Source: Pseudomonadota bacterium
GTDB lineage: Bacteria > Pseudomonadota > Gammaproteobacteria > Burkholderiales > Rhodocyclaceae
Assembly (NCBI GenBank): GCA_018241725.1
Contig: JAFEDI010000128.1
Span: 1-64,000, forward strand
Length of the DNA: 64,000 bases
Reading direction: 5' to 3'
Each line of letters starts with the position of its first letter. The first letter of the stretch is position 1. A program made the position numbers and the translations under genes. The notes under the pieces are model-generated. The model was not told the origin of the DNA and searched no databases. It was given only the letters and a program-made list of their open reading frames with translations. This document shows positions 1 to 64,000 of the stretch, piece by piece.

Positions 1-2
1 AC

Positions 3-554
3 AAGGTTCCGCTGAGCCTGGACCAGGCCCTGACCATGACGCCGGACACCTACGCCGATCTGTGCAGTGCCCCGCGGGCATTCCCGCCCCTGGCGGCGCC
101 GACGTTCTGCGCTGCCTTGGGCCTGATTTACGCCAAGGCCAAGGACAAGGTCTCCGGACATCTGCGCAAGCGTCGCAAGGCACCCGCCAAGGTCCGCGAA
201 GCTCTACAGAAACGCTTTACCTCACGGGGTTACGCCCTGCCAACCTCATTGCTTGCCCTCGCACATGGACATGTTTCTGCACGTGAGGGCGCGGGCTGGA
301 ATCAGATCTGCATTCAACTCGCTCTCACGGCCCACGCCATTGGCTTGGAGTTGGAACAGCTTGTCTCCGAGTGCCGCCACCTGATTGAAAATCATTGCGG
401 TGATAGCGCTCGCTACGGGACCCCTTCACGCCGGGAAGCGGAACTGCGGAAAGCCTTCGATTACCTGGATGGTGATCTTTATGACTTCACAGCGGGAGGG
501 GTCAAGTCCATCCTGCCCAAGGGCATGCCCTGCGGCGATCTGGAGGGCCTGTAA
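3..554 (+). CDS. C-terminal part of a primase-like replication protein (5' end outside window)
   Basis: The frame is open to the left edge, so this is probably the C-terminal part of a longer protein; the first internal ATG is at 36. I do not recognise a named domain with certainty. A basic Lys/Arg stretch lies near residues 45-65, and the end (TPSRREAELRKAFDYL, then YDFTAGGVKSIL) resembles the tail of primase/topoisomerase-type proteins of plasmids and integrated elements, by memory only. Its TAA stop overlaps the ATG of the primase/helicase by one base (TAATG), a translational coupling that ties its job to DNA replication of the element. It could also be a small free-standing element protein beginning at 36. 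Confidence 0.55.
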   Translation, partial: KVPLSLDQALTMTPDTYADLCSAPRAFPPLAAPTFCAALGLIYAKAKDKVSGHLRKRRKAPAKVREALQKRFTSRGYALPTSLLALAHGHVSAREGAGWNQICIQLALTAHAIGLELEQLVSECRHLIENHCGDSARYGTPSRREAELRKAFDYLDGDLYDFTAGGVKSILPKGMPCGDLEGL

Positions 555-2092
555 TGCAAGTCGATCAGATCGTTTCACCCAGTGTACGGGACGACTTCGC
601 CCGCACCCGTGAAGAATGGAAAGAGGCCCTTGATTCCGCAATGGATGATCGTGACGCCATCTTGAGCTTGGCCCGAGACATACAGCTTGGCACAGCAGTG
701 AACGCCGTTGATATACGAGAGCTAACCAAGTACGCGGCCAAGCTCTTGGGGACGACTTATGGAACCCTGCGCAAAGACGTGCAACTTGACGCCGTCCCCC
801 TGGAACCGAAGCGCGACCACCTGAGCCTTGCGCGGGAGGCTGTCGAAGGGTTCGGGGACCAGGGCCTCATTTTCGCCAAGGGAGACTTCTGGCGCTGGGA
901 TGCTAGGGGCGTCTGGAGAACGGCCGAGGAGCAAGAAGTTCGGAAATGCGCCATCGACGTTATTGAATCGGAAGAGCCTGTAACCGATGGCATCGTCCGC
1001 AGTGTCGCCGCATTGATGAAGGACATCGCCCACAGTAGCGGCACCCTGTTCGATGTGCCGGTAAGTCGGCGGATCAACTGCGCCAACGGCACCCTTGAAT
1101 ATCTGGATGGGGCTTGGACACTCCGCGAACATCGTCAGGGGGATTACCTCACCTCGCAAGTGCCCGTCGTCTATGACCCCGCCGCCACTTGCCCAAGGTT
1201 CATGCGCTTCCTGTCCGAAGTATTTGAAGGCGACGACGACGCAAGTGACAAGGCGCAAGCGGTGCTTGAGATGCTGGGTTACAGCCTGCTCCAATCCTGC
1301 CGCTTCGAGAAGTTCGCCATCCTTGTGGGCAAGGGTTCGAATGGCAAGTCGGTGCTGCTGGAAGTGCTCCGGCACCTTGCTGGGCCGGATCAGGTTGCCG
1401 CTGTGGAGCCGGCACGGATGGGGGACCGCTTTCAGCGTGGGCACCTGCGGGGCAAGCTGGTGAACATCGTGCCTGAGCTGCCGGTTGGCTCGATGCTGGC
1501 GGACGCGGCGGTGAAGTCGTTTGTCAGCGGCGATCCGGTGAACGGCGAGTTCAAGGGCGGTCAGCCTTTCGACTACACACCGTATGCCACGATCTGGCTT
1601 GGGACGAATCATATGCCCCACACCCGCGACCTGTCAGACGGCATGTTTCGCCGTGCGTTGATTCTCAAGTTCAACCGCAAATTCAGCGAGACAGACCGGG
1701 AACTGGGCCTGGCCGACAAGTTGCAGAAGGAACTGCCGGGCATCTTCGTTGCCGCCCTGCGGGCGCTAGGGAATGCGTTTGAGCGTGGTCACATCACGGT
1801 GCCGCCGTCATCAAACGACGCCCTGAGGGAGTGGCGGAAGGACTCTGACCAAGTGGCAATGTTCATTGAGGAATGCTGCACGCTGGACGCGGGCGTCGGA
1901 CCTACTCCGGTCGGCGAGCTGTTCGAAGCCTACAAGGATTGGGCGCAATCGGAGAACCACCGGCACACCGTAACCGGCAAGGCGTTCGGGCAACGTCTCA
2001 TCGATCTCGGGTTGCAAGGGTGCAAGTCCTACGTCGGGGGGCGGCAAGTGCGCTGCTATTTCGGAATCGACCTGATGAGCCGAACCAGCTAA
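554..2092 (+). CDS. P4-family phage/plasmid primase C-terminal domain, SF3 helicase
   Basis: A 512-aa replicative helicase of the D5/P4-alpha type, expected to unwind the origin of a mobile element. A Walker A motif GKGSNGKS lies near residues 259-266, an acidic Walker B-like segment (NIVPELP) near 303, and the SF3 motif C/sensor segment (WLGTNHMP) near 346-353, followed by FRRALILKF. A D5_N-like region precedes the ATPase. There is no zinc finger or Toprim primase core in this polypeptide, so priming may be supplied by the preceding coupled gene. The ATG overlaps the upstream stop and has a GGAGG site about 8 bases before it. An inverted-repeat, AT-rich, origin-like region starts directly after the stop codon. 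Confidence 0.88.
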   Translation: MQVDQIVSPSVRDDFARTREEWKEALDSAMDDRDAILSLARDIQLGTAVNAVDIRELTKYAAKLLGTTYGTLRKDVQLDAVPLEPKRDHLSLAREAVEGFGDQGLIFAKGDFWRWDARGVWRTAEEQEVRKCAIDVIESEEPVTDGIVRSVAALMKDIAHSSGTLFDVPVSRRINCANGTLEYLDGAWTLREHRQGDYLTSQVPVVYDPAATCPRFMRFLSEVFEGDDDASDKAQAVLEMLGYSLLQSCRFEKFAILVGKGSNGKSVLLEVLRHLAGPDQVAAVEPARMGDRFQRGHLRGKLVNIVPELPVGSMLADAAVKSFVSGDPVNGEFKGGQPFDYTPYATIWLGTNHMPHTRDLSDGMFRRALILKFNRKFSETDRELGLADKLQKELPGIFVAALRALGNAFERGHITVPPSSNDALREWRKDSDQVAMFIEECCTLDAGVGPTPVGELFEAYKDWAQSENHRHTVTGKAFGQRLIDLGLQGCKSYVGGRQVRCYFGIDLMSRTS

Positions 2093-2383
2093 CAAGACGC
2101 ATGAGACACGACCGAGACACGTTTTCAAAAATGTGTCTCGCTTACAAGCCAGTAACGGCGCGGGTTTCGGGGAAACAAGACAGATGAGACACGTTTTCAC
2201 CACTCCTTACCTATAGGGAAAAGAATATTTTTTCACCCTCTTCGAAAATTTTTTTCTCTATACGCGGAGTTAGGAAAAATGTGTCTCATCTGTCTCAAAA
2301 GCCCGGAAAGCCTTGCCCGGCGCGGGTTTCCAGCAAGACACATTTTTGAAAACGTGTCTCGAATGCGTCTCATGTGTCTTGTA
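2093..2383. repeat. Large imperfect inverted repeat around an AT-rich core; probable replication origin of the element
   Basis: Two arms of about 105-110 bases (2093-2198 and 2273-2383) are imperfect reverse complements. Each contains copies of the 7-mer GAGACAC or its complement GTGTCTC: forward at 2103, 2114 and 2186; reverse at 2133, 2281 and 2354, with near matches at 2291, 2335, 2365 and 2374. Within each arm, GAGACAC and GTGTCTC face each other across A/T tracts (2114-2139 and 2335-2360). The 70-base centre is rich in A and T runs. Iteron-like sites flanking a meltable core right behind an SF3 helicase gene is the usual layout of a plasmid or satellite-phage origin. The origin role is inferred. 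Confidence 0.65.
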
Positions 2384-2427
2384 ATCACACTTGCCGCCCC
2401 TCCCTGCTTGCAGAAAGGACAACAACC

Positions 2428-2838
2428 TTGACCAATCCAAACTTGAACCCGCCGGCCCGCCCCACCGACCAGGCCCCCGCCGGCTGGCAGTTCGACCAAC
2501 ACCCCGCCGTCGAGACGGCCCGCCTTCTGGCCCTGGCCCTGCCCAACGATGGCCCCTGCCCGGCCAAGGACGCGTTCGACGGCCTGACCGCACTGAACCA
2601 GCGGCTGGCGGGCGCCCCCGAGGCAGAAATCCGCGACGCCCTTGCCCGTCAGGCTGCGTTACTTGAAGGCTTGTTTCTGCACTACACGCGGAGGGCGGTA
2701 GAGGCAAAACGTCCAGACCACGCCGCCCTTTTGCAAGCCACCGCCCTACGCTGCCAGAAATCCCACCTCAGCGTCATGGGGGCACTCCGACAACTGGCCG
2801 AGGACCAGCGCAATGCCCAAGCCCTGCCGGCAGATTGA
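2428..2838 (+). CDS. Hypothetical protein of the mobile element
   Basis: About 136 aa; not recognised. I prefer the TTG start at 2428 because a GAAAGGA site lies about 10 bases upstream; an ATG at 2374 would put the N-terminus inside the inverted repeat. The product has a Pro-rich N-terminus (PARPTDQAPAGW) followed by a predicted all-helical region rich in Ala and Leu, with no membrane segment. It overlaps the next gene by 26 bases, so the two are probably translated together. Its position after the origin-like region suggests a role in replication or maintenance, but nothing in the sequence proves it. Confidence 0.6.
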   Translation: MTNPNLNPPARPTDQAPAGWQFDQHPAVETARLLALALPNDGPCPAKDAFDGLTALNQRLAGAPEAEIRDALARQAALLEGLFLHYTRRAVEAKRPDHAALLQATALRCQKSHLSVMGALRQLAEDQRNAQALPAD

Positions 2839-3037
2839 CCGCGACCAGCGGCGAGAGCACGCGAAGGGCCTGGAGTTGTGGAAACACGCAGCCGGGAAAC
2901 AGACCGGCCCGAAAACGCCGGAGGGACGCTATCGGGCCGGGCAGCGCAGCCGCAAGCATGGCTTGCGGTCGGCGGAAGGCCAGTCCATGGATCGGTGGCT
3001 GGCGTCGGTGAATCGGCTTGTCAGGGGGCTTAACTGA
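2813..3037 (+). CDS. Small basic protein with GPKTPEGR...RKHGLRS motif
   Basis: 74 aa, strongly basic, overlapping the end of the previous gene. The central stretch TGPKTPEGRYRAGQRSRKHG matches a short motif that I recall from many small proteins in prophages and integrated elements, usually of unknown function. The high Arg/Lys content suggests nucleic-acid binding. No signal peptide, membrane segment or cysteine cluster is visible. The ATG is internal to the upstream frame, so translation probably depends on coupling. Confidence 0.55.
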   Translation: MPKPCRQIDRDQRREHAKGLELWKHAAGKQTGPKTPEGRYRAGQRSRKHGLRSAEGQSMDRWLASVNRLVRGLN

Positions 3038-3075
3038 CAAGATTGCTGGAGGCCCACGGGTGTGGGTAATCACGC

Positions 3076-3387
3076 TTACAAGCGCCCTTGCTCGTCAAGG
3101 TAACTTTCAACGGCGATACGGATGGCCTCGAATCTCGAGATGTTTGCGGCTTGGGCAAGGGTGGTGAGCTGTGTGAGTTCTTCTGGGCTGATCACGACTG
3201 ACGTTTCTTTGATAGGGTCATCAACTACGTTGAGGGTCTTGTTTCCTGTTAGGTATGGCTTCATGGCATCTCGCACGAGAGCACTCAGGTTGCCGTCTCC
3301 GGCCAGGTCCTTGGCCTGGTCTAGGATGGACTGCTTGAGTCGGATCTTGGTGTGGGTAGTCATGACTTTGGTGAATTCTGATGTCAT
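3076..3387 (-). CDS. Ribbon-helix-helix-like regulator
   Basis: About 103 aa. A strand-helix-helix pattern appears near the N-terminus (HTKIRLKQSILDQAKDLAG, then NLSALVRDAMKPYL) and a second helix pair near the C-terminus (SRFEAIRIAVESYLDEQ). This resembles CopG/Arc-type proteins that act as antitoxins, plasmid copy or transfer regulators. No partner toxin is adjacent. Start choices are GTG 3393, ATG 3387 and ATG 3363, and none has a clear Shine-Dalgarno site; ATG 3363 would place the beta-strand at the very N-terminus, as in the family. A perfect palindrome just upstream (3395-3412) is a likely autoregulatory operator. The gene is opposite in strand to the rest of the element. Confidence 0.55.
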   Translation of the reverse strand: MTSEFTKVMTTHTKIRLKQSILDQAKDLAGDGNLSALVRDAMKPYLTGNKTLNVVDDPIKETSVVISPEELTQLTTLAQAANISRFEAIRIAVESYLDEQGRL

Positions 3388-3394
3388 TAACACC

Positions 3395-3412
3395 AGTCTA
3401 CATCAATAGACT
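3395..3412. promoter_or_regulatory. Palindromic operator candidate for the RHH-like gene
   Basis: AGTCTA and TAGACT form a perfect 6-bp inverted repeat around a 6-base spacer (CATCAA), immediately upstream of the possible starts of the RHH-like gene. Ribbon-helix-helix repressors usually bind short palindromes over their own promoter, so autoregulation is the simplest reading. No clear -35/-10 pair was found. Confidence 0.4.
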
Positions 3413-3773
3413 CAACCACAAGGCTGCCCCACTTAAAAGAGAACCACATCGACGCAAGTGCGGGGCTTTTCAATGGGCACACCTACGCCGCATCACGAAA
3501 AAGCCCTCCAAACACGGTGTAGTAGAGTCCCCGCCTGTTGGCATCATCTGAAGCCCCAAAAGTTCCAAAAACCCGTCTGGATCTCGAAGCGAGGAGGCGT
3601 AGGGAAAAGCTATCGACAACGGGAAAAAGACCACCCCGTCACTATCGAATGATGGTTTTTGATAGTTGTGAACGATGTGGCGATCTGCTCAAATGGAAGT
3701 GCGGATGTCACTTCAAGGACAGACGCAGGACAAATCTTGGACACCCCAAGGCTTGTCCGAGGGAGGCACTAAG
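3413..3773. other. Non-coding end of the mobile element
   Basis: About 360 bases between the RHH-like gene and the tRNA region. Short rightward open frames exist, one with a Cys pattern (CERCGDLLKWKCGC, from an ATG near 3651), but it runs into the tRNA and has no convincing ribosome site. A small inverted repeat ACTATC/GATAGT sits near 3641-3667. No integrase gene is here, and I see no well-supported gene. It may hold recombination-site flanks. Confidence 0.4.
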
Positions 3774-3814
3774 CAAAACAGCCCGTCACGCAGTCAACGT
3801 AACAGGCTGTTTTG
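3774..3814 (-). terminator. Stem-loop terminator after tRNA-Ala
   Basis: CAAAACAGCC (3774-3783) and GGCTGTTTTG (3805-3814) are perfect 10-base complements around a 21-base loop, 12 bases past the CCA end of the leftward tRNA gene. Read leftward, the stem ends in TTTTG, so it can act as an intrinsic terminator for the tRNA transcript, though the loop is long. Confidence 0.5.
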
Positions 3815-3825
3815 TAGGGAATTTT

Positions 3826-3901
<76 letters not shown>

Positions 3902-3914
3902 ACGCGAAGCGCGC

Positions 3915-3942
3915 ATTATAGCGAAGTTGAGCGCAGATGCAA
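3915..3942 (-). promoter_or_regulatory. Sigma-70 promoter of tRNA-Ala
   Basis: On the reverse strand, TTGCAT (3937-3942) and a perfect TATAAT (3915-3920) are separated by 16 bases. This places the start of transcription about 7 bases before the first tRNA base at 3901. Confidence 0.75.
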
Positions 3943-3957
3943 ATGCTTCGCGCGCGT

Positions 3958-4938
3958 TCAGGTCTCGTCGTCTTCGCCGGAGCCCACCGCCGCACGCCCG
4001 AGGCGATCCATCACCGCCCCCCACACCGCCTCGTCCGGCAAGGCTTCGACAAGAATGCGGACGGCCGGGGATTCATCGAGGCTGCGCAGCGCCGCATACA
4101 GATCATGGCCATAGCCAGCAGGGTCGGCGGGCACGGCGATCCAGATCACGTCCGCAGGCAGACCAGCCGGCGCAGGTCGGCGGGCCAGTACGGCATCGCC
4201 GTCCTGCAAGCAAGCAGGAATGTTCTCAGCCGGAACCAGCTCCAGCGGGGTCCGCGGTGCGTAGTGGGCCGCAAGAGCGCCGGATACGCGCGGTGCAGCG
4301 TCGGGCTGGGCCTCCTCGCCGCGCAGACGCGGGCGGCGGCCGATGACGTGGGCGATGTCGTCCACGCCGATGGCGCCCGGACGCAGGATCACCGGCACGT
4401 CCCGCGACAGGTCGAGGATGGTGGATTCCAGGCCGACCTCGCAGGCACCACCGTCGAGGATCATGGCGACGCGATCGCCCAGTTCCTGCCGCACATGCTC
4501 GGCGGTGGTCGGACTGATCCGTCCGAAACGGTTGGCCGACGGCGCGGCGATGCCGGAGCCGAAGGCCCGCAGCAACTCCAGCGCCACAGGATGGTTGGGC
4601 ACCCGCAGGCCGACGGTGTCCTGTCCGCCGGTGACCACGTCGGGCACACCCTCCTCCTTCTTCAGGATCAGGGTCAACGGCCCCGGCCAGAAGGCGCGTG
4701 CCAACGCGATGGCTTCTTTCGGGATGTCCCGCGCCCAGATCGTGAGCTGTTCCGTGTCGGGTAGATGGACGATCAGCGGATGGTCGGCCGGACGTCCCTT
4801 GGCAGCGAAGATCCGCGCGGCCGCATCGGGGTTCAGCGCATCGGCGCCGAGGCCATAGACCGTCTCGGTCGGCAGGGCGACCAGTTCGCCCTGGCGCAGC
4901 AGTTCGACCGCGCGCCGGATATCATCGCCCATCGCCAT
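3958..4938 (-). CDS. tsaC: L-threonylcarbamoyladenylate synthase (Sua5/YwlC type)
   Basis: 326 aa, the length of the two-domain Sua5 form. It makes threonylcarbamoyl-AMP from threonine, bicarbonate and ATP for the t6A37 modification of ANN-decoding tRNAs. The YrdC domain is clear in residues 1-200: ALPTETVYGLGADA near the start, KGRPADHPLIVH, the APSANRFGRISPT segment and GLESTILDL. The C-terminal Sua5 domain follows (residues about 230-326, including AHYAPRTPLELV). It is the last gene of folD-purE-purK-tsaC, 6 bases after purK. A second in-frame ATG two codons in is equally possible. Confidence 0.93.
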   Translation of the reverse strand: MAMGDDIRRAVELLRQGELVALPTETVYGLGADALNPDAAARIFAAKGRPADHPLIVHLPDTEQLTIWARDIPKEAIALARAFWPGPLTLILKKEEGVPDVVTGGQDTVGLRVPNHPVALELLRAFGSGIAAPSANRFGRISPTTAEHVRQELGDRVAMILDGGACEVGLESTILDLSRDVPVILRPGAIGVDDIAHVIGRRPRLRGEEAQPDAAPRVSGALAAHYAPRTPLELVPAENIPACLQDGDAVLARRPAPAGLPADVIWIAVPADPAGYGHDLYAALRSLDESPAVRILVEALPDEAVWGAVMDRLGRAAVGSGEDDET

Positions 4939-4944
4939 CGCTGC

Positions 4945-6099
4945 TTACTCGTCGCGGATGCCGATGGCCGCACGGGCTGCCATGGCCTTGGCCAGCACCT
5001 CGGCGGGGTCGTCGCCAACCACCGTGAAGTGGCCCATCTTGCGGCCGTGGCGGGCCTGGTGCTTGGCATACAGGTGCAGACGCAGGCCGGGCACGGCGTG
5101 CAGCAGGGCCCAGTCGGGCTCCCGGTAGCGGCCCTGCGGCGAACCGCCGTCGTACCACAGCTCGCCGAGCAGGTTCACCATCACCGATGCGCTGTGCTGG
5201 CGCGCCTCGCCGAGGGGCAAGCCGCACAGGGCGCGGACCTGCTGCTCGTACTGGCTGGTGACGCAGGCGTCGATGGTGTGGTGGCCGCTGTTGTGCGGGC
5301 GCGGTGCCATTTCGTTTACGTAAAGCTCGCCGCGGGACACGAAGAACTCCACCGCCAGCGTGCCGATGAAGCCCAGCCGCTCGGCGATGCGCTCGGCGTA
5401 CTCCTGGGCCGAATCACGCTGACAGGCGGAAGTCCGCGCCGGCGCGATGGACACATCGAGGATGCCGCGGCTGTGCTGGTTCTCGACGGTCGGGAAGCAC
5501 TTGACCTTGCCATTCTCGTCGCGGGCCAGCACCACCGAAACCTCGTAGTCGAGGCTCAGCATGCGTTCCAGCACGCAGGGCTCGCCCTTGAACTGGCGGA
5601 AAGCGGCCAGCGCCTCGGCGGCATTCGCGACGCGGGCCTGGCCCTTGCCGTCGTAGCCGAAGCGCGCCACCTTGAGGATTGCTGGATAGAGGCCGGCATC
5701 CGCCGCGGCGATGTCGGCTTCAGCCTGGATCACCGCGAACGGCCCGTGGGGGAGTCCGTTGTCGCGCAGGAAGGATTTTTCCGCGATGCGGTTCTGGCAC
5801 ACCGCCACCGCCGCTGCGCCGGGACGGACCGGCACGAACTTGGCCAGGTAGTCGAGGGTCGCCGCCGGCACGTTCTCGAACTCGGTGGTCACCGCGGCGC
5901 AGGCCTCGGCGAGCTGGTCGAGGGCAGCGAAATCGTCGTAACCGGCCTGCAGGTGGCGGTCGGCGATCAGGCCGGCCGGGCTATGGGGATCGGGGTCGAG
6001 GACCCACACCTTGTAGCCCATCTCGTGAGCTGCAGCGACGAAGAAGCGGCCGAGCTGGCCGCCGCCGAGCATGCCGAGGGTGGCGGGCGGAAGAATCAT
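4945..6099 (-). CDS. purK: N5-carboxyaminoimidazole ribonucleotide synthase
   Basis: 384 aa, an ATP-grasp enzyme that carboxylates AIR to N5-CAIR in de novo purine synthesis. The N-terminus has the family signature LPPATLGMLGGGQLGRF. The central ATP-grasp region includes PAILKVARFGYDGKGQ, and the C-terminal half carries NEMAPRPHNSGHHTIDAC, typical of PurK. It lies 18 bases after purE, which converts its product to CAIR. No frameshift or missing motif was seen. Confidence 0.96.
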   Translation of the reverse strand: MILPPATLGMLGGGQLGRFFVAAAHEMGYKVWVLDPDPHSPAGLIADRHLQAGYDDFAALDQLAEACAAVTTEFENVPAATLDYLAKFVPVRPGAAAVAVCQNRIAEKSFLRDNGLPHGPFAVIQAEADIAAADAGLYPAILKVARFGYDGKGQARVANAAEALAAFRQFKGEPCVLERMLSLDYEVSVVLARDENGKVKCFPTVENQHSRGILDVSIAPARTSACQRDSAQEYAERIAERLGFIGTLAVEFFVSRGELYVNEMAPRPHNSGHHTIDACVTSQYEQQVRALCGLPLGEARQHSASVMVNLLGELWYDGGSPQGRYREPDWALLHAVPGLRLHLYAKHQARHGRKMGHFTVVGDDPAEVLAKAMAARAAIGIRDE

Positions 6100-6117
6100 C
6101 GTTTAAATCCTGCGAAA

Positions 6118-6615
6118 TCAGACCGGGTCGAGGGTCATCGCCAGCACGCTGGCGGTCTGTTCGGCGCGGAAGGCTTCGAGCTTGTCGGCCAGCGCCGCGT
6201 CGGTACCGGCCAGCAGCGCCACCGCGAACAGGCCCGCGTTGGCGGCCCCCGCCTCGCCGATGGCGAAGGTGGCGACCGGAATGCCCTTCGGCATCTGCAC
6301 GATGGAAAGCAGCGAGTCCTTGCCCGACAGCGCCTTCGACTGCACCGGCACGCCCAGCACGGGCACCGTCGTCTTGGCGGCGATCATGCCCGGCAGGTGG
6401 GCCGCGCCACCGGCACCGGCGATGATCGCCCGCAGGCCACGCTCGCGGGCCTGCTCCGCGTATTCGAACATCAGGTCGGGGGTGCGATGGGCCGAGACCA
6501 CGCGGGCCTCGAAGGGCACGCCGAAATCCTTCAGAACCTTGGCGGCGGCCTGCATGGTGGGCCAATCGGAATTGGAGCCCATGACGATGCCGATGACGGG
6601 TTGTTGCTCGCTCAT
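6118..6615 (-). CDS. purE: 5-(carboxyamino)imidazole ribonucleotide mutase
   Basis: 165 aa, class I PurE. It moves the carboxylate of N5-CAIR to C4 to give CAIR, so it works directly with the adjacent PurK. The signature [11 protein letters not shown] lies near residues 12-22, followed by [11 protein letters not shown] and [12 protein letters not shown], which form the active site. It begins 3 bases after the folD stop codon, consistent with co-transcription. Confidence 0.96.
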
Positions 6616-6618
6616 TGT

Positions 6619-7476
6619 TCAGGCCTTCCGGGCTGCACGGGTTGCCGACTCGACGGTGTTGGCGAGCAGCATGGTGATGGTCATGGGGCCGACACCGCCG
6701 GGCACCGGAGTGATCGCGCCGGCCACGTCCTTGGCGGATTCGAAATCCACGTCGCCGCACAGCTTTCCATCCGGCAGACGGTTGATACCCACGTCGATGA
6801 CGACCGCGCCGGGCTTGACCATGTCGCCGGTGACGAACTTCGGCTTGCCGATGGCAGCCACCAGGATGTCGGCGCGGCGGGTGTGGAAGTTCAGGTCGCG
6901 GGTGCCCGAGTGGCACACGGTGACGGTGGCCCCGGCGGCGGTGAGCAGCATCGCCATCGGCTTGCCGACGATGTTGGAGCGGCCGATCACCACGGCTTCG
7001 GCGCCACGCAGCGGCATGTCGATGCTTTTCAGCATTTCCATCACGCCGTTCGGCGTGCACGGCACGAAGGCTTCCTGCCCCTGGGACAGACGACCGACGT
7101 TCTCGGCATGGAAACCGTCCACGTCCTTCTCGACGGAGATCGCTTCGAGGATGGCCTTTTCGTCGAACTGTTTGGGCAGCGGCAGCTGCACCAGGATGCC
7201 ATGCACCGACGGATCGGCGTTGAGCTCGGAGATCTTGCCCAGCACATCGGCCGGCGCGGCATCCTGCGGGTATTCGAACTTGAGGGACTTGATGCCGGCC
7301 TTCTCGCAGCCGGCCACCTTGTTGCGGACGTACACGGCGGAAGCGGGATCGCCGCCCACCAGGATCACCGCGAGACAGGGCTGGGTGCCCTGGGCGGTCA
7401 GTTCAGCCGCCTTCGCGGCGAGTTCTCCGCGCAGTTTCGCGGAAAGCGCGTTGCCATCGATAATGCGAGCCGTCAT
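6619..7476 (-). CDS. folD: Bifunctional methylenetetrahydrofolate dehydrogenase/cyclohydrolase
   Basis: 285 aa. FolD oxidises 5,10-methylene-THF with NADP and hydrolyses the product to 10-formyl-THF, the one-carbon donor for purine synthesis. The catalytic Lys sits in [14 protein letters not shown], the folate site in [12 protein letters not shown], and the dinucleotide-binding segment is [14 protein letters not shown]. As the first gene of the leftward folD-purE-purK-tsaC unit it places one-carbon supply with two purine steps. The promoter should lie in 7477-7656; I found no strong match there. Confidence 0.96.
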
Positions 7477-7656
7477 GCCGCTGCCCCTCAGGAAAAACCC
7501 GTGAGTTTACCACGGCTTGCACCTGGGACGAATTTGGCTTTTGAATGACTGCGTAAGGCGTCACAGGGGCCTGCACCTACGAAAACCATTCCGCCGGACT
7601 ACGCGCGTCGGCAGACGCCGGCAATCCGATGCCAGCGCCCTGCCCCGCGGCACCGC

Positions 7657-8289
7657 TCAGACCCGGTTCACCTCGATCGCCATCACGTTCTGCACCAGCT
7701 CAGCCAGGGACTGGGCGGCCATCTTTTCCATCACGCGGGCGCGATGGACCTCGACGGTCTTGATGCTGATCCCCAGCACGTCGGCGATCTGCTTGTTGAG
7801 CTTGCCGGCAATGATCAGCTCCAGCACCTCGCGCTCCCGCTGGGTCAGCTGGTCGAGACGGCGTGCCACCTCCGCATCCTGGCGGCGACGGGCGCGGCTC
7901 TCCTGCTCCTTCGCCAGGCACTGTGTGACGAGGCGCAGCAGCTCGGCGTCATTGAACGGCTTCTCGATGAAATCCACCGCCCCTTTCTTGAGGGCGGCGA
8001 CGGCCATCGGCACGTCGCCGTGGCCGGTGATGAAGATGACCGGCAGCGTGCAGTACTGGGCGCGCAGACGCTCATGCAGTTCCAGCCCGCTCATGCCGGG
8101 CATGCGCACGTCGAGCAGCAGACAACCGTTGAACTCCGGCCGCCAGGCGCGCAGGAAGTCTTCGGCGGATGCGAAGGCCTCGACCTTGAAACCCTGCGAT
8201 TCGAGCAGCCAGACCAGGGAGTCGCGCAGGGCTTCGTCGTCATCCACCAGGTAGATGATCTGTTCAGGCGTCGAGGCTGGCGGTTTCAC
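7657..8289 (-). CDS. FixJ/DctR-type response regulator (REC-LuxR HTH)
   Basis: 210 aa. The receiver domain has the acidic pair DDD at 16-18, phosphoacceptor Asp60 (LLLDVRMPG), the Thr in FITGHGD and the conserved Lys in FIEKPF. The C-terminal GerE/LuxR helix-turn-helix follows (LTQREREVLELIIAGKLNKQ, then KTVEVHRARVMEKM). It overlaps the upstream kinase gene by 26 bases, so it is its cognate regulator. This is the FixJ/TtrR/DctR family. Regulated genes are unknown; the divergent binding-protein gene at 11176 is the obvious first candidate. Confidence 0.92.
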   Translation of the reverse strand: MKPPASTPEQIIYLVDDDEALRDSLVWLLESQGFKVEAFASAEDFLRAWRPEFNGCLLLDVRMPGMSGLELHERLRAQYCTLPVIFITGHGDVPMAVAALKKGAVDFIEKPFNDAELLRLVTQCLAKEQESRARRRQDAEVARRLDQLTQREREVLELIIAGKLNKQIADVLGISIKTVEVHRARVMEKMAAQSLAELVQNVMAIEVNRV

Positions 8290-10978
8290 GGGTGGTCTCC
8301 AAAGGCAAGGTGAAGCGGAAGATACATCCTCCCGCGGGGTTGGCGTCTACCCATAGACGCCCTTCATGGAATTCGACGATGGAACGGCAGATGTTGAGCC
8401 CCATGCCCATGCCTTCCGACTTGGTGGTGTAGAAGGGCGTGAACAGCCGCTCCCGCGCCTCGTCGGAGAGCCCGGGGCCGTGGTCGGCGATCTCCACTTC
8501 CACCTGCTCGTGCTCTACACAGCGGGCCGACACGATCAGCACGCGCTCCTCGGCCGGCGTGTCACGCATCGCCTCGATGCCGTTCTTGACCAGGTTGAGC
8601 ACCACCTGCTCGACCATCACCGCATCGACGAACACCGGCGGCAGATCGTGCGGCAGCTGGTTCAGCACCTGTGCGCCATGGCGGCGGGCGTCCACCTCGA
8701 GGAAGCCGATCGCGTCGTCCACGATGCCGGCCAGGGACACCGGCGCGCGGCGCGGCTCGCTCTTGCGCACGAACTCGCGCACCCGGCGGATGATCTTGCC
8801 GGCGCGCTCGGCCTGAGCGCTGGCCTTCTGCATCGCGGTGAGGATGTCCTCGCGCCGGTATTCGCCGGATTGCAGTCGATTGACGCAGCCCATCGAGTAA
8901 TTGGCGATGGCGGCCAGCGGCTGGTTGAGCTCGTGGGCCAGGGTGGACGCCATCTCGCCCATAGTGATCAGGCGCGAGGTGCGTTGCAGGCGCTCCTGCT
9001 GCGCGCGGTTCTCCTCGTCCACGCGCTTGCGGTCGGTGACGTCGGTGGCGATCGCCATGCGCACCACGCGGGCGTCCACCCAGCGGATGGCGCGCTCGCG
9101 GATGTGGTACCAGCGCCCCGACAGCGCGTTGCGCAGCTCGCCGTCGTACAGCTCGCGGGGCACGTGATCCAGCGTCAGGCGGCGCGGATCGACGTCGTAC
9201 CACTGGGTATCCGGCGGCGTCGGCAGGCCGTAGCGCCCGACCCGCTGGCCGACCGCGTCGAAGCCGTAGATGCTCTTGAAGGCCCGGTTGGCGAAGAGGA
9301 TCTCGTCGTTGGCGGCGTCGGCCACGTACACCGCCGCGTCGAGGCCGTCGAGCACGGCCACGAAGCGCTCGTGAGCCGCCTCCAGTTCGGCGCGCACCCG
9401 TTTGGGCTCGGTGATGTCGGTGATCGAGGCCATCCAGCCGGTCTGCCGCCCTTCCCCGTCAATCAGCGGCGACAGGTAGAAACGGGTATCCAGGCGCTGA
9501 CCGTTCTTGCGCCGGATGCGCATCTCGAAGCCGGTGTTCGGCGCGTTACCGGCGAGGGTCAGCTCCAGATTGCGCTGCAGCGGATCGTAGCTGTCCTTCG
9601 GCCAATAGGGAAAAGGCGCCCGCGAGCCGACCAACTCCTCCCGCGACCAGCCGGTCATGCGGCAGAACGCCGGGTTCACATAGATGATCTCGCCGTTCAG
9701 GTCGATGGCACGCAGACCGGTGACCAGGGACTCCTCCATCGCCTGGCGGAACGCGTACTCGGCGCGCAGCGCCTCCTCGGCCGCCTTGCGCCCGGTGATG
9801 TCGTGGGCGACGGCGTACATCAGCTTCTCCTCGGGAACCGAATTGACGCTCCAGGCCAACCACTTGTAGCTGCCGTCGGCACAGCGGCAACGGTTCTCGA
9901 AGGCGCCCGGCGTACCCGAGGCGAGGCTGCGCAAGTGTTCGATGGTCTCCGCTACATCCTCGGCGTGGATGAAGTCGAGGAAGGAGCGCCCCGACAAGTC
10001 CTCAGGACGATGACCGAGGATCCGCTCGAAGGCCGGATTGCTGCGCCGGAACTCCCCGTCCAGACTGAGGATCGCCAGCATGTCGAGGGACAGGTTGAAG
10101 AGGCGGTCGCGCTCCTTCTCGACGCGCACGCGGCGGCGCATGTGGGCGCGCAGCAGCCACAGGCTCCACAGCACGAACACCGACAGCCCGACGATGACGA
10201 TGATCGGGAAGCCTTTCGGCAGATCGCTGGCCACGTGATAAGCCGTCGCCTGCAGGGACAGGCCGTTGCCCGGCGGATCGAGTTCCACTGAGAAAGCCAG
10301 GCTCTCGTCGAGGGGATGGACCGCCGAGTTCATGCCCAGCACCTCGCCCTCCGGGCCGGTAAAGGCCAGGCGGTATTTCTCGCCGAACCAGCTCGGCACG
10401 AGGTGCGTCACCATGCGTTCGATGGAGTACACCGCGATGATCGCGCCCAGCGGGGTCCGCCCCTGCTGCACCGGCACATAGACTTCCAGCACGGCCATGT
10501 TGCGGCCGTTCACGTAGGCCTCGCCATACACCGGCCGGCCCACTTCCCAGGCCCGCGCCAGCACCGCCGCCTGGGTGGCCGACAGCGCATCGCCGACCAG
10601 CCAGTCGGTGGTATCGAAAGGTGCCGTCCATTTGACGCGCTGCCCGCCGGCCACCCACACCACGTTGACCAGCTCGGGATTGTTGGCGATGTGCTGGTTG
10701 GCTCGCACCTGGAAGGCGTCGGCATCCAGCGTGCCCGCCGCCAGCTCGCGGGACAGCTGGGACAGGAACTCCTCGGTGCCCTGCATGTGCAGGCGCATCG
10801 TCTGTTCGGCCCACTGAACGTCGCGCGCCAGCGCGTTGCTCTGCGTCTCGCGCTCCTGGTGCTGCAGCGTCCACACGATGACCAGCATGGCCAGCGCGAA
10901 GACCAGCACGGCAATGTAAGGCGCCGTCCAGTACCAGTCGGCACGGGGCAGCGCGGAAGATCGAGACTTGTTCGGCAT
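8264..10978 (-). CDS. PAS-domain sensor histidine kinase with periplasmic sensor domain
   Basis: 904 aa inner-membrane kinase. A first membrane segment (residues about 17-38) and a second (about 252-275) bracket a periplasmic Cache-like domain of about 210 residues. Three PAS/PAC regions follow (roughly 290-400, 410-530, 535-660), then the dimerisation box with His682 (AHELNQPLA) and an HATPase domain with N-box NLVKNGIEAM, DHGPGLS and GMGMGLNICRS. The layout is that of the FixL/DctS/TtrS group. I see no clear FixL haem-binding PAS signature, so oxygen sensing is not supported; an extracellular small molecule is more likely. It is divergent from a LivK-type binding-protein gene with no permease. 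Confidence 0.9.
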   Translation of the reverse strand: MPNKSRSSALPRADWYWTAPYIAVLVFALAMLVIVWTLQHQERETQSNALARDVQWAEQTMRLHMQGTEEFLSQLSRELAAGTLDADAFQVRANQHIANNPELVNVVWVAGGQRVKWTAPFDTTDWLVGDALSATQAAVLARAWEVGRPVYGEAYVNGRNMAVLEVYVPVQQGRTPLGAIIAVYSIERMVTHLVPSWFGEKYRLAFTGPEGEVLGMNSAVHPLDESLAFSVELDPPGNGLSLQATAYHVASDLPKGFPIIVIVGLSVFVLWSLWLLRAHMRRRVRVEKERDRLFNLSLDMLAILSLDGEFRRSNPAFERILGHRPEDLSGRSFLDFIHAEDVAETIEHLRSLASGTPGAFENRCRCADGSYKWLAWSVNSVPEEKLMYAVAHDITGRKAAEEALRAEYAFRQAMEESLVTGLRAIDLNGEIIYVNPAFCRMTGWSREELVGSRAPFPYWPKDSYDPLQRNLELTLAGNAPNTGFEMRIRRKNGQRLDTRFYLSPLIDGEGRQTGWMASITDITEPKRVRAELEAAHERFVAVLDGLDAAVYVADAANDEILFANRAFKSIYGFDAVGQRVGRYGLPTPPDTQWYDVDPRRLTLDHVPRELYDGELRNALSGRWYHIRERAIRWVDARVVRMAIATDVTDRKRVDEENRAQQERLQRTSRLITMGEMASTLAHELNQPLAAIANYSMGCVNRLQSGEYRREDILTAMQKASAQAERAGKIIRRVREFVRKSEPRRAPVSLAGIVDDAIGFLEVDARRHGAQVLNQLPHDLPPVFVDAVMVEQVVLNLVKNGIEAMRDTPAEERVLIVSARCVEHEQVEVEIADHGPGLSDEARERLFTPFYTTKSEGMGMGLNICRSIVEFHEGRLWVDANPAGGCIFRFTLPLETTRETASLDA

Positions 10979-11175
10979 TTGCCTTTCATCCTGCTAGGGT
11001 CCGCCAGGGCCGGGCATCCGGGCTTACCCTAACCGGGCATCCCCTGCAGTTCCAGGCACGACAGGCCGGATGCTACGGGTTTTCACCAATACCCGCCCCC
11101 CAGGCGACGGAATAGCTTGCTGCGTTCATCCGCAGCGACTTGCAACAAAACCTACAACGACAGGCGGAGACACCC

Positions 11176-12369
11176 TTGCTTCGAATCGTGCGCCTGGCCG
11201 GCATCGCCGCCCTCAGCCTGACCGCGCTGTGCGCCAGCGCAGTCGAACCGATCAAGGTCGGCGTGTCCGGCCCCTTTACCGGTGGCTCGAATCCGATGGG
11301 CGTCGCGATGCGCGATGGCATCCGCCTGGCCGCGCAGGAGATCAACGAAGGCGGCGGCATCCTCGGCCGGCCAATCCAGCTGATCGAACGGGACGACGAA
11401 GCCCTCCCCGAACGCGGCGCCCAGGTCGTTCAGGAACTGATCAACCGGGAGCGCGTGATCGCCGGCCTCGGCATCGTCAATACCGGCGTCGCACTGGCCA
11501 GCCAACGCTTCTACCAGCAGGCCCACATCCCGATGATCACCTCGGTGGCCACCGGCTCGATCATCACCAAGCAGTTCCTGCCCCCCCAGTACCCGGACAA
11601 CTACATCTTCCGCGTGTCGGCGCCGGACTCCATCCAGGCCGCGATGATCGTCGAGGAAGCGGTCGAGCGGCGCCACCTGCGCCGGCTGGCGATCTTCCAC
11701 GACAGCACAAATTATGGCCAGCTCGGCCGCGAGGACCTGGAACGGGCCCTTGAACGCCACGGCATCAAGCCGGTCGCCATCGAGCGCTTCAACATCCGCG
11801 ACGTGGACATGACGCCGCAGCTGACCCGTGCCCGCGCCGCCGGCGCGGAAGGCATCCTCACCTACGGCCTCGGCCCAGAGCTCGCCCACCTTGCCAACGG
11901 CATGGTGCGGATCGGCTGGAAAGTGCCGCTGGTCGGCAGCTGGGCGCTGGCCATGTCGAACTTCATCGACAATGCCGGCCCCAACGCCGAGGGCACCCGC
12001 ATGCCACAGACCTTCATCCAGGAAGGCGAGACTCCGCGGCACAAACGCTTCATCGAACGCTACCGCAAGACCTTCGGCGTGGAGCGCATTCCGGTGGCGC
12101 CGGCGGCCGCCCAGGGTTATGACTCCATGCTGCTCCTCGCCGCCGCCATCCGCCAGGCGCGCAGCACCGAAGGCCACCGCCTGCGGGAGGCGCTGGAATC
12201 TCTGCAGGAACATGTGGAGGGCATCGTCATGGTATATGATCGCCCCTTCTCCAAGACCGACCACGAGTCCATCGACTCGACGCGCATCCCGGTCATGGGG
12301 GAAGTACGCAACAGACAAGTGGTCTTCGCCTATGACGAAGACCGGAAGCGGGACGCGTTTCACAAATGA
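11176..12369 (+). CDS. LivK-type periplasmic binding protein (Peripla_BP_6)
   Basis: About 397 aa. I prefer the TTG at 11176: an AGGCGGAGA site lies a few bases upstream and the product then begins with a compact signal peptide (LRIVRLAGIAALSLTALCAS) and a cut after ASA; an ATG at 11140 adds 12 residues. The mature protein has family features: GPFTGGSNPMGVAMRDGI, INEGGGILGRPIQLIERDDE, and the middle and C-terminal lobes of type I binding proteins. No ABC ATPase or permease gene is nearby. It sits divergent from a histidine kinase/regulator pair, so it may present a ligand to the kinase or be regulated by it. The ligand is unknown. Confidence 0.85.
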   Translation: MLRIVRLAGIAALSLTALCASAVEPIKVGVSGPFTGGSNPMGVAMRDGIRLAAQEINEGGGILGRPIQLIERDDEALPERGAQVVQELINRERVIAGLGIVNTGVALASQRFYQQAHIPMITSVATGSIITKQFLPPQYPDNYIFRVSAPDSIQAAMIVEEAVERRHLRRLAIFHDSTNYGQLGREDLERALERHGIKPVAIERFNIRDVDMTPQLTRARAAGAEGILTYGLGPELAHLANGMVRIGWKVPLVGSWALAMSNFIDNAGPNAEGTRMPQTFIQEGETPRHKRFIERYRKTFGVERIPVAPAAAQGYDSMLLLAAAIRQARSTEGHRLREALESLQEHVEGIVMVYDRPFSKTDHESIDSTRIPVMGEVRNRQVVFAYDEDRKRDAFHK

Positions 12370-12400
12370 TCCCGCCACGCGGAACACCCATTTCCGCAAG

Positions 12401-12448
12401 CGGCCGGGGGTTTTCTCCCTCCCTCCCTCGCCCCCGGCCGTTTTTTTT
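12401..12448 (+). terminator. Intrinsic terminator after the LivK-type gene
   Basis: CGGCCGGGGG (12401-12410) and CCCCCGGCCG (12431-12440) form a perfect 10-bp stem around a C/T-rich 20-base loop, followed by eight T. It ends the binding-protein transcript and insulates the pyruvate dehydrogenase promoter. Confidence 0.9.
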
Positions 12449-12660
12449 CCTCATCCCGTCGAACGAAGTGTCGCCGCCGGTGCCCTCGGGCCCGGCTGGC
12501 GGTAAGCCTTGCGGACACCTGCTGATGTCCGCATTTTCGCTCTTCGCCAATCCATACCACCGTCGTTCCGCACGGGCGCAGTCGCGCCCCCGTTCCGCCC
12601 ACCTACGCCCTCCGCGCGCCGGAAAAGCAAAAATTTACTCAGACTAGAAGCTCGTCCTTA

Positions 12661-12693
12661 TTGCACATTGCGATAGATCGTTTTATATTGCGA
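12661..12693 (+). promoter_or_regulatory. Probable sigma-70 promoter of aceE-aceF-lpdA
   Basis: TTGCAC (12661-12666) and TATATT (12684-12689) are 17 bases apart, about 110 bases before aceE, in an AT-rich island within GC-rich DNA. The 6-mer TTGCGA occurs at 12668 and again at 12688, exactly 20 bases apart and overlapping the spacer and -10 element; this could be a regulator site. The rest of the 12449-12796 gap contains no gene that I can support. Confidence 0.6.
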
Positions 12694-12796
12694 AAAATCA
12701 GGACCGCGATCCGGTCCGCGCAGGTTTGCAGTGAAGCCCCGCTGTCGCCACCCGCGGCAGCTATCCACAACCCGCAAGTCATGAGGAGACAAGACC

Positions 12797-15472
<2,676 letters not shown>

Positions 15473-15490
15473 TCGCCGAGGAGTACAAAC

Positions 15491-17164
15491 ATGAGCCAAC
15501 TCATCGAAGTCAAAGTCCCCGACATCGGCGATTTCTCCGACGTGCCGGTGATCGAACTGTTCGTCAAGGTCGGTGACACCATCAAGGTGGACGACGCCAT
15601 CGCCACCCTCGAATCCGACAAGGCCACGATGGACGTCCCGTCCTCCGCCGCCGGTGTCGTCAAGGAAGTGCTGGTCGGCCTCGGCGACCGCGTCTCCGAA
15701 GGCGCCGTGCTGATCAAGATCGAAGCCGGCGCTGCCGCTGCGGTGGCCGCTCCGGCCCCTGCAGCCGCCGCACCTGCTCCGGCGCCCGCTCCTGCGGCAG
15801 CCCCGGTCGCCGCGGCCCCGGCTGCCGCGCCGGCCGCCGCCGGTGGTGGCGTGGTCGAAGTGAAGGTGCCGGACATCGGCGACTTCTCCGACGTGCCCGT
15901 CATCGAACTGTTCGTAAAGGTCGGCGACAGCATCAAGGCTGAAGACGCCATTGCTACGCTGGAATCCGACAAGGCCACGATGGACGTGCCCTCCTCCGCC
16001 ACCGGTGTGGTGAAGGAAGTGCTGGTCCAGCTCGGCAGCCGGGTGTCCGAAGGCGCCGTGCTGATCAAGGTCGAAACCGGTGCCGGCGCAGCTGCGGCTC
16101 CGTCCCCTGCCGCCGTCGCCGCGGCGGCAACTCCGGCCGCGGCCCTGCTGGTGGACGGCGCCCCGGCGCTGGCCGCTCCGGTCGCTGCCGCGGCCGCCGT
16201 TGCAGCTGCCGCCCCGTCCGCCGTCAAGCTCGGTGGCAAGGTGCACGCCAGCCCGTCCGTGCGTGCCTTCGCCCGCGAATTGGGTGTCGATCTTGCCCAG
16301 GTCAAGGCCACCGGTCCGAAGAACCGCATCCTGCAAGCCGACGTCACCGCCTTCGTGAAGGGCGCCATGAGCACCGGCGTCGTCCCGGGCAAGGCGGTTG
16401 CCGCCGCTGCCGTCGGCAGCCTGGGTGGCGGGCTCGACCTGCTGCCGTGGCCGAAGATCGATTTCGCCAAGTTCGGCGAAGTCGAGGTCAAACCGCTGTC
16501 GCGCATCAAGAAGATCTCCGGCCAGAACCTCGCCCGCAACTGGGCGATGATCCCGGCCGTGACCTATCACGAAGATGCCGACATCACCGACCTGGAAGCC
16601 TTCCGTGTCCTGATGAACAAGGAGTACGAGAAGTCCGGCAAGAAGCTGACGATGCTCGCCTTCATCATCAAGGCCTCGGTCCGCGCGCTGCAGGAGTTCC
16701 CCGAGTTCAACACCTCCCTCGACGGCGACAACCTGGTCTACAAGAAGTACTTCAACATCGCCTTCGCGGCCGACACCCCCAACGGCCTGGTCGTGCCGGT
16801 GGTGAAGGACGCCGACAAGAAGAGCGTGTTCGAGATCGCCGCCGAAACCGGCTCCCTGGCCAAGCTCGCCCGTGACGGCAAGCTCAAGCCCGCCGACATG
16901 TCCGGCGCCTGCTTCACCATCTCCAGCCTCGGCGGCATCGGCGGCACCTACTTCGCGCCGATCGTCAATGCGCCGGAAGTGGCCATCCTGGGTGTCAACA
17001 AGTCGGTGATGAAGCCGGTGTGGGACGGCAAGCAGTTCGTGCCGCGCCTGACCCTGCCGATGTCCCTGACCGCCGACCACCGCGTGATCGACGGCGCCCT
17101 GGCGACCCGCTTCAACGTGTACCTCGCCCAACTGCTGGCCGACTTCCGTCGGGTCATGCTCTAA
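15491..17164 (+). CDS. aceF: Dihydrolipoyl acetyltransferase (PDH E2) with two lipoyl domains
   Basis: 557 aa core of the pyruvate dehydrogenase complex. It has two lipoyl domains with lipoylated Lys44 and Lys161 (both in ESDKATMDVPS), joined by long Ala/Pro linkers. A peripheral subunit-binding domain starts near residue 250 (HASPSVRAFARELGV), and the catalytic acetyltransferase domain ends with DHRVIDG, where His530 is the expected active-site base. An 80-base stretch of the first lipoyl domain is identical to one in lpdA. The ribosome site is GAGGAG before the ATG; lpdA follows 10 bases after the stop. Confidence 0.98.
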   Translation: MSQLIEVKVPDIGDFSDVPVIELFVKVGDTIKVDDAIATLESDKATMDVPSSAAGVVKEVLVGLGDRVSEGAVLIKIEAGAAAAVAAPAPAAAAPAPAPAPAAAPVAAAPAAAPAAAGGGVVEVKVPDIGDFSDVPVIELFVKVGDSIKAEDAIATLESDKATMDVPSSATGVVKEVLVQLGSRVSEGAVLIKVETGAGAAAAPSPAAVAAAATPAAALLVDGAPALAAPVAAAAAVAAAAPSAVKLGGKVHASPSVRAFARELGVDLAQVKATGPKNRILQADVTAFVKGAMSTGVVPGKAVAAAAVGSLGGGLDLLPWPKIDFAKFGEVEVKPLSRIKKISGQNLARNWAMIPAVTYHEDADITDLEAFRVLMNKEYEKSGKKLTMLAFIIKASVRALQEFPEFNTSLDGDNLVYKKYFNIAFAADTPNGLVVPVVKDADKKSVFEIAAETGSLAKLARDGKLKPADMSGACFTISSLGGIGGTYFAPIVNAPEVAILGVNKSVMKPVWDGKQFVPRLTLPMSLTADHRVIDGALATRFNVYLAQLLADFRRVML

Positions 17165-17174
17165 GGAGATCGCC

Positions 17175-18956
17175 ATGAGCCTCGTAGAAGTCAAGGTTCC
17201 GGACATCGGCGATTTCTCCGACGTCCCGGTCATCGAGCTGTTCGTGAAGGTCGGCGACACCATCAAGGTGGACGACGCCATCGCCACCCTCGAATCCGAC
17301 AAGGCCACGATGGACGTCCCGTCCTCCGCCGCCGGCGTGATCAAGGAAGTCCGCGTCGCCCTGGGTGACCGGGTCGGCGAAGGCAAGGTGCTGATCGTCG
17401 TCGAAGCCGACGGCGCTGGCGCCAGCCCGGCTCCTGCGGCCGCCGCAGCACCGGCTCCGGCCGCCGCGCCCGCTGCAGCTGCGGTGGCCGCCCCGGCCGC
17501 TGCCAGCCACGCCGGCGCGGCCGACGTGGAGTACGACTTGGTCGTCCTCGGCGCCGGTCCCGGCGGTTATTCCGCCGCCTTCCGCGCTGCCGACCTGGGC
17601 CTCAAGACCGCCATCATCGAGCGCTACGCCACCCTCGGCGGCGTGTGCCTGAACGTCGGCTGCATCCCGTCCAAGGCCCTGCTGCACGTGGCGGCGGTCA
17701 TCGAGGAGGCCGAGCACGCCTCCGTCGCTGGCGTCAGCTTCGCCAAGCCCTCCGTCGATGTGGACGCCCTGCGCGCCCACAAGGACAAGGTTGTCGGCAA
17801 GCTCACCGGTGGTCTGGCCGGCATGGCCAAGGGCCGCAAGGTGGACGTGATCCGCGGTTACGGCAGCTTCCTCGACCCGAACCACATCGAAGTCGAGGAA
17901 ACCACCGGCGGTGCCCAGGACAAGACCGGCGCCAAGAAGGTCGTGAAGTTCAAGCAGTGCATCATCGCCGCCGGCTCCGCCGCGGTGCACCTGCCCTTCA
18001 TCCCGCGCGATCCGCGCATCGTGGACTCCACCGGCGCCCTTGAGCTGCGCTTCGTGCCGAAGAAGATGCTGGTCATCGGCGGCGGCATCATCGGCCTGGA
18101 AATGGCCACCGTCTATTCGACCCTCGGCGCCCGCGTCGATGTGGTGGAAATGATGGACGGCCTGATGCAAGGCCCGGACCGCGACGCCGTCAAGGTGTGG
18201 GAAAAGCAGAACGCCAGCCGCTTCGACAAGATCATGCTGAAGACCAAGACGGTCGCCGTGGATGCCAGGGAAGACGGCCTCTACGTCACGTTTGAAGGCG
18301 AAGGTGCCCCCACCGAGCCGGTCAAGTACGACATGATCCTGCAGTCCGCCGGTCGTGCCCCCAACGGCAAGAAGATCGGCGCCGACAAGGCAGGCGTGAT
18401 CGTCACCGACCGCGGCTTCATCCCGGTGGATGCGCAGATGCGTACCAACGTGCCGAACATCTTCGCCATCGGTGACGTCGTCGGCCAGCCCATGCTCGCC
18501 CACAAGGCGGTGCATGAAGCCCACGTCGCAGCGGAAGTCGCTGCCGGCCACAAGGCCGCCTTCGACGCCACCGTGATCCCGGGCGTGGCCTACACCCATC
18601 CGGAAGTGGCATGGGTCGGCTACACCGAGGCCCAGGCCAAGGCCGAAGGCAAGAAGGTCGAGACCGCCAAGTTCCCGTGGGCCGCCAGCGGCCGCGCGAT
18701 CGCCAACGGTGCCGACTACGGCTTCACCAAGCTGATCTTCGACGCTGAGACCCACCGGGTCATCGGCGGCACCATCGTCGGGCCGTCCGCCGGCGACATG
18801 ATCGGCGAAGTGTGCCTGGCCATCGAGATGGGCGCCGACGCGGTCGACATCGGCAAGACCATCCACCCGCACCCGACCCTTGGCGAAACCGTCGGCATGG
18901 CCGCGGAAGTCGCCCACGGCAGCTGCACCGACGTGCCGCCTGCCCGCAAGAAGTAA
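17175..18956 (+). CDS. lpdA: Dihydrolipoamide dehydrogenase (PDH E3) with N-terminal lipoyl domain
   Basis: 593 aa, about 120 longer than plain E3 because of an N-terminal lipoyl domain (Lys43) and an Ala/Pro linker. The FAD-binding motif GAGPGGY starts near residue 126. The redox disulfide is Cys158/Cys163 (GGVCLNVGCIPSK), the NAD site is GGGIIGLEMATV, and the catalytic pair is His566/Glu571 (HPTLGE). It reoxidises the lipoyl groups of E2 using NAD. E3 with a lipoyl arm occurs in several betaproteobacterial and neisserial PDH operons. An AAGGAGAT site precedes the ATG. Confidence 0.97.
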   Translation: MSLVEVKVPDIGDFSDVPVIELFVKVGDTIKVDDAIATLESDKATMDVPSSAAGVIKEVRVALGDRVGEGKVLIVVEADGAGASPAPAAAAAPAPAAAPAAAAVAAPAAASHAGAADVEYDLVVLGAGPGGYSAAFRAADLGLKTAIIERYATLGGVCLNVGCIPSKALLHVAAVIEEAEHASVAGVSFAKPSVDVDALRAHKDKVVGKLTGGLAGMAKGRKVDVIRGYGSFLDPNHIEVEETTGGAQDKTGAKKVVKFKQCIIAAGSAAVHLPFIPRDPRIVDSTGALELRFVPKKMLVIGGGIIGLEMATVYSTLGARVDVVEMMDGLMQGPDRDAVKVWEKQNASRFDKIMLKTKTVAVDAREDGLYVTFEGEGAPTEPVKYDMILQSAGRAPNGKKIGADKAGVIVTDRGFIPVDAQMRTNVPNIFAIGDVVGQPMLAHKAVHEAHVAAEVAAGHKAAFDATVIPGVAYTHPEVAWVGYTEAQAKAEGKKVETAKFPWAASGRAIANGADYGFTKLIFDAETHRVIGGTIVGPSAGDMIGEVCLAIEMGADAVDIGKTIHPHPTLGETVGMAAEVAHGSCTDVPPARKK

Positions 18957-18994
18957 AACGCCCAACGTTCCGATCCCTGTTGCAGCGTTGTTTT

Positions 18995-19021
18995 GGCGGC
19001 CCTCGTGGCCGCCATTTTTTT
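18995..19021 (+). terminator. Intrinsic terminator of the pyruvate dehydrogenase operon
   Basis: GGCGGCC (18995-19001) pairs with GGCCGCC (19007-19013) across a 5-base loop, then A and seven T. It lies 38 bases after the lpdA stop. Confidence 0.92.
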
Positions 19022-19052
19022 GCCTGTTTCCGGGACCTTGATCCGCCGACCT

Positions 19053-19409
19053 GAACATTCGCAGCGCGGGCATGAACCCGCGTGGCCCTGATTGGAACCC
19101 GGGCAGCCGGGACTGGAACATTCGCCCCGTAAACCTGAAGTATCCGAGCCCCGCGTTGAAGAAGTTCCGCCCGGCGTTGAAATGTCGCCCCGGCGATGTG
19201 AACATGAAGCACGCGGACTTGAACCATCGCGGCTCCGCCTTGAACTCACTCCCCCTGGAGCTGAACTTTCGCGCCGGCGACCTGAACTCGAGAGGTGCGG
19301 ATCGGAACGATCGACGCACCGACCTGAACCCGCGCCCCCCGGATGTGAACCGGCGCCCATCCGGGATGAAGCCGTTCAACCCGGATGGGAACATTCGCAG
19401 CCCGGCGCC
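19053..19409. repeat. Degenerate tandem array: 17 units of exactly 21 bp, each starting GAA
   Basis: The triplet GAA occurs at 19053 and then every 21 bases to 19389 without exception (17 of 17). Over the units, base 4 is C in 13, base 7 is T or G in 16, bases 8-10 favour CGC, base 13 is C in 15, base 17 is G in 16, base 18 is A in 11 and base 21 is usually T or G; other columns vary freely. Read rightward it would encode heptapeptides like LN-R--D; read leftward, heptads with F and often R-S. Frames on both strands stay open, but none has a good ribosome site and a TGA at 19039-19041 closes the rightward heptad frame just upstream. It fills the gap between the lpdA terminator and the DHOD-like gene. 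Function unknown. Confidence 0.85.
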
Positions 19410-19435
19410 CAGTGGGGTCACAGCGGAGCCCCGCA

Positions 19436-19474
19436 CGCCTGGCCGCGGGAGACGGGGGTTCAAACGGCCAGGCG
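19436..19474. terminator. 10-bp stem-loop between the 21-bp array and the DHOD-like gene
   Basis: CGCCTGGCCG (19436-19445) is perfectly complementary to CGGCCAGGCG (19465-19474) around 19 bases. It lies about 85 bases past the end of the leftward DHOD-like gene and could stop that transcript before it enters the array. There is no T run, so an intrinsic terminator is not proved; it may be a boundary hairpin of the array. Confidence 0.4.
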
Positions 19475-19559
19475 CCGGGTTCGACGCGCAGCCGGACTAT
19501 TTCCGAACCCAACACCGCGCACTGATCCCGGCGCTACGCCTGTTTGACGCGCCGCCCGC

Positions 19560-20573
19560 TCAGCGCCACACGCCGCTGCGCGGCGTGAAGCTGTCCAGCA
19601 CCTTGATGTAGCTGCGCCGGGCCACCGCGTCCGGATCACTCAGATTGGACTGGCACATGCTGCCTTTCAGCTGCGCGATGGAGTGGTATTCCCGCTCGGC
19701 CATCCAGGCCTCCATGTCCCGCAGAATCAGACTCAGGCGCTCGGAACCATGGCTCAGCAGGCAGGACGCCAGGTGCACCACGTCGGCACCGGCCAGCAGC
19801 AACTTGAGGGCCTCGTCGGCACTGTGCACGCCGCCGGTGGCGGCCAGCGTCATCTGCGTCTGGGCCCGCAGGATGGCGATCCAGCGGATACGCAGCAGGG
19901 CTTCCTCCCGGCTGGACAGGTGTAGTTGATCCACCATGCGCAGGCTGTCCAGGTCGATATCCGGCTGGAAGAAACGGTTGAACAGCGCCACGCCACTCGC
20001 TCCGACCAGTTCCAGGCGTCGCACGAAATGCGGCAGTGACGAGAAGAACGGCGACAGCTTCATCACCACCGGAATCTTCACTACGCTGCGCAGTTCCGCC
20101 AGCAAGGCCACGTAACGCGCCTCGACGGAATCCCCGCTCTCGGCCGGGTCCGCCGCCACGTGATAGACGTTGAGTTCCAGCGCATCGGCACCGGCCTCCT
20201 GCAAGGCCAGGCCGAGATCCACCCACCCGGACGGCGTCACCCCGTTGAGGCTGGCAACGACCGGGATGGACAGGCGCTGTTTGACTCGCCGCAGATGCTC
20301 CAGATAACGCTCCAGCGCGCCCTGGAACTCACCATGGTCAGGCAGGAAGCCGGACGACTCGCCGTCGTGGAAATCGGCGTGCAGCAGGAAGCGGTCGGTC
20401 ATCGCGTCCTCGGCGAGGATCTCCTCCTCGTAGAGGGAATGCAGCACCACCGCTGCCGCGCCGGCGTCCTCCAGGCGCAGCAGCGAATCGAGCTGCTTCG
20501 ATAAAGGCGAAGCGGACGGCACCAGCGGGTTCTTCAGCGTGAGGCCGAGGTATTCGGTAGTCAGATCGATCAT
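19560..20573 (-). CDS. Dihydroorotate-dehydrogenase-like FMN protein
   Basis: 337 aa TIM-barrel of the DHOD/PreA family. The N-terminus MIDLTTEYLGLTLKNPLVPS, the segment VVASLNGVTPSGW, ALELNVYHV, the VVMKLSPFFSS strand and the C-terminal phosphate-binding ATGGVHSADEAL fit FMN binding. It is not the biosynthetic PyrD: the order of motifs matches the DHOD-like group that I recall lying beside nifJ in other anaerobic or facultative bacteria. It follows nifJ by 15 bases on the same strand, so it probably works with pyruvate:ferredoxin oxidoreductase, possibly in electron transfer. The substrate is unknown. Confidence 0.85.
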   Translation of the reverse strand: MIDLTTEYLGLTLKNPLVPSASPLSKQLDSLLRLEDAGAAAVVLHSLYEEEILAEDAMTDRFLLHADFHDGESSGFLPDHGEFQGALERYLEHLRRVKQRLSIPVVASLNGVTPSGWVDLGLALQEAGADALELNVYHVAADPAESGDSVEARYVALLAELRSVVKIPVVMKLSPFFSSLPHFVRRLELVGASGVALFNRFFQPDIDLDSLRMVDQLHLSSREEALLRIRWIAILRAQTQMTLAATGGVHSADEALKLLLAGADVVHLASCLLSHGSERLSLILRDMEAWMAEREYHSIAQLKGSMCQSNLSDPDAVARRSYIKVLDSFTPRSGVWR

Positions 20574-20588
20574 CGCAAGTCTCCGTCG

Positions 20589-23500
20589 TCAGACGCCCGC
20601 CTTGGGAGCATCGGCGTGGCCCTGGGCCAGCTCCTGATAGGTCTTGAAGCGCCGGTCGGCCTCCTTCTGGGCTTCCGCCAGCAAGCGCTCGGCCGCTTCC
20701 GGATGGCTGCGGGCGAGCATCGCAAAGCGGGTCTCGCTGTCCATGAAGGCCTTGATCGGCTGGCTCGGTGGTGCCGAGTCGAGCTTGAAGGGATTGGCGC
20801 CGGCCTCATCCAGCCGCGGGTCGTAGCGGAACAGCGGCCAGTGGCCGGACTTCACCGCCATCTCCTGCTGGTGCTGGTTGTAGAGCATGTCCACACCATG
20901 GGCGATGCACGGGCTGTAGGCGACGATCAACGACGGGCCGGCATAGGACTCGGCCTCGTGGAAGGCCCGCAGGGTATGTACGTCCTTCGCGCCGTAGGCC
21001 ACCGTCGCCACGTACACATGACCGTAGTCCGAGGCCAGCCGGGCCAGGTCCTTCTTGGCAGTCGGTTTGCCACCGGCCGAGAACTTGGCCACTGCACCGA
21101 TGGGTGTCGCCTTGGAGGTCTGCCCGCCGGTATTGGAATAGACCTCGGTGTCGAGGACCAGCACATTGACGTCGTAGCTCAGCGCCAGCACGTGGTCCAG
21201 CCCGCCGTAGCCGATGTCGTAGGCCCAGCCGTCGCCGCCGATGATCCACACTGAGCGGCGGATCAGCCATTCGGCGAGGGAATCCAGCTCCTGGGCGCGG
21301 GGATGGGCGCAGCGCGCCAGCACCTGGCGCAACTGGGCGACCCGCTCGCGCTGAGCGCGGAGGCCAAGCTCCTGGCGCTGGTCGGCGGTTACCAGGGCTT
21401 CCGCCAGATCGCCACCGATGACGGCGGCCAGTTCCTTCACCAGCATCTGCGCGTAGCTCATCAGCTGGTCCGACGCCAGGCGCATGCCGAGGCCGAACTC
21501 GGCGTTGTCCTCGAACAGGGAATTGGACCAGGCCGGCCCACGCCCGGCGCCGTTCACCGTGTAGGGCGTGGTCGGCAGGTTGGCGCCGTAGATCGACGAA
21601 CAGCCGGTGGCATTGGCCACCAGCATGCGGTCGCCGAACAGCTGGGTGGCGAGGCGGATGTAGGGTGTCTCGCCGCAACCGGCGCAGGCCCCGGAGAACT
21701 CGAACAGCGGATCGAGCAACATCGCGCCGGGGATGGTGGCCTGCTTGAGCTGGCTGCGGTCGAACTCCGGCAGCTTCAGGAAGAAGTCGAAGTTGGCCCG
21801 CTCCTGCTCGCGCAGCGGCGCCTGGGGTGCCATGTTCACCGCCAGCCGGCTGACGTTGGACTTGTCGTGGATCGGGCAGGCTTCGACGCAATCGCCGCAG
21901 CCCGTGCAGTCCTCCGGCGCCACCTGATAACTGATGTGGGTGCCGGCCGGAAAGTCCTTGCTCTTGGCCGGCACGTGCTTGAAGCCCGGAGGTGCATCGA
22001 CGACCGCCTCGGCTGGGAAGGCTCGCGCGCGGATCGCCGCGTGCGGACAGACGAACACGCACTTGCCGCACTGGGTACACAGGTCCGGCTCCCACACCGG
22101 GATTTCCAGCGCGATGTTGCGCTTCTCGAACTGCGCGGTGCCGCTCGGGAAGGTGCCGTCCGCCGGCAGCGCCGACACCGGCAGGCGGTTGCCCTCGCCG
22201 CGGTAGATCGGCAGCGTGATGTCGCGCACGAAATCGGGCAGCGCGTGGGCAGGTGCCAGCGGGATCGCGTCGCCATCGCCTGCCAGCCCGGCGAAGGGCA
22301 CCTCGTGCAGGTTGGCGAGGGTCACGTCAATGGCCTTGTGGTTCAGGTCGGCCAGGCGCCGGCTCTTGCGGCCATAGGTCTTGTCCACCGCCTTCTTGAT
22401 CGCAGCGATGGCCTGCTCCCGCGGCAGGATGCCGGAGATGGCGAAGAAGCAGGTCTGCATGATGGTGTTGATGCGCCGCCCCATGCCGGCTTCCTGGGCC
22501 ACCCGGTAGGCATCGATGACCCACAGGCGCAGGCCGCGGGCGAGGATGCCGGCGCGCATCGCAGCCGGCAGGCTGGCCCACACCGCGTCCGCCGGCTGCG
22601 GTGTGTTGAGCAGGAAGACGCCACCCGGCGCCGCATGGGCGAGCAGGTCGTAACGCTCCACGAAAACCGTCTGGTGACAGGCCACGAAACCCGCCATGCC
22701 AGCCTCCACCAGGTAGCTGGAGCGGATCGCCGCCGGCCCGAAGCGCAGGTGGGATACCGTCACCGCGCCGGACTTCTTGGAGTCATAGACGAAATAGCCC
22801 TGGGCCTGCAGCTCGGTAGCCTCGCCGACGATCTTGATCGAGTTCTTGTTGGCCGACACCGTGCCATCCGCGCCCAAGCCCCAGAACACCGCATGCTGCA
22901 AACGGCGGGACGCGTCGGTGCGGAAGTCCGCATCCCAGGGCAGCGACAGCTGCGTGAGGTCATCCACGATGCCGACGGTGAAGCGGCGCTTCGGCGCTTC
23001 CGCAGCAAGCTCGTCGAACACCGCCTTGGCCATGCCCGGCGTGAATTCCTTGCTGGCCAGCCCGTAGCGGCCGCCGATCACCCGCGGCATTGGGCGCAGG
23101 CCGTCGGCTGCGGCTTCCGCGCAGGCGGTCATCACGTCCTTGAACAAGGGCTCGCCGTCGGCGCCGGGTTCCTTGCAGCGGTCCAGCACCGCGATCGCCC
23201 GCACGCAGGCCGGCAATGCGGCCAACAGCGCCGCCGCCGGAAACGGCCGGTACAGGCGCAGCTTGAGCAAGCCGACCTTCTCGCCACGGGCCAGCAGGTG
23301 CTCGACGGTCTCCTCGGCGGTCTCCGCCGCCGAGCCCATCACCACCATCACCCGCTCCGCGTCGGGCGCACCGACGTAGTCGCACAGCCGGTAGCGCCGG
23401 CCGGTCAGCCCGGCGAAGCGATCCATGGCGTCCTGCACGAGGCCGGGAAAGGCGTCGTAATAGGGATTGGCCCGCTCACGGGACTGGAAGAACACATCCG

Positions 23501-24161
23501 GGTTCTGCGCCGTGCCGCGAATCACCGGATGTTCCGGCGACAGCGCGCGGGCGCGGTGGGCGGCCACCAGCCCGTCGTCGATCATCCCGCGCACGGTGTC
23601 CGCCTCGACGGCGACGATCTTGGCGACCTCATGGGACGTGCGGAAGCCGTCGAAGAAGTGGATCACCGGAATGCGCCCGGCGAGGGTCGCCGCCTGGGCG
23701 ATCAGCGCCATGTCCTGGGCTTCCTGCACCGAATTGCTGGCCAGCAGCGCACAGCCGGTGGCGCGGCAGGCCATCACGTCGGAGTGGTCGCCGAAGATCG
23801 ACAACGCATGGGTCGCCACCGCCCGCGCCGCCACGTGCAGCACGAAGGGCGTCAGCTCGCCGGCCATCTTGTAGAGGTTGGGGATGAACAGCAGCAGGCC
23901 CTGGCTGGCGGTGAAGCTGGTGCCCAGCGCGCCGGAGGTCAGCACTCCGTGCAGCGCGCCGGCCGCCCCACCTTCCGACTGCATCTCGATGATCTTCGGT
24001 ACCACGCCCCACAGGTTGGGCTTGCCCTGGGCCGCCCATTCGTCGGCCCATTCGCCCATGCTGGAGGACGGAGTGATCGGGTAGATGGCAATCACCTCGC
24101 TGCCGAGATAGGCCATCCGTGCGGCGGCTTCGTTGCCGTCGAGGTTGAGACAGGTGCTCAT
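20589..24161 (-). CDS. nifJ: Pyruvate:ferredoxin (flavodoxin) oxidoreductase
   Basis: 1190 aa, the usual single-chain PFOR length. It oxidises pyruvate to acetyl-CoA and CO2 with ferredoxin or flavodoxin as acceptor. The N-terminal domain begins LDGNEAAARMAYLGSEV and contains IYPITPSSSMGEWADEW. Two 4Fe-4S motifs lie near residues 694 (CTQCGKCVFVCP) and 752 (CTGCGDCVEACP); the C-terminal TPP domain starts near CAGCGETPY (826). I chose ATG 24161, which has GGGAG upstream; a longer frame to 24377 is unlikely to be translated. Together with the adjacent PDH operon it gives aerobic and anaerobic routes to acetyl-CoA. Confidence 0.96.
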   Translation of the reverse strand: MSTCLNLDGNEAAARMAYLGSEVIAIYPITPSSSMGEWADEWAAQGKPNLWGVVPKIIEMQSEGGAAGALHGVLTSGALGTSFTASQGLLLFIPNLYKMAGELTPFVLHVAARAVATHALSIFGDHSDVMACRATGCALLASNSVQEAQDMALIAQAATLAGRIPVIHFFDGFRTSHEVAKIVAVEADTVRGMIDDGLVAAHRARALSPEHPVIRGTAQNPDVFFQSRERANPYYDAFPGLVQDAMDRFAGLTGRRYRLCDYVGAPDAERVMVVMGSAAETAEETVEHLLARGEKVGLLKLRLYRPFPAAALLAALPACVRAIAVLDRCKEPGADGEPLFKDVMTACAEAAADGLRPMPRVIGGRYGLASKEFTPGMAKAVFDELAAEAPKRRFTVGIVDDLTQLSLPWDADFRTDASRRLQHAVFWGLGADGTVSANKNSIKIVGEATELQAQGYFVYDSKKSGAVTVSHLRFGPAAIRSSYLVEAGMAGFVACHQTVFVERYDLLAHAAPGGVFLLNTPQPADAVWASLPAAMRAGILARGLRLWVIDAYRVAQEAGMGRRINTIMQTCFFAISGILPREQAIAAIKKAVDKTYGRKSRRLADLNHKAIDVTLANLHEVPFAGLAGDGDAIPLAPAHALPDFVRDITLPIYRGEGNRLPVSALPADGTFPSGTAQFEKRNIALEIPVWEPDLCTQCGKCVFVCPHAAIRARAFPAEAVVDAPPGFKHVPAKSKDFPAGTHISYQVAPEDCTGCGDCVEACPIHDKSNVSRLAVNMAPQAPLREQERANFDFFLKLPEFDRSQLKQATIPGAMLLDPLFEFSGACAGCGETPYIRLATQLFGDRMLVANATGCSSIYGANLPTTPYTVNGAGRGPAWSNSLFEDNAEFGLGMRLASDQLMSYAQMLVKELAAVIGGDLAEALVTADQRQELGLRAQRERVAQLRQVLARCAHPRAQELDSLAEWLIRRSVWIIGGDGWAYDIGYGGLDHVLALSYDVNVLVLDTEVYSNTGGQTSKATPIGAVAKFSAGGKPTAKKDLARLASDYGHVYVATVAYGAKDVHTLRAFHEAESYAGPSLIVAYSPCIAHGVDMLYNQHQQEMAVKSGHWPLFRYDPRLDEAGANPFKLDSAPPSQPIKAFMDSETRFAMLARSHPEAAERLLAEAQKEADRRFKTYQELAQGHADAPKAGV

Positions 24162-24266
24162 GACGACTCCCTGCGGGAAGCGGCGTCCCTGGTCACCCAC
24201 AACGGGCAGGCTGAAGACGCGACGCAGCAATGGAGGAATCATAAGTCCGCCCGCCTGGCGGTCCCT

Positions 24267-24280
24267 TTGACATGGCGCAA
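24267..24280. promoter_or_regulatory. Weak FNR/Anr-like box upstream of nifJ
   Basis: TTGAC-ATGG-CGCAA resembles the TTGAT-N4-ATCAA box, matching 7 of 10 conserved positions, and lies about 106 bases before the nifJ start. Anaerobic control of PFOR would make sense, but the match is weak and no -10/-35 pair was fixed relative to it. Confidence 0.25.
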
Positions 24281-24419
24281 AGGAGGATTCGACAGGCCGG
24301 GCGCAGCAGCGCTGCCGCCAGCCCCCCGTATTGGCTGGACACCATAAGGGGTCGGAAACCGGCCATGCAAGACGCATTCACGCTTGACGCGCCCGGCAGA
24401 TCGCCAGCATCATGGGCCC

Positions 24420-24515
24420 ATGAACTTCCCGAAGACCTTCCCGGCCATTTCCATCCGCCGTTGCGCCCTGCGCGCATGGCGCGTTGCCGTTTGTCCGGGG
24501 CCGGGATCGGGGTAG
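24420..24515 (+). CDS. Possible 31-aa leader peptide before eamA
   Basis: A short frame begins MNFPKTFPAISIRRC and ends PGPGSG, about 30 bases before an intrinsic terminator and about 105 bases before the EamA transporter start. Short frame, terminator and structural gene on the same strand is the layout of transcription attenuation. It contains two Cys, one Trp and six Arg but no striking run of one amino acid, and no ribosome site is visible. It may not be translated; the transcript could instead be a small RNA. Apart from this and the FNR-like box, the 24162-24620 gap holds nothing else that I can support. Confidence 0.25.
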   Translation: MNFPKTFPAISIRRCALRAWRVAVCPGPGSG

Positions 24516-24545
24516 TTCGCAGCAGCACTCACCGACATCACCAAG

Positions 24546-24575
24546 GGCCGCGGATCATCAGACCGCGGCCTTTTT
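24546..24575 (+). terminator. Intrinsic terminator upstream of eamA
   Basis: GGCCGCGG (24546-24553) and CCGCGGCC (24563-24570) pair perfectly over a 9-base loop, followed by five T and a T-rich stretch. It lies only 45 bases before the EamA start, so it ends a short upstream transcript or acts as a leader attenuator. Confidence 0.85.
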
Positions 24576-24620
24576 CTTTGCCCTTGAGGATTCATCCCAC
24601 CCTGCCACGAAAGGTACGTC

Positions 24621-25520
24621 ATGCCGGTTTCCCTCGCCTACCTCGCCATCATCCTGATCTGGTCCACCACCCCGCTCGCCATCCGCTGGAGCACCGAAGG
24701 CGCCGGTTTCGCCTTCTCCGCGCTGGCCCGCATGCTGATCGGGGCGCTGGTGGCCGCGGCGATCCTGGGCGTCGGGCGAATCGGACTACCGCTCCACGCC
24801 CGCGCCCGCCGGGCCTACCTGGTCGGTGGTGTCGGCCTGTTCGGCATCATGGCACTGACCTACTGGGGCGCACGCTACGTGAGTTCGGGGCTGATTTCCG
24901 TGATGTTCGGGCTCTCTCCGCTGATGGCTGGCCTACTGGCCGCCTGTTGGCTCGGAGAGCGCTCCCTGACGCCGGCAAGATTGGCCGGCACGCTGCTCGG
25001 CGCCGGCGGGCTGGCGCTGATCTTCATGCCGGATGGTGCAGCCAGCGGCATGAACGTCACAGCCGGCCTGGTAGCCCTGCTGGTGGCCGTATTCATCTCG
25101 TCGGCGAGCCTGGTCGTGCTGAAGCGGATCGGCGACGACAGCCCACCGCTGGCCACCACCTTCGGCTCCCTGGCGGTGTCGCTGCCGCTGTTCGGGCTTT
25201 TATGGCTGGCCGACGGCGCGGCGCTGCCCGCCGCCCTGCCCTCGCGCACCGCGGCGGCCATCGGTTACCTGGGCATCTTCGGTTCGGTGATCGGCTTTGC
25301 GCTGTACTACTACGTGATCAAACATCTGGAGGCCTCGAAGGTCGCCCTGATCACGCTGATCACGCCGGTGATGGCGCTGCTGCTCGGGCATCTGCTCAAC
25401 CGCGAGGAGATCGGCCCGCAGGTGATGGCCGGCACGGGCCTGATCCTGCTCGGCCTCGTCGTCCATGAGAGCGGCACCTGGCGGCCCGTCCTGGGGCGGC
25501 TGCGCGGCGCCCGCGGTTAA
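24621..25520 (+). CDS. EamA-family (DMT superfamily) transporter
   Basis: 299 aa integral membrane protein with about ten hydrophobic segments arranged as two EamA repeats (roughly residues 5-135 and 150-285). Typical pieces are WSTTPLAIRWS, LSPLMAGLLAACWLGER and the C-terminal-half counterpart LITPVMALLLGHLLNREE. Such proteins export amino acids or other metabolites; the substrate cannot be told here. A GAAAGG ribosome site precedes the ATG. The short frame and terminator just upstream hint at attenuation control. Confidence 0.9.
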   Translation: MPVSLAYLAIILIWSTTPLAIRWSTEGAGFAFSALARMLIGALVAAAILGVGRIGLPLHARARRAYLVGGVGLFGIMALTYWGARYVSSGLISVMFGLSPLMAGLLAACWLGERSLTPARLAGTLLGAGGLALIFMPDGAASGMNVTAGLVALLVAVFISSASLVVLKRIGDDSPPLATTFGSLAVSLPLFGLLWLADGAALPAALPSRTAAAIGYLGIFGSVIGFALYYYVIKHLEASKVALITLITPVMALLLGHLLNREEIGPQVMAGTGLILLGLVVHESGTWRPVLGRLRGARG

Positions 25521-25545
25521 ACGGGCCCGCGCGGACCGGCGCGAC

Positions 25546-26049
25546 TCAGACCGCGTCGAAAGCGGCGTGGTACTGGACGGTGCCGGACAGCCCGTCCAGG
25601 TGGCCGGGCTGCAGTTCGACGACGAGGTAAGCCTCGTCCGGCACTTCATATGCGAAACAGATTCCGTGGCGGGACGCCGGCACGAAGCCGAAGCGCGGGT
25701 AATAGGCCGGATGGCCCAGCACCACGACGGCACCGGCCCCCGCCTCGCGGGCCTGGCGCAGCCCCTCGACGACCAGCGCCGAACCGACGCCGCTACGCTG
25801 GTATTCCGGGCGCACCGCCATCGGTGCCAGCGCCATCAAACGCGCGCGCGGATAACCGGGCAGGTGGACCGGCGTCAGCAGGATGTGGCCCGCGATGATG
25901 CCCTTGTCGTCGGCCACCAGCGACACATAGGGGAAAGTGTGCCCACGCAGGGCGTCCACCAGATCCGCCTCGGCCGGGCTTTCGAAAGCGGCGAGATTGA
26001 CCTCGCGGACGGCGGCCACATCGGCCGGGGTTTCGTTGCGGATCCGCAC
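25546..26049 (-). CDS. GNAT family N-acetyltransferase
   Basis: 167 aa from a GTG at 26049, which has GGAGA nine bases upstream and makes the protein start at VRIRNETPADVAAVREV, the usual GNAT N-terminus. The acetyl-CoA loop lies in ALAPMAVRPEYQRSGVGSAL, followed by VVVLGHPAYYPRFGF, which is characteristic of the YhbS-like group of predicted acetyltransferases. The substrate is unknown. It is convergent with the EamA gene and follows terC. Confidence 0.88.
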   Translation of the reverse strand: MRIRNETPADVAAVREVNLAAFESPAEADLVDALRGHTFPYVSLVADDKGIIAGHILLTPVHLPGYPRARLMALAPMAVRPEYQRSGVGSALVVEGLRQAREAGAGAVVVLGHPAYYPRFGFVPASRHGICFAYEVPDEAYLVVELQPGHLDGLSGTVQYHAAFDAV

Positions 26050-26198
26050 GCGGCAGGGTCTCCAGGCAGTCGGGGAAAGCCCGGCAGGATGCCCGTCCTG
26101 CCGGGCGGCGTCCACCCTCTCAAGGAAGCGTCGGGCCGCCCCAAGTTTCCTTCTCCCCCGCGGGGGACGGGCCGGGCGCAGCCCGACCCTGGGGGCAC

Positions 26199-27176
26199 TC
26201 ACCTCTCGGCCTGCACCGCCTCCAGTCGCTCCTTGCGCAGGGACAACCAGACGGACGTGCCGATCAGTGCAGCCACCACGCCGAGGGACAGGCCCACAGG
26301 CACATGCACGAGGTCCATCAGCAGCATCTTGCCGCCGATGAAGACCAGCACCGCAGCCAGGCCGAACTTGAGCAGCGAGAAGCGCTGGGCGAAGTCGGCG
26401 AGCAGAAAGTACATCGCGCGCAGGCCGAGGATCGCGAAGATGTTGGAAGTCAGCACGATGAAGGGGTCGGTGGTGATCGCGAAGATCGCCGGGATCGAAT
26501 CCACCGCGAAAATCACGTCGGACGCCTCCACCAGCACCAGAGCCAGGAACAGCGGCGTCGCATAGCGGACCAGGCGGCCGCCCTCCTCCCGCTGCACGAA
26601 GAAGTGCTGGCCGTGAAACTCGCTACTGATCTTCATGTGGCCGCGCAGCCAGCGCACCACCGGGTTCCGGTTGAGGTCGGTTTCATGCTCGGCACTGACG
26701 AACATCTTCACGCCGGTCAGCAGCAGGAAGGCTCCGAACACGTAGAGCAGCCAGCTGAACTGGGCGATCAGCCAGGCGCCAGCGAAGATCATCAGTGTAC
26801 GCAGCATGATCGCGCCGGCCACGCCGAACAGCAGCACCCGCTTCTGCAACGCCGGTGGCACCGCGAAGAAGGAGAACAGCATCAACCACACGAACACGTT
26901 GTCGACGGCCAGCGCCTTCTCGATCAGATAGCCGGTGACGAACTCCAGCGCCCGCGCGTTGGCCACCTCGCGCCCGGCCGTGCCGTCCAGATACCACCAC
27001 AGGGCGCCGGCAAACAGCAGCGCGACGCTGACCCACACCACCGACCACAGGCCGGCCTCCTTCAGGGACACCTTGTGTTCCCTGCCGCCACCGACCACCA
27101 GCAGGTCGATGGCCAGCATCACCAGCACAACGGCCGCGAAGCCCGCCCACATCCACCAGGTACCGATACTTTCCAT
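26199..27176 (-). CDS. TerC/Alx-family membrane protein, probable manganese exporter
   Basis: 325 aa with about nine hydrophobic segments. The TerC motifs are present: [19 protein letters not shown] in the first half and [20 protein letters not shown] in the second, with the conserved acidic residues. I chose ATG 27176 because GGGAGA lies 6 bases upstream. The leader contains a yybP-ykoY aptamer and a terminator hairpin, so expression should rise with Mn(II). Alx and related proteins are linked to Mn export, which fits. Confidence 0.93.
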
Positions 27177-27203
27177 GTGAAATCTCCCAAAACGGAACCA
27201 AAC

Positions 27204-27237
27204 AAAAAGGCCTTTCGTCCAGCGATGACGAAAGGCC
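27204..27237 (-). terminator. Expression-platform terminator of the Mn riboswitch
   Basis: Reading leftward, GGCCTTTCGTC (27237-27227) pairs with GACGAAAGGCC (27219-27209) across seven bases, followed by five T (27208-27204). It lies between the aptamer and the terC start, 28 bases before the ATG. This is where Mn-dependent readthrough would be decided. Confidence 0.85.
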
Positions 27238-27274
27238 AATGAGCTTGGTCCGGCGGGGGAGCCGGTTTTGCCGG

Positions 27275-27442
27275 AAGACACTTTGCCATCGCGGCAAAGG
27301 TCTTGCTCACAGTCGCCCTTGATTCTCGAACGACTGCCCGGTAGCCGGGAGATCAGCCGCGGCGCCGTGCATGGCACGGCGGGTTCGCACGGCATTCTCC
27401 GTCTTGACGGCCCACCGACGTGGAGCTACTCCCCTTTGGGAC
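27275..27442 (-). ncRNA. yybP-ykoY (manganese) riboswitch upstream of terC
   Basis: On the reverse strand the leader begins with CCCAAAGGGGAGTAGC (GGGGAGTAGC at 27434-27425), has an internal GTCAAGAC, and ends with GAGCAAGACCTTTGCC, four bases, then GGCAAAG. These are the conserved blocks of the yybP-ykoY aptamer, whose two parts dock to form the Mn(II) site. A terminator hairpin and a TerC gene follow, as in the known class (for example alx). Exact ends are approximate. The 27177-27493 gap is fully used by promoter, aptamer and terminator. Confidence 0.9.
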
Positions 27443-27448
27443 ACTCGA

Positions 27449-27477
27449 AATATAGAAGCAGCCGCTGCGGAACGCAA
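27449..27477 (-). promoter_or_regulatory. Sigma-70 promoter of the terC riboswitch transcript
   Basis: On the reverse strand TTGCGT (27477-27472) and TATATT (27454-27449) are 17 bases apart. The predicted start lies near 27442, at the first conserved aptamer bases. Confidence 0.75.
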
Positions 27478-27493
27478 GGACCGGCGACGGGAC

Positions 27494-28018
27494 TCAGCCC
27501 TCGTCCGGCAGCATGCCGAGGAACTGGGCCTCGATGGTGTCGATGTGGGCGACGCCCACTTCGGCGGCGATCTGGCGGCATAGCTCGAAGGCATCGAGCA
27601 GGTCGGCTCGCGTCGTGCAGTTGCGCAGACGCTCGCGTACCGGCAGGTCGGCCTGGCGCAGGCTCTGCTCCATCGCGTTGAGCAGGTACAGACGCGCCAA
27701 GGCCAGGGAGCGGCGGCGGCCCGGCTGGGGCTCCGGCCGTGCCAGGGGCCCTTGCAGGCGTGCAGCCGGCGGCACCGAAGCCCTGCTGGCCGGCGGCAAG
27801 CCTCCATCCAGCGGGGCGATCAGCCCCAGTTCGCGCAGCTCGGCCAGCGCCTCACGGATGTTGCCCAATGCGGCCGCCGCAGCGCAGAGCTGGCCGACGC
27901 TGTTGCGGCCATCCACGAGGATCAGCACGGTCCGCAGACGGTTCGGCACCCGACGGCTGCGGTTCGCGATCTCTGCCAACCCCTCCGCCGTCTTCTCCAG
28001 AATCCACTCGTCATTCAT
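27494..28018 (-). CDS. Hypothetical cytoplasmic protein
   Basis: 174 aa from ATG 28018, which has AAGGG upstream; a longer frame to 28051 is less likely. I do not recognise a named family. The first 65 residues (EKTAEGLAEIANRSRRVPNR, then LILVDGRNSVGQL and ALAELRELGLI) look like a winged-helix-like domain of the kind I recall attached to other betaproteobacterial regulators. A Pro/Ala/Arg-rich linker and a helical C-terminal half follow. No membrane segment. Confidence 0.7.
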   Translation of the reverse strand: MNDEWILEKTAEGLAEIANRSRRVPNRLRTVLILVDGRNSVGQLCAAAAALGNIREALAELRELGLIAPLDGGLPPASRASVPPAARLQGPLARPEPQPGRRRSLALARLYLLNAMEQSLRQADLPVRERLRNCTTRADLLDAFELCRQIAAEVGVAHIDTIEAQFLGMLPDEG

Positions 28019-28096
28019 TGCGCATACCCTTGCCTGCAACCACATCGGCACCGAGCATACGGTATGAAGACTTCAGCCTTGTGACATCCGTCACGG

Positions 28097-28483
28097 CTAC
28101 CGGGGCTGGCGCGGGTGTCGCCCCCAATGGCGGAAACTCGCCGGCGCGTGGGCGAAGACGACCGAAAAGACCAGCACGCTCCAGAACAAGGCCGGACGCC
28201 TAGCCTCATCCATGAGGAACCAGCCGAGCAGCGCGAACTTGACGAGCAGGGACAGGCCCGCCGGCTCTGCCAGCCAGCGCGGATTGGACCACGCGTCGAG
28301 CGCCGCCATGCCCGCACCCGACAGCACCAGCAGCACGGGGAAATGCGAGTCCGTCACGCCTCCGCCGACCAGGCCGGCACCGACACCGACCACACCGGCC
28401 AGATGCGCCGCACGCAGCGCTACACCCAGCCAGCGCCGGCCCGGAAAATCCCGGTAACGGAACGGGGCGCTCACAGCGCTCAC
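28097..28483 (-). CDS. Small integral membrane protein, unknown function
   Basis: 128 aa with four predicted hydrophobic segments (starting near AALRAAHLAGVVGVGAG, HFPVLLVLSGAGMAAL, LLVKFALLGWFLM and FWSVLVFSVVFAHAP). Two GTG starts (28483 and 28471) are possible; the first lies two bases after the stop of the CinA-like gene, so the two are probably co-translated. I do not recognise a characterised family. Confidence 0.7.
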   Translation of the reverse strand: MSAVSAPFRYRDFPGRRWLGVALRAAHLAGVVGVGAGLVGGGVTDSHFPVLLVLSGAGMAALDAWSNPRWLAEPAGLSLLVKFALLGWFLMDEARRPALFWSVLVFSVVFAHAPASFRHWGRHPRQPR

Positions 28484-28484
28484 C

Positions 28485-29258
28485 TCAGTCCGCCGTCGGC
28501 GGCTCCCAGCTGTAGCCGCGCCGCTCCAGCTCGGCGGTAATCAGCGCCATCGCCTCGTCAACGCGGGCAGCCGGCCCCTTCATGCCCAGTTCGATGTGAC
28601 GCCGTCCGCCCTCCCCGCCCACGCTGGGCAGGCTGAACAGGGTAGCGTCGGGAAACTCGAGGGTGATGCGTTCCATCAGGTCGATCAGCTTGCCTTCCAT
28701 CGCGTCCCACACGATCACCGAGCGCTCCACGTAGTCGGCCTGGTGATGCAGGTGCTTGAAGTGCGTGTCGAGCACCCACTCGACCATTGGCCAGGCCATG
28801 ATCGGAAAACCCGGCACGAAGAAGTGTTTGCGGATCGAGAAGCCGGGAATCCGGTTGTAGGGATTCGGTACGATGTCGCTGCCTTCCGGATAGACACCCA
28901 TTTGCAAGCGTTGCGGCGTGGTCTCGTCGCCGAAGCGGGCACGGATCTCGGCCTCGGCCTGCGGATGCAGGGCCAGCGGCAGGCCCAACGCCTCGGCCGC
29001 CGCCTGGCGGGTGTGGTCGTCCGGTGTGGCGCCGATGCCGCCGAAGCTGAACACGATGTCGTCGCTGGCGAAGCTCTCCTTCAGCGCCTGGACCAGGCGC
29101 GGACGCTCGTCCCCCACGTAACGCACCGACGCCAGGCGCAGACCGCGGGCCTTGAGGAGTTCCAGCACCTTGACCAGGTGCTTGTCCTCCCGGCGACCGG
29201 ACAGGATTTCATCGCCGATGATGATGGCGCCGAAGGCCGGCTGGGTTGTTTGAGTCAT
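28485..29258 (-). CDS. CinA/MoaB-type molybdopterin-binding domain protein
   Basis: 257 aa. The N-terminal half has the MoCF-biosynthesis fold signature: AIIIGDEILSGRREDKHL, the VRYVGDERPRL turn, and VFSFGGIGATPDDHTRQAAA, the loop typical of CinA N-terminal domains. It lacks the C-terminal nicotinamide-nucleotide amidase domain of full CinA, so it is a stand-alone CinA-N protein, a group often annotated as competence/damage-inducible protein A. The role may be pyrophosphatase-like activity on a nucleotide; not established here. Its ATG follows the EI24 gene's stop directly (TGAATG). Confidence 0.85.
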   Translation of the reverse strand: MTQTTQPAFGAIIIGDEILSGRREDKHLVKVLELLKARGLRLASVRYVGDERPRLVQALKESFASDDIVFSFGGIGATPDDHTRQAAAEALGLPLALHPQAEAEIRARFGDETTPQRLQMGVYPEGSDIVPNPYNRIPGFSIRKHFFVPGFPIMAWPMVEWVLDTHFKHLHHQADYVERSVIVWDAMEGKLIDLMERITLEFPDATLFSLPSVGGEGGRRHIELGMKGPAARVDEAMALITAELERRGYSWEPPTAD

Positions 29259-30002
29259 TCACTGCACCTCGATGATGTTCTCGTTCTGCCGCGCCACGCG
29301 TAGCGCCGACAGCAGGTAATGGACGAAGGCCAGCCCCGCCAGGGCCGGCGCAAACAGGTTGAGGACCGGCACGTGGGCCATCACCGCCCCCACCAGGCCG
29401 ACACCGAACAGGCCGCTGGCCTCCTGGCGTGGCAGATCCTTCATCTCGAACTTGTCGGCATGGGCCATCAGCGCATCGTAGCGGAAGGCCCGCTGGTTGA
29501 GCCACGCGGTCAGCAGCAGGGAGATCAGCAGCCCGACGCCGGGGATCAGCCACAGGGGCAGGCTGAGGACCAGCAGCACGAGGAACTGCAGCACCGAGGT
29601 CAGTGCATTCCACACGCTGCCGATCTGGCTGCCGCCGGCGCGCCGGGCCACGTCGGCATAGTCGATGGCGGCCACTTTCTCGGTCATCAGCGGCAAGGCC
29701 ACCGCCGCCACCAACGCAGCCGCCGTCACGTAGATGATCGGCAGCGCGAGCAGCACCAGGCCCAGCTTGAACATGAACAAGGCCACCAGCAGCGCAGTTT
29801 CCGAATCGGCCAACCAGGGGCCGACCAACGGCAGGCGGGTGATCAGGTCGGTGCCGACGGCCACGATGCTGCCCCAGCTGAGGATCAGCGTGGTCGTCCA
29901 AAGGGCTGCCGCAGCGAGCGTCGGCCACAGCAGATGCCACAGCACGCCCGGCCGGCCGAGGCTGCGCAGCGCGGAAAAATAAGACAACAGGACGGATTTC
30001 AT
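29259..30002 (-). CDS. EI24-domain (CysZ-like) membrane protein
   Basis: 247 aa with several long hydrophobic segments (for example around GVLWHLLWPTLAAAALWTT, LVALFMFKLGLVLLALP and SLPLWLIPGVGLLISLLL). The family covers CysZ sulfate permeases and related proteins. A sulfate role would be attractive given the APS kinase and sulfotransferases elsewhere in the window, but the gene sits with a CinA-like gene, not with sulfur genes, so I call only the family. Confidence 0.8.
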   Translation of the reverse strand: MKSVLLSYFSALRSLGRPGVLWHLLWPTLAAAALWTTTLILSWGSIVAVGTDLITRLPLVGPWLADSETALLVALFMFKLGLVLLALPIIYVTAAALVAAVALPLMTEKVAAIDYADVARRAGGSQIGSVWNALTSVLQFLVLLVLSLPLWLIPGVGLLISLLLTAWLNQRAFRYDALMAHADKFEMKDLPRQEASGLFGVGLVGAVMAHVPVLNLFAPALAGLAFVHYLLSALRVARQNENIIEVQ

Positions 30003-30104
30003 GCTTTCGGGTCGATCCTTTCAAATGGTGGGCGCGGACATCGCGGTGGCGACTCTGATGGATCACCGCAACAGCCGCGGGGTTCCGCAATGCAACATCA
30101 TGCT

Positions 30105-30824
30105 CTAGCGGCGCCCGTCGCTCACCATCACACCGCAGCCCCGCAGGCCGCGCGCAACCGCATCCGCCGTCAGAGCCCGCCGCGCGGCCCCGGCCAGCTG
30201 GCGCTCCTCGTCGCGATTGACGATGACCCCGGCCTCCAGCAGCACAGCCGGCACGGTCGCGGTCTTCAGCACCACCAGGTTGTCGTAGTAATACACGCCT
30301 TGCGCCGCGTCGGCCCATTCGAGTCCCAGGCCAGGCGCTGCGGCATGGTGGGTCGCGACCGGCAGACCGGCATCCCGTAAGGCCGCGCCGATGGCACGGG
30401 CGCAGGCCAGGCTCTGGTCCAGCTGCGGATTGAGGCGCGACACATACAGCGAGAAGCCAGCGAAGCCGTCCGCATGGCGCAGCGCGCGCCCGTTCCAGAC
30501 CCAGGGCTCCAGCTGGCTCTCATGCACCGAATCATGGTGGACCGACAGGAAGAAACCCGCTCCGGCCTCTTCCGCCTGACGTGGCCGTTCACGCAGCTCG
30601 GCCATCTCGCCACGCCAGCCGATCAGCCGCACTGGCACGCCCTCCACCGCCAGCCGCGCCGCCAGCACTGCGGCGAGGGACTGGTTGTACTCGAACTCGG
30701 TGATCCCATAGGCGCTGGTCGCCCCCGGACGTTCCAGGTAGTGGCCGACATCCACCGCGATCGGCACCGCCTCCGCCAAGCCAGCCAGTGCGGCCAACAA
30801 CAGCGCGACGACCCGACGCTTCAC
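30105..30824 (-). CDS. N-acetylmuramoyl-L-alanine amidase (Amidase_3)
   Basis: 239 aa, secreted: the N-terminus [19 protein letters not shown] is a signal peptide. Zinc ligands and the catalytic Glu are visible: His in VDVGHYLE, Glu in FEYNQS, the paired His in FLSVHHDS and the Glu in VLLEAGVIVN. The domain cleaves the bond between N-acetylmuramic acid and the stem peptide of peptidoglycan. It overlaps the upstream TraB/GumN gene by 4 bases (ATGA), so the two are translationally coupled. No SPOR, LysM or AMIN domain is present. Confidence 0.88.
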   Translation of the reverse strand: MKRRVVALLLAALAGLAEAVPIAVDVGHYLERPGATSAYGITEFEYNQSLAAVLAARLAVEGVPVRLIGWRGEMAELRERPRQAEEAGAGFFLSVHHDSVHESQLEPWVWNGRALRHADGFAGFSLYVSRLNPQLDQSLACARAIGAALRDAGLPVATHHAAAPGLGLEWADAAQGVYYYDNLVVLKTATVPAVLLEAGVIVNRDEERQLAGAARRALTADAVARGLRGCGVMVSDGRR

Positions 30825-31711
30825 TCCTCGCTCACCTGACGAGCGCGGAAGCCCCTATCGGCCAGCATCGCCAGCAAGCCCTTCGGCCCGCCGAAGTGCC
30901 CAGCACCAACGGCGATGAAGGGCCGCCGGCCGCTGCGCAGGCGCGCCACGATGGACTCGGCCATCTCCCGGTTTCGGCTGTCGAGCAACTCGGCGAGCAT
31001 CGGTGTCATGGCTTCGACGCTGGCCTCCTCACGCAGCATACGGTCCACCGCCACACTGTCGCCGCGCCGCCAGGCCGTCAGCAGGCGACGGAAATAGGGC
31101 TCCGCCTCATCCCTTTCGATCAGGCCAAGCGTTTCGGCCAGACTCGCCACCTGCGCGGCGTCGCCGCCGGCCCCCATCGCCGACACCTGCCGCTCGACGG
31201 TCTCCAGCGCCCACACGGACTGGCCACGGGCCCGCGCGCTGCGGGCCAGCCACAGGTCGACGCCCTGGCTGGTCCCCAGCCCGGCCCGCTGGGCCGACTG
31301 CAAGGTCAGCAAGGTACCGACCATCCAGGGCTGCATGCGCTGCATGGCGTCCGCAGGCAGTCCGTAGCGAGTCAGCACGCGGGCCAGGCGGCCCCGCAGC
31401 TCGGGGGACAGCATGTCGTCGAGCCGCCGCCCGGCGGGCAACAGGCTGACCTGCAGCAAGCGCGGCGACAGAGCCGGATCCTCCGGATCCAGTTCCAGCC
31501 CGAGGCTGTCCGCCTCCGCCAGCGCCGCCCGAACCCTCCCCGGCAGCGGAAAGCAGCCCGCGTCGCAGACGTGAATCGTGCCGTACAGCCAGGCCCGCGG
31601 CCGGCCCTGCTCGTCGCTGAGCTCCCATAGATACAGCGGCCCTTTTGCCACGGCGCTGCCCGCCAGACCCAGCAGGCCCAGCAGCAGCCAGAGCTGCCTC
31701 CACCACCTCAT
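30821..31711 (-). CDS. TraB/GumN family protein
   Basis: About 296 aa from ATG 31711 (GAGG six bases upstream); ATG 31717 is also possible. The N-terminus is a signal peptide ([18 protein letters not shown]). The family pattern is clear: [11 protein letters not shown] with the GTIH motif near the start, [10 protein letters not shown], and the C-terminal [19 protein letters not shown] with GxxH. TraB/GumN proteins are predicted metal-dependent hydrolases of the periplasm; substrates are mostly unknown. Coupled to the amidase gene, so an envelope role is likely. It is divergent from miaA. Confidence 0.88.
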
Positions 31712-31770
31712 CCCCATCCTCACGCCCACATCCCACCCGCTACAATGCGCGTCCACAGAAAAGGCGCATC

Positions 31771-32724
31771 ATGCCCCAAACACAGCCTCTCCCGCCCGCC
31801 ATCCTGCTGATGGGCCCCACCGCCAGCGGCAAGACCGCCTGCGCGCTGTCCCTCGCCCAGCGGCTGCCGGTGGAAATCGTCAGTGTCGATTCGGCGCTGG
31901 TGTACCGCGATATGGACATCGGCACCGCCAAGCCCAGCCGGGACGAGCAGGCCGTCTGCCCGCACCACCTGATCGACATCGTCAGCCCCGAGGAAGCCTA
32001 TTCTGCCGCCCGCTTCTGCGAAGATGCGCGTCGCCTGATGGTCGAGATCACCGCCCGCGGCCGCATCCCGCTGCTGGTCGGCGGCACCATGCTGTACTAC
32101 AAGGCATTGCGCGAAGGCCTGTCGGACCTGCCGGAGGCCGATGCCGAACTGCGCCGGGAGATCGAGGACGCCGCAGCCCGCGACGGCTGGCCGGCGCTGC
32201 ACGCCGAGTTGGCCCGGCTTGACCCTGATGCCGCCGCCCGCCTCGAACCCAACGACGCCCAGCGCATCCAGCGCGCGCTGGAGATCGTCCGCCTCACTGG
32301 CCAGCCGCTGGCCGCCAGCTACGCCCGCCGGGAGCAGCACACCGACAGCCACCGCTACATCCCGCTCGCATTGACGCCCAGCGACAGGGCCGTGCTGCAC
32401 GCCCGCATCGCCCGCCGCTTCGACACCATGCTGCTGGCCGGCTTTGTCGATGAGGTCATCACGCTGCGCAAGCACTACCAGCTCGACCCGAATCTGCCGT
32501 CGATGCGCTGCGTCGGCTACCGCCAGGCCCTTGAGTACCTCGACGGCTACATCGACCTGCCGACCATGCGCGACAAGGGCATCTTCGCCACTCGCCAGCT
32601 CGCCAAGCGGCAGATCACCTGGCAGCGCAACTTCCGCGAGAACTGGGGCGACCTGGTGGAAATCGACTGTCTCTCCGACGACCTGGCAACGCAGGTGTGC
32701 ACGCACGTCGAACAGGCCTTGTGA
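31771..32724 (+). CDS. miaA: tRNA dimethylallyltransferase
   Basis: 317 aa. MiaA adds the isopentenyl group to A37 of tRNAs reading codons that start with U. The P-loop [12 protein letters not shown] is near residue 15, followed by [31 protein letters not shown] and the C-terminal-half motifs [12 protein letters not shown] and [15 protein letters not shown] chose ATG 31771, with AAAGG 8 bases upstream; the frame is open further left. A -10-like TACAAT lies at 31741-31746. Confidence 0.96.
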
Positions 32725-32785
32725 GCACGGCCCGCTTGCCCGGATACTGAACGTCAGGTATCGACTCTCCGTCAGGAATCACGCC

Positions 32786-33175
32786 ATGCCCTTCCTGCAC
32801 ATCCGCTCCCAGGCCTTCCCCGACGCACGGGACACCGGGCCACTGCTCGACGCAATCCGCCTCGACCTGGCCCATGCCGTTGGGCTGGCACCTGAGCAGG
32901 TTTCCGTAAGCTGGACCTTCCTGGCCGAACAACATCCGGCCGTCGCCGGGCTGGCCATGGCTCTGATGTCCGGCAACGCCCAGCCGGTACTGGCCGAGCT
33001 GCGGGTGACCGAGGACGGCATGGGGGGCATTCAAACGGACGCTCTGCTCAAAGCAGCCGTCATGGGCATCGCGCGCCACGCGGGGATACCCGAAGACCAG
33101 GTCTTCGTCGCCTATCGTCCGACCACGGCGGACAGCGATACCGAATTCGATACCAGATCGATAAACCGCTGGTAA
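32786..33175 (+). CDS. Small hypothetical protein, tautomerase-like N-terminus
   Basis: 129 aa starting MPFLHIRSQAFPDARD. A Pro immediately after Met, then a beta-strand and a helix, is the pattern of tautomerase/MIF-superfamily proteins where Pro1 is catalytic; the remainder (VSVSWTFLAEQ, ALLKAAVMGIARHAG) could fit, but similarity is weak. No signal peptide. AGGA lies 9 bases before the ATG. It follows miaA on the same strand. Confidence 0.6.
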   Translation: MPFLHIRSQAFPDARDTGPLLDAIRLDLAHAVGLAPEQVSVSWTFLAEQHPAVAGLAMALMSGNAQPVLAELRVTEDGMGGIQTDALLKAAVMGIARHAGIPEDQVFVAYRPTTADSDTEFDTRSINRW

Positions 33176-33206
33176 GCTGCGGCGTCCTTACGAGTGGATT
33201 CCACCG

Positions 33207-33755
33207 ATGCGTAGAACCCTGCAGCCCCTGTATGCCGTGGTGGCCCTCGCCGTAGCCCTCACCTGCGCAACGGCCCATGCAGAGCGCGACCCCGACACCC
33301 CGGATGACACCTCCGACGACATCCCGTCGGTCGAAACCCCCGGCGGCGATGCCGCAATGCCCGTGGCCCCGGAACTGCCCAGCCCGACGGTCCAGGCCAT
33401 CATCCCGGCCCAAGTCAGCTGGGTCGAGCCGCCCAATCTACCGGGCCTGCAAGCCGCCTGGCTGATCGGCACCGAAACGGGCCCCGGCCCCTACGCGCTC
33501 CGCCTGCGCCTGGCCCAGGGCGGGCGCATCGGCGTGCATGTCCATCCGGACGACCGGATCACAACGGTACTGTCGGGCACCCTGTACGTGGGCTTCGGCA
33601 CAATCTTCGACGAAACGCGGGTCCAGCCCGTCCCGGCCGGTGCCGTCTACCTGGCGCCCGCCGACCAGCCTCACTACGTGTGGGCACGGGACGGCGACGT
33701 GGAATACCAGGAAAGCGGCTTCGCCCCGACAGCGACCAATTTCGACGTGCGCTGA
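33207..33755 (+). CDS. Secreted cupin-domain protein
   Basis: 182 aa with a signal peptide (about residues 1-25, cut after AHA), a low-complexity Asp/Pro linker (RDPDTPDDTSDDIPSVETP), then a cupin barrel. The first cupin motif is GGRIGVHVHPDDRITTVLSG with two His for metal binding; the second is AGAVYLAPADQPHYVW. Cupins of this kind have varied roles, so no substrate is given. Confidence 0.8.
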   Translation: MRRTLQPLYAVVALAVALTCATAHAERDPDTPDDTSDDIPSVETPGGDAAMPVAPELPSPTVQAIIPAQVSWVEPPNLPGLQAAWLIGTETGPGPYALRLRLAQGGRIGVHVHPDDRITTVLSGTLYVGFGTIFDETRVQPVPAGAVYLAPADQPHYVWARDGDVEYQESGFAPTATNFDVR

Positions 33756-33867
33756 GTCTCCTTCGGGTTCCCCCGAAGCAGCCTCCAGGGCCCTTGTGGA
33801 GGTGCATCGTTTCCCCCCACAAGACACCCACATGGAATCCCCACGAGGCCCTCGTCAGAAAGAAGCC

Positions 33868-34686
33868 TCAGGCGGACACCGTGATGCTGCTGGCGCTGCT
33901 CGTGCTGTCCGACGTGCCGCTGTTCGAACCATAAGTACGCATCAGCTCCATGAGGCGGTGCATCATCCTCCCTTCGTGGTGGCTGGTCACGGAGCTGGAC
34001 GCCACGGCGGACGCCGAGTCGGTGGAGGACGTCGCCGTCGCGGTGGCGCTCGCCGAGGCGGACGACGTGGTGTTCTGGGACTGCTCGTACGCCATCGCCT
34101 CCTGCAGCGTCACCTTGCCGTCGCCGTCGGTATCGGCCTTGTCGAAGTTATTGACGACGTCGGAAATCATGCTGGAGCGCTGGCTGTCGGTCGAGCCGAT
34201 CTGCTGCAACTGGCTGGTGAGTTGGTCCTTGGTAAAGCTGGTGTCGTTCTGATCGTCACCGTCCCCATCGCCATCCCCGTGGTGACCGTGGGGCGGCGGC
34301 ATGCCACTCGCACCCTGCATGCGGCTACTGAATGCCTGGCTGTCGAGAGCCTCGGCGAGCTTCTGCAAGCCACTCGAAAACTCGCTTTCCGTCAACTGCC
34401 CGTTGCCGTCGCTATCCAGCGCCGAGAAAAGCTGGGTGGCGTCCGTCGAAGCCTGGCTCGATGCGGACGAGGACGCAGACGAATCCGTCGCCGCGCTGGA
34501 GGATGAAGACGACGCCGACGAATAGACCTGATTGAAGGCCGACTCCAGATCGCTTTCCTGGATATAGCCCTGGCCCTTGGTGTCGAGTTTGGAGAACAGC
34601 TTGCTTGCAAGCTCGGCCGGATCGGGGCGCGTTCGCGTCGTGTATGCCGAAACGGAGCTGTAGTTGCTGCCTACGCTGCTGACCAT
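33868..34686 (-). CDS. EF-hand calcium-binding protein with Ser/Ala-rich linkers
   Basis: 272 aa. EF-hand loops are visible: DTKGQGYIQESD (weak), DSDGNGQLTESE and DTDGDGKVTLQE (canonical), plus an Asp/Gly-rich stretch (HHGDGDGDGDD) in the middle. Between and after them are long Ser/Ala/Thr runs. There is no classical signal peptide at the N-terminus (MVSSVGSNYSSVSAYTTRT), so the protein is cytoplasmic or leaves by another route. Similar EF-hand proteins occur in many betaproteobacteria. Three 10-bp-spaced repeats lie about 130 bases upstream of the start. A GGAAAGGA site precedes the ATG. Confidence 0.8.
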   Translation of the reverse strand: MVSSVGSNYSSVSAYTTRTRPDPAELASKLFSKLDTKGQGYIQESDLESAFNQVYSSASSSSSSAATDSSASSSASSQASTDATQLFSALDSDGNGQLTESEFSSGLQKLAEALDSQAFSSRMQGASGMPPPHGHHGDGDGDGDDQNDTSFTKDQLTSQLQQIGSTDSQRSSMISDVVNNFDKADTDGDGKVTLQEAMAYEQSQNTTSSASASATATATSSTDSASAVASSSVTSHHEGRMMHRLMELMRTYGSNSGTSDSTSSASSITVSA

Positions 34687-34815
34687 GATGCATTCCTTTC
34701 CGTAAGTGACCGGGAAAAGCCGAGACGCTTTCCGGGCCCGCTTCCGCCGACTGCGGACCAGGCTCTGCTCTTTAGCAACTTAACGGCCGGAATGCCCCTA
34801 TCTGACCGACACAAG

Positions 34816-34843
34816 GGGTTAAGACGGGTAAAGTTGGGTTAAG
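34816..34843 (-). repeat. Three GGGTTAAG-type 8-mers at exact 10-bp spacing upstream of the EF-hand gene
   Basis: GGGTTAAG (34816), GGGTAAAG (34826) and GGGTTAAG (34836) are spaced by exactly one helical turn, about 130 bases upstream of the leftward EF-hand start. Direct repeats at 10-11 bp spacing are typical of OmpR/PhoB-type regulator sites. The rest of the 34687-35054 gap holds no gene that I can support. Confidence 0.5.
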
Positions 34844-35054
34844 CCAAATCCCCGGAAACAGCAGCTTCCCGCAACTTTGAAGCGGAACCGGAAGCCCCAC
34901 GCGGACCTTCGAAGGCAGAACGGAAAAAACTGCCGGCGGGATCCACCAGCCGCAGTCGCAACGGTCCGCATGTCCCGCCAGCCTTTTAACCCATTTTGGG
35001 GAAAAGCCCGCCCACCGGCAAAACTCGCCCCCGGCCGGCAAATCGACAGGTGCT

Positions 35055-36557
35055 TCAGTAATGGCCCCGCCCTTCACAGCCCGGCTCAGGGTAGGGATAA
35101 AGCATGTTGAAGGCCTCGCTGCGGCCGTCCGGCTGCACCAAGCGCACGTGCTCGCGGCGGAACTCCCGGGCCTGCCGGAGGCCGCAGGCGTGGGCGATCA
35201 TGTCGATCTCCCGGTTCATGTTGCGAGCGTAGTTGGCAACCCGCAGGTATTTCTCCTCCACCACCAGCCCACGCTGCAGCTTGGCGTTGTGGGTGGTGAT
35301 GCCCGTCGGGCAGGTGTTCTGGTGGCAGCGCATGGCCTGCACGCAACCCAGCGAGAACATGAAGCCCCGCGCGGTGTTCACGAAATCCGCCCCGCAGGCC
35401 AGCGCCCAGGCGGCCCGCGCCGAGGTGACCAGCTTGCCGGAGGCGATCACGCGGATACGCTCGCGCAGGTCGAACTCGATCAGCGTATCCACCACCCGCG
35501 GCAGCGCCTCGTCGATGGACAAGGCCATGTGATCGGCCAGCGCCTGTGGCGCCGCGCCCGAACCGCCCTCGCCGCCATCCACGGTGATGAAGTCCGGCGC
35601 GTCCTGCGGCCCGCGCCGCACGATGGCCTCGCACAACTCGTGCATGAAGCGCCGCCCGCCAATGGCCGTCTTGATGCCGGTCGGCTTGCCAGTCACCTGG
35701 CGAACGCGCACGACCATGTCCAGCAGCTCATTCACGTTGGCCACGTCCCGGTGGCGGTTGGGGCTGATCGAATCCACGCCCACCGGGATGCCGCGGATCG
35801 CCGCGATCTCCGGCGTCACCTTGGCGGCCGGCAGCACGCCGCCCTTGCCCGGCTTGGCCCCCTGGGAAAGCTTGATCTCGAAGGCCCGCACCGTCTCGTG
35901 GGCAGCCAGCTCGCGCAGGCGTTCGTCAGACAGATGGCCGTCCGCGTCGCGCACCCCGTACTTGGCGGTGCCGATCTGCATGATGATGTCCGCCCCGCCT
36001 TCCAGGTGGGCCGGTGCCAGCCCGCCTTCGCCGGTGTCGATCCAGCAGCCGGCCTCCGCCGCGCCCCGCGACAGGGCCTGCACCGCCGGCTTCGACAGTG
36101 CGCCGTAGCTCATGCCGCTGATATTGACGATGGAGCGCGCGGTGAAGGGCTTGGCCGCGTAGCCTACCCCGATGCTAAGTGGTGCGGTGGGCTCCTGCTC
36201 GTCCTCTAGCACCGGGAAGCCGGCGTTCACGAAGATCAGCGCACCGGGATGGCGCATGTCGTAGGTGGAGCCGAACCCGATCACCCCGCCCTCGTTCTTG
36301 GCGAGGCGATACACCCAGCCACGGGTGGCCCGGTTGAAAGGCATCTCTTCCCGGTCACCGAGGAAGAAGTACTGGCGGAAATATTCGCCGAGCTGCTCGA
36401 AGAAATAGCGCAGATGCCCGACCAGCGGGTAGTTGCGCAGGATCGCATGCTTTTTCTGGGTGATGTCCTGCACATACCAGTAGGTCGTACCGCCCACCAG
36501 TATCAGGGCGATCAAGACTCCCAGGCTAACCTCCAGCACCCCCATCATCGTGCCCAT
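35055..36557 (-). CDS. FMN-binding glutamate-synthase-family protein
   Basis: 500 aa from ATG 36557 (GGGGGAG upstream); a longer frame to 36917 overlaps nadC and is rejected. An N-terminal hydrophobic segment (VSLGVLIALILVGGTTYWY) anchors it in the membrane. The rest is the FMN domain of glutamate synthase: NISGMSYGALSKPAV, GEGGLAPAHLEGGADI, VDGGEGGSGAAP and an iron-sulfur cysteine set C-x5-C-x4-C (CVQAMRCHQNTC). There is no amidotransferase domain, so it is not GltB itself. Related archaeal-type proteins have unclear substrates. It is divergent from nadC. Confidence 0.88.
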   Translation of the reverse strand: MGTMMGVLEVSLGVLIALILVGGTTYWYVQDITQKKHAILRNYPLVGHLRYFFEQLGEYFRQYFFLGDREEMPFNRATRGWVYRLAKNEGGVIGFGSTYDMRHPGALIFVNAGFPVLEDEQEPTAPLSIGVGYAAKPFTARSIVNISGMSYGALSKPAVQALSRGAAEAGCWIDTGEGGLAPAHLEGGADIIMQIGTAKYGVRDADGHLSDERLRELAAHETVRAFEIKLSQGAKPGKGGVLPAAKVTPEIAAIRGIPVGVDSISPNRHRDVANVNELLDMVVRVRQVTGKPTGIKTAIGGRRFMHELCEAIVRRGPQDAPDFITVDGGEGGSGAAPQALADHMALSIDEALPRVVDTLIEFDLRERIRVIASGKLVTSARAAWALACGADFVNTARGFMFSLGCVQAMRCHQNTCPTGITTHNAKLQRGLVVEEKYLRVANYARNMNREIDMIAHACGLRQAREFRREHVRLVQPDGRSEAFNMLYPYPEPGCEGRGHY

Positions 36558-36612
36558 GACGCGCTCCCCCCAAGTGTTAGAATTCGGGCCGATACATCTT
36601 AGGTGAACCCCG

Positions 36613-37461
36613 ATGGAATTTGCAGAACAGCTTCGCGTTGAAGTCCAGCGCTCCGTGGCGGCCTCCCTGGCCGAAGACATCGGCACCGGCGACCTCACCG
36701 CCCGCCTCATCCCCACCAACCGCACCGCCCGCGGCCGCGTGATCACCCGCGAAGATGCCGTGCTGTGCGGCACCGCGTGGTTCGACGCCGCCTTCACCGC
36801 GCTGGAACCCGACGCCTCGGTGATCTGGCACGCCCGCGACGGCGAGCGCATCAAACCCGGCCAACTGCTGTGCGAAGTGGATGCCAGCGCCCGCGCGCTG
36901 CTCACCGCCGAACGCACCGCGCTGAACTTCGTTCAGCTGCTGTCCGGCACCGCGACCCTCACGTCCACCTTCGTGCAGGCCGTGGCCGGCACCCAGGCCA
37001 AGATCGTCGATACCCGCAAGACCCTGCCCGGCCTGCGCCTGGCGCAGAAGTACGCGGTCAAGGTCGGTGGCGGCACCAATCATCGCGTCGGCCTCTACGA
37101 CGGCATCCTGATCAAGGAAAACCACATCATCGCGGCCGGCAGCATCAAGGCCGTGATCGAGCAGGCCCGCGCCATCGCCCCGTCCAACGTATTCATCGAA
37201 GTCGAAGTCGAGAATCTGGTCCAGCTCGAGGAAGCCCTTGTCGCTGGGGCCAAGATGATCCTCCTCGACAACATGAGCCTCGACGAGATGCGCGACGCGG
37301 TCGGCATCAACAAGGGCCGCGCCGAACTGGAAGCCTCCGGCGGCGTCAACCTGGAACGCGTGCGCGCCATCGCCGAAACCGGCGTGGACCGCATCTCCAT
37401 CGGCAGCCTGACCAAGGACGTGCGCGCCATCGACCTGTCCCTGCGCCACGTCGAGGAATAA
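36613..37461 (+). CDS. nadC: Nicotinate-nucleotide pyrophosphorylase (carboxylating)
   Basis: 282 aa, full length. It converts quinolinate and PRPP to nicotinate mononucleotide in de novo NAD synthesis. Signatures: DIGTGDLTARLIP near the start, LLSGTATLTS, DTRKTLPGLRLAQKYAVKVG and the GGGTNHRVGLYDGILIKENH segment with the quinolinate-binding residues. An AGGTG site lies 8 bases before the ATG. nadA and nadB are not in the window. Confidence 0.96.
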   Translation: MEFAEQLRVEVQRSVAASLAEDIGTGDLTARLIPTNRTARGRVITREDAVLCGTAWFDAAFTALEPDASVIWHARDGERIKPGQLLCEVDASARALLTAERTALNFVQLLSGTATLTSTFVQAVAGTQAKIVDTRKTLPGLRLAQKYAVKVGGGTNHRVGLYDGILIKENHIIAAGSIKAVIEQARAIAPSNVFIEVEVENLVQLEEALVAGAKMILLDNMSLDEMRDAVGINKGRAELEASGGVNLERVRAIAETGVDRISIGSLTKDVRAIDLSLRHVEE

Positions 37462-37476
37462 GCCGCAACCCACGCG

Positions 37477-37502
37477 GGCCCGGCCGGGTGCCGGGCCTTT
37501 TT
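37477..37502 (+). terminator. Intrinsic terminator of nadC
   Basis: GGCCCGGC (37477-37484) pairs with GCCGGGCC (37490-37497) across a 5-base loop, followed by five T. It lies 15 bases after the nadC stop. Confidence 0.9.
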
Positions 37503-37515
37503 CATTTCAGGAATC

Positions 37516-38424
37516 GTGTCTCCGACCATGAACATCGAATTCGACGGTCCCATCTCCACCGCCAACGCGAACACCCTGCGTCAGGTCATCGAAGCCCTGC
37601 TGGAACGCATCCAGGACCGGGACGAGGAGCTCGACCTGTCCAGCCTGTCGCGCATCCGCGTCGTCGACGACCTGCCTGCCGCCGAGCGGCATTTCGGCGC
37701 CGCGCCAGTCGCCGACGAGCATCTGTCGCGCATCGTCGCCGACGAGGGTAAGTTGGCCCTGCTCTTCGATGGCAGCAAGCTGTGGCAGATCCTGTCCGGT
37801 GACGGCGCCGAGATCGCACGCCTGATCCACCACCTGCACAAGGAATGCTGGCGCCTGCATGATGCCCAGGCCACTCTGGAAGCCGCATCCGACGCACCGC
37901 TGGCCCGGGCGCTGGCGCCCATCGTCAGCGCCATGTGGCAGGAATACCGCATCAACCGGCGCAGCGCCTGGTCGGTGCCGGCCGACGCCGACCTGCTGCT
38001 GAACCACCTGGCCGCGCTGCTGCAGGCCCTGCCGGACGGCATGCAGGAGGAAATCACCCTGTACTTCGCTGACCAGGACCTGGACGGCCTGTTCGCCAAG
38101 AGCCTCGGTCGCATCGCCCACCTGATGCAGGCCGTAGCCCACGTACAGGGCTACCTCGACGGCCTCGGCCAGCCGCTGTCCGCCATCAGTGCCGAGATGC
38201 ATGAGCTGGTGTCCAAGTCCTTCCTGTCGCCGATCTGGGCCGCCACCGCCCAGCACCTGGCCGCCGGGCACGCCATCGGCCCCGGCGAACTGGCCGACAT
38301 CCCGCTGCGCCGCGACGTGCAGGCCGCCTTTGCCAGCTTCGGCCTGCAGATCCGCGAAACCGACGACGGCAGCGACGTGTGGGTGGACGTGCAGCCGCTG
38401 ACCAAGCCCGAAACCCTGCACTGA
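37516..38424 (+). CDS. Hypothetical protein, helical
   Basis: 302 aa from GTG 37516 (AGGA just upstream) or 298 aa from ATG 37528. Not recognised. It reads as a soluble mostly alpha-helical protein: NTLRQVIEALLERIQDRDEE near the start and later helices around HHLHKECWRLHDAQ and HLMQAVAHVQGYLDGL. There are no membrane segments, cysteine clusters or nucleotide-binding motifs. It begins right after the nadC terminator and is convergent with the diguanylate cyclase gene. Confidence 0.7.
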   Translation: MSPTMNIEFDGPISTANANTLRQVIEALLERIQDRDEELDLSSLSRIRVVDDLPAAERHFGAAPVADEHLSRIVADEGKLALLFDGSKLWQILSGDGAEIARLIHHLHKECWRLHDAQATLEAASDAPLARALAPIVSAMWQEYRINRRSAWSVPADADLLLNHLAALLQALPDGMQEEITLYFADQDLDGLFAKSLGRIAHLMQAVAHVQGYLDGLGQPLSAISAEMHELVSKSFLSPIWAATAQHLAAGHAIGPGELADIPLRRDVQAAFASFGLQIRETDDGSDVWVDVQPLTKPETLH

Positions 38425-38446
38425 GCCCCCTGGGCCCGGCGGCAGC

Positions 38447-40174
38447 TTAGGGGGCTTCCGCGAAGCAGGCCCGCTGGCGACCACCGCTCTTGGCCCGGTA
38501 CATGGCCTTGTCGGCCATGGCGATGAGCTCCGTGGCGCCGGTTGCATCATGGGGATAGCGGGATACGCCGATGCTGCCGCCGGACTGCAAGGCCTGGCCC
38601 TTATGCATGACGGGCTGGGCCAGCGCCCCCAGCGCTTTCTCGGCCAGGTGCGCAATGGCTTCGGGATCATCGGCACCGTCGAGCAGCACGATGAACTCGT
38701 CACCGCCCAGGCGGGCCACCGTATCGCTGGCCCGCACCAGCTGCTGCAGGCGCACGGCAGCGGCGCACAGCACCGCATCCCCCGCCGCATGCCCGAGGCT
38801 GTCGTTGATGATCTTGAAGTTGTCCAGGTCGATGAACAGCAGCGCCAGATGCCCGTCCTTGCGCCGCGCATGGGCCAAGGCCTGGTCGAGGCGGTCGAGG
38901 AACAGGCGCCGGTTCGGCAGCCCCGTCAGGCTGTCGTGGCTGGCCAGGCGGTCGAGGGCACGTTGCTTCTCTTCCAGGCTGTCGAACTGGACGCGGATCT
39001 GCTGCTGCATGTCCTCGATGCTGCGCGCCAGCACGCCGATCTCATCCTGCCTGGCGCTCGGCAGGCGTCCACCGGGCAGGCCGGGCGCATAACCACGCAC
39101 CGCCAGCACGATCTGGTTGAGCGGCCGGGTCAGCGCCCGTGCCAGCAGGAAGGCCAGCAGCACGGCCAGCGCGCTGAAGCCCACGACGATACGCAGCGTT
39201 GCGCTCCCAAGACGGGCGCTCTGTTCAACCACCGCAGCAAGCGGCTGGGACAAGCCCAGGATGAAATCGTCCTCACTATGCAGGCTGGTGAAATGCTGGC
39301 GTACGAAAGCCGCCACCACGGCCTCCCGCCCTGCTGGCCGGGACGTGGTCACCAGTTGGCCAGCCTGCTCCGTCCGCCCCGTCAGCAAGGCTTCGGTCGC
39401 CGGAAACTGTTCCTGCACGGAGGCCCGCTGCCCACGATCGAAGGCAAAGGCCTGGCCGGGGTCGGGATGAACCAGGAAATCGCCACGCCCGTTGCTCAGA
39501 TAGAGCTGCAGACCGGGCGGCAGGTCGGCCGCCAACTGGGCAAACAGGCCGTTCAGGTCCACGTTGATCACTACCAGGCCGAGCACCGGCCCGTCCGCCC
39601 GATCCCGGATCGGCGCAGCCACCTGCAGTGACGGCTTGCCCTGCCCCGCATGGGCGCCGACTTCGTGGTTGATCTCCGCCCGCGAGACATACACCGCCCC
39701 CGCCGGCAGGTTCACCGTCTCGAAGACATACGGGTAATGCCCTTTTTCCTGCAGCTCATCCCCTTCGATACGCACCACGCCACTGACGTCCCGGTCGACA
39801 CGAATCCTCTCAAGGCCATGGTCGGCAGCGTCGATGAGGCGCATCTGAAAATACTCGGGGTGGGTTTCAAGCATACGCTGGAAGAGTAGCGCCACATTGC
39901 GCTCGCTGCTGATCTGCATGGCCGGGTCGGCACGCCGCAGCAGGCGTGCGGCCTGGGGATGCTCGGCGATCAGGCACACGTCGCGGGCGGTGTTCTCGAG
40001 GCCGACCGTCAGCTGGCGTACCAGCACCCGCGTCGACGTGAGCAGGCGCTCTTCCGCCGCAGCCACCAGCATCGCGCGGCTCTCGGCGTAGCCGTAGTAG
40101 CCGGTCAGCCCGGCTGCCAGCACTCCGACGAGGGCCAGCGCAAGGCCCAGGCGTACCGCGATGCCTACCTTCAT
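38447..40174 (-). CDS. Diguanylate cyclase with periplasmic sensor domain (Cache-HAMP-GGDEF)
   Basis: 575 aa. A first membrane segment (about residues 5-25) and a second (about 315-335) bracket a periplasmic domain of about 290 residues resembling dCache. A HAMP-like region follows, then the GGDEF domain with HDSLTGLPNRRLFLDRL, the active-site GGDEF at 490-494 and the RxxD inhibitory site (RASD) at 481-484, so product feedback is expected. There is no EAL domain. The start ATG overlaps the stop of the PotD-like gene by 4 bases, so the two are translated together. A PotD-like protein with a GGDEF partner is the arrangement of NspS-MbaA in Vibrio. Confidence 0.92.
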   Translation of the reverse strand: MKVGIAVRLGLALALVGVLAAGLTGYYGYAESRAMLVAAAEERLLTSTRVLVRQLTVGLENTARDVCLIAEHPQAARLLRRADPAMQISSERNVALLFQRMLETHPEYFQMRLIDAADHGLERIRVDRDVSGVVRIEGDELQEKGHYPYVFETVNLPAGAVYVSRAEINHEVGAHAGQGKPSLQVAAPIRDRADGPVLGLVVINVDLNGLFAQLAADLPPGLQLYLSNGRGDFLVHPDPGQAFAFDRGQRASVQEQFPATEALLTGRTEQAGQLVTTSRPAGREAVVAAFVRQHFTSLHSEDDFILGLSQPLAAVVEQSARLGSATLRIVVGFSALAVLLAFLLARALTRPLNQIVLAVRGYAPGLPGGRLPSARQDEIGVLARSIEDMQQQIRVQFDSLEEKQRALDRLASHDSLTGLPNRRLFLDRLDQALAHARRKDGHLALLFIDLDNFKIINDSLGHAAGDAVLCAAAVRLQQLVRASDTVARLGGDEFIVLLDGADDPEAIAHLAEKALGALAQPVMHKGQALQSGGSIGVSRYPHDATGATELIAMADKAMYRAKSGGRQRACFAEAP

Positions 40175-41250
40175 GGCCCCAGCACCCGTATGGCCCGGTC
40201 GCCCGAGTGGATGCGCGCCCACAAGGCTTCCCGCCGGGGCGCATCCTCGACCGCTGCCAGCCAGACGATGCGGTCCGACGAAGTGCCCGCATCCGACTCG
40301 ACCAGGGTGTTGGCCAGGCCCTGGCGACGGGCCAGCAGGCCGCTGGCCGTGTCGCCGAGCAGGTGGTCTATCCAGGCATGGACCAGATCGACGTCCCGGG
40401 CGCCGCGGGTGACTGCCCAGCAGTCGAGCCAGGCCAACGCACCTTCGCGGGGAATCACGTAGCCCACGTCCGCCCCAGCGGCACGCAGCATGTGCAACTG
40501 CTGCAATCCGTAGTTGGCGAACATCAGCGCGACACGATGGCGCAGGAACAACTGCACCGACTCCTCGGGACGGTTGTAGAAGCCCAGTACGTTACGGCGT
40601 AGTGCGATCAGCTTGTCCACCGCCCGTGCCCACTCAGAGCCCTGCAGACGAAATGGCGATGGAAAGCCGAGCGCCTGGGCTGCCAGCGAAAAACTGTGGG
40701 CACCACCGCTGTAGGCCAGCACCTTGCCCTTGTAGCGGGGCTCCCACAGTACCGAAATGGACGCGGGGGCTTCGGCAAACTGGCGGCGGTCATAGATCAG
40801 CCCCATCGTCGAATACGTGTAGGGAATCGCATAGGCCTCGGCCCTGCCCTGGCGGACATGGACCAGTCCCGGGATATCGGCCAGTTTGCGGAAACGCGGC
40901 AACTGGCGGCGCGTACCGGCGATCCGCGCCGGATCCACCGGCTGGACCAGATCGGCGGCGATGTAGCGTTGCAGTTCGGCGGTATTGACGGCCATGACGT
41001 CAAAATCACGCCCACCGTTGGCACTGACCTTCTGCCACAGGCTCTCGTCGGTATCGACCACCGTCAGCTCGACCCGCACACCGCTCTTCTGCTCGAAGCT
41101 GCGGATCACTTCCGTATCCGCATAGCCCGGCCAGGCGAGCACGCGCAATACGCCGGCCGCATCGGCGCCCGCCGCAAAAACGCCGGACAGGATAACGGCC
41201 ACCAGCCTCACGAGCGGCACCAGACGGAGGGATACACCACGCAACTTCAT
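40171..41250 (-). CDS. PotD-like periplasmic binding protein
   Basis: 359 aa with a signal peptide (cut near AAGADA, residue about 32). The mature part follows the polyamine-binding family: LRVLAWPGYADTEVIRSFEQ, FDVMAVNTAELQRYI, ADLVQPVDPARI, YAIPYTYSTMGLIYD and AHAWIDHLL-like segments near the end. No PotA/B/C transporter genes are adjacent. It overlaps the diguanylate cyclase gene by 4 bases, which suggests that its job is to report a ligand (a polyamine or similar) to that membrane enzyme rather than to feed a permease. Confidence 0.88.
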   Translation of the reverse strand: MKLRGVSLRLVPLVRLVAVILSGVFAAGADAAGVLRVLAWPGYADTEVIRSFEQKSGVRVELTVVDTDESLWQKVSANGGRDFDVMAVNTAELQRYIAADLVQPVDPARIAGTRRQLPRFRKLADIPGLVHVRQGRAEAYAIPYTYSTMGLIYDRRQFAEAPASISVLWEPRYKGKVLAYSGGAHSFSLAAQALGFPSPFRLQGSEWARAVDKLIALRRNVLGFYNRPEESVQLFLRHRVALMFANYGLQQLHMLRAAGADVGYVIPREGALAWLDCWAVTRGARDVDLVHAWIDHLLGDTASGLLARRQGLANTLVESDAGTSSDRIVWLAAVEDAPRREALWARIHSGDRAIRVLGP

Positions 41251-41337
41251 CCGAAGGATGATACGCGTCGCGCCCCGCGCCTCGGTGGCACTCCGTCACT
41301 CAAAATCCGTGCGGGAACGCCCAGTACGGGCATCGAC

Positions 41338-44345
<3,008 letters not shown>

Positions 44346-44349
<4 letters not shown>

Positions 44350-46541
44350 TCTGCGGCCACGATACGGCCGCGGGCGTCGAAACGCGCCAGGCGCAGTTGC
44401 CCGCGGTCGAGCGCATCATGACGCTCCGCAGTGAAAGGCTGCTTGTAATCGCGCAGCACGCCCGGGTAAGCCCCCAGGGACTCCAGCGCACTGCGCACTG
44501 CGGCATGATCGTCCGGCCGCGCCTGGCGCGCGGCCCGGGCCAGCATGAGGGTCAGCTCATAGGCATGCACGCTGGCGATCAGGGATGGCACCATCTCGTC
44601 CCGGCCAAGGCCGTAGCGCTCCCGGTAATGGTCAAGGAACTTCCTGAAGCGGGGATGCGTTGACGCATCGTCCATCAGGATGGACTGCACGAAGCGCAGA
44701 TCCACATGCTGCAGTGCACCCTGGGTGGTCTGCCAGAAATTGCCGCCGGTCAGCGCCACGTGCGCGAACACCGGCAGGGGTTTGTCCTGGCGTGCCAGCG
44801 CCTGCACGATCTTCTGGCTCTCGAGCGCGTTCGATACCAGCACCAGCGCCGCCACATCGCTGCCGGCAATCGCATGCAGCCGGGCCTCGGTCCCCGCATC
44901 GCCCACATTGAACCACTCGATCTCCACGCGGCCTGCCGGCAGTTTGTCGATTATCGGCTTGAGCACCTCGTCGTTGCTGCGCCCCCAGGCCGAACGTTCG
45001 AGCAGCACGACCACCCGGCCGCCGACGCGCAATGCGTGCTCCAGCAGGAAGGGCGCCGCCAGGCTGTCGCTGACCGAAACGCGGAAGGTGTAGTTCGGTC
45101 GATGCCCGTGCTCGACCAGGCCACGCCCGGTTCCCCACGGAATCAGGAAGGGGATCTGCAGGCGGTGGATGTCCTCCAGTTCATCCGCAATGACGGCCGT
45201 CTGCACACCGCCGACGACGGCCAGCAGCGACGGCATGGCGGCGAAGCGGGCGAGGTTCTGCCGCCCCACCTGCGCATTGGTAGCGTGATCCAGACCGACC
45301 ACCCGCAGCGGCACGCCCCGGATGCCACCGTCCGCGTTGATCTCCTCGACGGCCAGTTGCACACCCCGGTAGATGGCCCCACCGCCTTGGGCGCTGCGCA
45401 TCGAGAAATCCGCATCGATGCCGACCACCAGCGGCGGCGGACGCCGCACACCGGCCGAGGCCTGGGCGCCCTCCTGCCGCTGGTGACGCAGTTCCTCGGT
45501 CTTGACCAGCAAGTCATAGCCCACGTCGAAGCCGAACTTGTCGGCAATCGGAGCCAGTGCCTTGCGGAAGGCCTCGCGCTCATCCGGCGTCAGGGTATGG
45601 ATCTCGACACCAGCAGCCCGGACGGTCTCGATGAACTGGGCCTCGCGGCGGGACGTTTCCTCGCGCTCCCACACCGTGAGCGCCTGGGCATTGCGCCGGA
45701 CGACCTCGCGCATCTCTGGCGACAGGGACTCGAACACCGTCTTGCTGGCCGAGAACACGTAGGCCAGATAGGCATGATTGCTGAGGGTCAGGTATTTCTG
45801 CACCTCGTGGAAACGCATGCCGACAATGGCGACCAGCGGGTTTTCCTCGCCGTCCACCGCACCATCGGCCAGCGCCTTGTAAGTGGCGTGGAAATCGATC
45901 GGGATGGCTTGGGCGCCGAGCACCTCGAACTGGTCGGCGATGATGCGGCTCTTCATCGTGCGGATGCGCAGCTTCGCGAAATCCTGCGGGCGGCGGATCG
46001 GCGTATTGGCGGTAAATTGCTTGAAACCGTTTTCCCAGAATGCCAGGCCCACCAGGTTGATCCCGCCCAGCTTGGACAGCAGCATACGGCCCGGCTCGCC
46101 ATCGAGCATCGCGTAAAGCTCTTCGCGACTGGTGAAGTAGAACGGCAGGTCGGCGTACTGCATGGCCGGGATCGCCGAACTGAGCTTGGCTGTCGGCGTC
46201 AGCACCAGGTCGAGCTTGCCGCTGCGCGCCATTTCCAGCATCTGGTCGTCGCTGCCCAGCTGCTGGTCGGGAAACACCGTAACCTTCAGCTTGCCCTTGC
46301 TCTGCTCGCCGACCTGTTCGGCAAAGCGCAGCGCCGCCGCGTGCAGCGCGCTGCCGGCAGCAATATTCAATCCCAGGCGCAGCTCACGTACATCGCTGGC
46401 CGTGCTCGTAACGGCTTCACCGGCCGTACCACCGGACGCCCCCGGACGCCCCTCTCGCGGACCGGACCACCACAGCACCAGCAATACACCGAGCACCACA
46501 AAAACCACCAGCGAAAGCGCACGAATCTGGTGTTTTCTCAT
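44346..46541 (-). CDS. Fusion of TRAP-type DctP and LivK-type binding domains; probable sensor subunit
   Basis: 731 aa. One hydrophobic segment near the N-terminus (residues about 9-26) is followed by no obvious signal-peptidase site, so it may be a membrane anchor. Residues about 52-350 are a DctP-type TRAP binding protein ([55 protein letters not shown]). Residues about 372-725 are a Peripla_BP_6 (LivK-like) domain ([39 protein letters not shown]). There are no TRAP or ABC membrane genes nearby. Coupled by a 4-base overlap to the hybrid kinase, it is most likely its ligand-binding partner. Confidence 0.9.
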
Positions 46542-46682
46542 CAGATTTTCTATTCAGGCTTGATGGTCAATGATATACCGATCGAAACCCCCTTGTGGCG
46601 GCATGGTCTTGGCTCAGACTTTCAATCAGCCGCCACGAATGGCAGCCGGGCTGGCACACGGCGGAGCCGGAAATACCCCAAC

Positions 46683-46886
46683 TCAATAATGCGGCGGAAT
46701 CTCGTCACGCAGATCGCGGGCCTCCGCCGTCGGCGTAGCCGACTGCATCTGCTGGTAAAGCAGGCGGATCTGGCGCTGCAGCGCATCGATCTGCTCCTGC
46801 TGGCGGTGGACGGTCATGTTGAGGCTGTCCACCAGGTCTTCGGTGAGGGCAAGCTTGATCTCGATCTCGGTCAGTCGGGATTCCAT
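46683..46886 (-). CDS. slyX: SlyX-family protein
   Basis: 67 aa: MESRLTEIEIKLALTEDLVD, then a coiled coil (QQEQIDALQRQIRLLYQQM) and the family's C-terminal PPHY. SlyX proteins are small coiled-coil proteins of unknown function conserved in proteobacteria. It is independent of the cluster to its left, 141 bases away. Confidence 0.9.
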   Translation of the reverse strand: MESRLTEIEIKLALTEDLVDSLNMTVHRQQEQIDALQRQIRLLYQQMQSATPTAEARDLRDEIPPHY

Positions 46887-47073
46887 GGCGTTCCCTTCGG
46901 CGGGCTGTTGTCGGAGGCGGATTGTCCCCGAAGATCACGACGAGCGTCGAGATCCTATCGCGCAAGTCCGGCCCCACGCTGCATCCGGCAACGATCCAAC
47001 GGGGAATTTCATACTTGAGGACATTTCTCAAATGCAGTAAAAAACAACGAAGACTCCAGATGAGGCCATGTGC

Positions 47074-47108
47074 GGAGAATTTCACCGTACCATCCAGGTA
47101 AATTCTCC
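47074..47108 (+). promoter_or_regulatory. Stem-loop in the leader of the hypothetical gene at 47128
   Basis: GGAGAATTT (47074-47082) and AAATTCTCC (47100-47108) are perfect complements; ACC (47084-47086) and GGT (47097-47099) extend the stem past a single unpaired C. It ends 19 bases before the ATG at 47128. It may be an operator or an RNA hairpin near the ribosome site; no other ribosome site is visible. Confidence 0.5.
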
Positions 47109-47127
47109 ACCAAGCTAGTGATCCAAC

Positions 47128-47946
47128 ATGCAGGCACCGGAAAAAAGCACCGCCTTACAGATTTCGTCCCAAGTCAGCCGTCTTGACACCGGAATGTACA
47201 TCTTTCGCTACAAGCTTGATGCCCAAAGCACCTCCAAGGTCTGCATCAGCCTGAGCCCGACCCCACTCGGCGAGGGAGTGATCGACTTCTTTCCGTCCGA
47301 GGGCGTTAGCGACAATACACTCGCCTCACCCAGCGACTGTATCGTGGCCCGTGTAAAGGGTGGCCCGACAAACATACTGATCACCACCTTCAGGTCTGAA
47401 GGCGATACCAGCGACGTCCAATTGCGCATGGACCGTATCTCAACGGCCCCCTCCCCTGCACCATCCAGACCGACCGCCACCGCTCCGACGCAACTGGAGC
47501 TGCTCGGCCATATCGAAACGCAAGGTGATGTCATCTCCCACCATACTTGGCTGGGAGATCCGACGACCCACCTGCGTCTCGAGGGCTTCTCGATCAACTG
47601 GCCGAACGCACCTAGCGGCGTGACCCTGGCCTACTCATGCCGTACCGGGGCCGACGGAGAGCGCTATATGGGCGTCCCCGGCCAATTCGTCGGCAGCCGC
47701 GGCAAAGCCAGACCGATCACGTTGGTCACGTTCGCCCTCACCGGGCCACGCTCAGCCGATTTCGAGCTAAGCGGCAAGGCAGTCTTCGCCGGCGAAGCCC
47801 CGCTCGCCATTACATCAGGGAAGGTACTCTCAGGCCCCAGTGGAGCAGAACACCTTGTGGCGCTACAACTTGAGGTCACCCCAAAGCCCGTTGAAGCTTC
47901 GCCGTGGAGTAACCACCCAGACCTGCAGGTCTTCCGCAAGCCATAA
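47128..47946 (+). CDS. Hypothetical protein near the glycan cluster
   Basis: 272 aa; not recognised. Two beta-rich halves (about 10-100, 118-260) are joined by a Pro/Ser/Thr linker (APSPAPSRPTATAPTQ). The C-terminal half has repeated strand-like pieces (HHTWLGDPTTHLRLEGFSIN, ITLVTFALTGPRSADFELSG). No signal peptide or membrane segment. It sits next to the surface-glycan locus on the opposite strand and may be a carbohydrate-binding protein, but this is a guess from location only. Confidence 0.55.
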   Translation: MQAPEKSTALQISSQVSRLDTGMYIFRYKLDAQSTSKVCISLSPTPLGEGVIDFFPSEGVSDNTLASPSDCIVARVKGGPTNILITTFRSEGDTSDVQLRMDRISTAPSPAPSRPTATAPTQLELLGHIETQGDVISHHTWLGDPTTHLRLEGFSINWPNAPSGVTLAYSCRTGADGERYMGVPGQFVGSRGKARPITLVTFALTGPRSADFELSGKAVFAGEAPLAITSGKVLSGPSGAEHLVALQLEVTPKPVEASPWSNHPDLQVFRKP

Positions 47947-48094
47947 AGCACCTGGCCCAGGGGCTCCCCTCATAGCAGCCGTACGATCAAGCAAGGGCCG
48001 CTGGCTGCAAACCATCCCGGATACACCGGATTGGCAGCGCCAATGGGCCCACCGCGCACGGCCGCCCCCCCTCGCCCCTTGCATGTAACATGAC

Positions 48095-48709
48095 ATGAAG
48101 ATCACCTACGACGACCTTTCAAGCCTCATCCCCAGCCTGAATCAGGGCCAACCCAAAACCCTGCTTCACATCGGCTGCGGCAAAGCCGACCGGACACGCC
48201 TGCCGGAATGCTTTCAAGACAGTCGCTGGCAGGAGATCAGACTGGATATCGACCCGGCCGTCCAGCCAGACATCGTCTCCACCATCACAGAGATGACCGC
48301 CGTCGAAACCGGCAGCATGGACGCCATCTGGTCATCGCATAATCTGGAGCACCTGGAAGACTTCCAGGTGCCTCAAGCCCTGGCCGAAATCCGGCGGGTA
48401 CTCAAACCAGGCGGTTTTGCGCTGATCACACTCCCTGATCTGGAGCGGATCGCTCAACTGATCGTCGAGGGGAAGATCGACGAGGTCATTTATGTATCCC
48501 CGGCCGGCCCGATTACGCCACTGGATATGTTGTTTGGACATCAGGCATCGGTCGCGCGTGGCAACAGCTACATGGCACATCGCACGGGCTTCACCAGGAA
48601 ACGGCTAGGCCGCAAGCTCATCGAAGCGGGCTTTGAAGAAGTCAGGATTCTCCCTGGCCAGGGTTATGACCTCTGGGCCATCGCCAGAACCCCTACTGCA
48701 GGAGCCTGA
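48095..48709 (+). CDS. Class I SAM-dependent methyltransferase
   Basis: 204 aa. The SAM site is TLLHIGCGKADRTRLPECF near residue 22-40, with the acidic residue at LDIDPAVQPDIV, then MDAIWSSHNLEHLEDF and IRRVLKPGGFALITLPDLE. This is the Methyltransf_11 pattern. The substrate is likely a sugar or lipid of the adjacent locus. It is convergent with the methyltransferase at 48822. Confidence 0.85.
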   Translation: MKITYDDLSSLIPSLNQGQPKTLLHIGCGKADRTRLPECFQDSRWQEIRLDIDPAVQPDIVSTITEMTAVETGSMDAIWSSHNLEHLEDFQVPQALAEIRRVLKPGGFALITLPDLERIAQLIVEGKIDEVIYVSPAGPITPLDMLFGHQASVARGNSYMAHRTGFTRKRLGRKLIEAGFEEVRILPGQGYDLWAIARTPTAGA

Positions 48710-48821
48710 GCATCGGAAGGGAACACCCCCACAATCCCGAAGGAGCGTTCTTTCTATCCAATCCCGTCCTTGATGAGCCGGCAGGTCCGTGGACGTAATG
48801 ACGCCGGATCACCAGACGATG

Positions 48822-50069
48822 TTATGTATCCCCCACGGTACCGAGCAGCTCGAGGACGGCATGTGCGGCGTCGGGTTGAAGCTCAAGCCGCAGTTCCAGC
48901 GCCCATCCCACGCTCACCTGAGCCAGCACAGCAGCATCGATCCCAAGCACACAGCGCGGATCTTCCCCTTCCGACATCAGATAAACGCCCGCGCCCGGTG
49001 CAGCCGGCAGACAGCGCATCTCCTGCATGCGCTCGAACAACCCAACGCGGCCTTCCGCCTCCCAATGGACGACGCCATCCCCATCCATCAGGCACAGAGA
49101 CTGGAGACGCACACTACCCGTCCCATCCAGAGGGTCGAAGCGCAACGCATGTATGGCTTCGGTATCCGGTGGCACGACAAAGCGCAGCAGTTCGGTCCGA
49201 CCGGCATGGTATAGCGGCAGCTCCTGCGATTCGGCTTCACTGAACGCAGCATCCGACTGGCGCCAGAACAGCTGGCAGCGGGCGACAGGCCTTGGCGCCT
49301 GCTCCTCCAGTCGACTCCAGCCCTGACGGGGTTGGAATTGCAACGGTGCTGCGGGCGGCTCGGCACAAAACAGCCGTTGCGGCTGACCGCTACGCGTGCG
49401 CTGAAGGAAGGTGGCATAGTCGATCAAGCCCGTATAGGCCACCTGGTTGGCATGGAAGGTTGCGTAGTCAAGATCGTACTCGACCGGATAATCGAGACAG
49501 AGCTTGTGATTCCAGATCAATCCGACCCCGAAATCCTCGGAGACAGTTACGGTCTGCCGCATGTTATGCCGACGCAACAACGCAAACGCCTTGTAGGTTT
49601 CGCCCACCCACGACCCCGGGCAACGTTGCACACTGGTCTGTCGTTCATGCCCGGGCACACAGTCATGTACCACCAGCACGCCACCAGGCGTAAGGAGACG
49701 CGGCAACGCACGCAAGGCCAGATCGACATCCGGCCGGACATGTACCGGATCGAAGAAGATCACATCGAACCGGCGCTCGCCAAATTGTTCGAACAATTGC
49801 GGCACGGACAGAAGCCGATCGAAACGCACCCCCATGTCCACCGCGGCCTGGGCCATGCCGAGAAGACGCGGCAGATTGTCGCCGTCGAGATACGCACGCT
49901 CCGGCAGGTAGGCCAATTCCTTCTGCTCGCAGACGACATCGCCATAGTAGCTGGCACCGTCGAACTTGTTGTATTCAAGATAACTGCGATAGCCGAACTG
50001 ACTCACTAAGCGGTTGACGATGTCCGCCTTGGTGATGGCACGCCCGGATACCGGCACGACAGACTTCAT
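48822..50069 (-). CDS. Class I methyltransferase with C-terminal beta domain
   Basis: 415 aa from ATG 50069 (GGAGAG seven bases upstream). The methyltransferase domain covers residues about 20-215: YLEYNKFDGASYYGDVVCEQ, then ERRFDVIFFDPVHVRPDVD and LLTPGGVLVVHDCVPGHE, as in Methyltransf_24-type proteins. The C-terminal 180 residues are beta-rich (LLRFVVPPDTEAIHALRFDP, SVRLQSLCLMDGDGVVHWEA) and resemble a carbohydrate-binding sandwich. It is the last gene of the leftward glycan cluster. Confidence 0.82.
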   Translation of the reverse strand: MKSVVPVSGRAITKADIVNRLVSQFGYRSYLEYNKFDGASYYGDVVCEQKELAYLPERAYLDGDNLPRLLGMAQAAVDMGVRFDRLLSVPQLFEQFGERRFDVIFFDPVHVRPDVDLALRALPRLLTPGGVLVVHDCVPGHERQTSVQRCPGSWVGETYKAFALLRRHNMRQTVTVSEDFGVGLIWNHKLCLDYPVEYDLDYATFHANQVAYTGLIDYATFLQRTRSGQPQRLFCAEPPAAPLQFQPRQGWSRLEEQAPRPVARCQLFWRQSDAAFSEAESQELPLYHAGRTELLRFVVPPDTEAIHALRFDPLDGTGSVRLQSLCLMDGDGVVHWEAEGRVGLFERMQEMRCLPAAPGAGVYLMSEGEDPRCVLGIDAAVLAQVSVGWALELRLELQPDAAHAVLELLGTVGDT

Positions 50070-50106
50070 ATTCACTCTCCACTTCGTTGATGCCGCAGCA
50101 CTTTCA

Positions 50107-52338
50107 TCACTCAAGCACCCGGACGGTATCGCTCCATAGCTGGAGCCAGTTCCGCACGCGCAGCGCGTCGCCCCGGCGCTTGAAGAAGAAGTGCACGACT
50201 TCCCGTACGCCCGTACACGGATCCTCCTCTTCGACAGCCAGCACCGAGATGCCGCGCTCGACACACTGGAAGCGCTGAGGGACATCGCGGCCATACAGGC
50301 GGCGGGTTCCCCATTCGTGACGCGGTTCGGCCAGCTCCTGCGTCGTCGCCCGGTCCATGACACCACCGAAGCAGACCTGGATCACCCCGTCATCGCCCAA
50401 GATCCGGCATAGCTCGCCGAAGGCACGAACGTCGTCGGGCACGCTCTCGAGCACATGGTTCAGCGAGATGAAGCCATAACTGCCGTCCGAACGATCGATA
50501 GCCTGCGCATCCAGACTGTTCTGCCCCCCATACTCCGACACTTCATAATGCTGGAACCATGCGGGTAGCACACCGGGATCTGCACTGAATTGCAGCCCCT
50601 TGCGCGCATTGAGGAAGCCAACCGGCAAGGCTTCGAAAACGCGACGCACGATACGGTGCCGCTCCAGCGCCTCGCAGGCACAACAACGCGGGGCTTTCCC
50701 GGTACTCGCACTGCGCCCACCGGGACCGTTGCCGAATGTCGTATTGCCACAGATGTTACAGACGGCGTCAGCCATCGGTAGCGCAACCGGGAGATTCACC
50801 GCGGGCACTATCTGCGGGACTGGCGCACGGGCACGGTCCTCACGCAGGCGTAGGACGAACCAATCCTGTAACTCAACGGCATTGTCAGCAGTCAGCCAAC
50901 GTCCCTTGCGCTGACGCACCACTTCCAGCCCCTCGCGGGCGAACAGCTCAAGGAGGAACTGCTCCCGATAAGCGATTACAAGCAGAGGCTCATCCGGATT
51001 GTGGATGAAGGCGTTGGTCGAGACCTGCTTGACCAGCGGGTAGACCGCGGTGCCCGGCTGTCGCTCGAGCGAGCATTCCGGTGGAATGGCAAAGAAGGTG
51101 GTAATCCACACCCCACCCGGCGCCAAGAACTGCTTGAGGTAACGCACATAGCCCACAACCTCCTGCTCGTAAAGGTGAGTAAAGACAGACAGGCTGACGA
51201 GACAATCGAAAGCAGCACGCTCGAACGGCAGCTCAAGCGCCGCGAGTGGCTTGCCGTCCGGGTTATAGCGCTCATTGAACATGTCCGCGTGGACAAAGCG
51301 GTAGCGCGAATCGTCCTTGCGTTCCGCGAACTGCTCATTGAGCCACCCAATATGGCGTGCCAGGATATCGAATCCATCGTAACCCCCATCGTATCCGGCG
51401 CGCCGCAGGCCGTAGGCCAACCGCCCGTAGCCGCAACCGATATCCAGCATGCGGCGCGGTCCAGCCGCCAAACCCGATGCCTCAAAGACCGCGGCGGCGA
51501 GGTAATCGCCATGACGGAGAAACATGGCCTCATCCTCCCCCATAAAGCGCAGTTCTTTGGGCGGGATGCGTTCGGGTACCGGCCCCTCAATGGGTACGGG
51601 CTTGCTGCCGGTCCGTCGTTGCGCGTCGTCGCGCACCGCAGAAAACGCCTTTTGCACGTAGCTGTAGAGCAGCATGTCTTCGGACTCGGACGCCAGCAGC
51701 AAGGTCAATGATGCCGGGCTCAGCTGCATCAGGTGCTCAAGCCCCTTCAGCTTGTCGTCCGTCTCGTGGACATGCGGGAGCACGGCGGCCGGGGCGCCCA
51801 GCGCCACGCGCAGCATCTCCGCCATATCTACAACGTCGGGAAAGGCACATGCCAGATAGTAGCGATCGTCAATGAACTGTCTGGCCCTCTCGAAGCTCGC
51901 CTCGCCACAGATGAAACGGCACTGCAAGTTATGCAATTGCTGGCGAAGGCCGGGAATGTCCGTATTCAGCACCAGGCCGACAAAACGGTTGATATCGCCA
52001 CCACGCGCGAGTTCGTAATACGGGCTCTTACTGTTTGTCAGGAACTCGGCATAAGTGGACTTGAAGCGCTCGATCGGATCACGCACCACCGTGACGTAGT
52101 GCGCCGGCTTGTCGAAATGGGCGTGGTCGCCATAGGGCACGTGCCCCGCCACCACCCGCAGGGATCGTCGTGTCGCCTCATCGGACTCGGCCAGCTCACC
52201 CTTGTAGTTCATGAAACACTTGTCGCCTCCAAACACTTCACGGAGCATCAAGCGCAAGGAAGTACCACCCGTCCGCGGCTGGTGGATCTGAATCACGACA
52301 TAGTCGCCCGAGAGAACTGGCTCTTCACTGTATAGCAT
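50107..52338 (-). CDS. Sulfotransferase-methyltransferase fusion with zinc-ribbon/LERHR module
   Basis: 743 aa from ATG 52338 (GAGGAG six bases upstream). Residues 1-260 are a sulfotransferase (family-2 type): the PAPS loop is IQIHQPRTGGTSLRLML and the 3'-phosphate site VVRDPIERFKSTY. Residues about 285-500 are an intact methyltransferase (MLDIGCGYGRLAYGLRRAG). From about 526 a zinc ribbon (CNICGN ... CCACEALERHR) leads into a degenerate Rossmann domain with no SAM glycine motif. The same end module occurs in the next two-domain genes at 55782 and 57752. It probably sulfates and methylates a surface glycan. Confidence 0.85.
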   Translation of the reverse strand: MLYSEEPVLSGDYVVIQIHQPRTGGTSLRLMLREVFGGDKCFMNYKGELAESDEATRRSLRVVAGHVPYGDHAHFDKPAHYVTVVRDPIERFKSTYAEFLTNSKSPYYELARGGDINRFVGLVLNTDIPGLRQQLHNLQCRFICGEASFERARQFIDDRYYLACAFPDVVDMAEMLRVALGAPAAVLPHVHETDDKLKGLEHLMQLSPASLTLLLASESEDMLLYSYVQKAFSAVRDDAQRRTGSKPVPIEGPVPERIPPKELRFMGEDEAMFLRHGDYLAAAVFEASGLAAGPRRMLDIGCGYGRLAYGLRRAGYDGGYDGFDILARHIGWLNEQFAERKDDSRYRFVHADMFNERYNPDGKPLAALELPFERAAFDCLVSLSVFTHLYEQEVVGYVRYLKQFLAPGGVWITTFFAIPPECSLERQPGTAVYPLVKQVSTNAFIHNPDEPLLVIAYREQFLLELFAREGLEVVRQRKGRWLTADNAVELQDWFVLRLREDRARAPVPQIVPAVNLPVALPMADAVCNICGNTTFGNGPGGRSASTGKAPRCCACEALERHRIVRRVFEALPVGFLNARKGLQFSADPGVLPAWFQHYEVSEYGGQNSLDAQAIDRSDGSYGFISLNHVLESVPDDVRAFGELCRILGDDGVIQVCFGGVMDRATTQELAEPRHEWGTRRLYGRDVPQRFQCVERGISVLAVEEEDPCTGVREVVHFFFKRRGDALRVRNWLQLWSDTVRVLE

Positions 52339-52395
52339 CTTGACTCCTCTATTCCCGCCATCCGCGGCGGGCATGATCACTGTAGATACGGCGGG

Positions 52396-55300
52396 TTAGA
52401 GAGTTCGGTAAGGCCCCAGAACGCCCGGTAACATCGTTCGATACTGCTGGACCACTTGGGACCATCCTGGCAGGGCAGCAGCAGCAGCCCCCCTGCTCGT
52501 CCGATGAGCGGACGAGGCCTCAAGCCATGACTGGAGTGCGACGATCCAGCCTCCGATATCTTCGAAGGGAAGGATGCTGCCCAGAGCCTTGTTGAAAACG
52601 ATATCGGCCGCGCCCTCCACCGGCGTGGTCAGCACCGGAAGGCCGTAGGTAAGGGCTTCGGTCAGCACCGTCGGATAAGCCTCCCGGTTCGACGTCATCA
52701 CGAACAGATCGGCCGCGCAATAGAACGGCGCGGGGTCGTCCACGACATCGTGAAAGATGAAGCGGTCGCGGTAATACCCCAGCTGCGCCACCTGGGCCTG
52801 CATCAGGGCGCGATAGTCGCCGCTGTCGGCACCCAGCACCACGAAATGCAAATCCAGCAACAAGCGACGGGTTTCCAGTTCGCGTGCCAGTTCCACCAAC
52901 CTCGCCTGTGCCTTACGCTCGCACAAGGTCCCCACCGACAGCGCAATACGGCCAGACTCCGGCAAGCCCAGCTCACGCTGCAACATGTGGCGGTCACGGC
53001 GCAGCAACGCGGCATCGGCCGGAACTGAGCCATTGCGGATCACCAGCATGTTGTTGGCGAGGTCGTATTCCCTGTAGCGATTGCGGCAATCCTGGGAGAC
53101 GAACACGACGCGGTCGGCCTGGGTCATCGCAAAAGGCAAAAGGTAGTGCCTGATCTGCTCCGCGTAGCCGTCGAAAAAGTCATACCCTTCAGATTCGTGG
53201 ATAATCCACACCACCGGCAAGCCCAAGCGGACCGCGGCCACCACCACCAGCACCGACAACAAGGTATTGCAGAAGACACAGCGGGGTCGGGCCGCGAGCA
53301 ATTCGGCCTCCACCTCGCGCAAGCGATGCTGCAACTCGGCGGCACCGTCGGCCTGGGCGACGATCCCCGCAGTGCGCATCAGGCGGAACTGCTCGTGCAG
53401 ACGTCGATAAGCGACCGGCCCATCCGGTACGTAAAAACGGGGGCCTGTTTCGCCGGCCAGACGCACGGCCAACTCGGCGAGGACCTTGGTGGCACCCTGC
53501 AACTGGGTATTGTGAGAATAGAAGACCGGCTCGCCCTCCCCGCTCGACCGCCGCACGGCACGAAGCGGATAGGGTGCCTCCTGCGACGCATCCCAGTGCG
53601 GGCTCCAATAGGGGTCACGGGCCGCACCGTACTGTGCGGTGTAGCGCAACACCTCATCGAGCCGGTCCTGTCGGTTCCGTGTCGCACCTTCGTAGTGCAG
53701 CAGAACTGCATGCCCCACGTAAACGTGGCGCAAGCCATGCCTCGACACCCGGGCGCAGAAATCGACATCGTTGTACGCGAGTGAATAATCATCCTCGTCG
53801 AAGCCGCCCACCTCCTGGTACAGCGCGCGCCGCACCAGCATGCAAGCGGCGGTCACACCAAACACGTTGCGTGTGGCTGCACGATAAGACAGATACCCCT
53901 CGTCGCCGGGGGGCAGGCCCTTGAGCACATGGCCGGCACGACCGCCCTCAAGGCCAACGGTCACCCCTCCATGCTGCAGCGAACCATCCGGATAGCACAG
54001 TTGTGCCCCAACAGTGCCTACACCGGCCAGACGCGCCATCCCCACCATGTCGCTCAACCAGTTCGGGCTGACGACCTCCATGTCATCGTTGAGCAAGAGA
54101 ACGAACTCCGTCTCCGCCAAGGCGACCCCGACGTTCATCTTTCGCGAAAACGAGAAGCGCCCATCCCGGTCGAGGAAGCGCCCCCAGTGCAAGGGCACGT
54201 CCAGCCCCTCCAACGCCAGCCGGGCCTCCGGGCCCACATCCTCGTCGGCCAGCACAAGCACCCGATAGTTGCGATAGCGGGTACGCAGCCGGATCGAATC
54301 CAGCAACCGTGCCAGCATGGCGGTGTTGTCCCGGGTGGGAATCAGGATGGTCACCGTCGGCCCGCCATCGTCAAAACCGATCTGGAAGAAGTTCGACCGA
54401 CTGGACGCCGCCCACGGTGCAGCCTTGGCCCTTCCGGATGACTGGCGCCGCTTCAGTGATGCGCCGATCGCCCGCCGTGCCGCCTTGTGGGCGTATTCCT
54501 TGTAGCGCGCGGCAAGCGCCGTCGACCCCGGGATCGCACGCCAGTAGTACAGCACCGAGGCGATGTGCTCGACCTGGACAGCCGCTTCGGCCACTCGAAG
54601 CGCCAATTCGTGGTCCTGACATCCATCGAAGTGATGATCGAATCCACCCAAGCGCTCGAACAGCTCACGCCGCAGGCATAGCACCTGGCCCGCGTACATG
54701 TAGGTGAGCAGCAATTCCGGACTCCAGTCCGGCTTGTAGTGGTAGTCGAGGATTTCCCCCCCGGCCGAGATGCGCGCGCAGTCGGAATAAATGTACTGTG
54801 CGGCAGGCACCGCCCGGCTACGCTCCTCCAAAGCCATGAGCGCCCCGGGATCAAGGAGATCATCGTGATCCAGGAAGAGCAGCCACTCGCCACGGGCGCG
54901 GGCCGCCCCCAGGTTGCTCGCCCGCGAAATCCCGCCATTGCGGGCCGCACGCACCACACAAATGCCTTCCGCCTCGAGTTGTTCCAGCAGTGGCATGTGC
55001 GCATGCTTCGGCGAGGCATCGTCAACCACGATCAGTTCGAAATTGCGCTGGCTTTGCGCCAGAACCGAGTCGATACATGCACGCAGATGGTCCGGCGGCG
55101 AGTTGTAGCAAGGCACCACAACGCTGATCCACGGATGCGCCTGGCTGGCATAGGGTCCAGGTGCAGCCACAGGCGCATGCAATGCCGGCCCCAGCAGCGA
55201 CACCCCCAGCGCTGCGGCACGAGGCTGGAGCGTGGAAGCGCCCACGACGCCATTGCCGCTACGCCCTTCGCGCTCACCGTGCGTGAGGAAATGGGCCAAG

Positions 55301-55785
55301 GGCTCTTCTCCCGCGGCCGCCACATCCGGATAAGCGGCAAGGTAACGCTGCGGATGGAAATCCCGGCTGATCGCCAATCCGAGCGCCAGACCTTCCCTCA
55401 GATAATGCACGAGCATCGAGCCCTGCTGCGGGGGCAACCCCCGCTCCCGCATCGTGCGCCTGTAGAAGGCCGGATCGAACACGGGATTGGGACGCCGCCC
55501 TTCAGCCTCGCCGTGCATCACGTAATGCACGAGCGGATTGATACGCGTCGCCTCCACATCGGGATTCTGCGCCAGGTAATAATCGGAGTCGAAGTACACG
55601 CTGGGCGAATAGGCCCGGCAACCAGGATCCAGGAAAAACTCCCTGAGCATGTCCAGACGATCATACGGACCGTCATATCGAGCCGCATACCATTCCGGAT
55701 TGAGCACGCCGCATTGCAGCAGCGGCACGATGTCGATGGGCACGGCCTGCAACAGCGCCGTCACATCCTCACGGCGCCCCGTCAC
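52396..55785 (-). CDS. Multidomain glycosyltransferase (GT2-GT2-GT4)
   Basis: 1129 aa from GTG 55785, which overlaps the upstream stop by 4 bases (GTGA). The first 200 residues contain DYYLAQNPDVEATRINPLVH and HGEAEGRRPNPVFDPAFYR repeats that I know from glycan-synthesis proteins. A GT2 domain starts at HPWISVVVPCYNSPPDHLRA with the DHDDLLDPG metal motif. A second GT2 (TVTILIPTRDN, LLNDDMEVVSPNWL, YNDVDFCARV) follows, then a GT-B/GT4 domain (HESEGYDFFDGY, SVGTLCERKAQARLVELARE, SNREAYPTVLTEALTYGLPV). It could add three sugars or build a repeating unit. Cytoplasmic, no membrane segment. Confidence 0.9.
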   Translation of the reverse strand: MTGRREDVTALLQAVPIDIVPLLQCGVLNPEWYAARYDGPYDRLDMLREFFLDPGCRAYSPSVYFDSDYYLAQNPDVEATRINPLVHYVMHGEAEGRRPNPVFDPAFYRRTMRERGLPPQQGSMLVHYLREGLALGLAISRDFHPQRYLAAYPDVAAAGEEPLAHFLTHGEREGRSGNGVVGASTLQPRAAALGVSLLGPALHAPVAAPGPYASQAHPWISVVVPCYNSPPDHLRACIDSVLAQSQRNFELIVVDDASPKHAHMPLLEQLEAEGICVVRAARNGGISRASNLGAARARGEWLLFLDHDDLLDPGALMALEERSRAVPAAQYIYSDCARISAGGEILDYHYKPDWSPELLLTYMYAGQVLCLRRELFERLGGFDHHFDGCQDHELALRVAEAAVQVEHIASVLYYWRAIPGSTALAARYKEYAHKAARRAIGASLKRRQSSGRAKAAPWAASSRSNFFQIGFDDGGPTVTILIPTRDNTAMLARLLDSIRLRTRYRNYRVLVLADEDVGPEARLALEGLDVPLHWGRFLDRDGRFSFSRKMNVGVALAETEFVLLLNDDMEVVSPNWLSDMVGMARLAGVGTVGAQLCYPDGSLQHGGVTVGLEGGRAGHVLKGLPPGDEGYLSYRAATRNVFGVTAACMLVRRALYQEVGGFDEDDYSLAYNDVDFCARVSRHGLRHVYVGHAVLLHYEGATRNRQDRLDEVLRYTAQYGAARDPYWSPHWDASQEAPYPLRAVRRSSGEGEPVFYSHNTQLQGATKVLAELAVRLAGETGPRFYVPDGPVAYRRLHEQFRLMRTAGIVAQADGAAELQHRLREVEAELLAARPRCVFCNTLLSVLVVVAAVRLGLPVVWIIHESEGYDFFDGYAEQIRHYLLPFAMTQADRVVFVSQDCRNRYREYDLANNMLVIRNGSVPADAALLRRDRHMLQRELGLPESGRIALSVGTLCERKAQARLVELARELETRRLLLDLHFVVLGADSGDYRALMQAQVAQLGYYRDRFIFHDVVDDPAPFYCAADLFVMTSNREAYPTVLTEALTYGLPVLTTPVEGAADIVFNKALGSILPFEDIGGWIVALQSWLEASSAHRTSRGAAAAALPGWSQVVQQYRTMLPGVLGPYRTL

Positions 55786-57755
55786 GCAGCCCCCTTCCGC
55801 GCGGCTGAGAATATCTCCGCGCCCGACAACCACCGCACGACGGAGAACTCTGCGGTCACCGCAAACAGCGCACGCATGAACAGCCATGCGTCGTCCTTCA
55901 TCGCAACATGATGGCTCAGCACCCCCAACGGCTCGGGTTCCGTTGCGCCGAGGCGCCGTTCGGCCAACAGTTTGACGAGTTCCAGCACAAGGGCTGGCGT
56001 CGGCTTGCACGTCGCCTTGGACGCGGCAGACCAACGCAGGATTTCAATATGACTATTCACGACGATCAACTTCGAATCGGGATGAGACGGCTCATCCTTG
56101 TACTGTGACAACCCCAAAAACCGGTACTCCTCCAGCAACGGGACGAAATCGGCAGCAATGCGGTTCCACGGCGGGACAAAGACTGGAATGAAACGGGCTC
56201 CAAACAATCCCCGCAGCCGCTGACGGCCCTCCGCGATTTCCCGCGCCACCTCCGCAGGCGGCCGACCGCTGCCGAACTCACTACTCAGCGCACCAGCTGC
56301 TGCATGGCTCTTGTGCGCATAACCGTGCTGGCAAAAGCTCAGCCCGGTCATTCCCCTCGTATCCTCACCCAGACGGTCATGGGCCCGCGCCGGGATCACC
56401 GCCGCCAGCACAGGTACGCTGGCCTCAGCGGCCACCAGAGCCATCTTGTTGAGCTCGGGGCTGGCGCACACGAGATCGTCATCCCGCCACCAGAACAGGC
56501 AACTGCGGCCGCTCGCCTGCCATAATTCAAGCTCCGCCCTCAAGGGGGCAAACGGGTCCTTCGCAATCGCCCCGCGCCGCTCGGGCAGCATCTGCGCACG
56601 AATCCGGAAGCCATCGTCCATGCCCAGCCAGCGCTGCATCTGCCGGGCGATCTGCGGATCCCGCGTGTAAATGTGGGCAGCCAAGGGCACGCCGCACCCC
56701 GGATCACGCAGCTCGATCTCCAGCACATGCAGTTCGCTGCCCGCACAGTCGAACCGCGTAATCACGTCACGTCCATATCGGTGAAATGGGGCGGACTGCT
56801 CTGCGTCCACGCCGACTTCCCGCTCCAGCACTCCCGGGAATACGCACATCAGCCAGCCATCGGCGGCCAGCAGTTCCAGCAGGCGATCAAAAGCTGCGCG
56901 GTCGTCACGCACGAACTCCAGCGCGTGACAAGCAATGGCCGCGCCGTAATGCGGGCTGCGCGGCGCCGAGACGTCCTCCATACTGACGCGGTCGGTACTC
57001 GCGAACCAAGAGGTCGGCACCCCAGTGGCATCCCCGACCAGCAGAAGACGCCGCTCCCCCAGAAAGCCTGCCGGCGCAGCCGCGAGTACCTTCTGCACCA
57101 CACGATGCCGCTCGAGCGACCCACATCCCTGGCAGCGAGGCGGCCGGCCATTGGAGGCCATACGTCCTTCCGGGCCGGGCAAGAAGCACTTGCTGCCACA
57201 GAGGTTGCAGTGCAGAGCCTCCCCCCCCACGGTCAGCAGCTGTGCCGACCACACGAAACATGCATCCGGGTAAGACGGCGCGATCCGCCCGCCAGCCCCC
57301 GGAGGGCCCACCACGAGCACCACCTCGCCGGCATCGCTCGTCAGTTCAAGCCATTCCAGCAAACGACTGTTCGCCCCCTGGGTAGCCAGCACATCCGCCA
57401 GCATTGCCGCCACCCGCTCACGTGCCATCGCAGGCGCGGGTCTCGGGACAACCAACAGCGCCGTTCCAGTGGGCGACAGCACACGTAACATTTCCGGAAT
57501 GAAAAACCACAGCAGATCGACCTGAACGGTATCGCACTGCACGTACAGCACATCCATCGATCCTTTTTCGACGGGCAAAGGCAATGCAAACGCCAATGCG
57601 TCGATCGCCAGCACGGACTTCGCCGCTTGGTAGGGCACCGTCAAATCTTGACGGGTACCGATGCGCAGCACCCTCTGGGCTTGCGCTGCATAAGTCGCGG
57701 CATAACGCTGCTCAAGCAATTCAAAATCCACTGTCCAGCCCTCGTTGGCGATCAC
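55782..57755 (-). CDS. Zinc-ribbon/methyltransferase-like protein with polysaccharide-deacetylase-like C-terminus
   Basis: 657 aa. Residues 1-170 resemble a methyltransferase without a clear SAM glycine motif. At about 183 a zinc ribbon begins (CNLCGSKCFLPGPEGRMASN, then CQGCGSLERHR near 217), followed by a degenerate Rossmann domain to about 390. From about 415 is a deacetylase-like domain (LFWWRDDDLVCASPELNKM, SFCQHGYAHKSH, FVPPWNRIAADFVPLL), with the DDD and His-x3-His of NodB-type enzymes. It overlaps both neighbours by 4 bases. It may de-N-acetylate a sugar of the surface glycan. Confidence 0.8.
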   Translation of the reverse strand: MIANEGWTVDFELLEQRYAATYAAQAQRVLRIGTRQDLTVPYQAAKSVLAIDALAFALPLPVEKGSMDVLYVQCDTVQVDLLWFFIPEMLRVLSPTGTALLVVPRPAPAMARERVAAMLADVLATQGANSRLLEWLELTSDAGEVVLVVGPPGAGGRIAPSYPDACFVWSAQLLTVGGEALHCNLCGSKCFLPGPEGRMASNGRPPRCQGCGSLERHRVVQKVLAAAPAGFLGERRLLLVGDATGVPTSWFASTDRVSMEDVSAPRSPHYGAAIACHALEFVRDDRAAFDRLLELLAADGWLMCVFPGVLEREVGVDAEQSAPFHRYGRDVITRFDCAGSELHVLEIELRDPGCGVPLAAHIYTRDPQIARQMQRWLGMDDGFRIRAQMLPERRGAIAKDPFAPLRAELELWQASGRSCLFWWRDDDLVCASPELNKMALVAAEASVPVLAAVIPARAHDRLGEDTRGMTGLSFCQHGYAHKSHAAAGALSSEFGSGRPPAEVAREIAEGRQRLRGLFGARFIPVFVPPWNRIAADFVPLLEEYRFLGLSQYKDEPSHPDSKLIVVNSHIEILRWSAASKATCKPTPALVLELVKLLAERRLGATEPEPLGVLSHHVAMKDDAWLFMRALFAVTAEFSVVRWLSGAEIFSAARKGAA

Positions 57756-59242
57756 TCCGGCGCGGCTACGATACGGCCGTCGATGATCGAAGCGAACTTC
57801 GTTCCGAGACCATGCAACACATGCGCTCCCCGCGAGAACACGTGCAGCGCCAATTCGGTGTCGGAGCCCGGATCAGCAACAACGAACACACGCATCGACA
57901 AGCCAAGTTCCCTGCAGCACAAGCGTTGCGCCACATCCAGACCATAACTGCGCCGCACCCCATGGGCACCCTCTGCCTGCTCAAACTCAACGGTTCGAGG
58001 CTTTCCCAATGGATTTCCAAGCGCTGCCACGATCACGCCGCCGTCATTCAGGCAACCCGCCAACACCGCGAAATCGGCGATATCGTCTCGCACCAGTTCA
58101 AGCCCGTGGTCCAGCACGATCAGATCCTGAGGGCCTTTCCCCTTCGCCGCGCCAGCATTGACCACCTGTTTCGGGTTACGCCACAACGCAGCCCCGGGAA
58201 CCGGCGCCTCACTCACGTACAAAACCTGCGGGTTTGTCGGCGCACCGGCGGAGAGCACCCGGACCACCGCAAAAAGGGCGCGGTGACGCTCGAGCGAACC
58301 GCACTGGCGGCAATGCGGCCAGCTACCGTTCGATGCCCGACGGCCCTGGGGACCGGCACCGAAGCGCAGCGCACCGCAGATCGAGCAGGGGCGCTGCCGC
58401 CGCGCGGCAAGCAGCCACTCCGGCAGGACAAGCGAAGGCAGCCCGAAAAAGCGACAACGTTCCTCAATCAGACCTGCCACATAGTCCCAGCTATGCGCCG
58501 GTGAAATGCGCTGCGCCGCTGCAGGCTCCCAGTCGTCCCCATAGCCGAGCGCCTCGACCAAAGGGGCGAAATCCTGGCGCAGATCGTGCAGGTCGTCGCG
58601 GCTCAACCAATGCCGCCAGTTGCCACTGCTGCAACTGCGGGCAACGCGCCGGTACTGCGGATCGATGACCGGACGATGGCTTACGGGCCGTTCCAGGTAG
58701 CCTTCCAAGGCTGACAACTCACCAGCCACGAAATCTTCGTAGCTCACCCTGCACCAAGCCAGTTGCAGCCCAGCCAGGAAGCCGGCGTAGCGCTCGATCG
58801 GCCCCATCAGGCGATGTGCGGCCTCCTGCCGACTCCCGAACAGCAGGGCACCGACATCCAGCAGATTGACGTCTTCCGGCGATAGCTGCTTGTCCCACAG
58901 CATGTGCAGGAGCCGATGCATCAAGACACCGTCTCCCAGCCACTCCCTGCGCGAGCTCACGACATACAGCAAGCGGCTGATGAACAGATCGCGCGGATCG
59001 CGTACCAGCAGCATGCGATGCGACGCGAACGCCGCACCGCGCAACAAGCGCTGCTCGTCGAAATGGTCGTACAGCACCTTGGCAACGCCACCCGCCGGCA
59101 GCCGCTCCAGCGTCTCCGGCGACTCCTCGAACATCACCGTCGACGCCTGGACCGCCGCGGCCACCGCATAGGTCAGCGCAGTCGTGCCGCTTTTGGCAGG
59201 CCCGACGATCAGGAACCGCTCATCTGTGCCGGCTTTGCTCAA
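57752..59242 (-). CDS. Sulfotransferase with zinc-ribbon/LERHR module
   Basis: 496 aa. The sulfotransferase domain has the PAPS loop FLIVGPAKSGTTAL (residues 10-23) and the 3'-phosphate site LLVRDPRDLFISRL. At about 284 a zinc ribbon starts (CSICGALRFGAGPQGRRASN, then CRQCGSLERHR near 318), leading to a degenerate Rossmann domain with DLIVLDHGLELVRDD. It overlaps its neighbours by 4 bases on both sides. Its sulfate donor would be PAPS made by the APS kinase gene at the right end of the window. Confidence 0.85.
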   Translation of the reverse strand: MSKAGTDERFLIVGPAKSGTTALTYAVAAAVQASTVMFEESPETLERLPAGGVAKVLYDHFDEQRLLRGAAFASHRMLLVRDPRDLFISRLLYVVSSRREWLGDGVLMHRLLHMLWDKQLSPEDVNLLDVGALLFGSRQEAAHRLMGPIERYAGFLAGLQLAWCRVSYEDFVAGELSALEGYLERPVSHRPVIDPQYRRVARSCSSGNWRHWLSRDDLHDLRQDFAPLVEALGYGDDWEPAAAQRISPAHSWDYVAGLIEERCRFFGLPSLVLPEWLLAARRQRPCSICGALRFGAGPQGRRASNGSWPHCRQCGSLERHRALFAVVRVLSAGAPTNPQVLYVSEAPVPGAALWRNPKQVVNAGAAKGKGPQDLIVLDHGLELVRDDIADFAVLAGCLNDGGVIVAALGNPLGKPRTVEFEQAEGAHGVRRSYGLDVAQRLCCRELGLSMRVFVVADPGSDTELALHVFSRGAHVLHGLGTKFASIIDGRIVAAPE

Positions 59243-62200
59243 CGCGTCCCATCCAGAAGACGCACTTGGGCCAGGATCTCGGCCACGCGCTGATCGAAGG
59301 TATGCTCCCGGCGAATCCGCTCGCTGAAGGCGATACCACGCCGACGGCAGGCCTCGGTGTCCTGCAGCAAACCTTCAACGGTCGAATGTAAGCTCTCCAC
59401 CGAGTCGTAATAAGACACCGCGTCGCCAAACAGCGCACGGCATGCCTCCATTTCGTCGGTCACCAGCACAGCCCCGCAGGCAGCCGCATCGTAGATGCGG
59501 TTGGACACGAAGCCCTCGCTGCGCATGTCCAGCCAGTGATCGTTCAGGACCACCTTGGCGGTCGAGTAATAGCGGCGCAATTCCCGGTTGGGAATGTGCT
59601 TCGCCTTGATGCGGCTGGCCGGCAACATGTTTTCCCACATGCCGCCATACACGTCGAAATCCAGCCCGCTATCGAGTGCGTACTGCACCACCTCGCGCCG
59701 CTGGCCGCGCGAATTCCCAACGAAGACCACGTCCTTGACGTCGAGTGAGGCATCCGGATCTGGGTAGAAGAGTTCCGGATCGGTGCATTGCAACAATGGG
59801 GAAACGCGATCCCCCAATCGCCCGGCAAGTCGCTTGGCATAGGGCACCGAAGCGACAAACACGTGGTCGTAGCGCTGGCATTCCGACAGGGTCACATCGT
59901 CCGGATGACTGATCAGCCACATCAGGTTGATTGCCGTCGGCTGCGGCTGGAACTGCGACAAGCCGCGCAGCACGATATTGACATCATCCCCTGCAGTCAG
60001 GCCACCGTCCCAATCGGGCAGGATGTCGATGCGGGCGAAATGCCCCTGCCGCTCAAGCGCACGCTTGATACCCAGGGCAAAGTGGTAATCGCCCCATGCT
60101 TCGCACTCTTCCGCATTGGGCACGCCGATCTTGATGGCAAAGCGCATGCTGCTATTGACGAAACGCGCCAGCTCTGCGCGGAAGGTCACCGCCCTGTTAT
60201 CGTAGGTATGGTGGGCCAGCACCTCCGCATGCAGTTTCGCGGCCAATGCCTCGCGCTCCTCCGGCGCGTTCAGATAACGCTGGAGGAGCAACTGCAATTC
60301 CTCAGCGGTGGAGAAGGTCGGCAGCAGATCGGGGAACAATTCCGCCACTCCGCCGCTGCAATTCGTCAAGACCAGACGTCCACAGCCGATGGCGTCGAAT
60401 ACCCGGGAATTCAACGAATTCCACTCGCGCGTCACCGGATGCGAGTCGTCCAGGACGATCTTGGCAGACGAGTAGATCTCCGGCATGTGCGTGTAGGGCA
60501 CAGCACCACGCCAATTGTGACGCCATTTCTCATGCTCGCCCCAACCTTGACCATACATTGCGAACTGATAGGGCAAGCTCGAAAGATCCTGCAGATCAAT
60601 GGCCTCCCGGTTGTCCCTCCAGAAACTGCCGGTGAATGTGACGTCGCTGGCATGATGGCTGACCGGCGGGAGCGGGCGGAAACGCCGCGCGTTGGTGGCG
60701 ATGGGTAACACCACGCTGTGACGGCCCGTGTGCTCCTTGACATAGTCGACGGCCTTGCGCGAGGAGCAGAAGATCAGCTGATACGCATCGAAATATGGCG
60801 CCGTAACCCACTGGTCGACGCGGTTGCGCGCCCACGCCACGGTCACCAGGCCCGGATTGGCCTCGCTCACCTTCTGGATGGGATAGTCATGGCGCATAAC
60901 GATCAGGACATCGACGCCGGGCAGGTTGAACGTGCGCTGCGGCACAAACACCGTTTCCCACCCGAACAGACGGCGCATCGAATCGGCCAGCTCGACCGCG
61001 GTAAAGAAATCGCCGGCAAAAGTCGCCATCGTCGCCTCTGTCACGACGAACCCCACGCGCAGAGGGCCCTCGCGCCAGAAGCTCTCACCGGCGACCAATG
61101 ACTGCAGAATGCGCCGCGTGATCTGGCGCGCAAAACGCGACACATAAAGGCTGCGGTTGCCGGCATGAACCCGCGCGTTGTACATTTTCTCCCGCTCGGA
61201 CACCTGCAGCTTGGACTCACGTGTGGCACTCCGGTTGTGCAGGGCAACGGCCGTCGTGTCGCAGACCACCTTCTTGCTCAGCCCTATCGTCATGCCCAGG
61301 CAGAGATCGACGTCCTCCATGCCATAGAAATAGCCCTCGTTGAATCCGCCCAAGGCTTCGAAGTCGCGTGCCCTGCACATCATCAGCGCTCCGGTTACGG
61401 CCGGCACGTGATAGGTCGCCGCCAGGTCGGCGGACAGACGCTCCCCTTGCTCCATCGGCACGTAATAGCGCTTCGTCGTTCCCGCCAAAACCCCGTTGCC
61501 CTGGAATAGCACCCCCTGATGATGCGTGATGTAATTCCAGCGCTCTGCATCGTGTCGGAGTGGCTCGAGCAGCTTCAGCCCCACCACCCCGACGTCCTCT
61601 GATGCCAGATGAGACAACATTGGCGCCAGACAATCGTGCAGCATCACGAGATCGTTGTTGGCGAACACCAGATATTTGCCCCTGGCCAAACGCGCACCGA
61701 AATTGTTCGACGCCGAGAAGGAATAGTTGGCTCCCCGCTCGATCACGCGCAGCGGCAGATCGGGGAACGCCTTCGCAATGTCCAGACTGTCGTCGCTCGA
61801 TCCGTGATCGAGCAGGATGATCTCGTAGGCATGCTTGAAGCTCACCCGCCGGAACGAAGCCAGGAAATCGCGCAGCACCCCACCGCCGTTCCAGTTGAGG
61901 GTGATGATTGAAACCAGCGGCTCTCCGACCGAAGCCTGCTCCGGCGGCGTGGGCCCAACCGGCTCGGCAGACCACTGCCGGGCCGGCAGCTTGTAACCGA
62001 ACTGCGGCTCCGGTAGGGCATCGGGCAAGTTGCCGAAATAATCGACGAGCGGAAACAGCACGGGAGAATGCTTGTTGGGCAACTCATACTGGCTATCCAC
62101 CACCACGCGCACATTGCGCTTTTTGCCATTCATGAGGCGCAGTGGCAAGGCCATCGTGAACGCGTGATGACCGCTGCGGTAACCACTGCGTAGGCGGGCC

Positions 62201-63699
62201 GCGAAGCGATTCGCGCGTGTCGTGCCGACGCACTCGTCATCGACGTAGACGGTCACCGTCACCGGATCGTCAGGTTTGCGCGTGTCGCAAGCCCATCCAT
62301 GCACCAAGCCGTGCGTGGCGCCATCGACCGCCCCCACATAGCGCTGCTCCAGCGGAACCTCCTTCAGCATCGCTGGCGTCAGCGTGATGGGGAACGGAAG
62401 CTTCGGGCGCCGATTCAGCGTTTGACCATTGAAGCGGATCGAGATGTAATGCGACAGTCCATCGTATAAATGGGCCGGGAAGGGATACAGGAACCCATGG
62501 GCCCCTTCCAGTCCGAAATGCTTGTTGACGTCATTGCGTACGGTGGTGGTATCGACCCGCGCGAGCAATGACGCGCCATCGTACAACTCCAGCGTGATCA
62601 TGCTGCCGGGCTGCTCGAGGTCGTATGCCCAGCCTTCCACACCATTCGCATCGATTCGATCCACCTTGCCCTTGAAGGTGCTGCGATAGGCCACGGACAG
62701 ACTGCCGTCGGCCGAGCGCAGACGGAACGGAGAGTCCGCCAGGATCACGCGGATCCGACGCTCGACGCCATCGGACAAATCGAGCGGCAGTTCAATCACG
62801 AAATTGAAGCCCCCTTGCGCCGGTTGCACGACCGGGACGCCACCAATGAGTTGGTCATCCGCATAGACTGTCAGCGTCCCGTTGTAGCCAGACACCTCGC
62901 GGACATCGAGGCGCCCGCTGACCAGACCGTGCCCGACCTGAAAGGCCCCATGCTTGAGCACGCGCAGATCGGTCACGCCACCGGGCACCGCCACCCGCTC
63001 ACCGAGCTCAATGACCTCGACTTCCAGTGCATGCTCAGCGCCATCGAAGCAGAGGTCCGGCAACGGAACCAGGAAACCATGCCTGCCCGGCCACTCCCCA
63101 AGTTGCGCCACATCGGCGCGGGGCAAATTGGCCGGCACCGTGCTCACCAGGCAGCCATCGACGTACAGGTTGACGTTGAGAGCTCGCCCGCCGTCGGCCT
63201 CCGCGATCCAGCCAGTCACACCCGCGGCCCAGACACCATCGACCACGATTGCACTATGCTTGTCTTCAGCGACCTCTTCATTCAGAGCCACCGTGGCCAC
63301 CGCTACCGCCTCGCCGCGCTCTGCGACAGCCGGAACCTCGCTTCGCACCACCACACCCATACTGGGTAGTACGACCTCCGTTCCAGCTACTCTCGCCATC
63401 GCCCGTGACAGCAGATTCCGGGCATCGCCCGATGCCGTCCACATGAAACCGTGGTAGCCGTCGCCAATATGGTTGGCCACCAAATCGCCACGCATGCGAT
63501 CACAACACACGTGGCCGATCACCACGCCGTCGGCAACAAACTCGAGTTCCACACGCCGTGTCGGCTCCGCCATGTCGCAGCACCAGCCGGCAAGAAAGTT
63601 ATCACCAACGGTTTCCAGGAAGCCTTGGTACATGGGGGGCTTGGCCTCAACGACAGTCACAGTGCCCTGCTTGTTGCGAGGCTTCCGGGGAGTTGCCAT
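59239..63699 (-). CDS. Giant glycosyltransferase with N-terminal beta-sandwich repeats
   Basis: 1486 aa from ATG 63699 (AAGGA nine bases upstream). The first 560 residues contain about five repeats of a beta-sandwich unit, each with a Gly-Trp-x-x-D or similar start, an Arg-Asp, and a Gly-x-His-x-Phe turn (DGYHGFMW, PGRHGFLVPLPD, EGAHGFLYPFPA, SGHHAFTMALPL). A GT2 domain begins near 596 (LVSIITLNWNGGGVLRDF, FANNDLVML, MEDVDLCLG). Two GT-B/CgeB-like domains follow (880-1170, with DVTFTGSFWRDN and VFDAIGCGRLVLTNC; 1190-1486, with DVVFVGNSRGQRREVV and YDAAACGAVLVTDEM). It should build the backbone of the surface glycan. Confidence 0.88.
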   Translation of the reverse strand: MATPRKPRNKQGTVTVVEAKPPMYQGFLETVGDNFLAGWCCDMAEPTRRVELEFVADGVVIGHVCCDRMRGDLVANHIGDGYHGFMWTASGDARNLLSRAMARVAGTEVVLPSMGVVVRSEVPAVAERGEAVAVATVALNEEVAEDKHSAIVVDGVWAAGVTGWIAEADGGRALNVNLYVDGCLVSTVPANLPRADVAQLGEWPGRHGFLVPLPDLCFDGAEHALEVEVIELGERVAVPGGVTDLRVLKHGAFQVGHGLVSGRLDVREVSGYNGTLTVYADDQLIGGVPVVQPAQGGFNFVIELPLDLSDGVERRIRVILADSPFRLRSADGSLSVAYRSTFKGKVDRIDANGVEGWAYDLEQPGSMITLELYDGASLLARVDTTTVRNDVNKHFGLEGAHGFLYPFPAHLYDGLSHYISIRFNGQTLNRRPKLPFPITLTPAMLKEVPLEQRYVGAVDGATHGLVHGWACDTRKPDDPVTVTVYVDDECVGTTRANRFAARLRSGYRSGHHAFTMALPLRLMNGKKRNVRVVVDSQYELPNKHSPVLFPLVDYFGNLPDALPEPQFGYKLPARQWSAEPVGPTPPEQASVGEPLVSIITLNWNGGGVLRDFLASFRRVSFKHAYEIILLDHGSSDDSLDIAKAFPDLPLRVIERGANYSFSASNNFGARLARGKYLVFANNDLVMLHDCLAPMLSHLASEDVGVVGLKLLEPLRHDAERWNYITHHQGVLFQGNGVLAGTTKRYYVPMEQGERLSADLAATYHVPAVTGALMMCRARDFEALGGFNEGYFYGMEDVDLCLGMTIGLSKKVVCDTTAVALHNRSATRESKLQVSEREKMYNARVHAGNRSLYVSRFARQITRRILQSLVAGESFWREGPLRVGFVVTEATMATFAGDFFTAVELADSMRRLFGWETVFVPQRTFNLPGVDVLIVMRHDYPIQKVSEANPGLVTVAWARNRVDQWVTAPYFDAYQLIFCSSRKAVDYVKEHTGRHSVVLPIATNARRFRPLPPVSHHASDVTFTGSFWRDNREAIDLQDLSSLPYQFAMYGQGWGEHEKWRHNWRGAVPYTHMPEIYSSAKIVLDDSHPVTREWNSLNSRVFDAIGCGRLVLTNCSGGVAELFPDLLPTFSTAEELQLLLQRYLNAPEEREALAAKLHAEVLAHHTYDNRAVTFRAELARFVNSSMRFAIKIGVPNAEECEAWGDYHFALGIKRALERQGHFARIDILPDWDGGLTAGDDVNIVLRGLSQFQPQPTAINLMWLISHPDDVTLSECQRYDHVFVASVPYAKRLAGRLGDRVSPLLQCTDPELFYPDPDASLDVKDVVFVGNSRGQRREVVQYALDSGLDFDVYGGMWENMLPASRIKAKHIPNRELRRYYSTAKVVLNDHWLDMRSEGFVSNRIYDAAACGAVLVTDEMEACRALFGDAVSYYDSVESLHSTVEGLLQDTEACRRRGIAFSERIRREHTFDQRVAEILAQVRLLDGTR

Positions 63700-63734
63700 T
63701 CTGCTGTTCCTTACACTCAATTAGACAAGACGAA

Positions 63735-63758
63735 GGGATCGGGAGTATGCCCGATCCC
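63735..63758 (-). terminator. Hairpin between cysC and the giant glycosyltransferase
   Basis: GGGATCGGG (63735-63743) and CCCGATCCC (63750-63758) are perfect complements around six bases. It lies 69 bases past the APS kinase stop on the same strand. No T run follows, so it may attenuate rather than fully end transcription into the glycosyltransferase gene. Confidence 0.45.
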
Positions 63759-63826
63759 GAAGGGCACTTCGAAAATCTGAAGAACCGGGAAAAGAGAGTC
63801 CGTACGAAAAGCTCCGCCGCCAACAC

Positions 63827-64000
63827 TCATTTCAGCCATTCGTGAATAATGTCGACACAGCCCTCCACTGCGAGCGTCCCTGCCCGTAGATGCACCTCTG
63901 GAGCGATGGGTGCCTCATAAGCGCTATCGATTCCGGTGAAATTCTTCAAGGCTCCGCTGCGTGCCTTGGCGTATGGACCTTTGACGTCCCGGCACTCGCA
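63827..64000 (-). CDS. cysC: Adenylylsulfate (APS) kinase, C-terminal part
   Basis: The reverse strand is open from the right edge to TGA at 63829-63827 and encodes 57 residues: [16 protein letters not shown], then [15 protein letters not shown], ending with [13 protein letters not shown]. The DVKG-YAKAR and NFTGIDS-YE-P motifs are specific to APS kinase. It makes PAPS, the donor for sulfotransferases, from APS. The upstream part is outside the window, so it could be free CysC or the C-terminus of a CysNC fusion. Placing it at the head of a locus with two sulfotransferases ties sulfate activation to glycan sulfation. Confidence 0.88.

Follow-up and report, generated by a model that had tools for sequence, protein, structure and literature searches.

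A 21-bp GAA array of Zoogloea as a possible solo copy from a dispersed array family linked to a small helical protein

Arrays of units on a 21-bp lattice adjoin genes of a small protein family, here called X, in Zoogloea, in the gammaproteobacterial family of genome G053 and in Verrucomicrobiota. We analysed one array that stands apart from X, within a stretch of 64,000 nucleotides of a Zoogloea genome (contig JAFEDI010000128.1 of assembly GCA_018241725.1, positions 1 to 64,000; hereafter the window). We give about an even chance to the view that this array is a solo copy from a dispersed, gene-linked array family, with X and an array of 21-bp DNA sites as parent cassette. A broader proposal, made tentatively and at somewhat less than an even chance, is that X and the arrays form an unrecognised two-part bacterial genetic system. 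In such a system a new protein family would read helically phased, lineage-specific DNA sites and assemble on one face, solo arrays would spread between genes, and new pairs of X and core would arise repeatedly within single genomes. Solo arrays were found mainly in X-bearing genomes.

The window array, its site and its relatives

The array occupies positions 19053..19409 (no strand assigned) and consists of 17 units of exactly 21 bp, which corresponds to two turns of B-DNA. A sequence-only reading of this DNA had placed GAA at 19053 and then every 21 bases up to 19389, which was borne out in 17/17 units. The conserved columns it had listed were recovered likewise: C at base 4 in 13/17 units, C, G and C at columns 8, 9 and 10 in 12/17 each, C at column 13 in 15/17 and G at column 17 in 16/17. 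Mean pairwise identity among units is 0.53 and the self-match at lag 21 is 0.50. When spacings of 4 to 120 bp were scanned, this was the longest run of an identical trinucleotide in the window (17), the best runs starting elsewhere reaching 5, and from GAA frequency alone the expected number of such GAA runs is about 1e-24. The 21-column profile score was 46.1; 300 random 650-bp stretches of the window reached 33.8 at most, with 32.2 as the 99th percentile. The array shows no dyad symmetry (p 0.85), and TBLASTN detected no X gene in the 64-kb window.

To the left lies lpd (17175..18956, plus strand), encoding a dihydrolipoamide dehydrogenase with lipoyl domain (Pfam Pyr_redox_2, Pyr_redox_dim and Biotin_lipoyl). 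An inverted repeat followed by a T run (18995..19021, plus strand), read from the sequence and kept in three relatives, forms the lpd operon terminator. Sub-threshold Rfam matches in this region (18941-19020), to SorX (E 0.01), RyhB and MicA, probably reflect merely a hairpin with a T run. The right neighbour is a convergent dihydroorotate-dehydrogenase-like gene (DHODH-like; 19560..20573, minus strand; Pfam DHO_dh). Alignment of the flanks showed that the region from the terminator to this gene (19042..19559, no strand assigned), which comprises the array and about 150 bp to its right, is entirely different in three close relatives. In these relatives, G006, G014 and G013, the left flanks are 97-98% identical and both flanking genes are present, and the array is absent; 72, 98 and 263 bp, respectively, separate the aligned flanks versus 508-528 bp in the window. 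The window array has either been gained here or repeatedly lost, and comparison of the window with the three relatives revealed no clear target duplication at the site. The intergenic site between lpd and the DHODH-like gene is a repeat-collecting spot. At the same site G013 (locus L093) has a run of TTGGGC hexamers instead of the array, as well as two GGGCGAAT(G)AATTCGCCC-like palindromes in inverted orientation that resemble REP elements.

A screen of an 84,980-species collection with the class-A unit pattern identified seven matching stretches, five from Zoogloea and two from a single Chthoniobacteraceae MAG. When the window's own genome was searched for a GAA lattice, six GAA spaced 21 bp apart, 57 matches on both strands were obtained versus one for the reversed control. 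These matches fall at 11 places. One (C4) is an exact tandem repeat and the other ten are degenerate arrays, so that nine degenerate 21-bp GAA arrays exist besides that of the window. Two classes were distinguished: class A, with GAAC cores (C31, which is the window array, C64, C92, C110, C116 and C128), and class B, with the core CGAAnnTTCG (C6, C29, C113 and C148). The GAA lattice occurs in 15 of 23 Zoogloea genomes, several of which also match the reversed control because other 21-bp arrays contain AAG. The sequence-only reading had suggested searching related genomes for further arrays and their gene context, and had considered a one-off expansion. Arrays were indeed found, accompanied by protein family X, and since kindred arrays also exist at other places of this genome and in further genomes of Zoogloea, the expansion is not a one-off.

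Scored against profiles of X-linked arrays, the window array fits those of C128 (z 8.5) and C4 (z 6.4) and not those of C29 (z 1.5) and C144 (z -0.8), and it was therefore taken to be a solo array of the C128/C4 group. Among class-B arrays from separate loci, other species included, the units align one by one and the end sequences are shared; in that alignment the copy at L075 is missing exactly one 21-bp unit. L063 and L073 are 81.5% identical over 200 bp, and X adjoins L073 only; a 154-bp block of ordered units is common to the window and an array of G013. As judged from these alignments, whole arrays or array blocks appear to be copied between loci. According to a crude gene caller, gaps between convergent genes hold 5/7 classifiable solo arrays of the window's genome and 7/18 of all solo arrays examined, versus 3/20 of the gaps in the window. 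Two side observations concern repeats. An exact 21-bp tandem repeat with GAA, in contrast to the degenerate arrays (L070:3956-4081, G000 contig C4:71955), shares its contig with an X gene at a distance of about 6 kb. A second type of dispersed repeat, about 290-320 bp long and 86-93% alike between copies, recurs in the vicinity of one class-A array and several class-B arrays (L061:4807-5122, L074, L076, L078 and L079).

Protein X and the arrays beside it

Cross-comparison of array loci yielded a conserved block beside several arrays, which encodes X, a protein of about 155 aa. TBLASTN identified X relatives adjoining class-A arrays L068, L071, L073 and L085, class-B arrays L062 and L080, and both Chthoniobacteraceae arrays (L124 and L127), the latter with about 27% identity to Zoogloea X. 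By profile search, 15 of the 23 Zoogloea genomes contain X, with up to 13 matches per genome. X further occurs in at least 112 of 395 genomes and at least 26 of 54 genera of the gammaproteobacterial family of G053, in 6/288 Verrucomicrobiota genomes, in 8/199 genomes of the window's family and in 2/398 Pseudomonadota, the window's genome included.

Searched against Pfam and NCBIfam, X gave no match above curated cut-offs, and matches to PHROGs and PADLOC were at noise level only. Among 31 X proteins no transposase family was matched in Pfam at E values up to 0.5, nor in NCBIfam and PADLOC; one X matched a transposase family of PHROGs at E 0.18 and one of the 31 a Cas3 model at E 0.031, both noise level. 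An AlphaFold model based on 31 sequences (mean pLDDT 88) is all-helical without any strand, and its comparison with PDB structures returned nothing usable. The proteins are mildly acidic overall, with net charges of -9 to 0 in the 31 sequences and a basic tail in most, and are without a known DNA-binding fold.

The loci examined for linkage represent part of the X matches in Zoogloea and, in the family of G053, loci among the matches listed. From 92 X matches, we removed those below 100 bits, those followed by fewer than 200 bases of sequence and duplicate entries for one locus, and added three G053 matches. This resulted in 75 distinct X genes: 69 from Zoogloea, three from gammaproteobacterium G053, two from Chthoniobacteraceae and one from Thiodictyon. 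When periods of 13 to 40 were tested over 650 bp downstream, the best period was 21 for 64/75 genes, 22 for four and another value for seven, Thiodictyon X being among the 11 with a best period other than 21. Upon exclusion of scores below 32 and of near-duplicates, 58 arrays with period 21 were retained; two arrays scored above 32 at period 22. For 38 additional X rows, five of which overlap the 75, a 21-bp array was found downstream in 12, upstream in 13 and on neither side in 13, at a score cut of 35 that was set after seeing the scores and without a random control for those genomes; among the 12 with a downstream array, L229 has a best period of 14. The array is often upstream of X in the family of G053. 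Linkage of X and array is general and variable in side; universal it is not. Some loci contain other repeats. Downstream of X at L211 (G053) the 21-bp array is broken by longer palindromes (TTTTCCATnnnnnnnnATGGAAAA) at lattice intervals, L154 and L177 have a separate period-22 array about 490 bp downstream of X (self-match 0.65-0.66), and a 43-bp period was seen at X loci L178, L172, L180 and L168.

Cores differ among X paralogs on an unchanged 21-bp lattice. Examples are GCCTAAnnnTTAGGC interspersed with GAGGGTn7ACCCTC (L194), ACCCTCCGGAGGGT (L195), CTGCTCGCGAGCAG (L167), GCTCAGnnnnCTGAGC (L179) and GGTCAAnnTTGACC (L220). Dyad symmetry exceeded that after column permutation (p<0.05) in 40 of the 58 X-linked arrays. 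The X-linked relatives of the window array (L068, L071, L144 and L158) share its lack of dyad symmetry, and a simple dimer site therefore does not describe this group. X identity and array similarity correlate with r 0.222, the largest value of 500 permutations being 0.173 (56 of the 58 arrays, two from G053 left out; kinship ignored). The correlation derives mostly from close pairs and falls to r 0.112 below 70% identity; in 44/56 cases the array of the nearest X relative ranks in the top three by similarity. Linkage by itself could produce such co-variation of X and core.

Presence of X and of solo arrays was compared across Zoogloea. GAA lattices were found in 14/15 X-bearing versus 1/8 X-less genomes (Fisher p 2.5e-4, uncorrected for phylogeny and completeness). 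The X-less exception, G021, has two lattice matches versus three for the control, lattice matches in some X-bearing genomes are single or equal to the control (G001, G008), and G002 has ten X matches and zero GAA lattices. The class-B core has 19, 15 and 16 forward matches in G000, G013 and G014, where X-linked arrays include this core; it has two in G006, one in G003 and none in the other 18 genomes. The GCCTnA core occurs in G004, G005, G009 and G018, all X-bearing. In G004 and G005 an X of the matching clade adjoins a GCCTnA array and further such arrays lie elsewhere, and G009 and G018 have the core and no X more than 60% identical to that clade. G002, G003, G008 and G017 have a matching-clade X without the core, which is thus present in 2/6 genomes with such an X. 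This distribution weakens the idea of one X for one core.

Selection on the arrays and rival explanations

Five ortholog pairs were compared, four of class B (two of which share the C29 array) and one of class A. None of the five showed an indel column. Class-B cores had 12 changes in 288 positions versus 94 in 468 for other array positions (p 7e-11; four pairs), that is about five times fewer. Relative to the flanks, the substitution rate of the arrays was lower in three of the five pairs, roughly the same in a fourth and slightly higher in the fifth. The sequence-only reading had offered a phased protein-binding array, a structured RNA or a fast-evolving heptad-repeat protein. The phased DNA array is now favoured, given the lack of indels, the core constraint, the dyad cores in 40/58 arrays and the position of arrays on either side of X; that a protein binds there would be a further step. 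Coding is disfavoured by stops and by the lack of synonymous excess.

That the window array encodes a heptapeptide-repeat protein, as its period divisible by three and a 179-aa ORF open over 19072-19611 might suggest, seems most improbable, since each single frame is interrupted by a stop in at least 7/17 class-A arrays. The Chthoniobacteraceae array L124 moreover contains a 20-bp unit. The codon-level comparison of homologous arrays that had been recommended showed no synonymous excess in any frame of the class-B orthologs, where most codon differences alter the amino acid whichever of the six frames is read; the class-A pair, with 7 changes only, has too few to decide on codon changes. The best frame of the 58 X-linked arrays, with 10 stops versus 18.1 after column shuffling and an open frame in 50 versus 45.0, is not fully explained and would speak for coding, as would ORFs called by a crude coding score over arrays L081 and L083. 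The earlier argument from synonymous codons is weak, as conceded at the time, with AAC:AAT at 74:11 and TTC:TTT at 134:6 in five confident genes. A tandem repeat that expanded by slippage, is neutral and is now in decay would account for the low unit similarity (mean 0.53), the three relatives without the array and the C29 array, where substitution is no lower than in the flanks. It is hard to reconcile with five ortholog pairs free of indel columns, with the core constraint and with the same period recurring with many cores beside one protein family, and we hold it to be very unlikely.

Arrays could act as RNA, in the form of tandem hairpins transcribed with or near X and either bound by X or regulating it. 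Some cores, for instance GCCTAAnnnTTAGGC, permit hairpins, unit-level pairing exceeds shuffling at L200 (z 5.0) and has z >2 in 8/58 arrays, and the window array folds somewhat better than its shuffles (z -2.5 on the minus strand, -1.8 on the plus strand). G-T mispairs do not, however, prevail in a way that indicates a general strand preference (415 versus 373 A-C mispairs in the 58 X-linked arrays); arrays lie on both possible sides of X, the class-B core hairpin would have a loop of two bases only, and hairpins do not need exact 21-base spacing. An RNA role therefore appears unlikely. Less easily dismissed, and still improbable in our estimate, are arrays that are chiefly mobile selfish DNA without host function, copied to intergenic sites by X or by an X-steered host enzyme, as has been proposed for RAYTs and REPINs. 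This would agree with the presence or absence of the window array between close relatives, with whole arrays or blocks shared by unrelated loci, with the numerous X copies per genome and with the share of solo arrays in convergent-gene gaps (5/7 in the own genome and 7/18 overall versus 3/20 window gaps). X is, however, unlike any transposase family in Pfam, NCBIfam, PHROGs and PADLOC, the window site is without clear target duplication, and the selection seen on unit cores of orthologous arrays suggests that an array has some role once it has arrived.

In our best reading the arrays would act at the DNA level and be kept and spread together with X, in an organisation like that of REPIN-RAYT with an unrelated protein. 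The parent cassette would comprise the gene of a small, all-helical X and adjacent units on an exact 21-bp lattice. Units would be double-stranded DNA sites, occupied side by side on one helix face by X alone or with a partner, and solo arrays would be copies of cassette arrays, mostly kept between genes as extra sites in trans. Of these steps, support is better for units that are DNA sites as opposed to RNA or protein, and weakest for the inferred direct binding by X.

Comparison with known systems

A CRISPR array was considered and rejected: units share a partial core only and are not near-identical repeats with unrelated spacers, and the sole Cas3 match is at noise level. In type III toxin-antitoxin systems (ToxIN), a repeat RNA lies upstream of a ToxN/AbiQ-type toxin. 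X is a protein of similar size beside a tandem repeat array, but it has no family match in Pfam or PADLOC, where the ToxN/AbiQ-type family was absent among X matches at E values up to 0.5 and up to 1, respectively; its arrays lie on either side, often downstream, also occur without X and lack an RNA strand preference. In type II plasmid partition (ParR-parC), the gene of a small ribbon-helix-helix DNA-binding protein, with a motor NTPase gene adjacent, stands beside tandem sites about 10 or 20 bp long that follow one another along the helix, and the X gene likewise adjoins a tandem array. Apparent differences are that the X model is all-helical and X gave no ribbon-helix-helix match, that a genome can have as many as 13 X matches, and that solo arrays lie on chromosomal contigs.

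The 21-bp arrays are tandem, dyad-symmetric in most X-linked cases, patchy across distant taxa and spread within genomes. PARCELs share these features, being tandem repeats with dyad symmetry that are patchy in distant taxa and spread within genomes, and encode 25-residue protein repeats (PMC2996958). Here the unit is 21 bp and the array is not conserved as coding sequence, with stops and, in class B, no synonymous excess.

The closest organisational likeness that we see is to REPIN-RAYT. RAYTs belong to the HUH tyrosine transposases of the IS200/IS605 kind and REPs function as single strands in folded form; REP and TnpAREP ('REPtrons') pair a small protein gene with its own adjoining kind of repeat (PMC3116915, PMC8266576). 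X and its arrays resemble them also in related intergenic repeats elsewhere, in several gene-repeat pairs with different motifs and in signs of co-evolution. They differ in that X matches no HUH tyrosine transposase and X-linked arrays have at least seven units on an exact 21-bp lattice; arrays with GAA cores number about 10 copies per genome, not hundreds. As to folding into single-strand hairpins, X-linked arrays show no strand preference and weak covariation. Without a transposase-family match for X, the X-array system is not a member of REPIN-RAYT. The open-access full-text literature, with subscription journals and preprints outside this scope, contained no description of it. X-array pairs measure only about 155 aa and 200-350 bp, a small size that makes the question directly testable. 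If the proposal is true, a gene family with its own phased DNA array, present in at least two phyla and diversified into many gene-core pairs within one genome, would offer a natural set in which to study the joint change of a protein and its DNA sites, and an independent counterpart of REPIN-RAYT.
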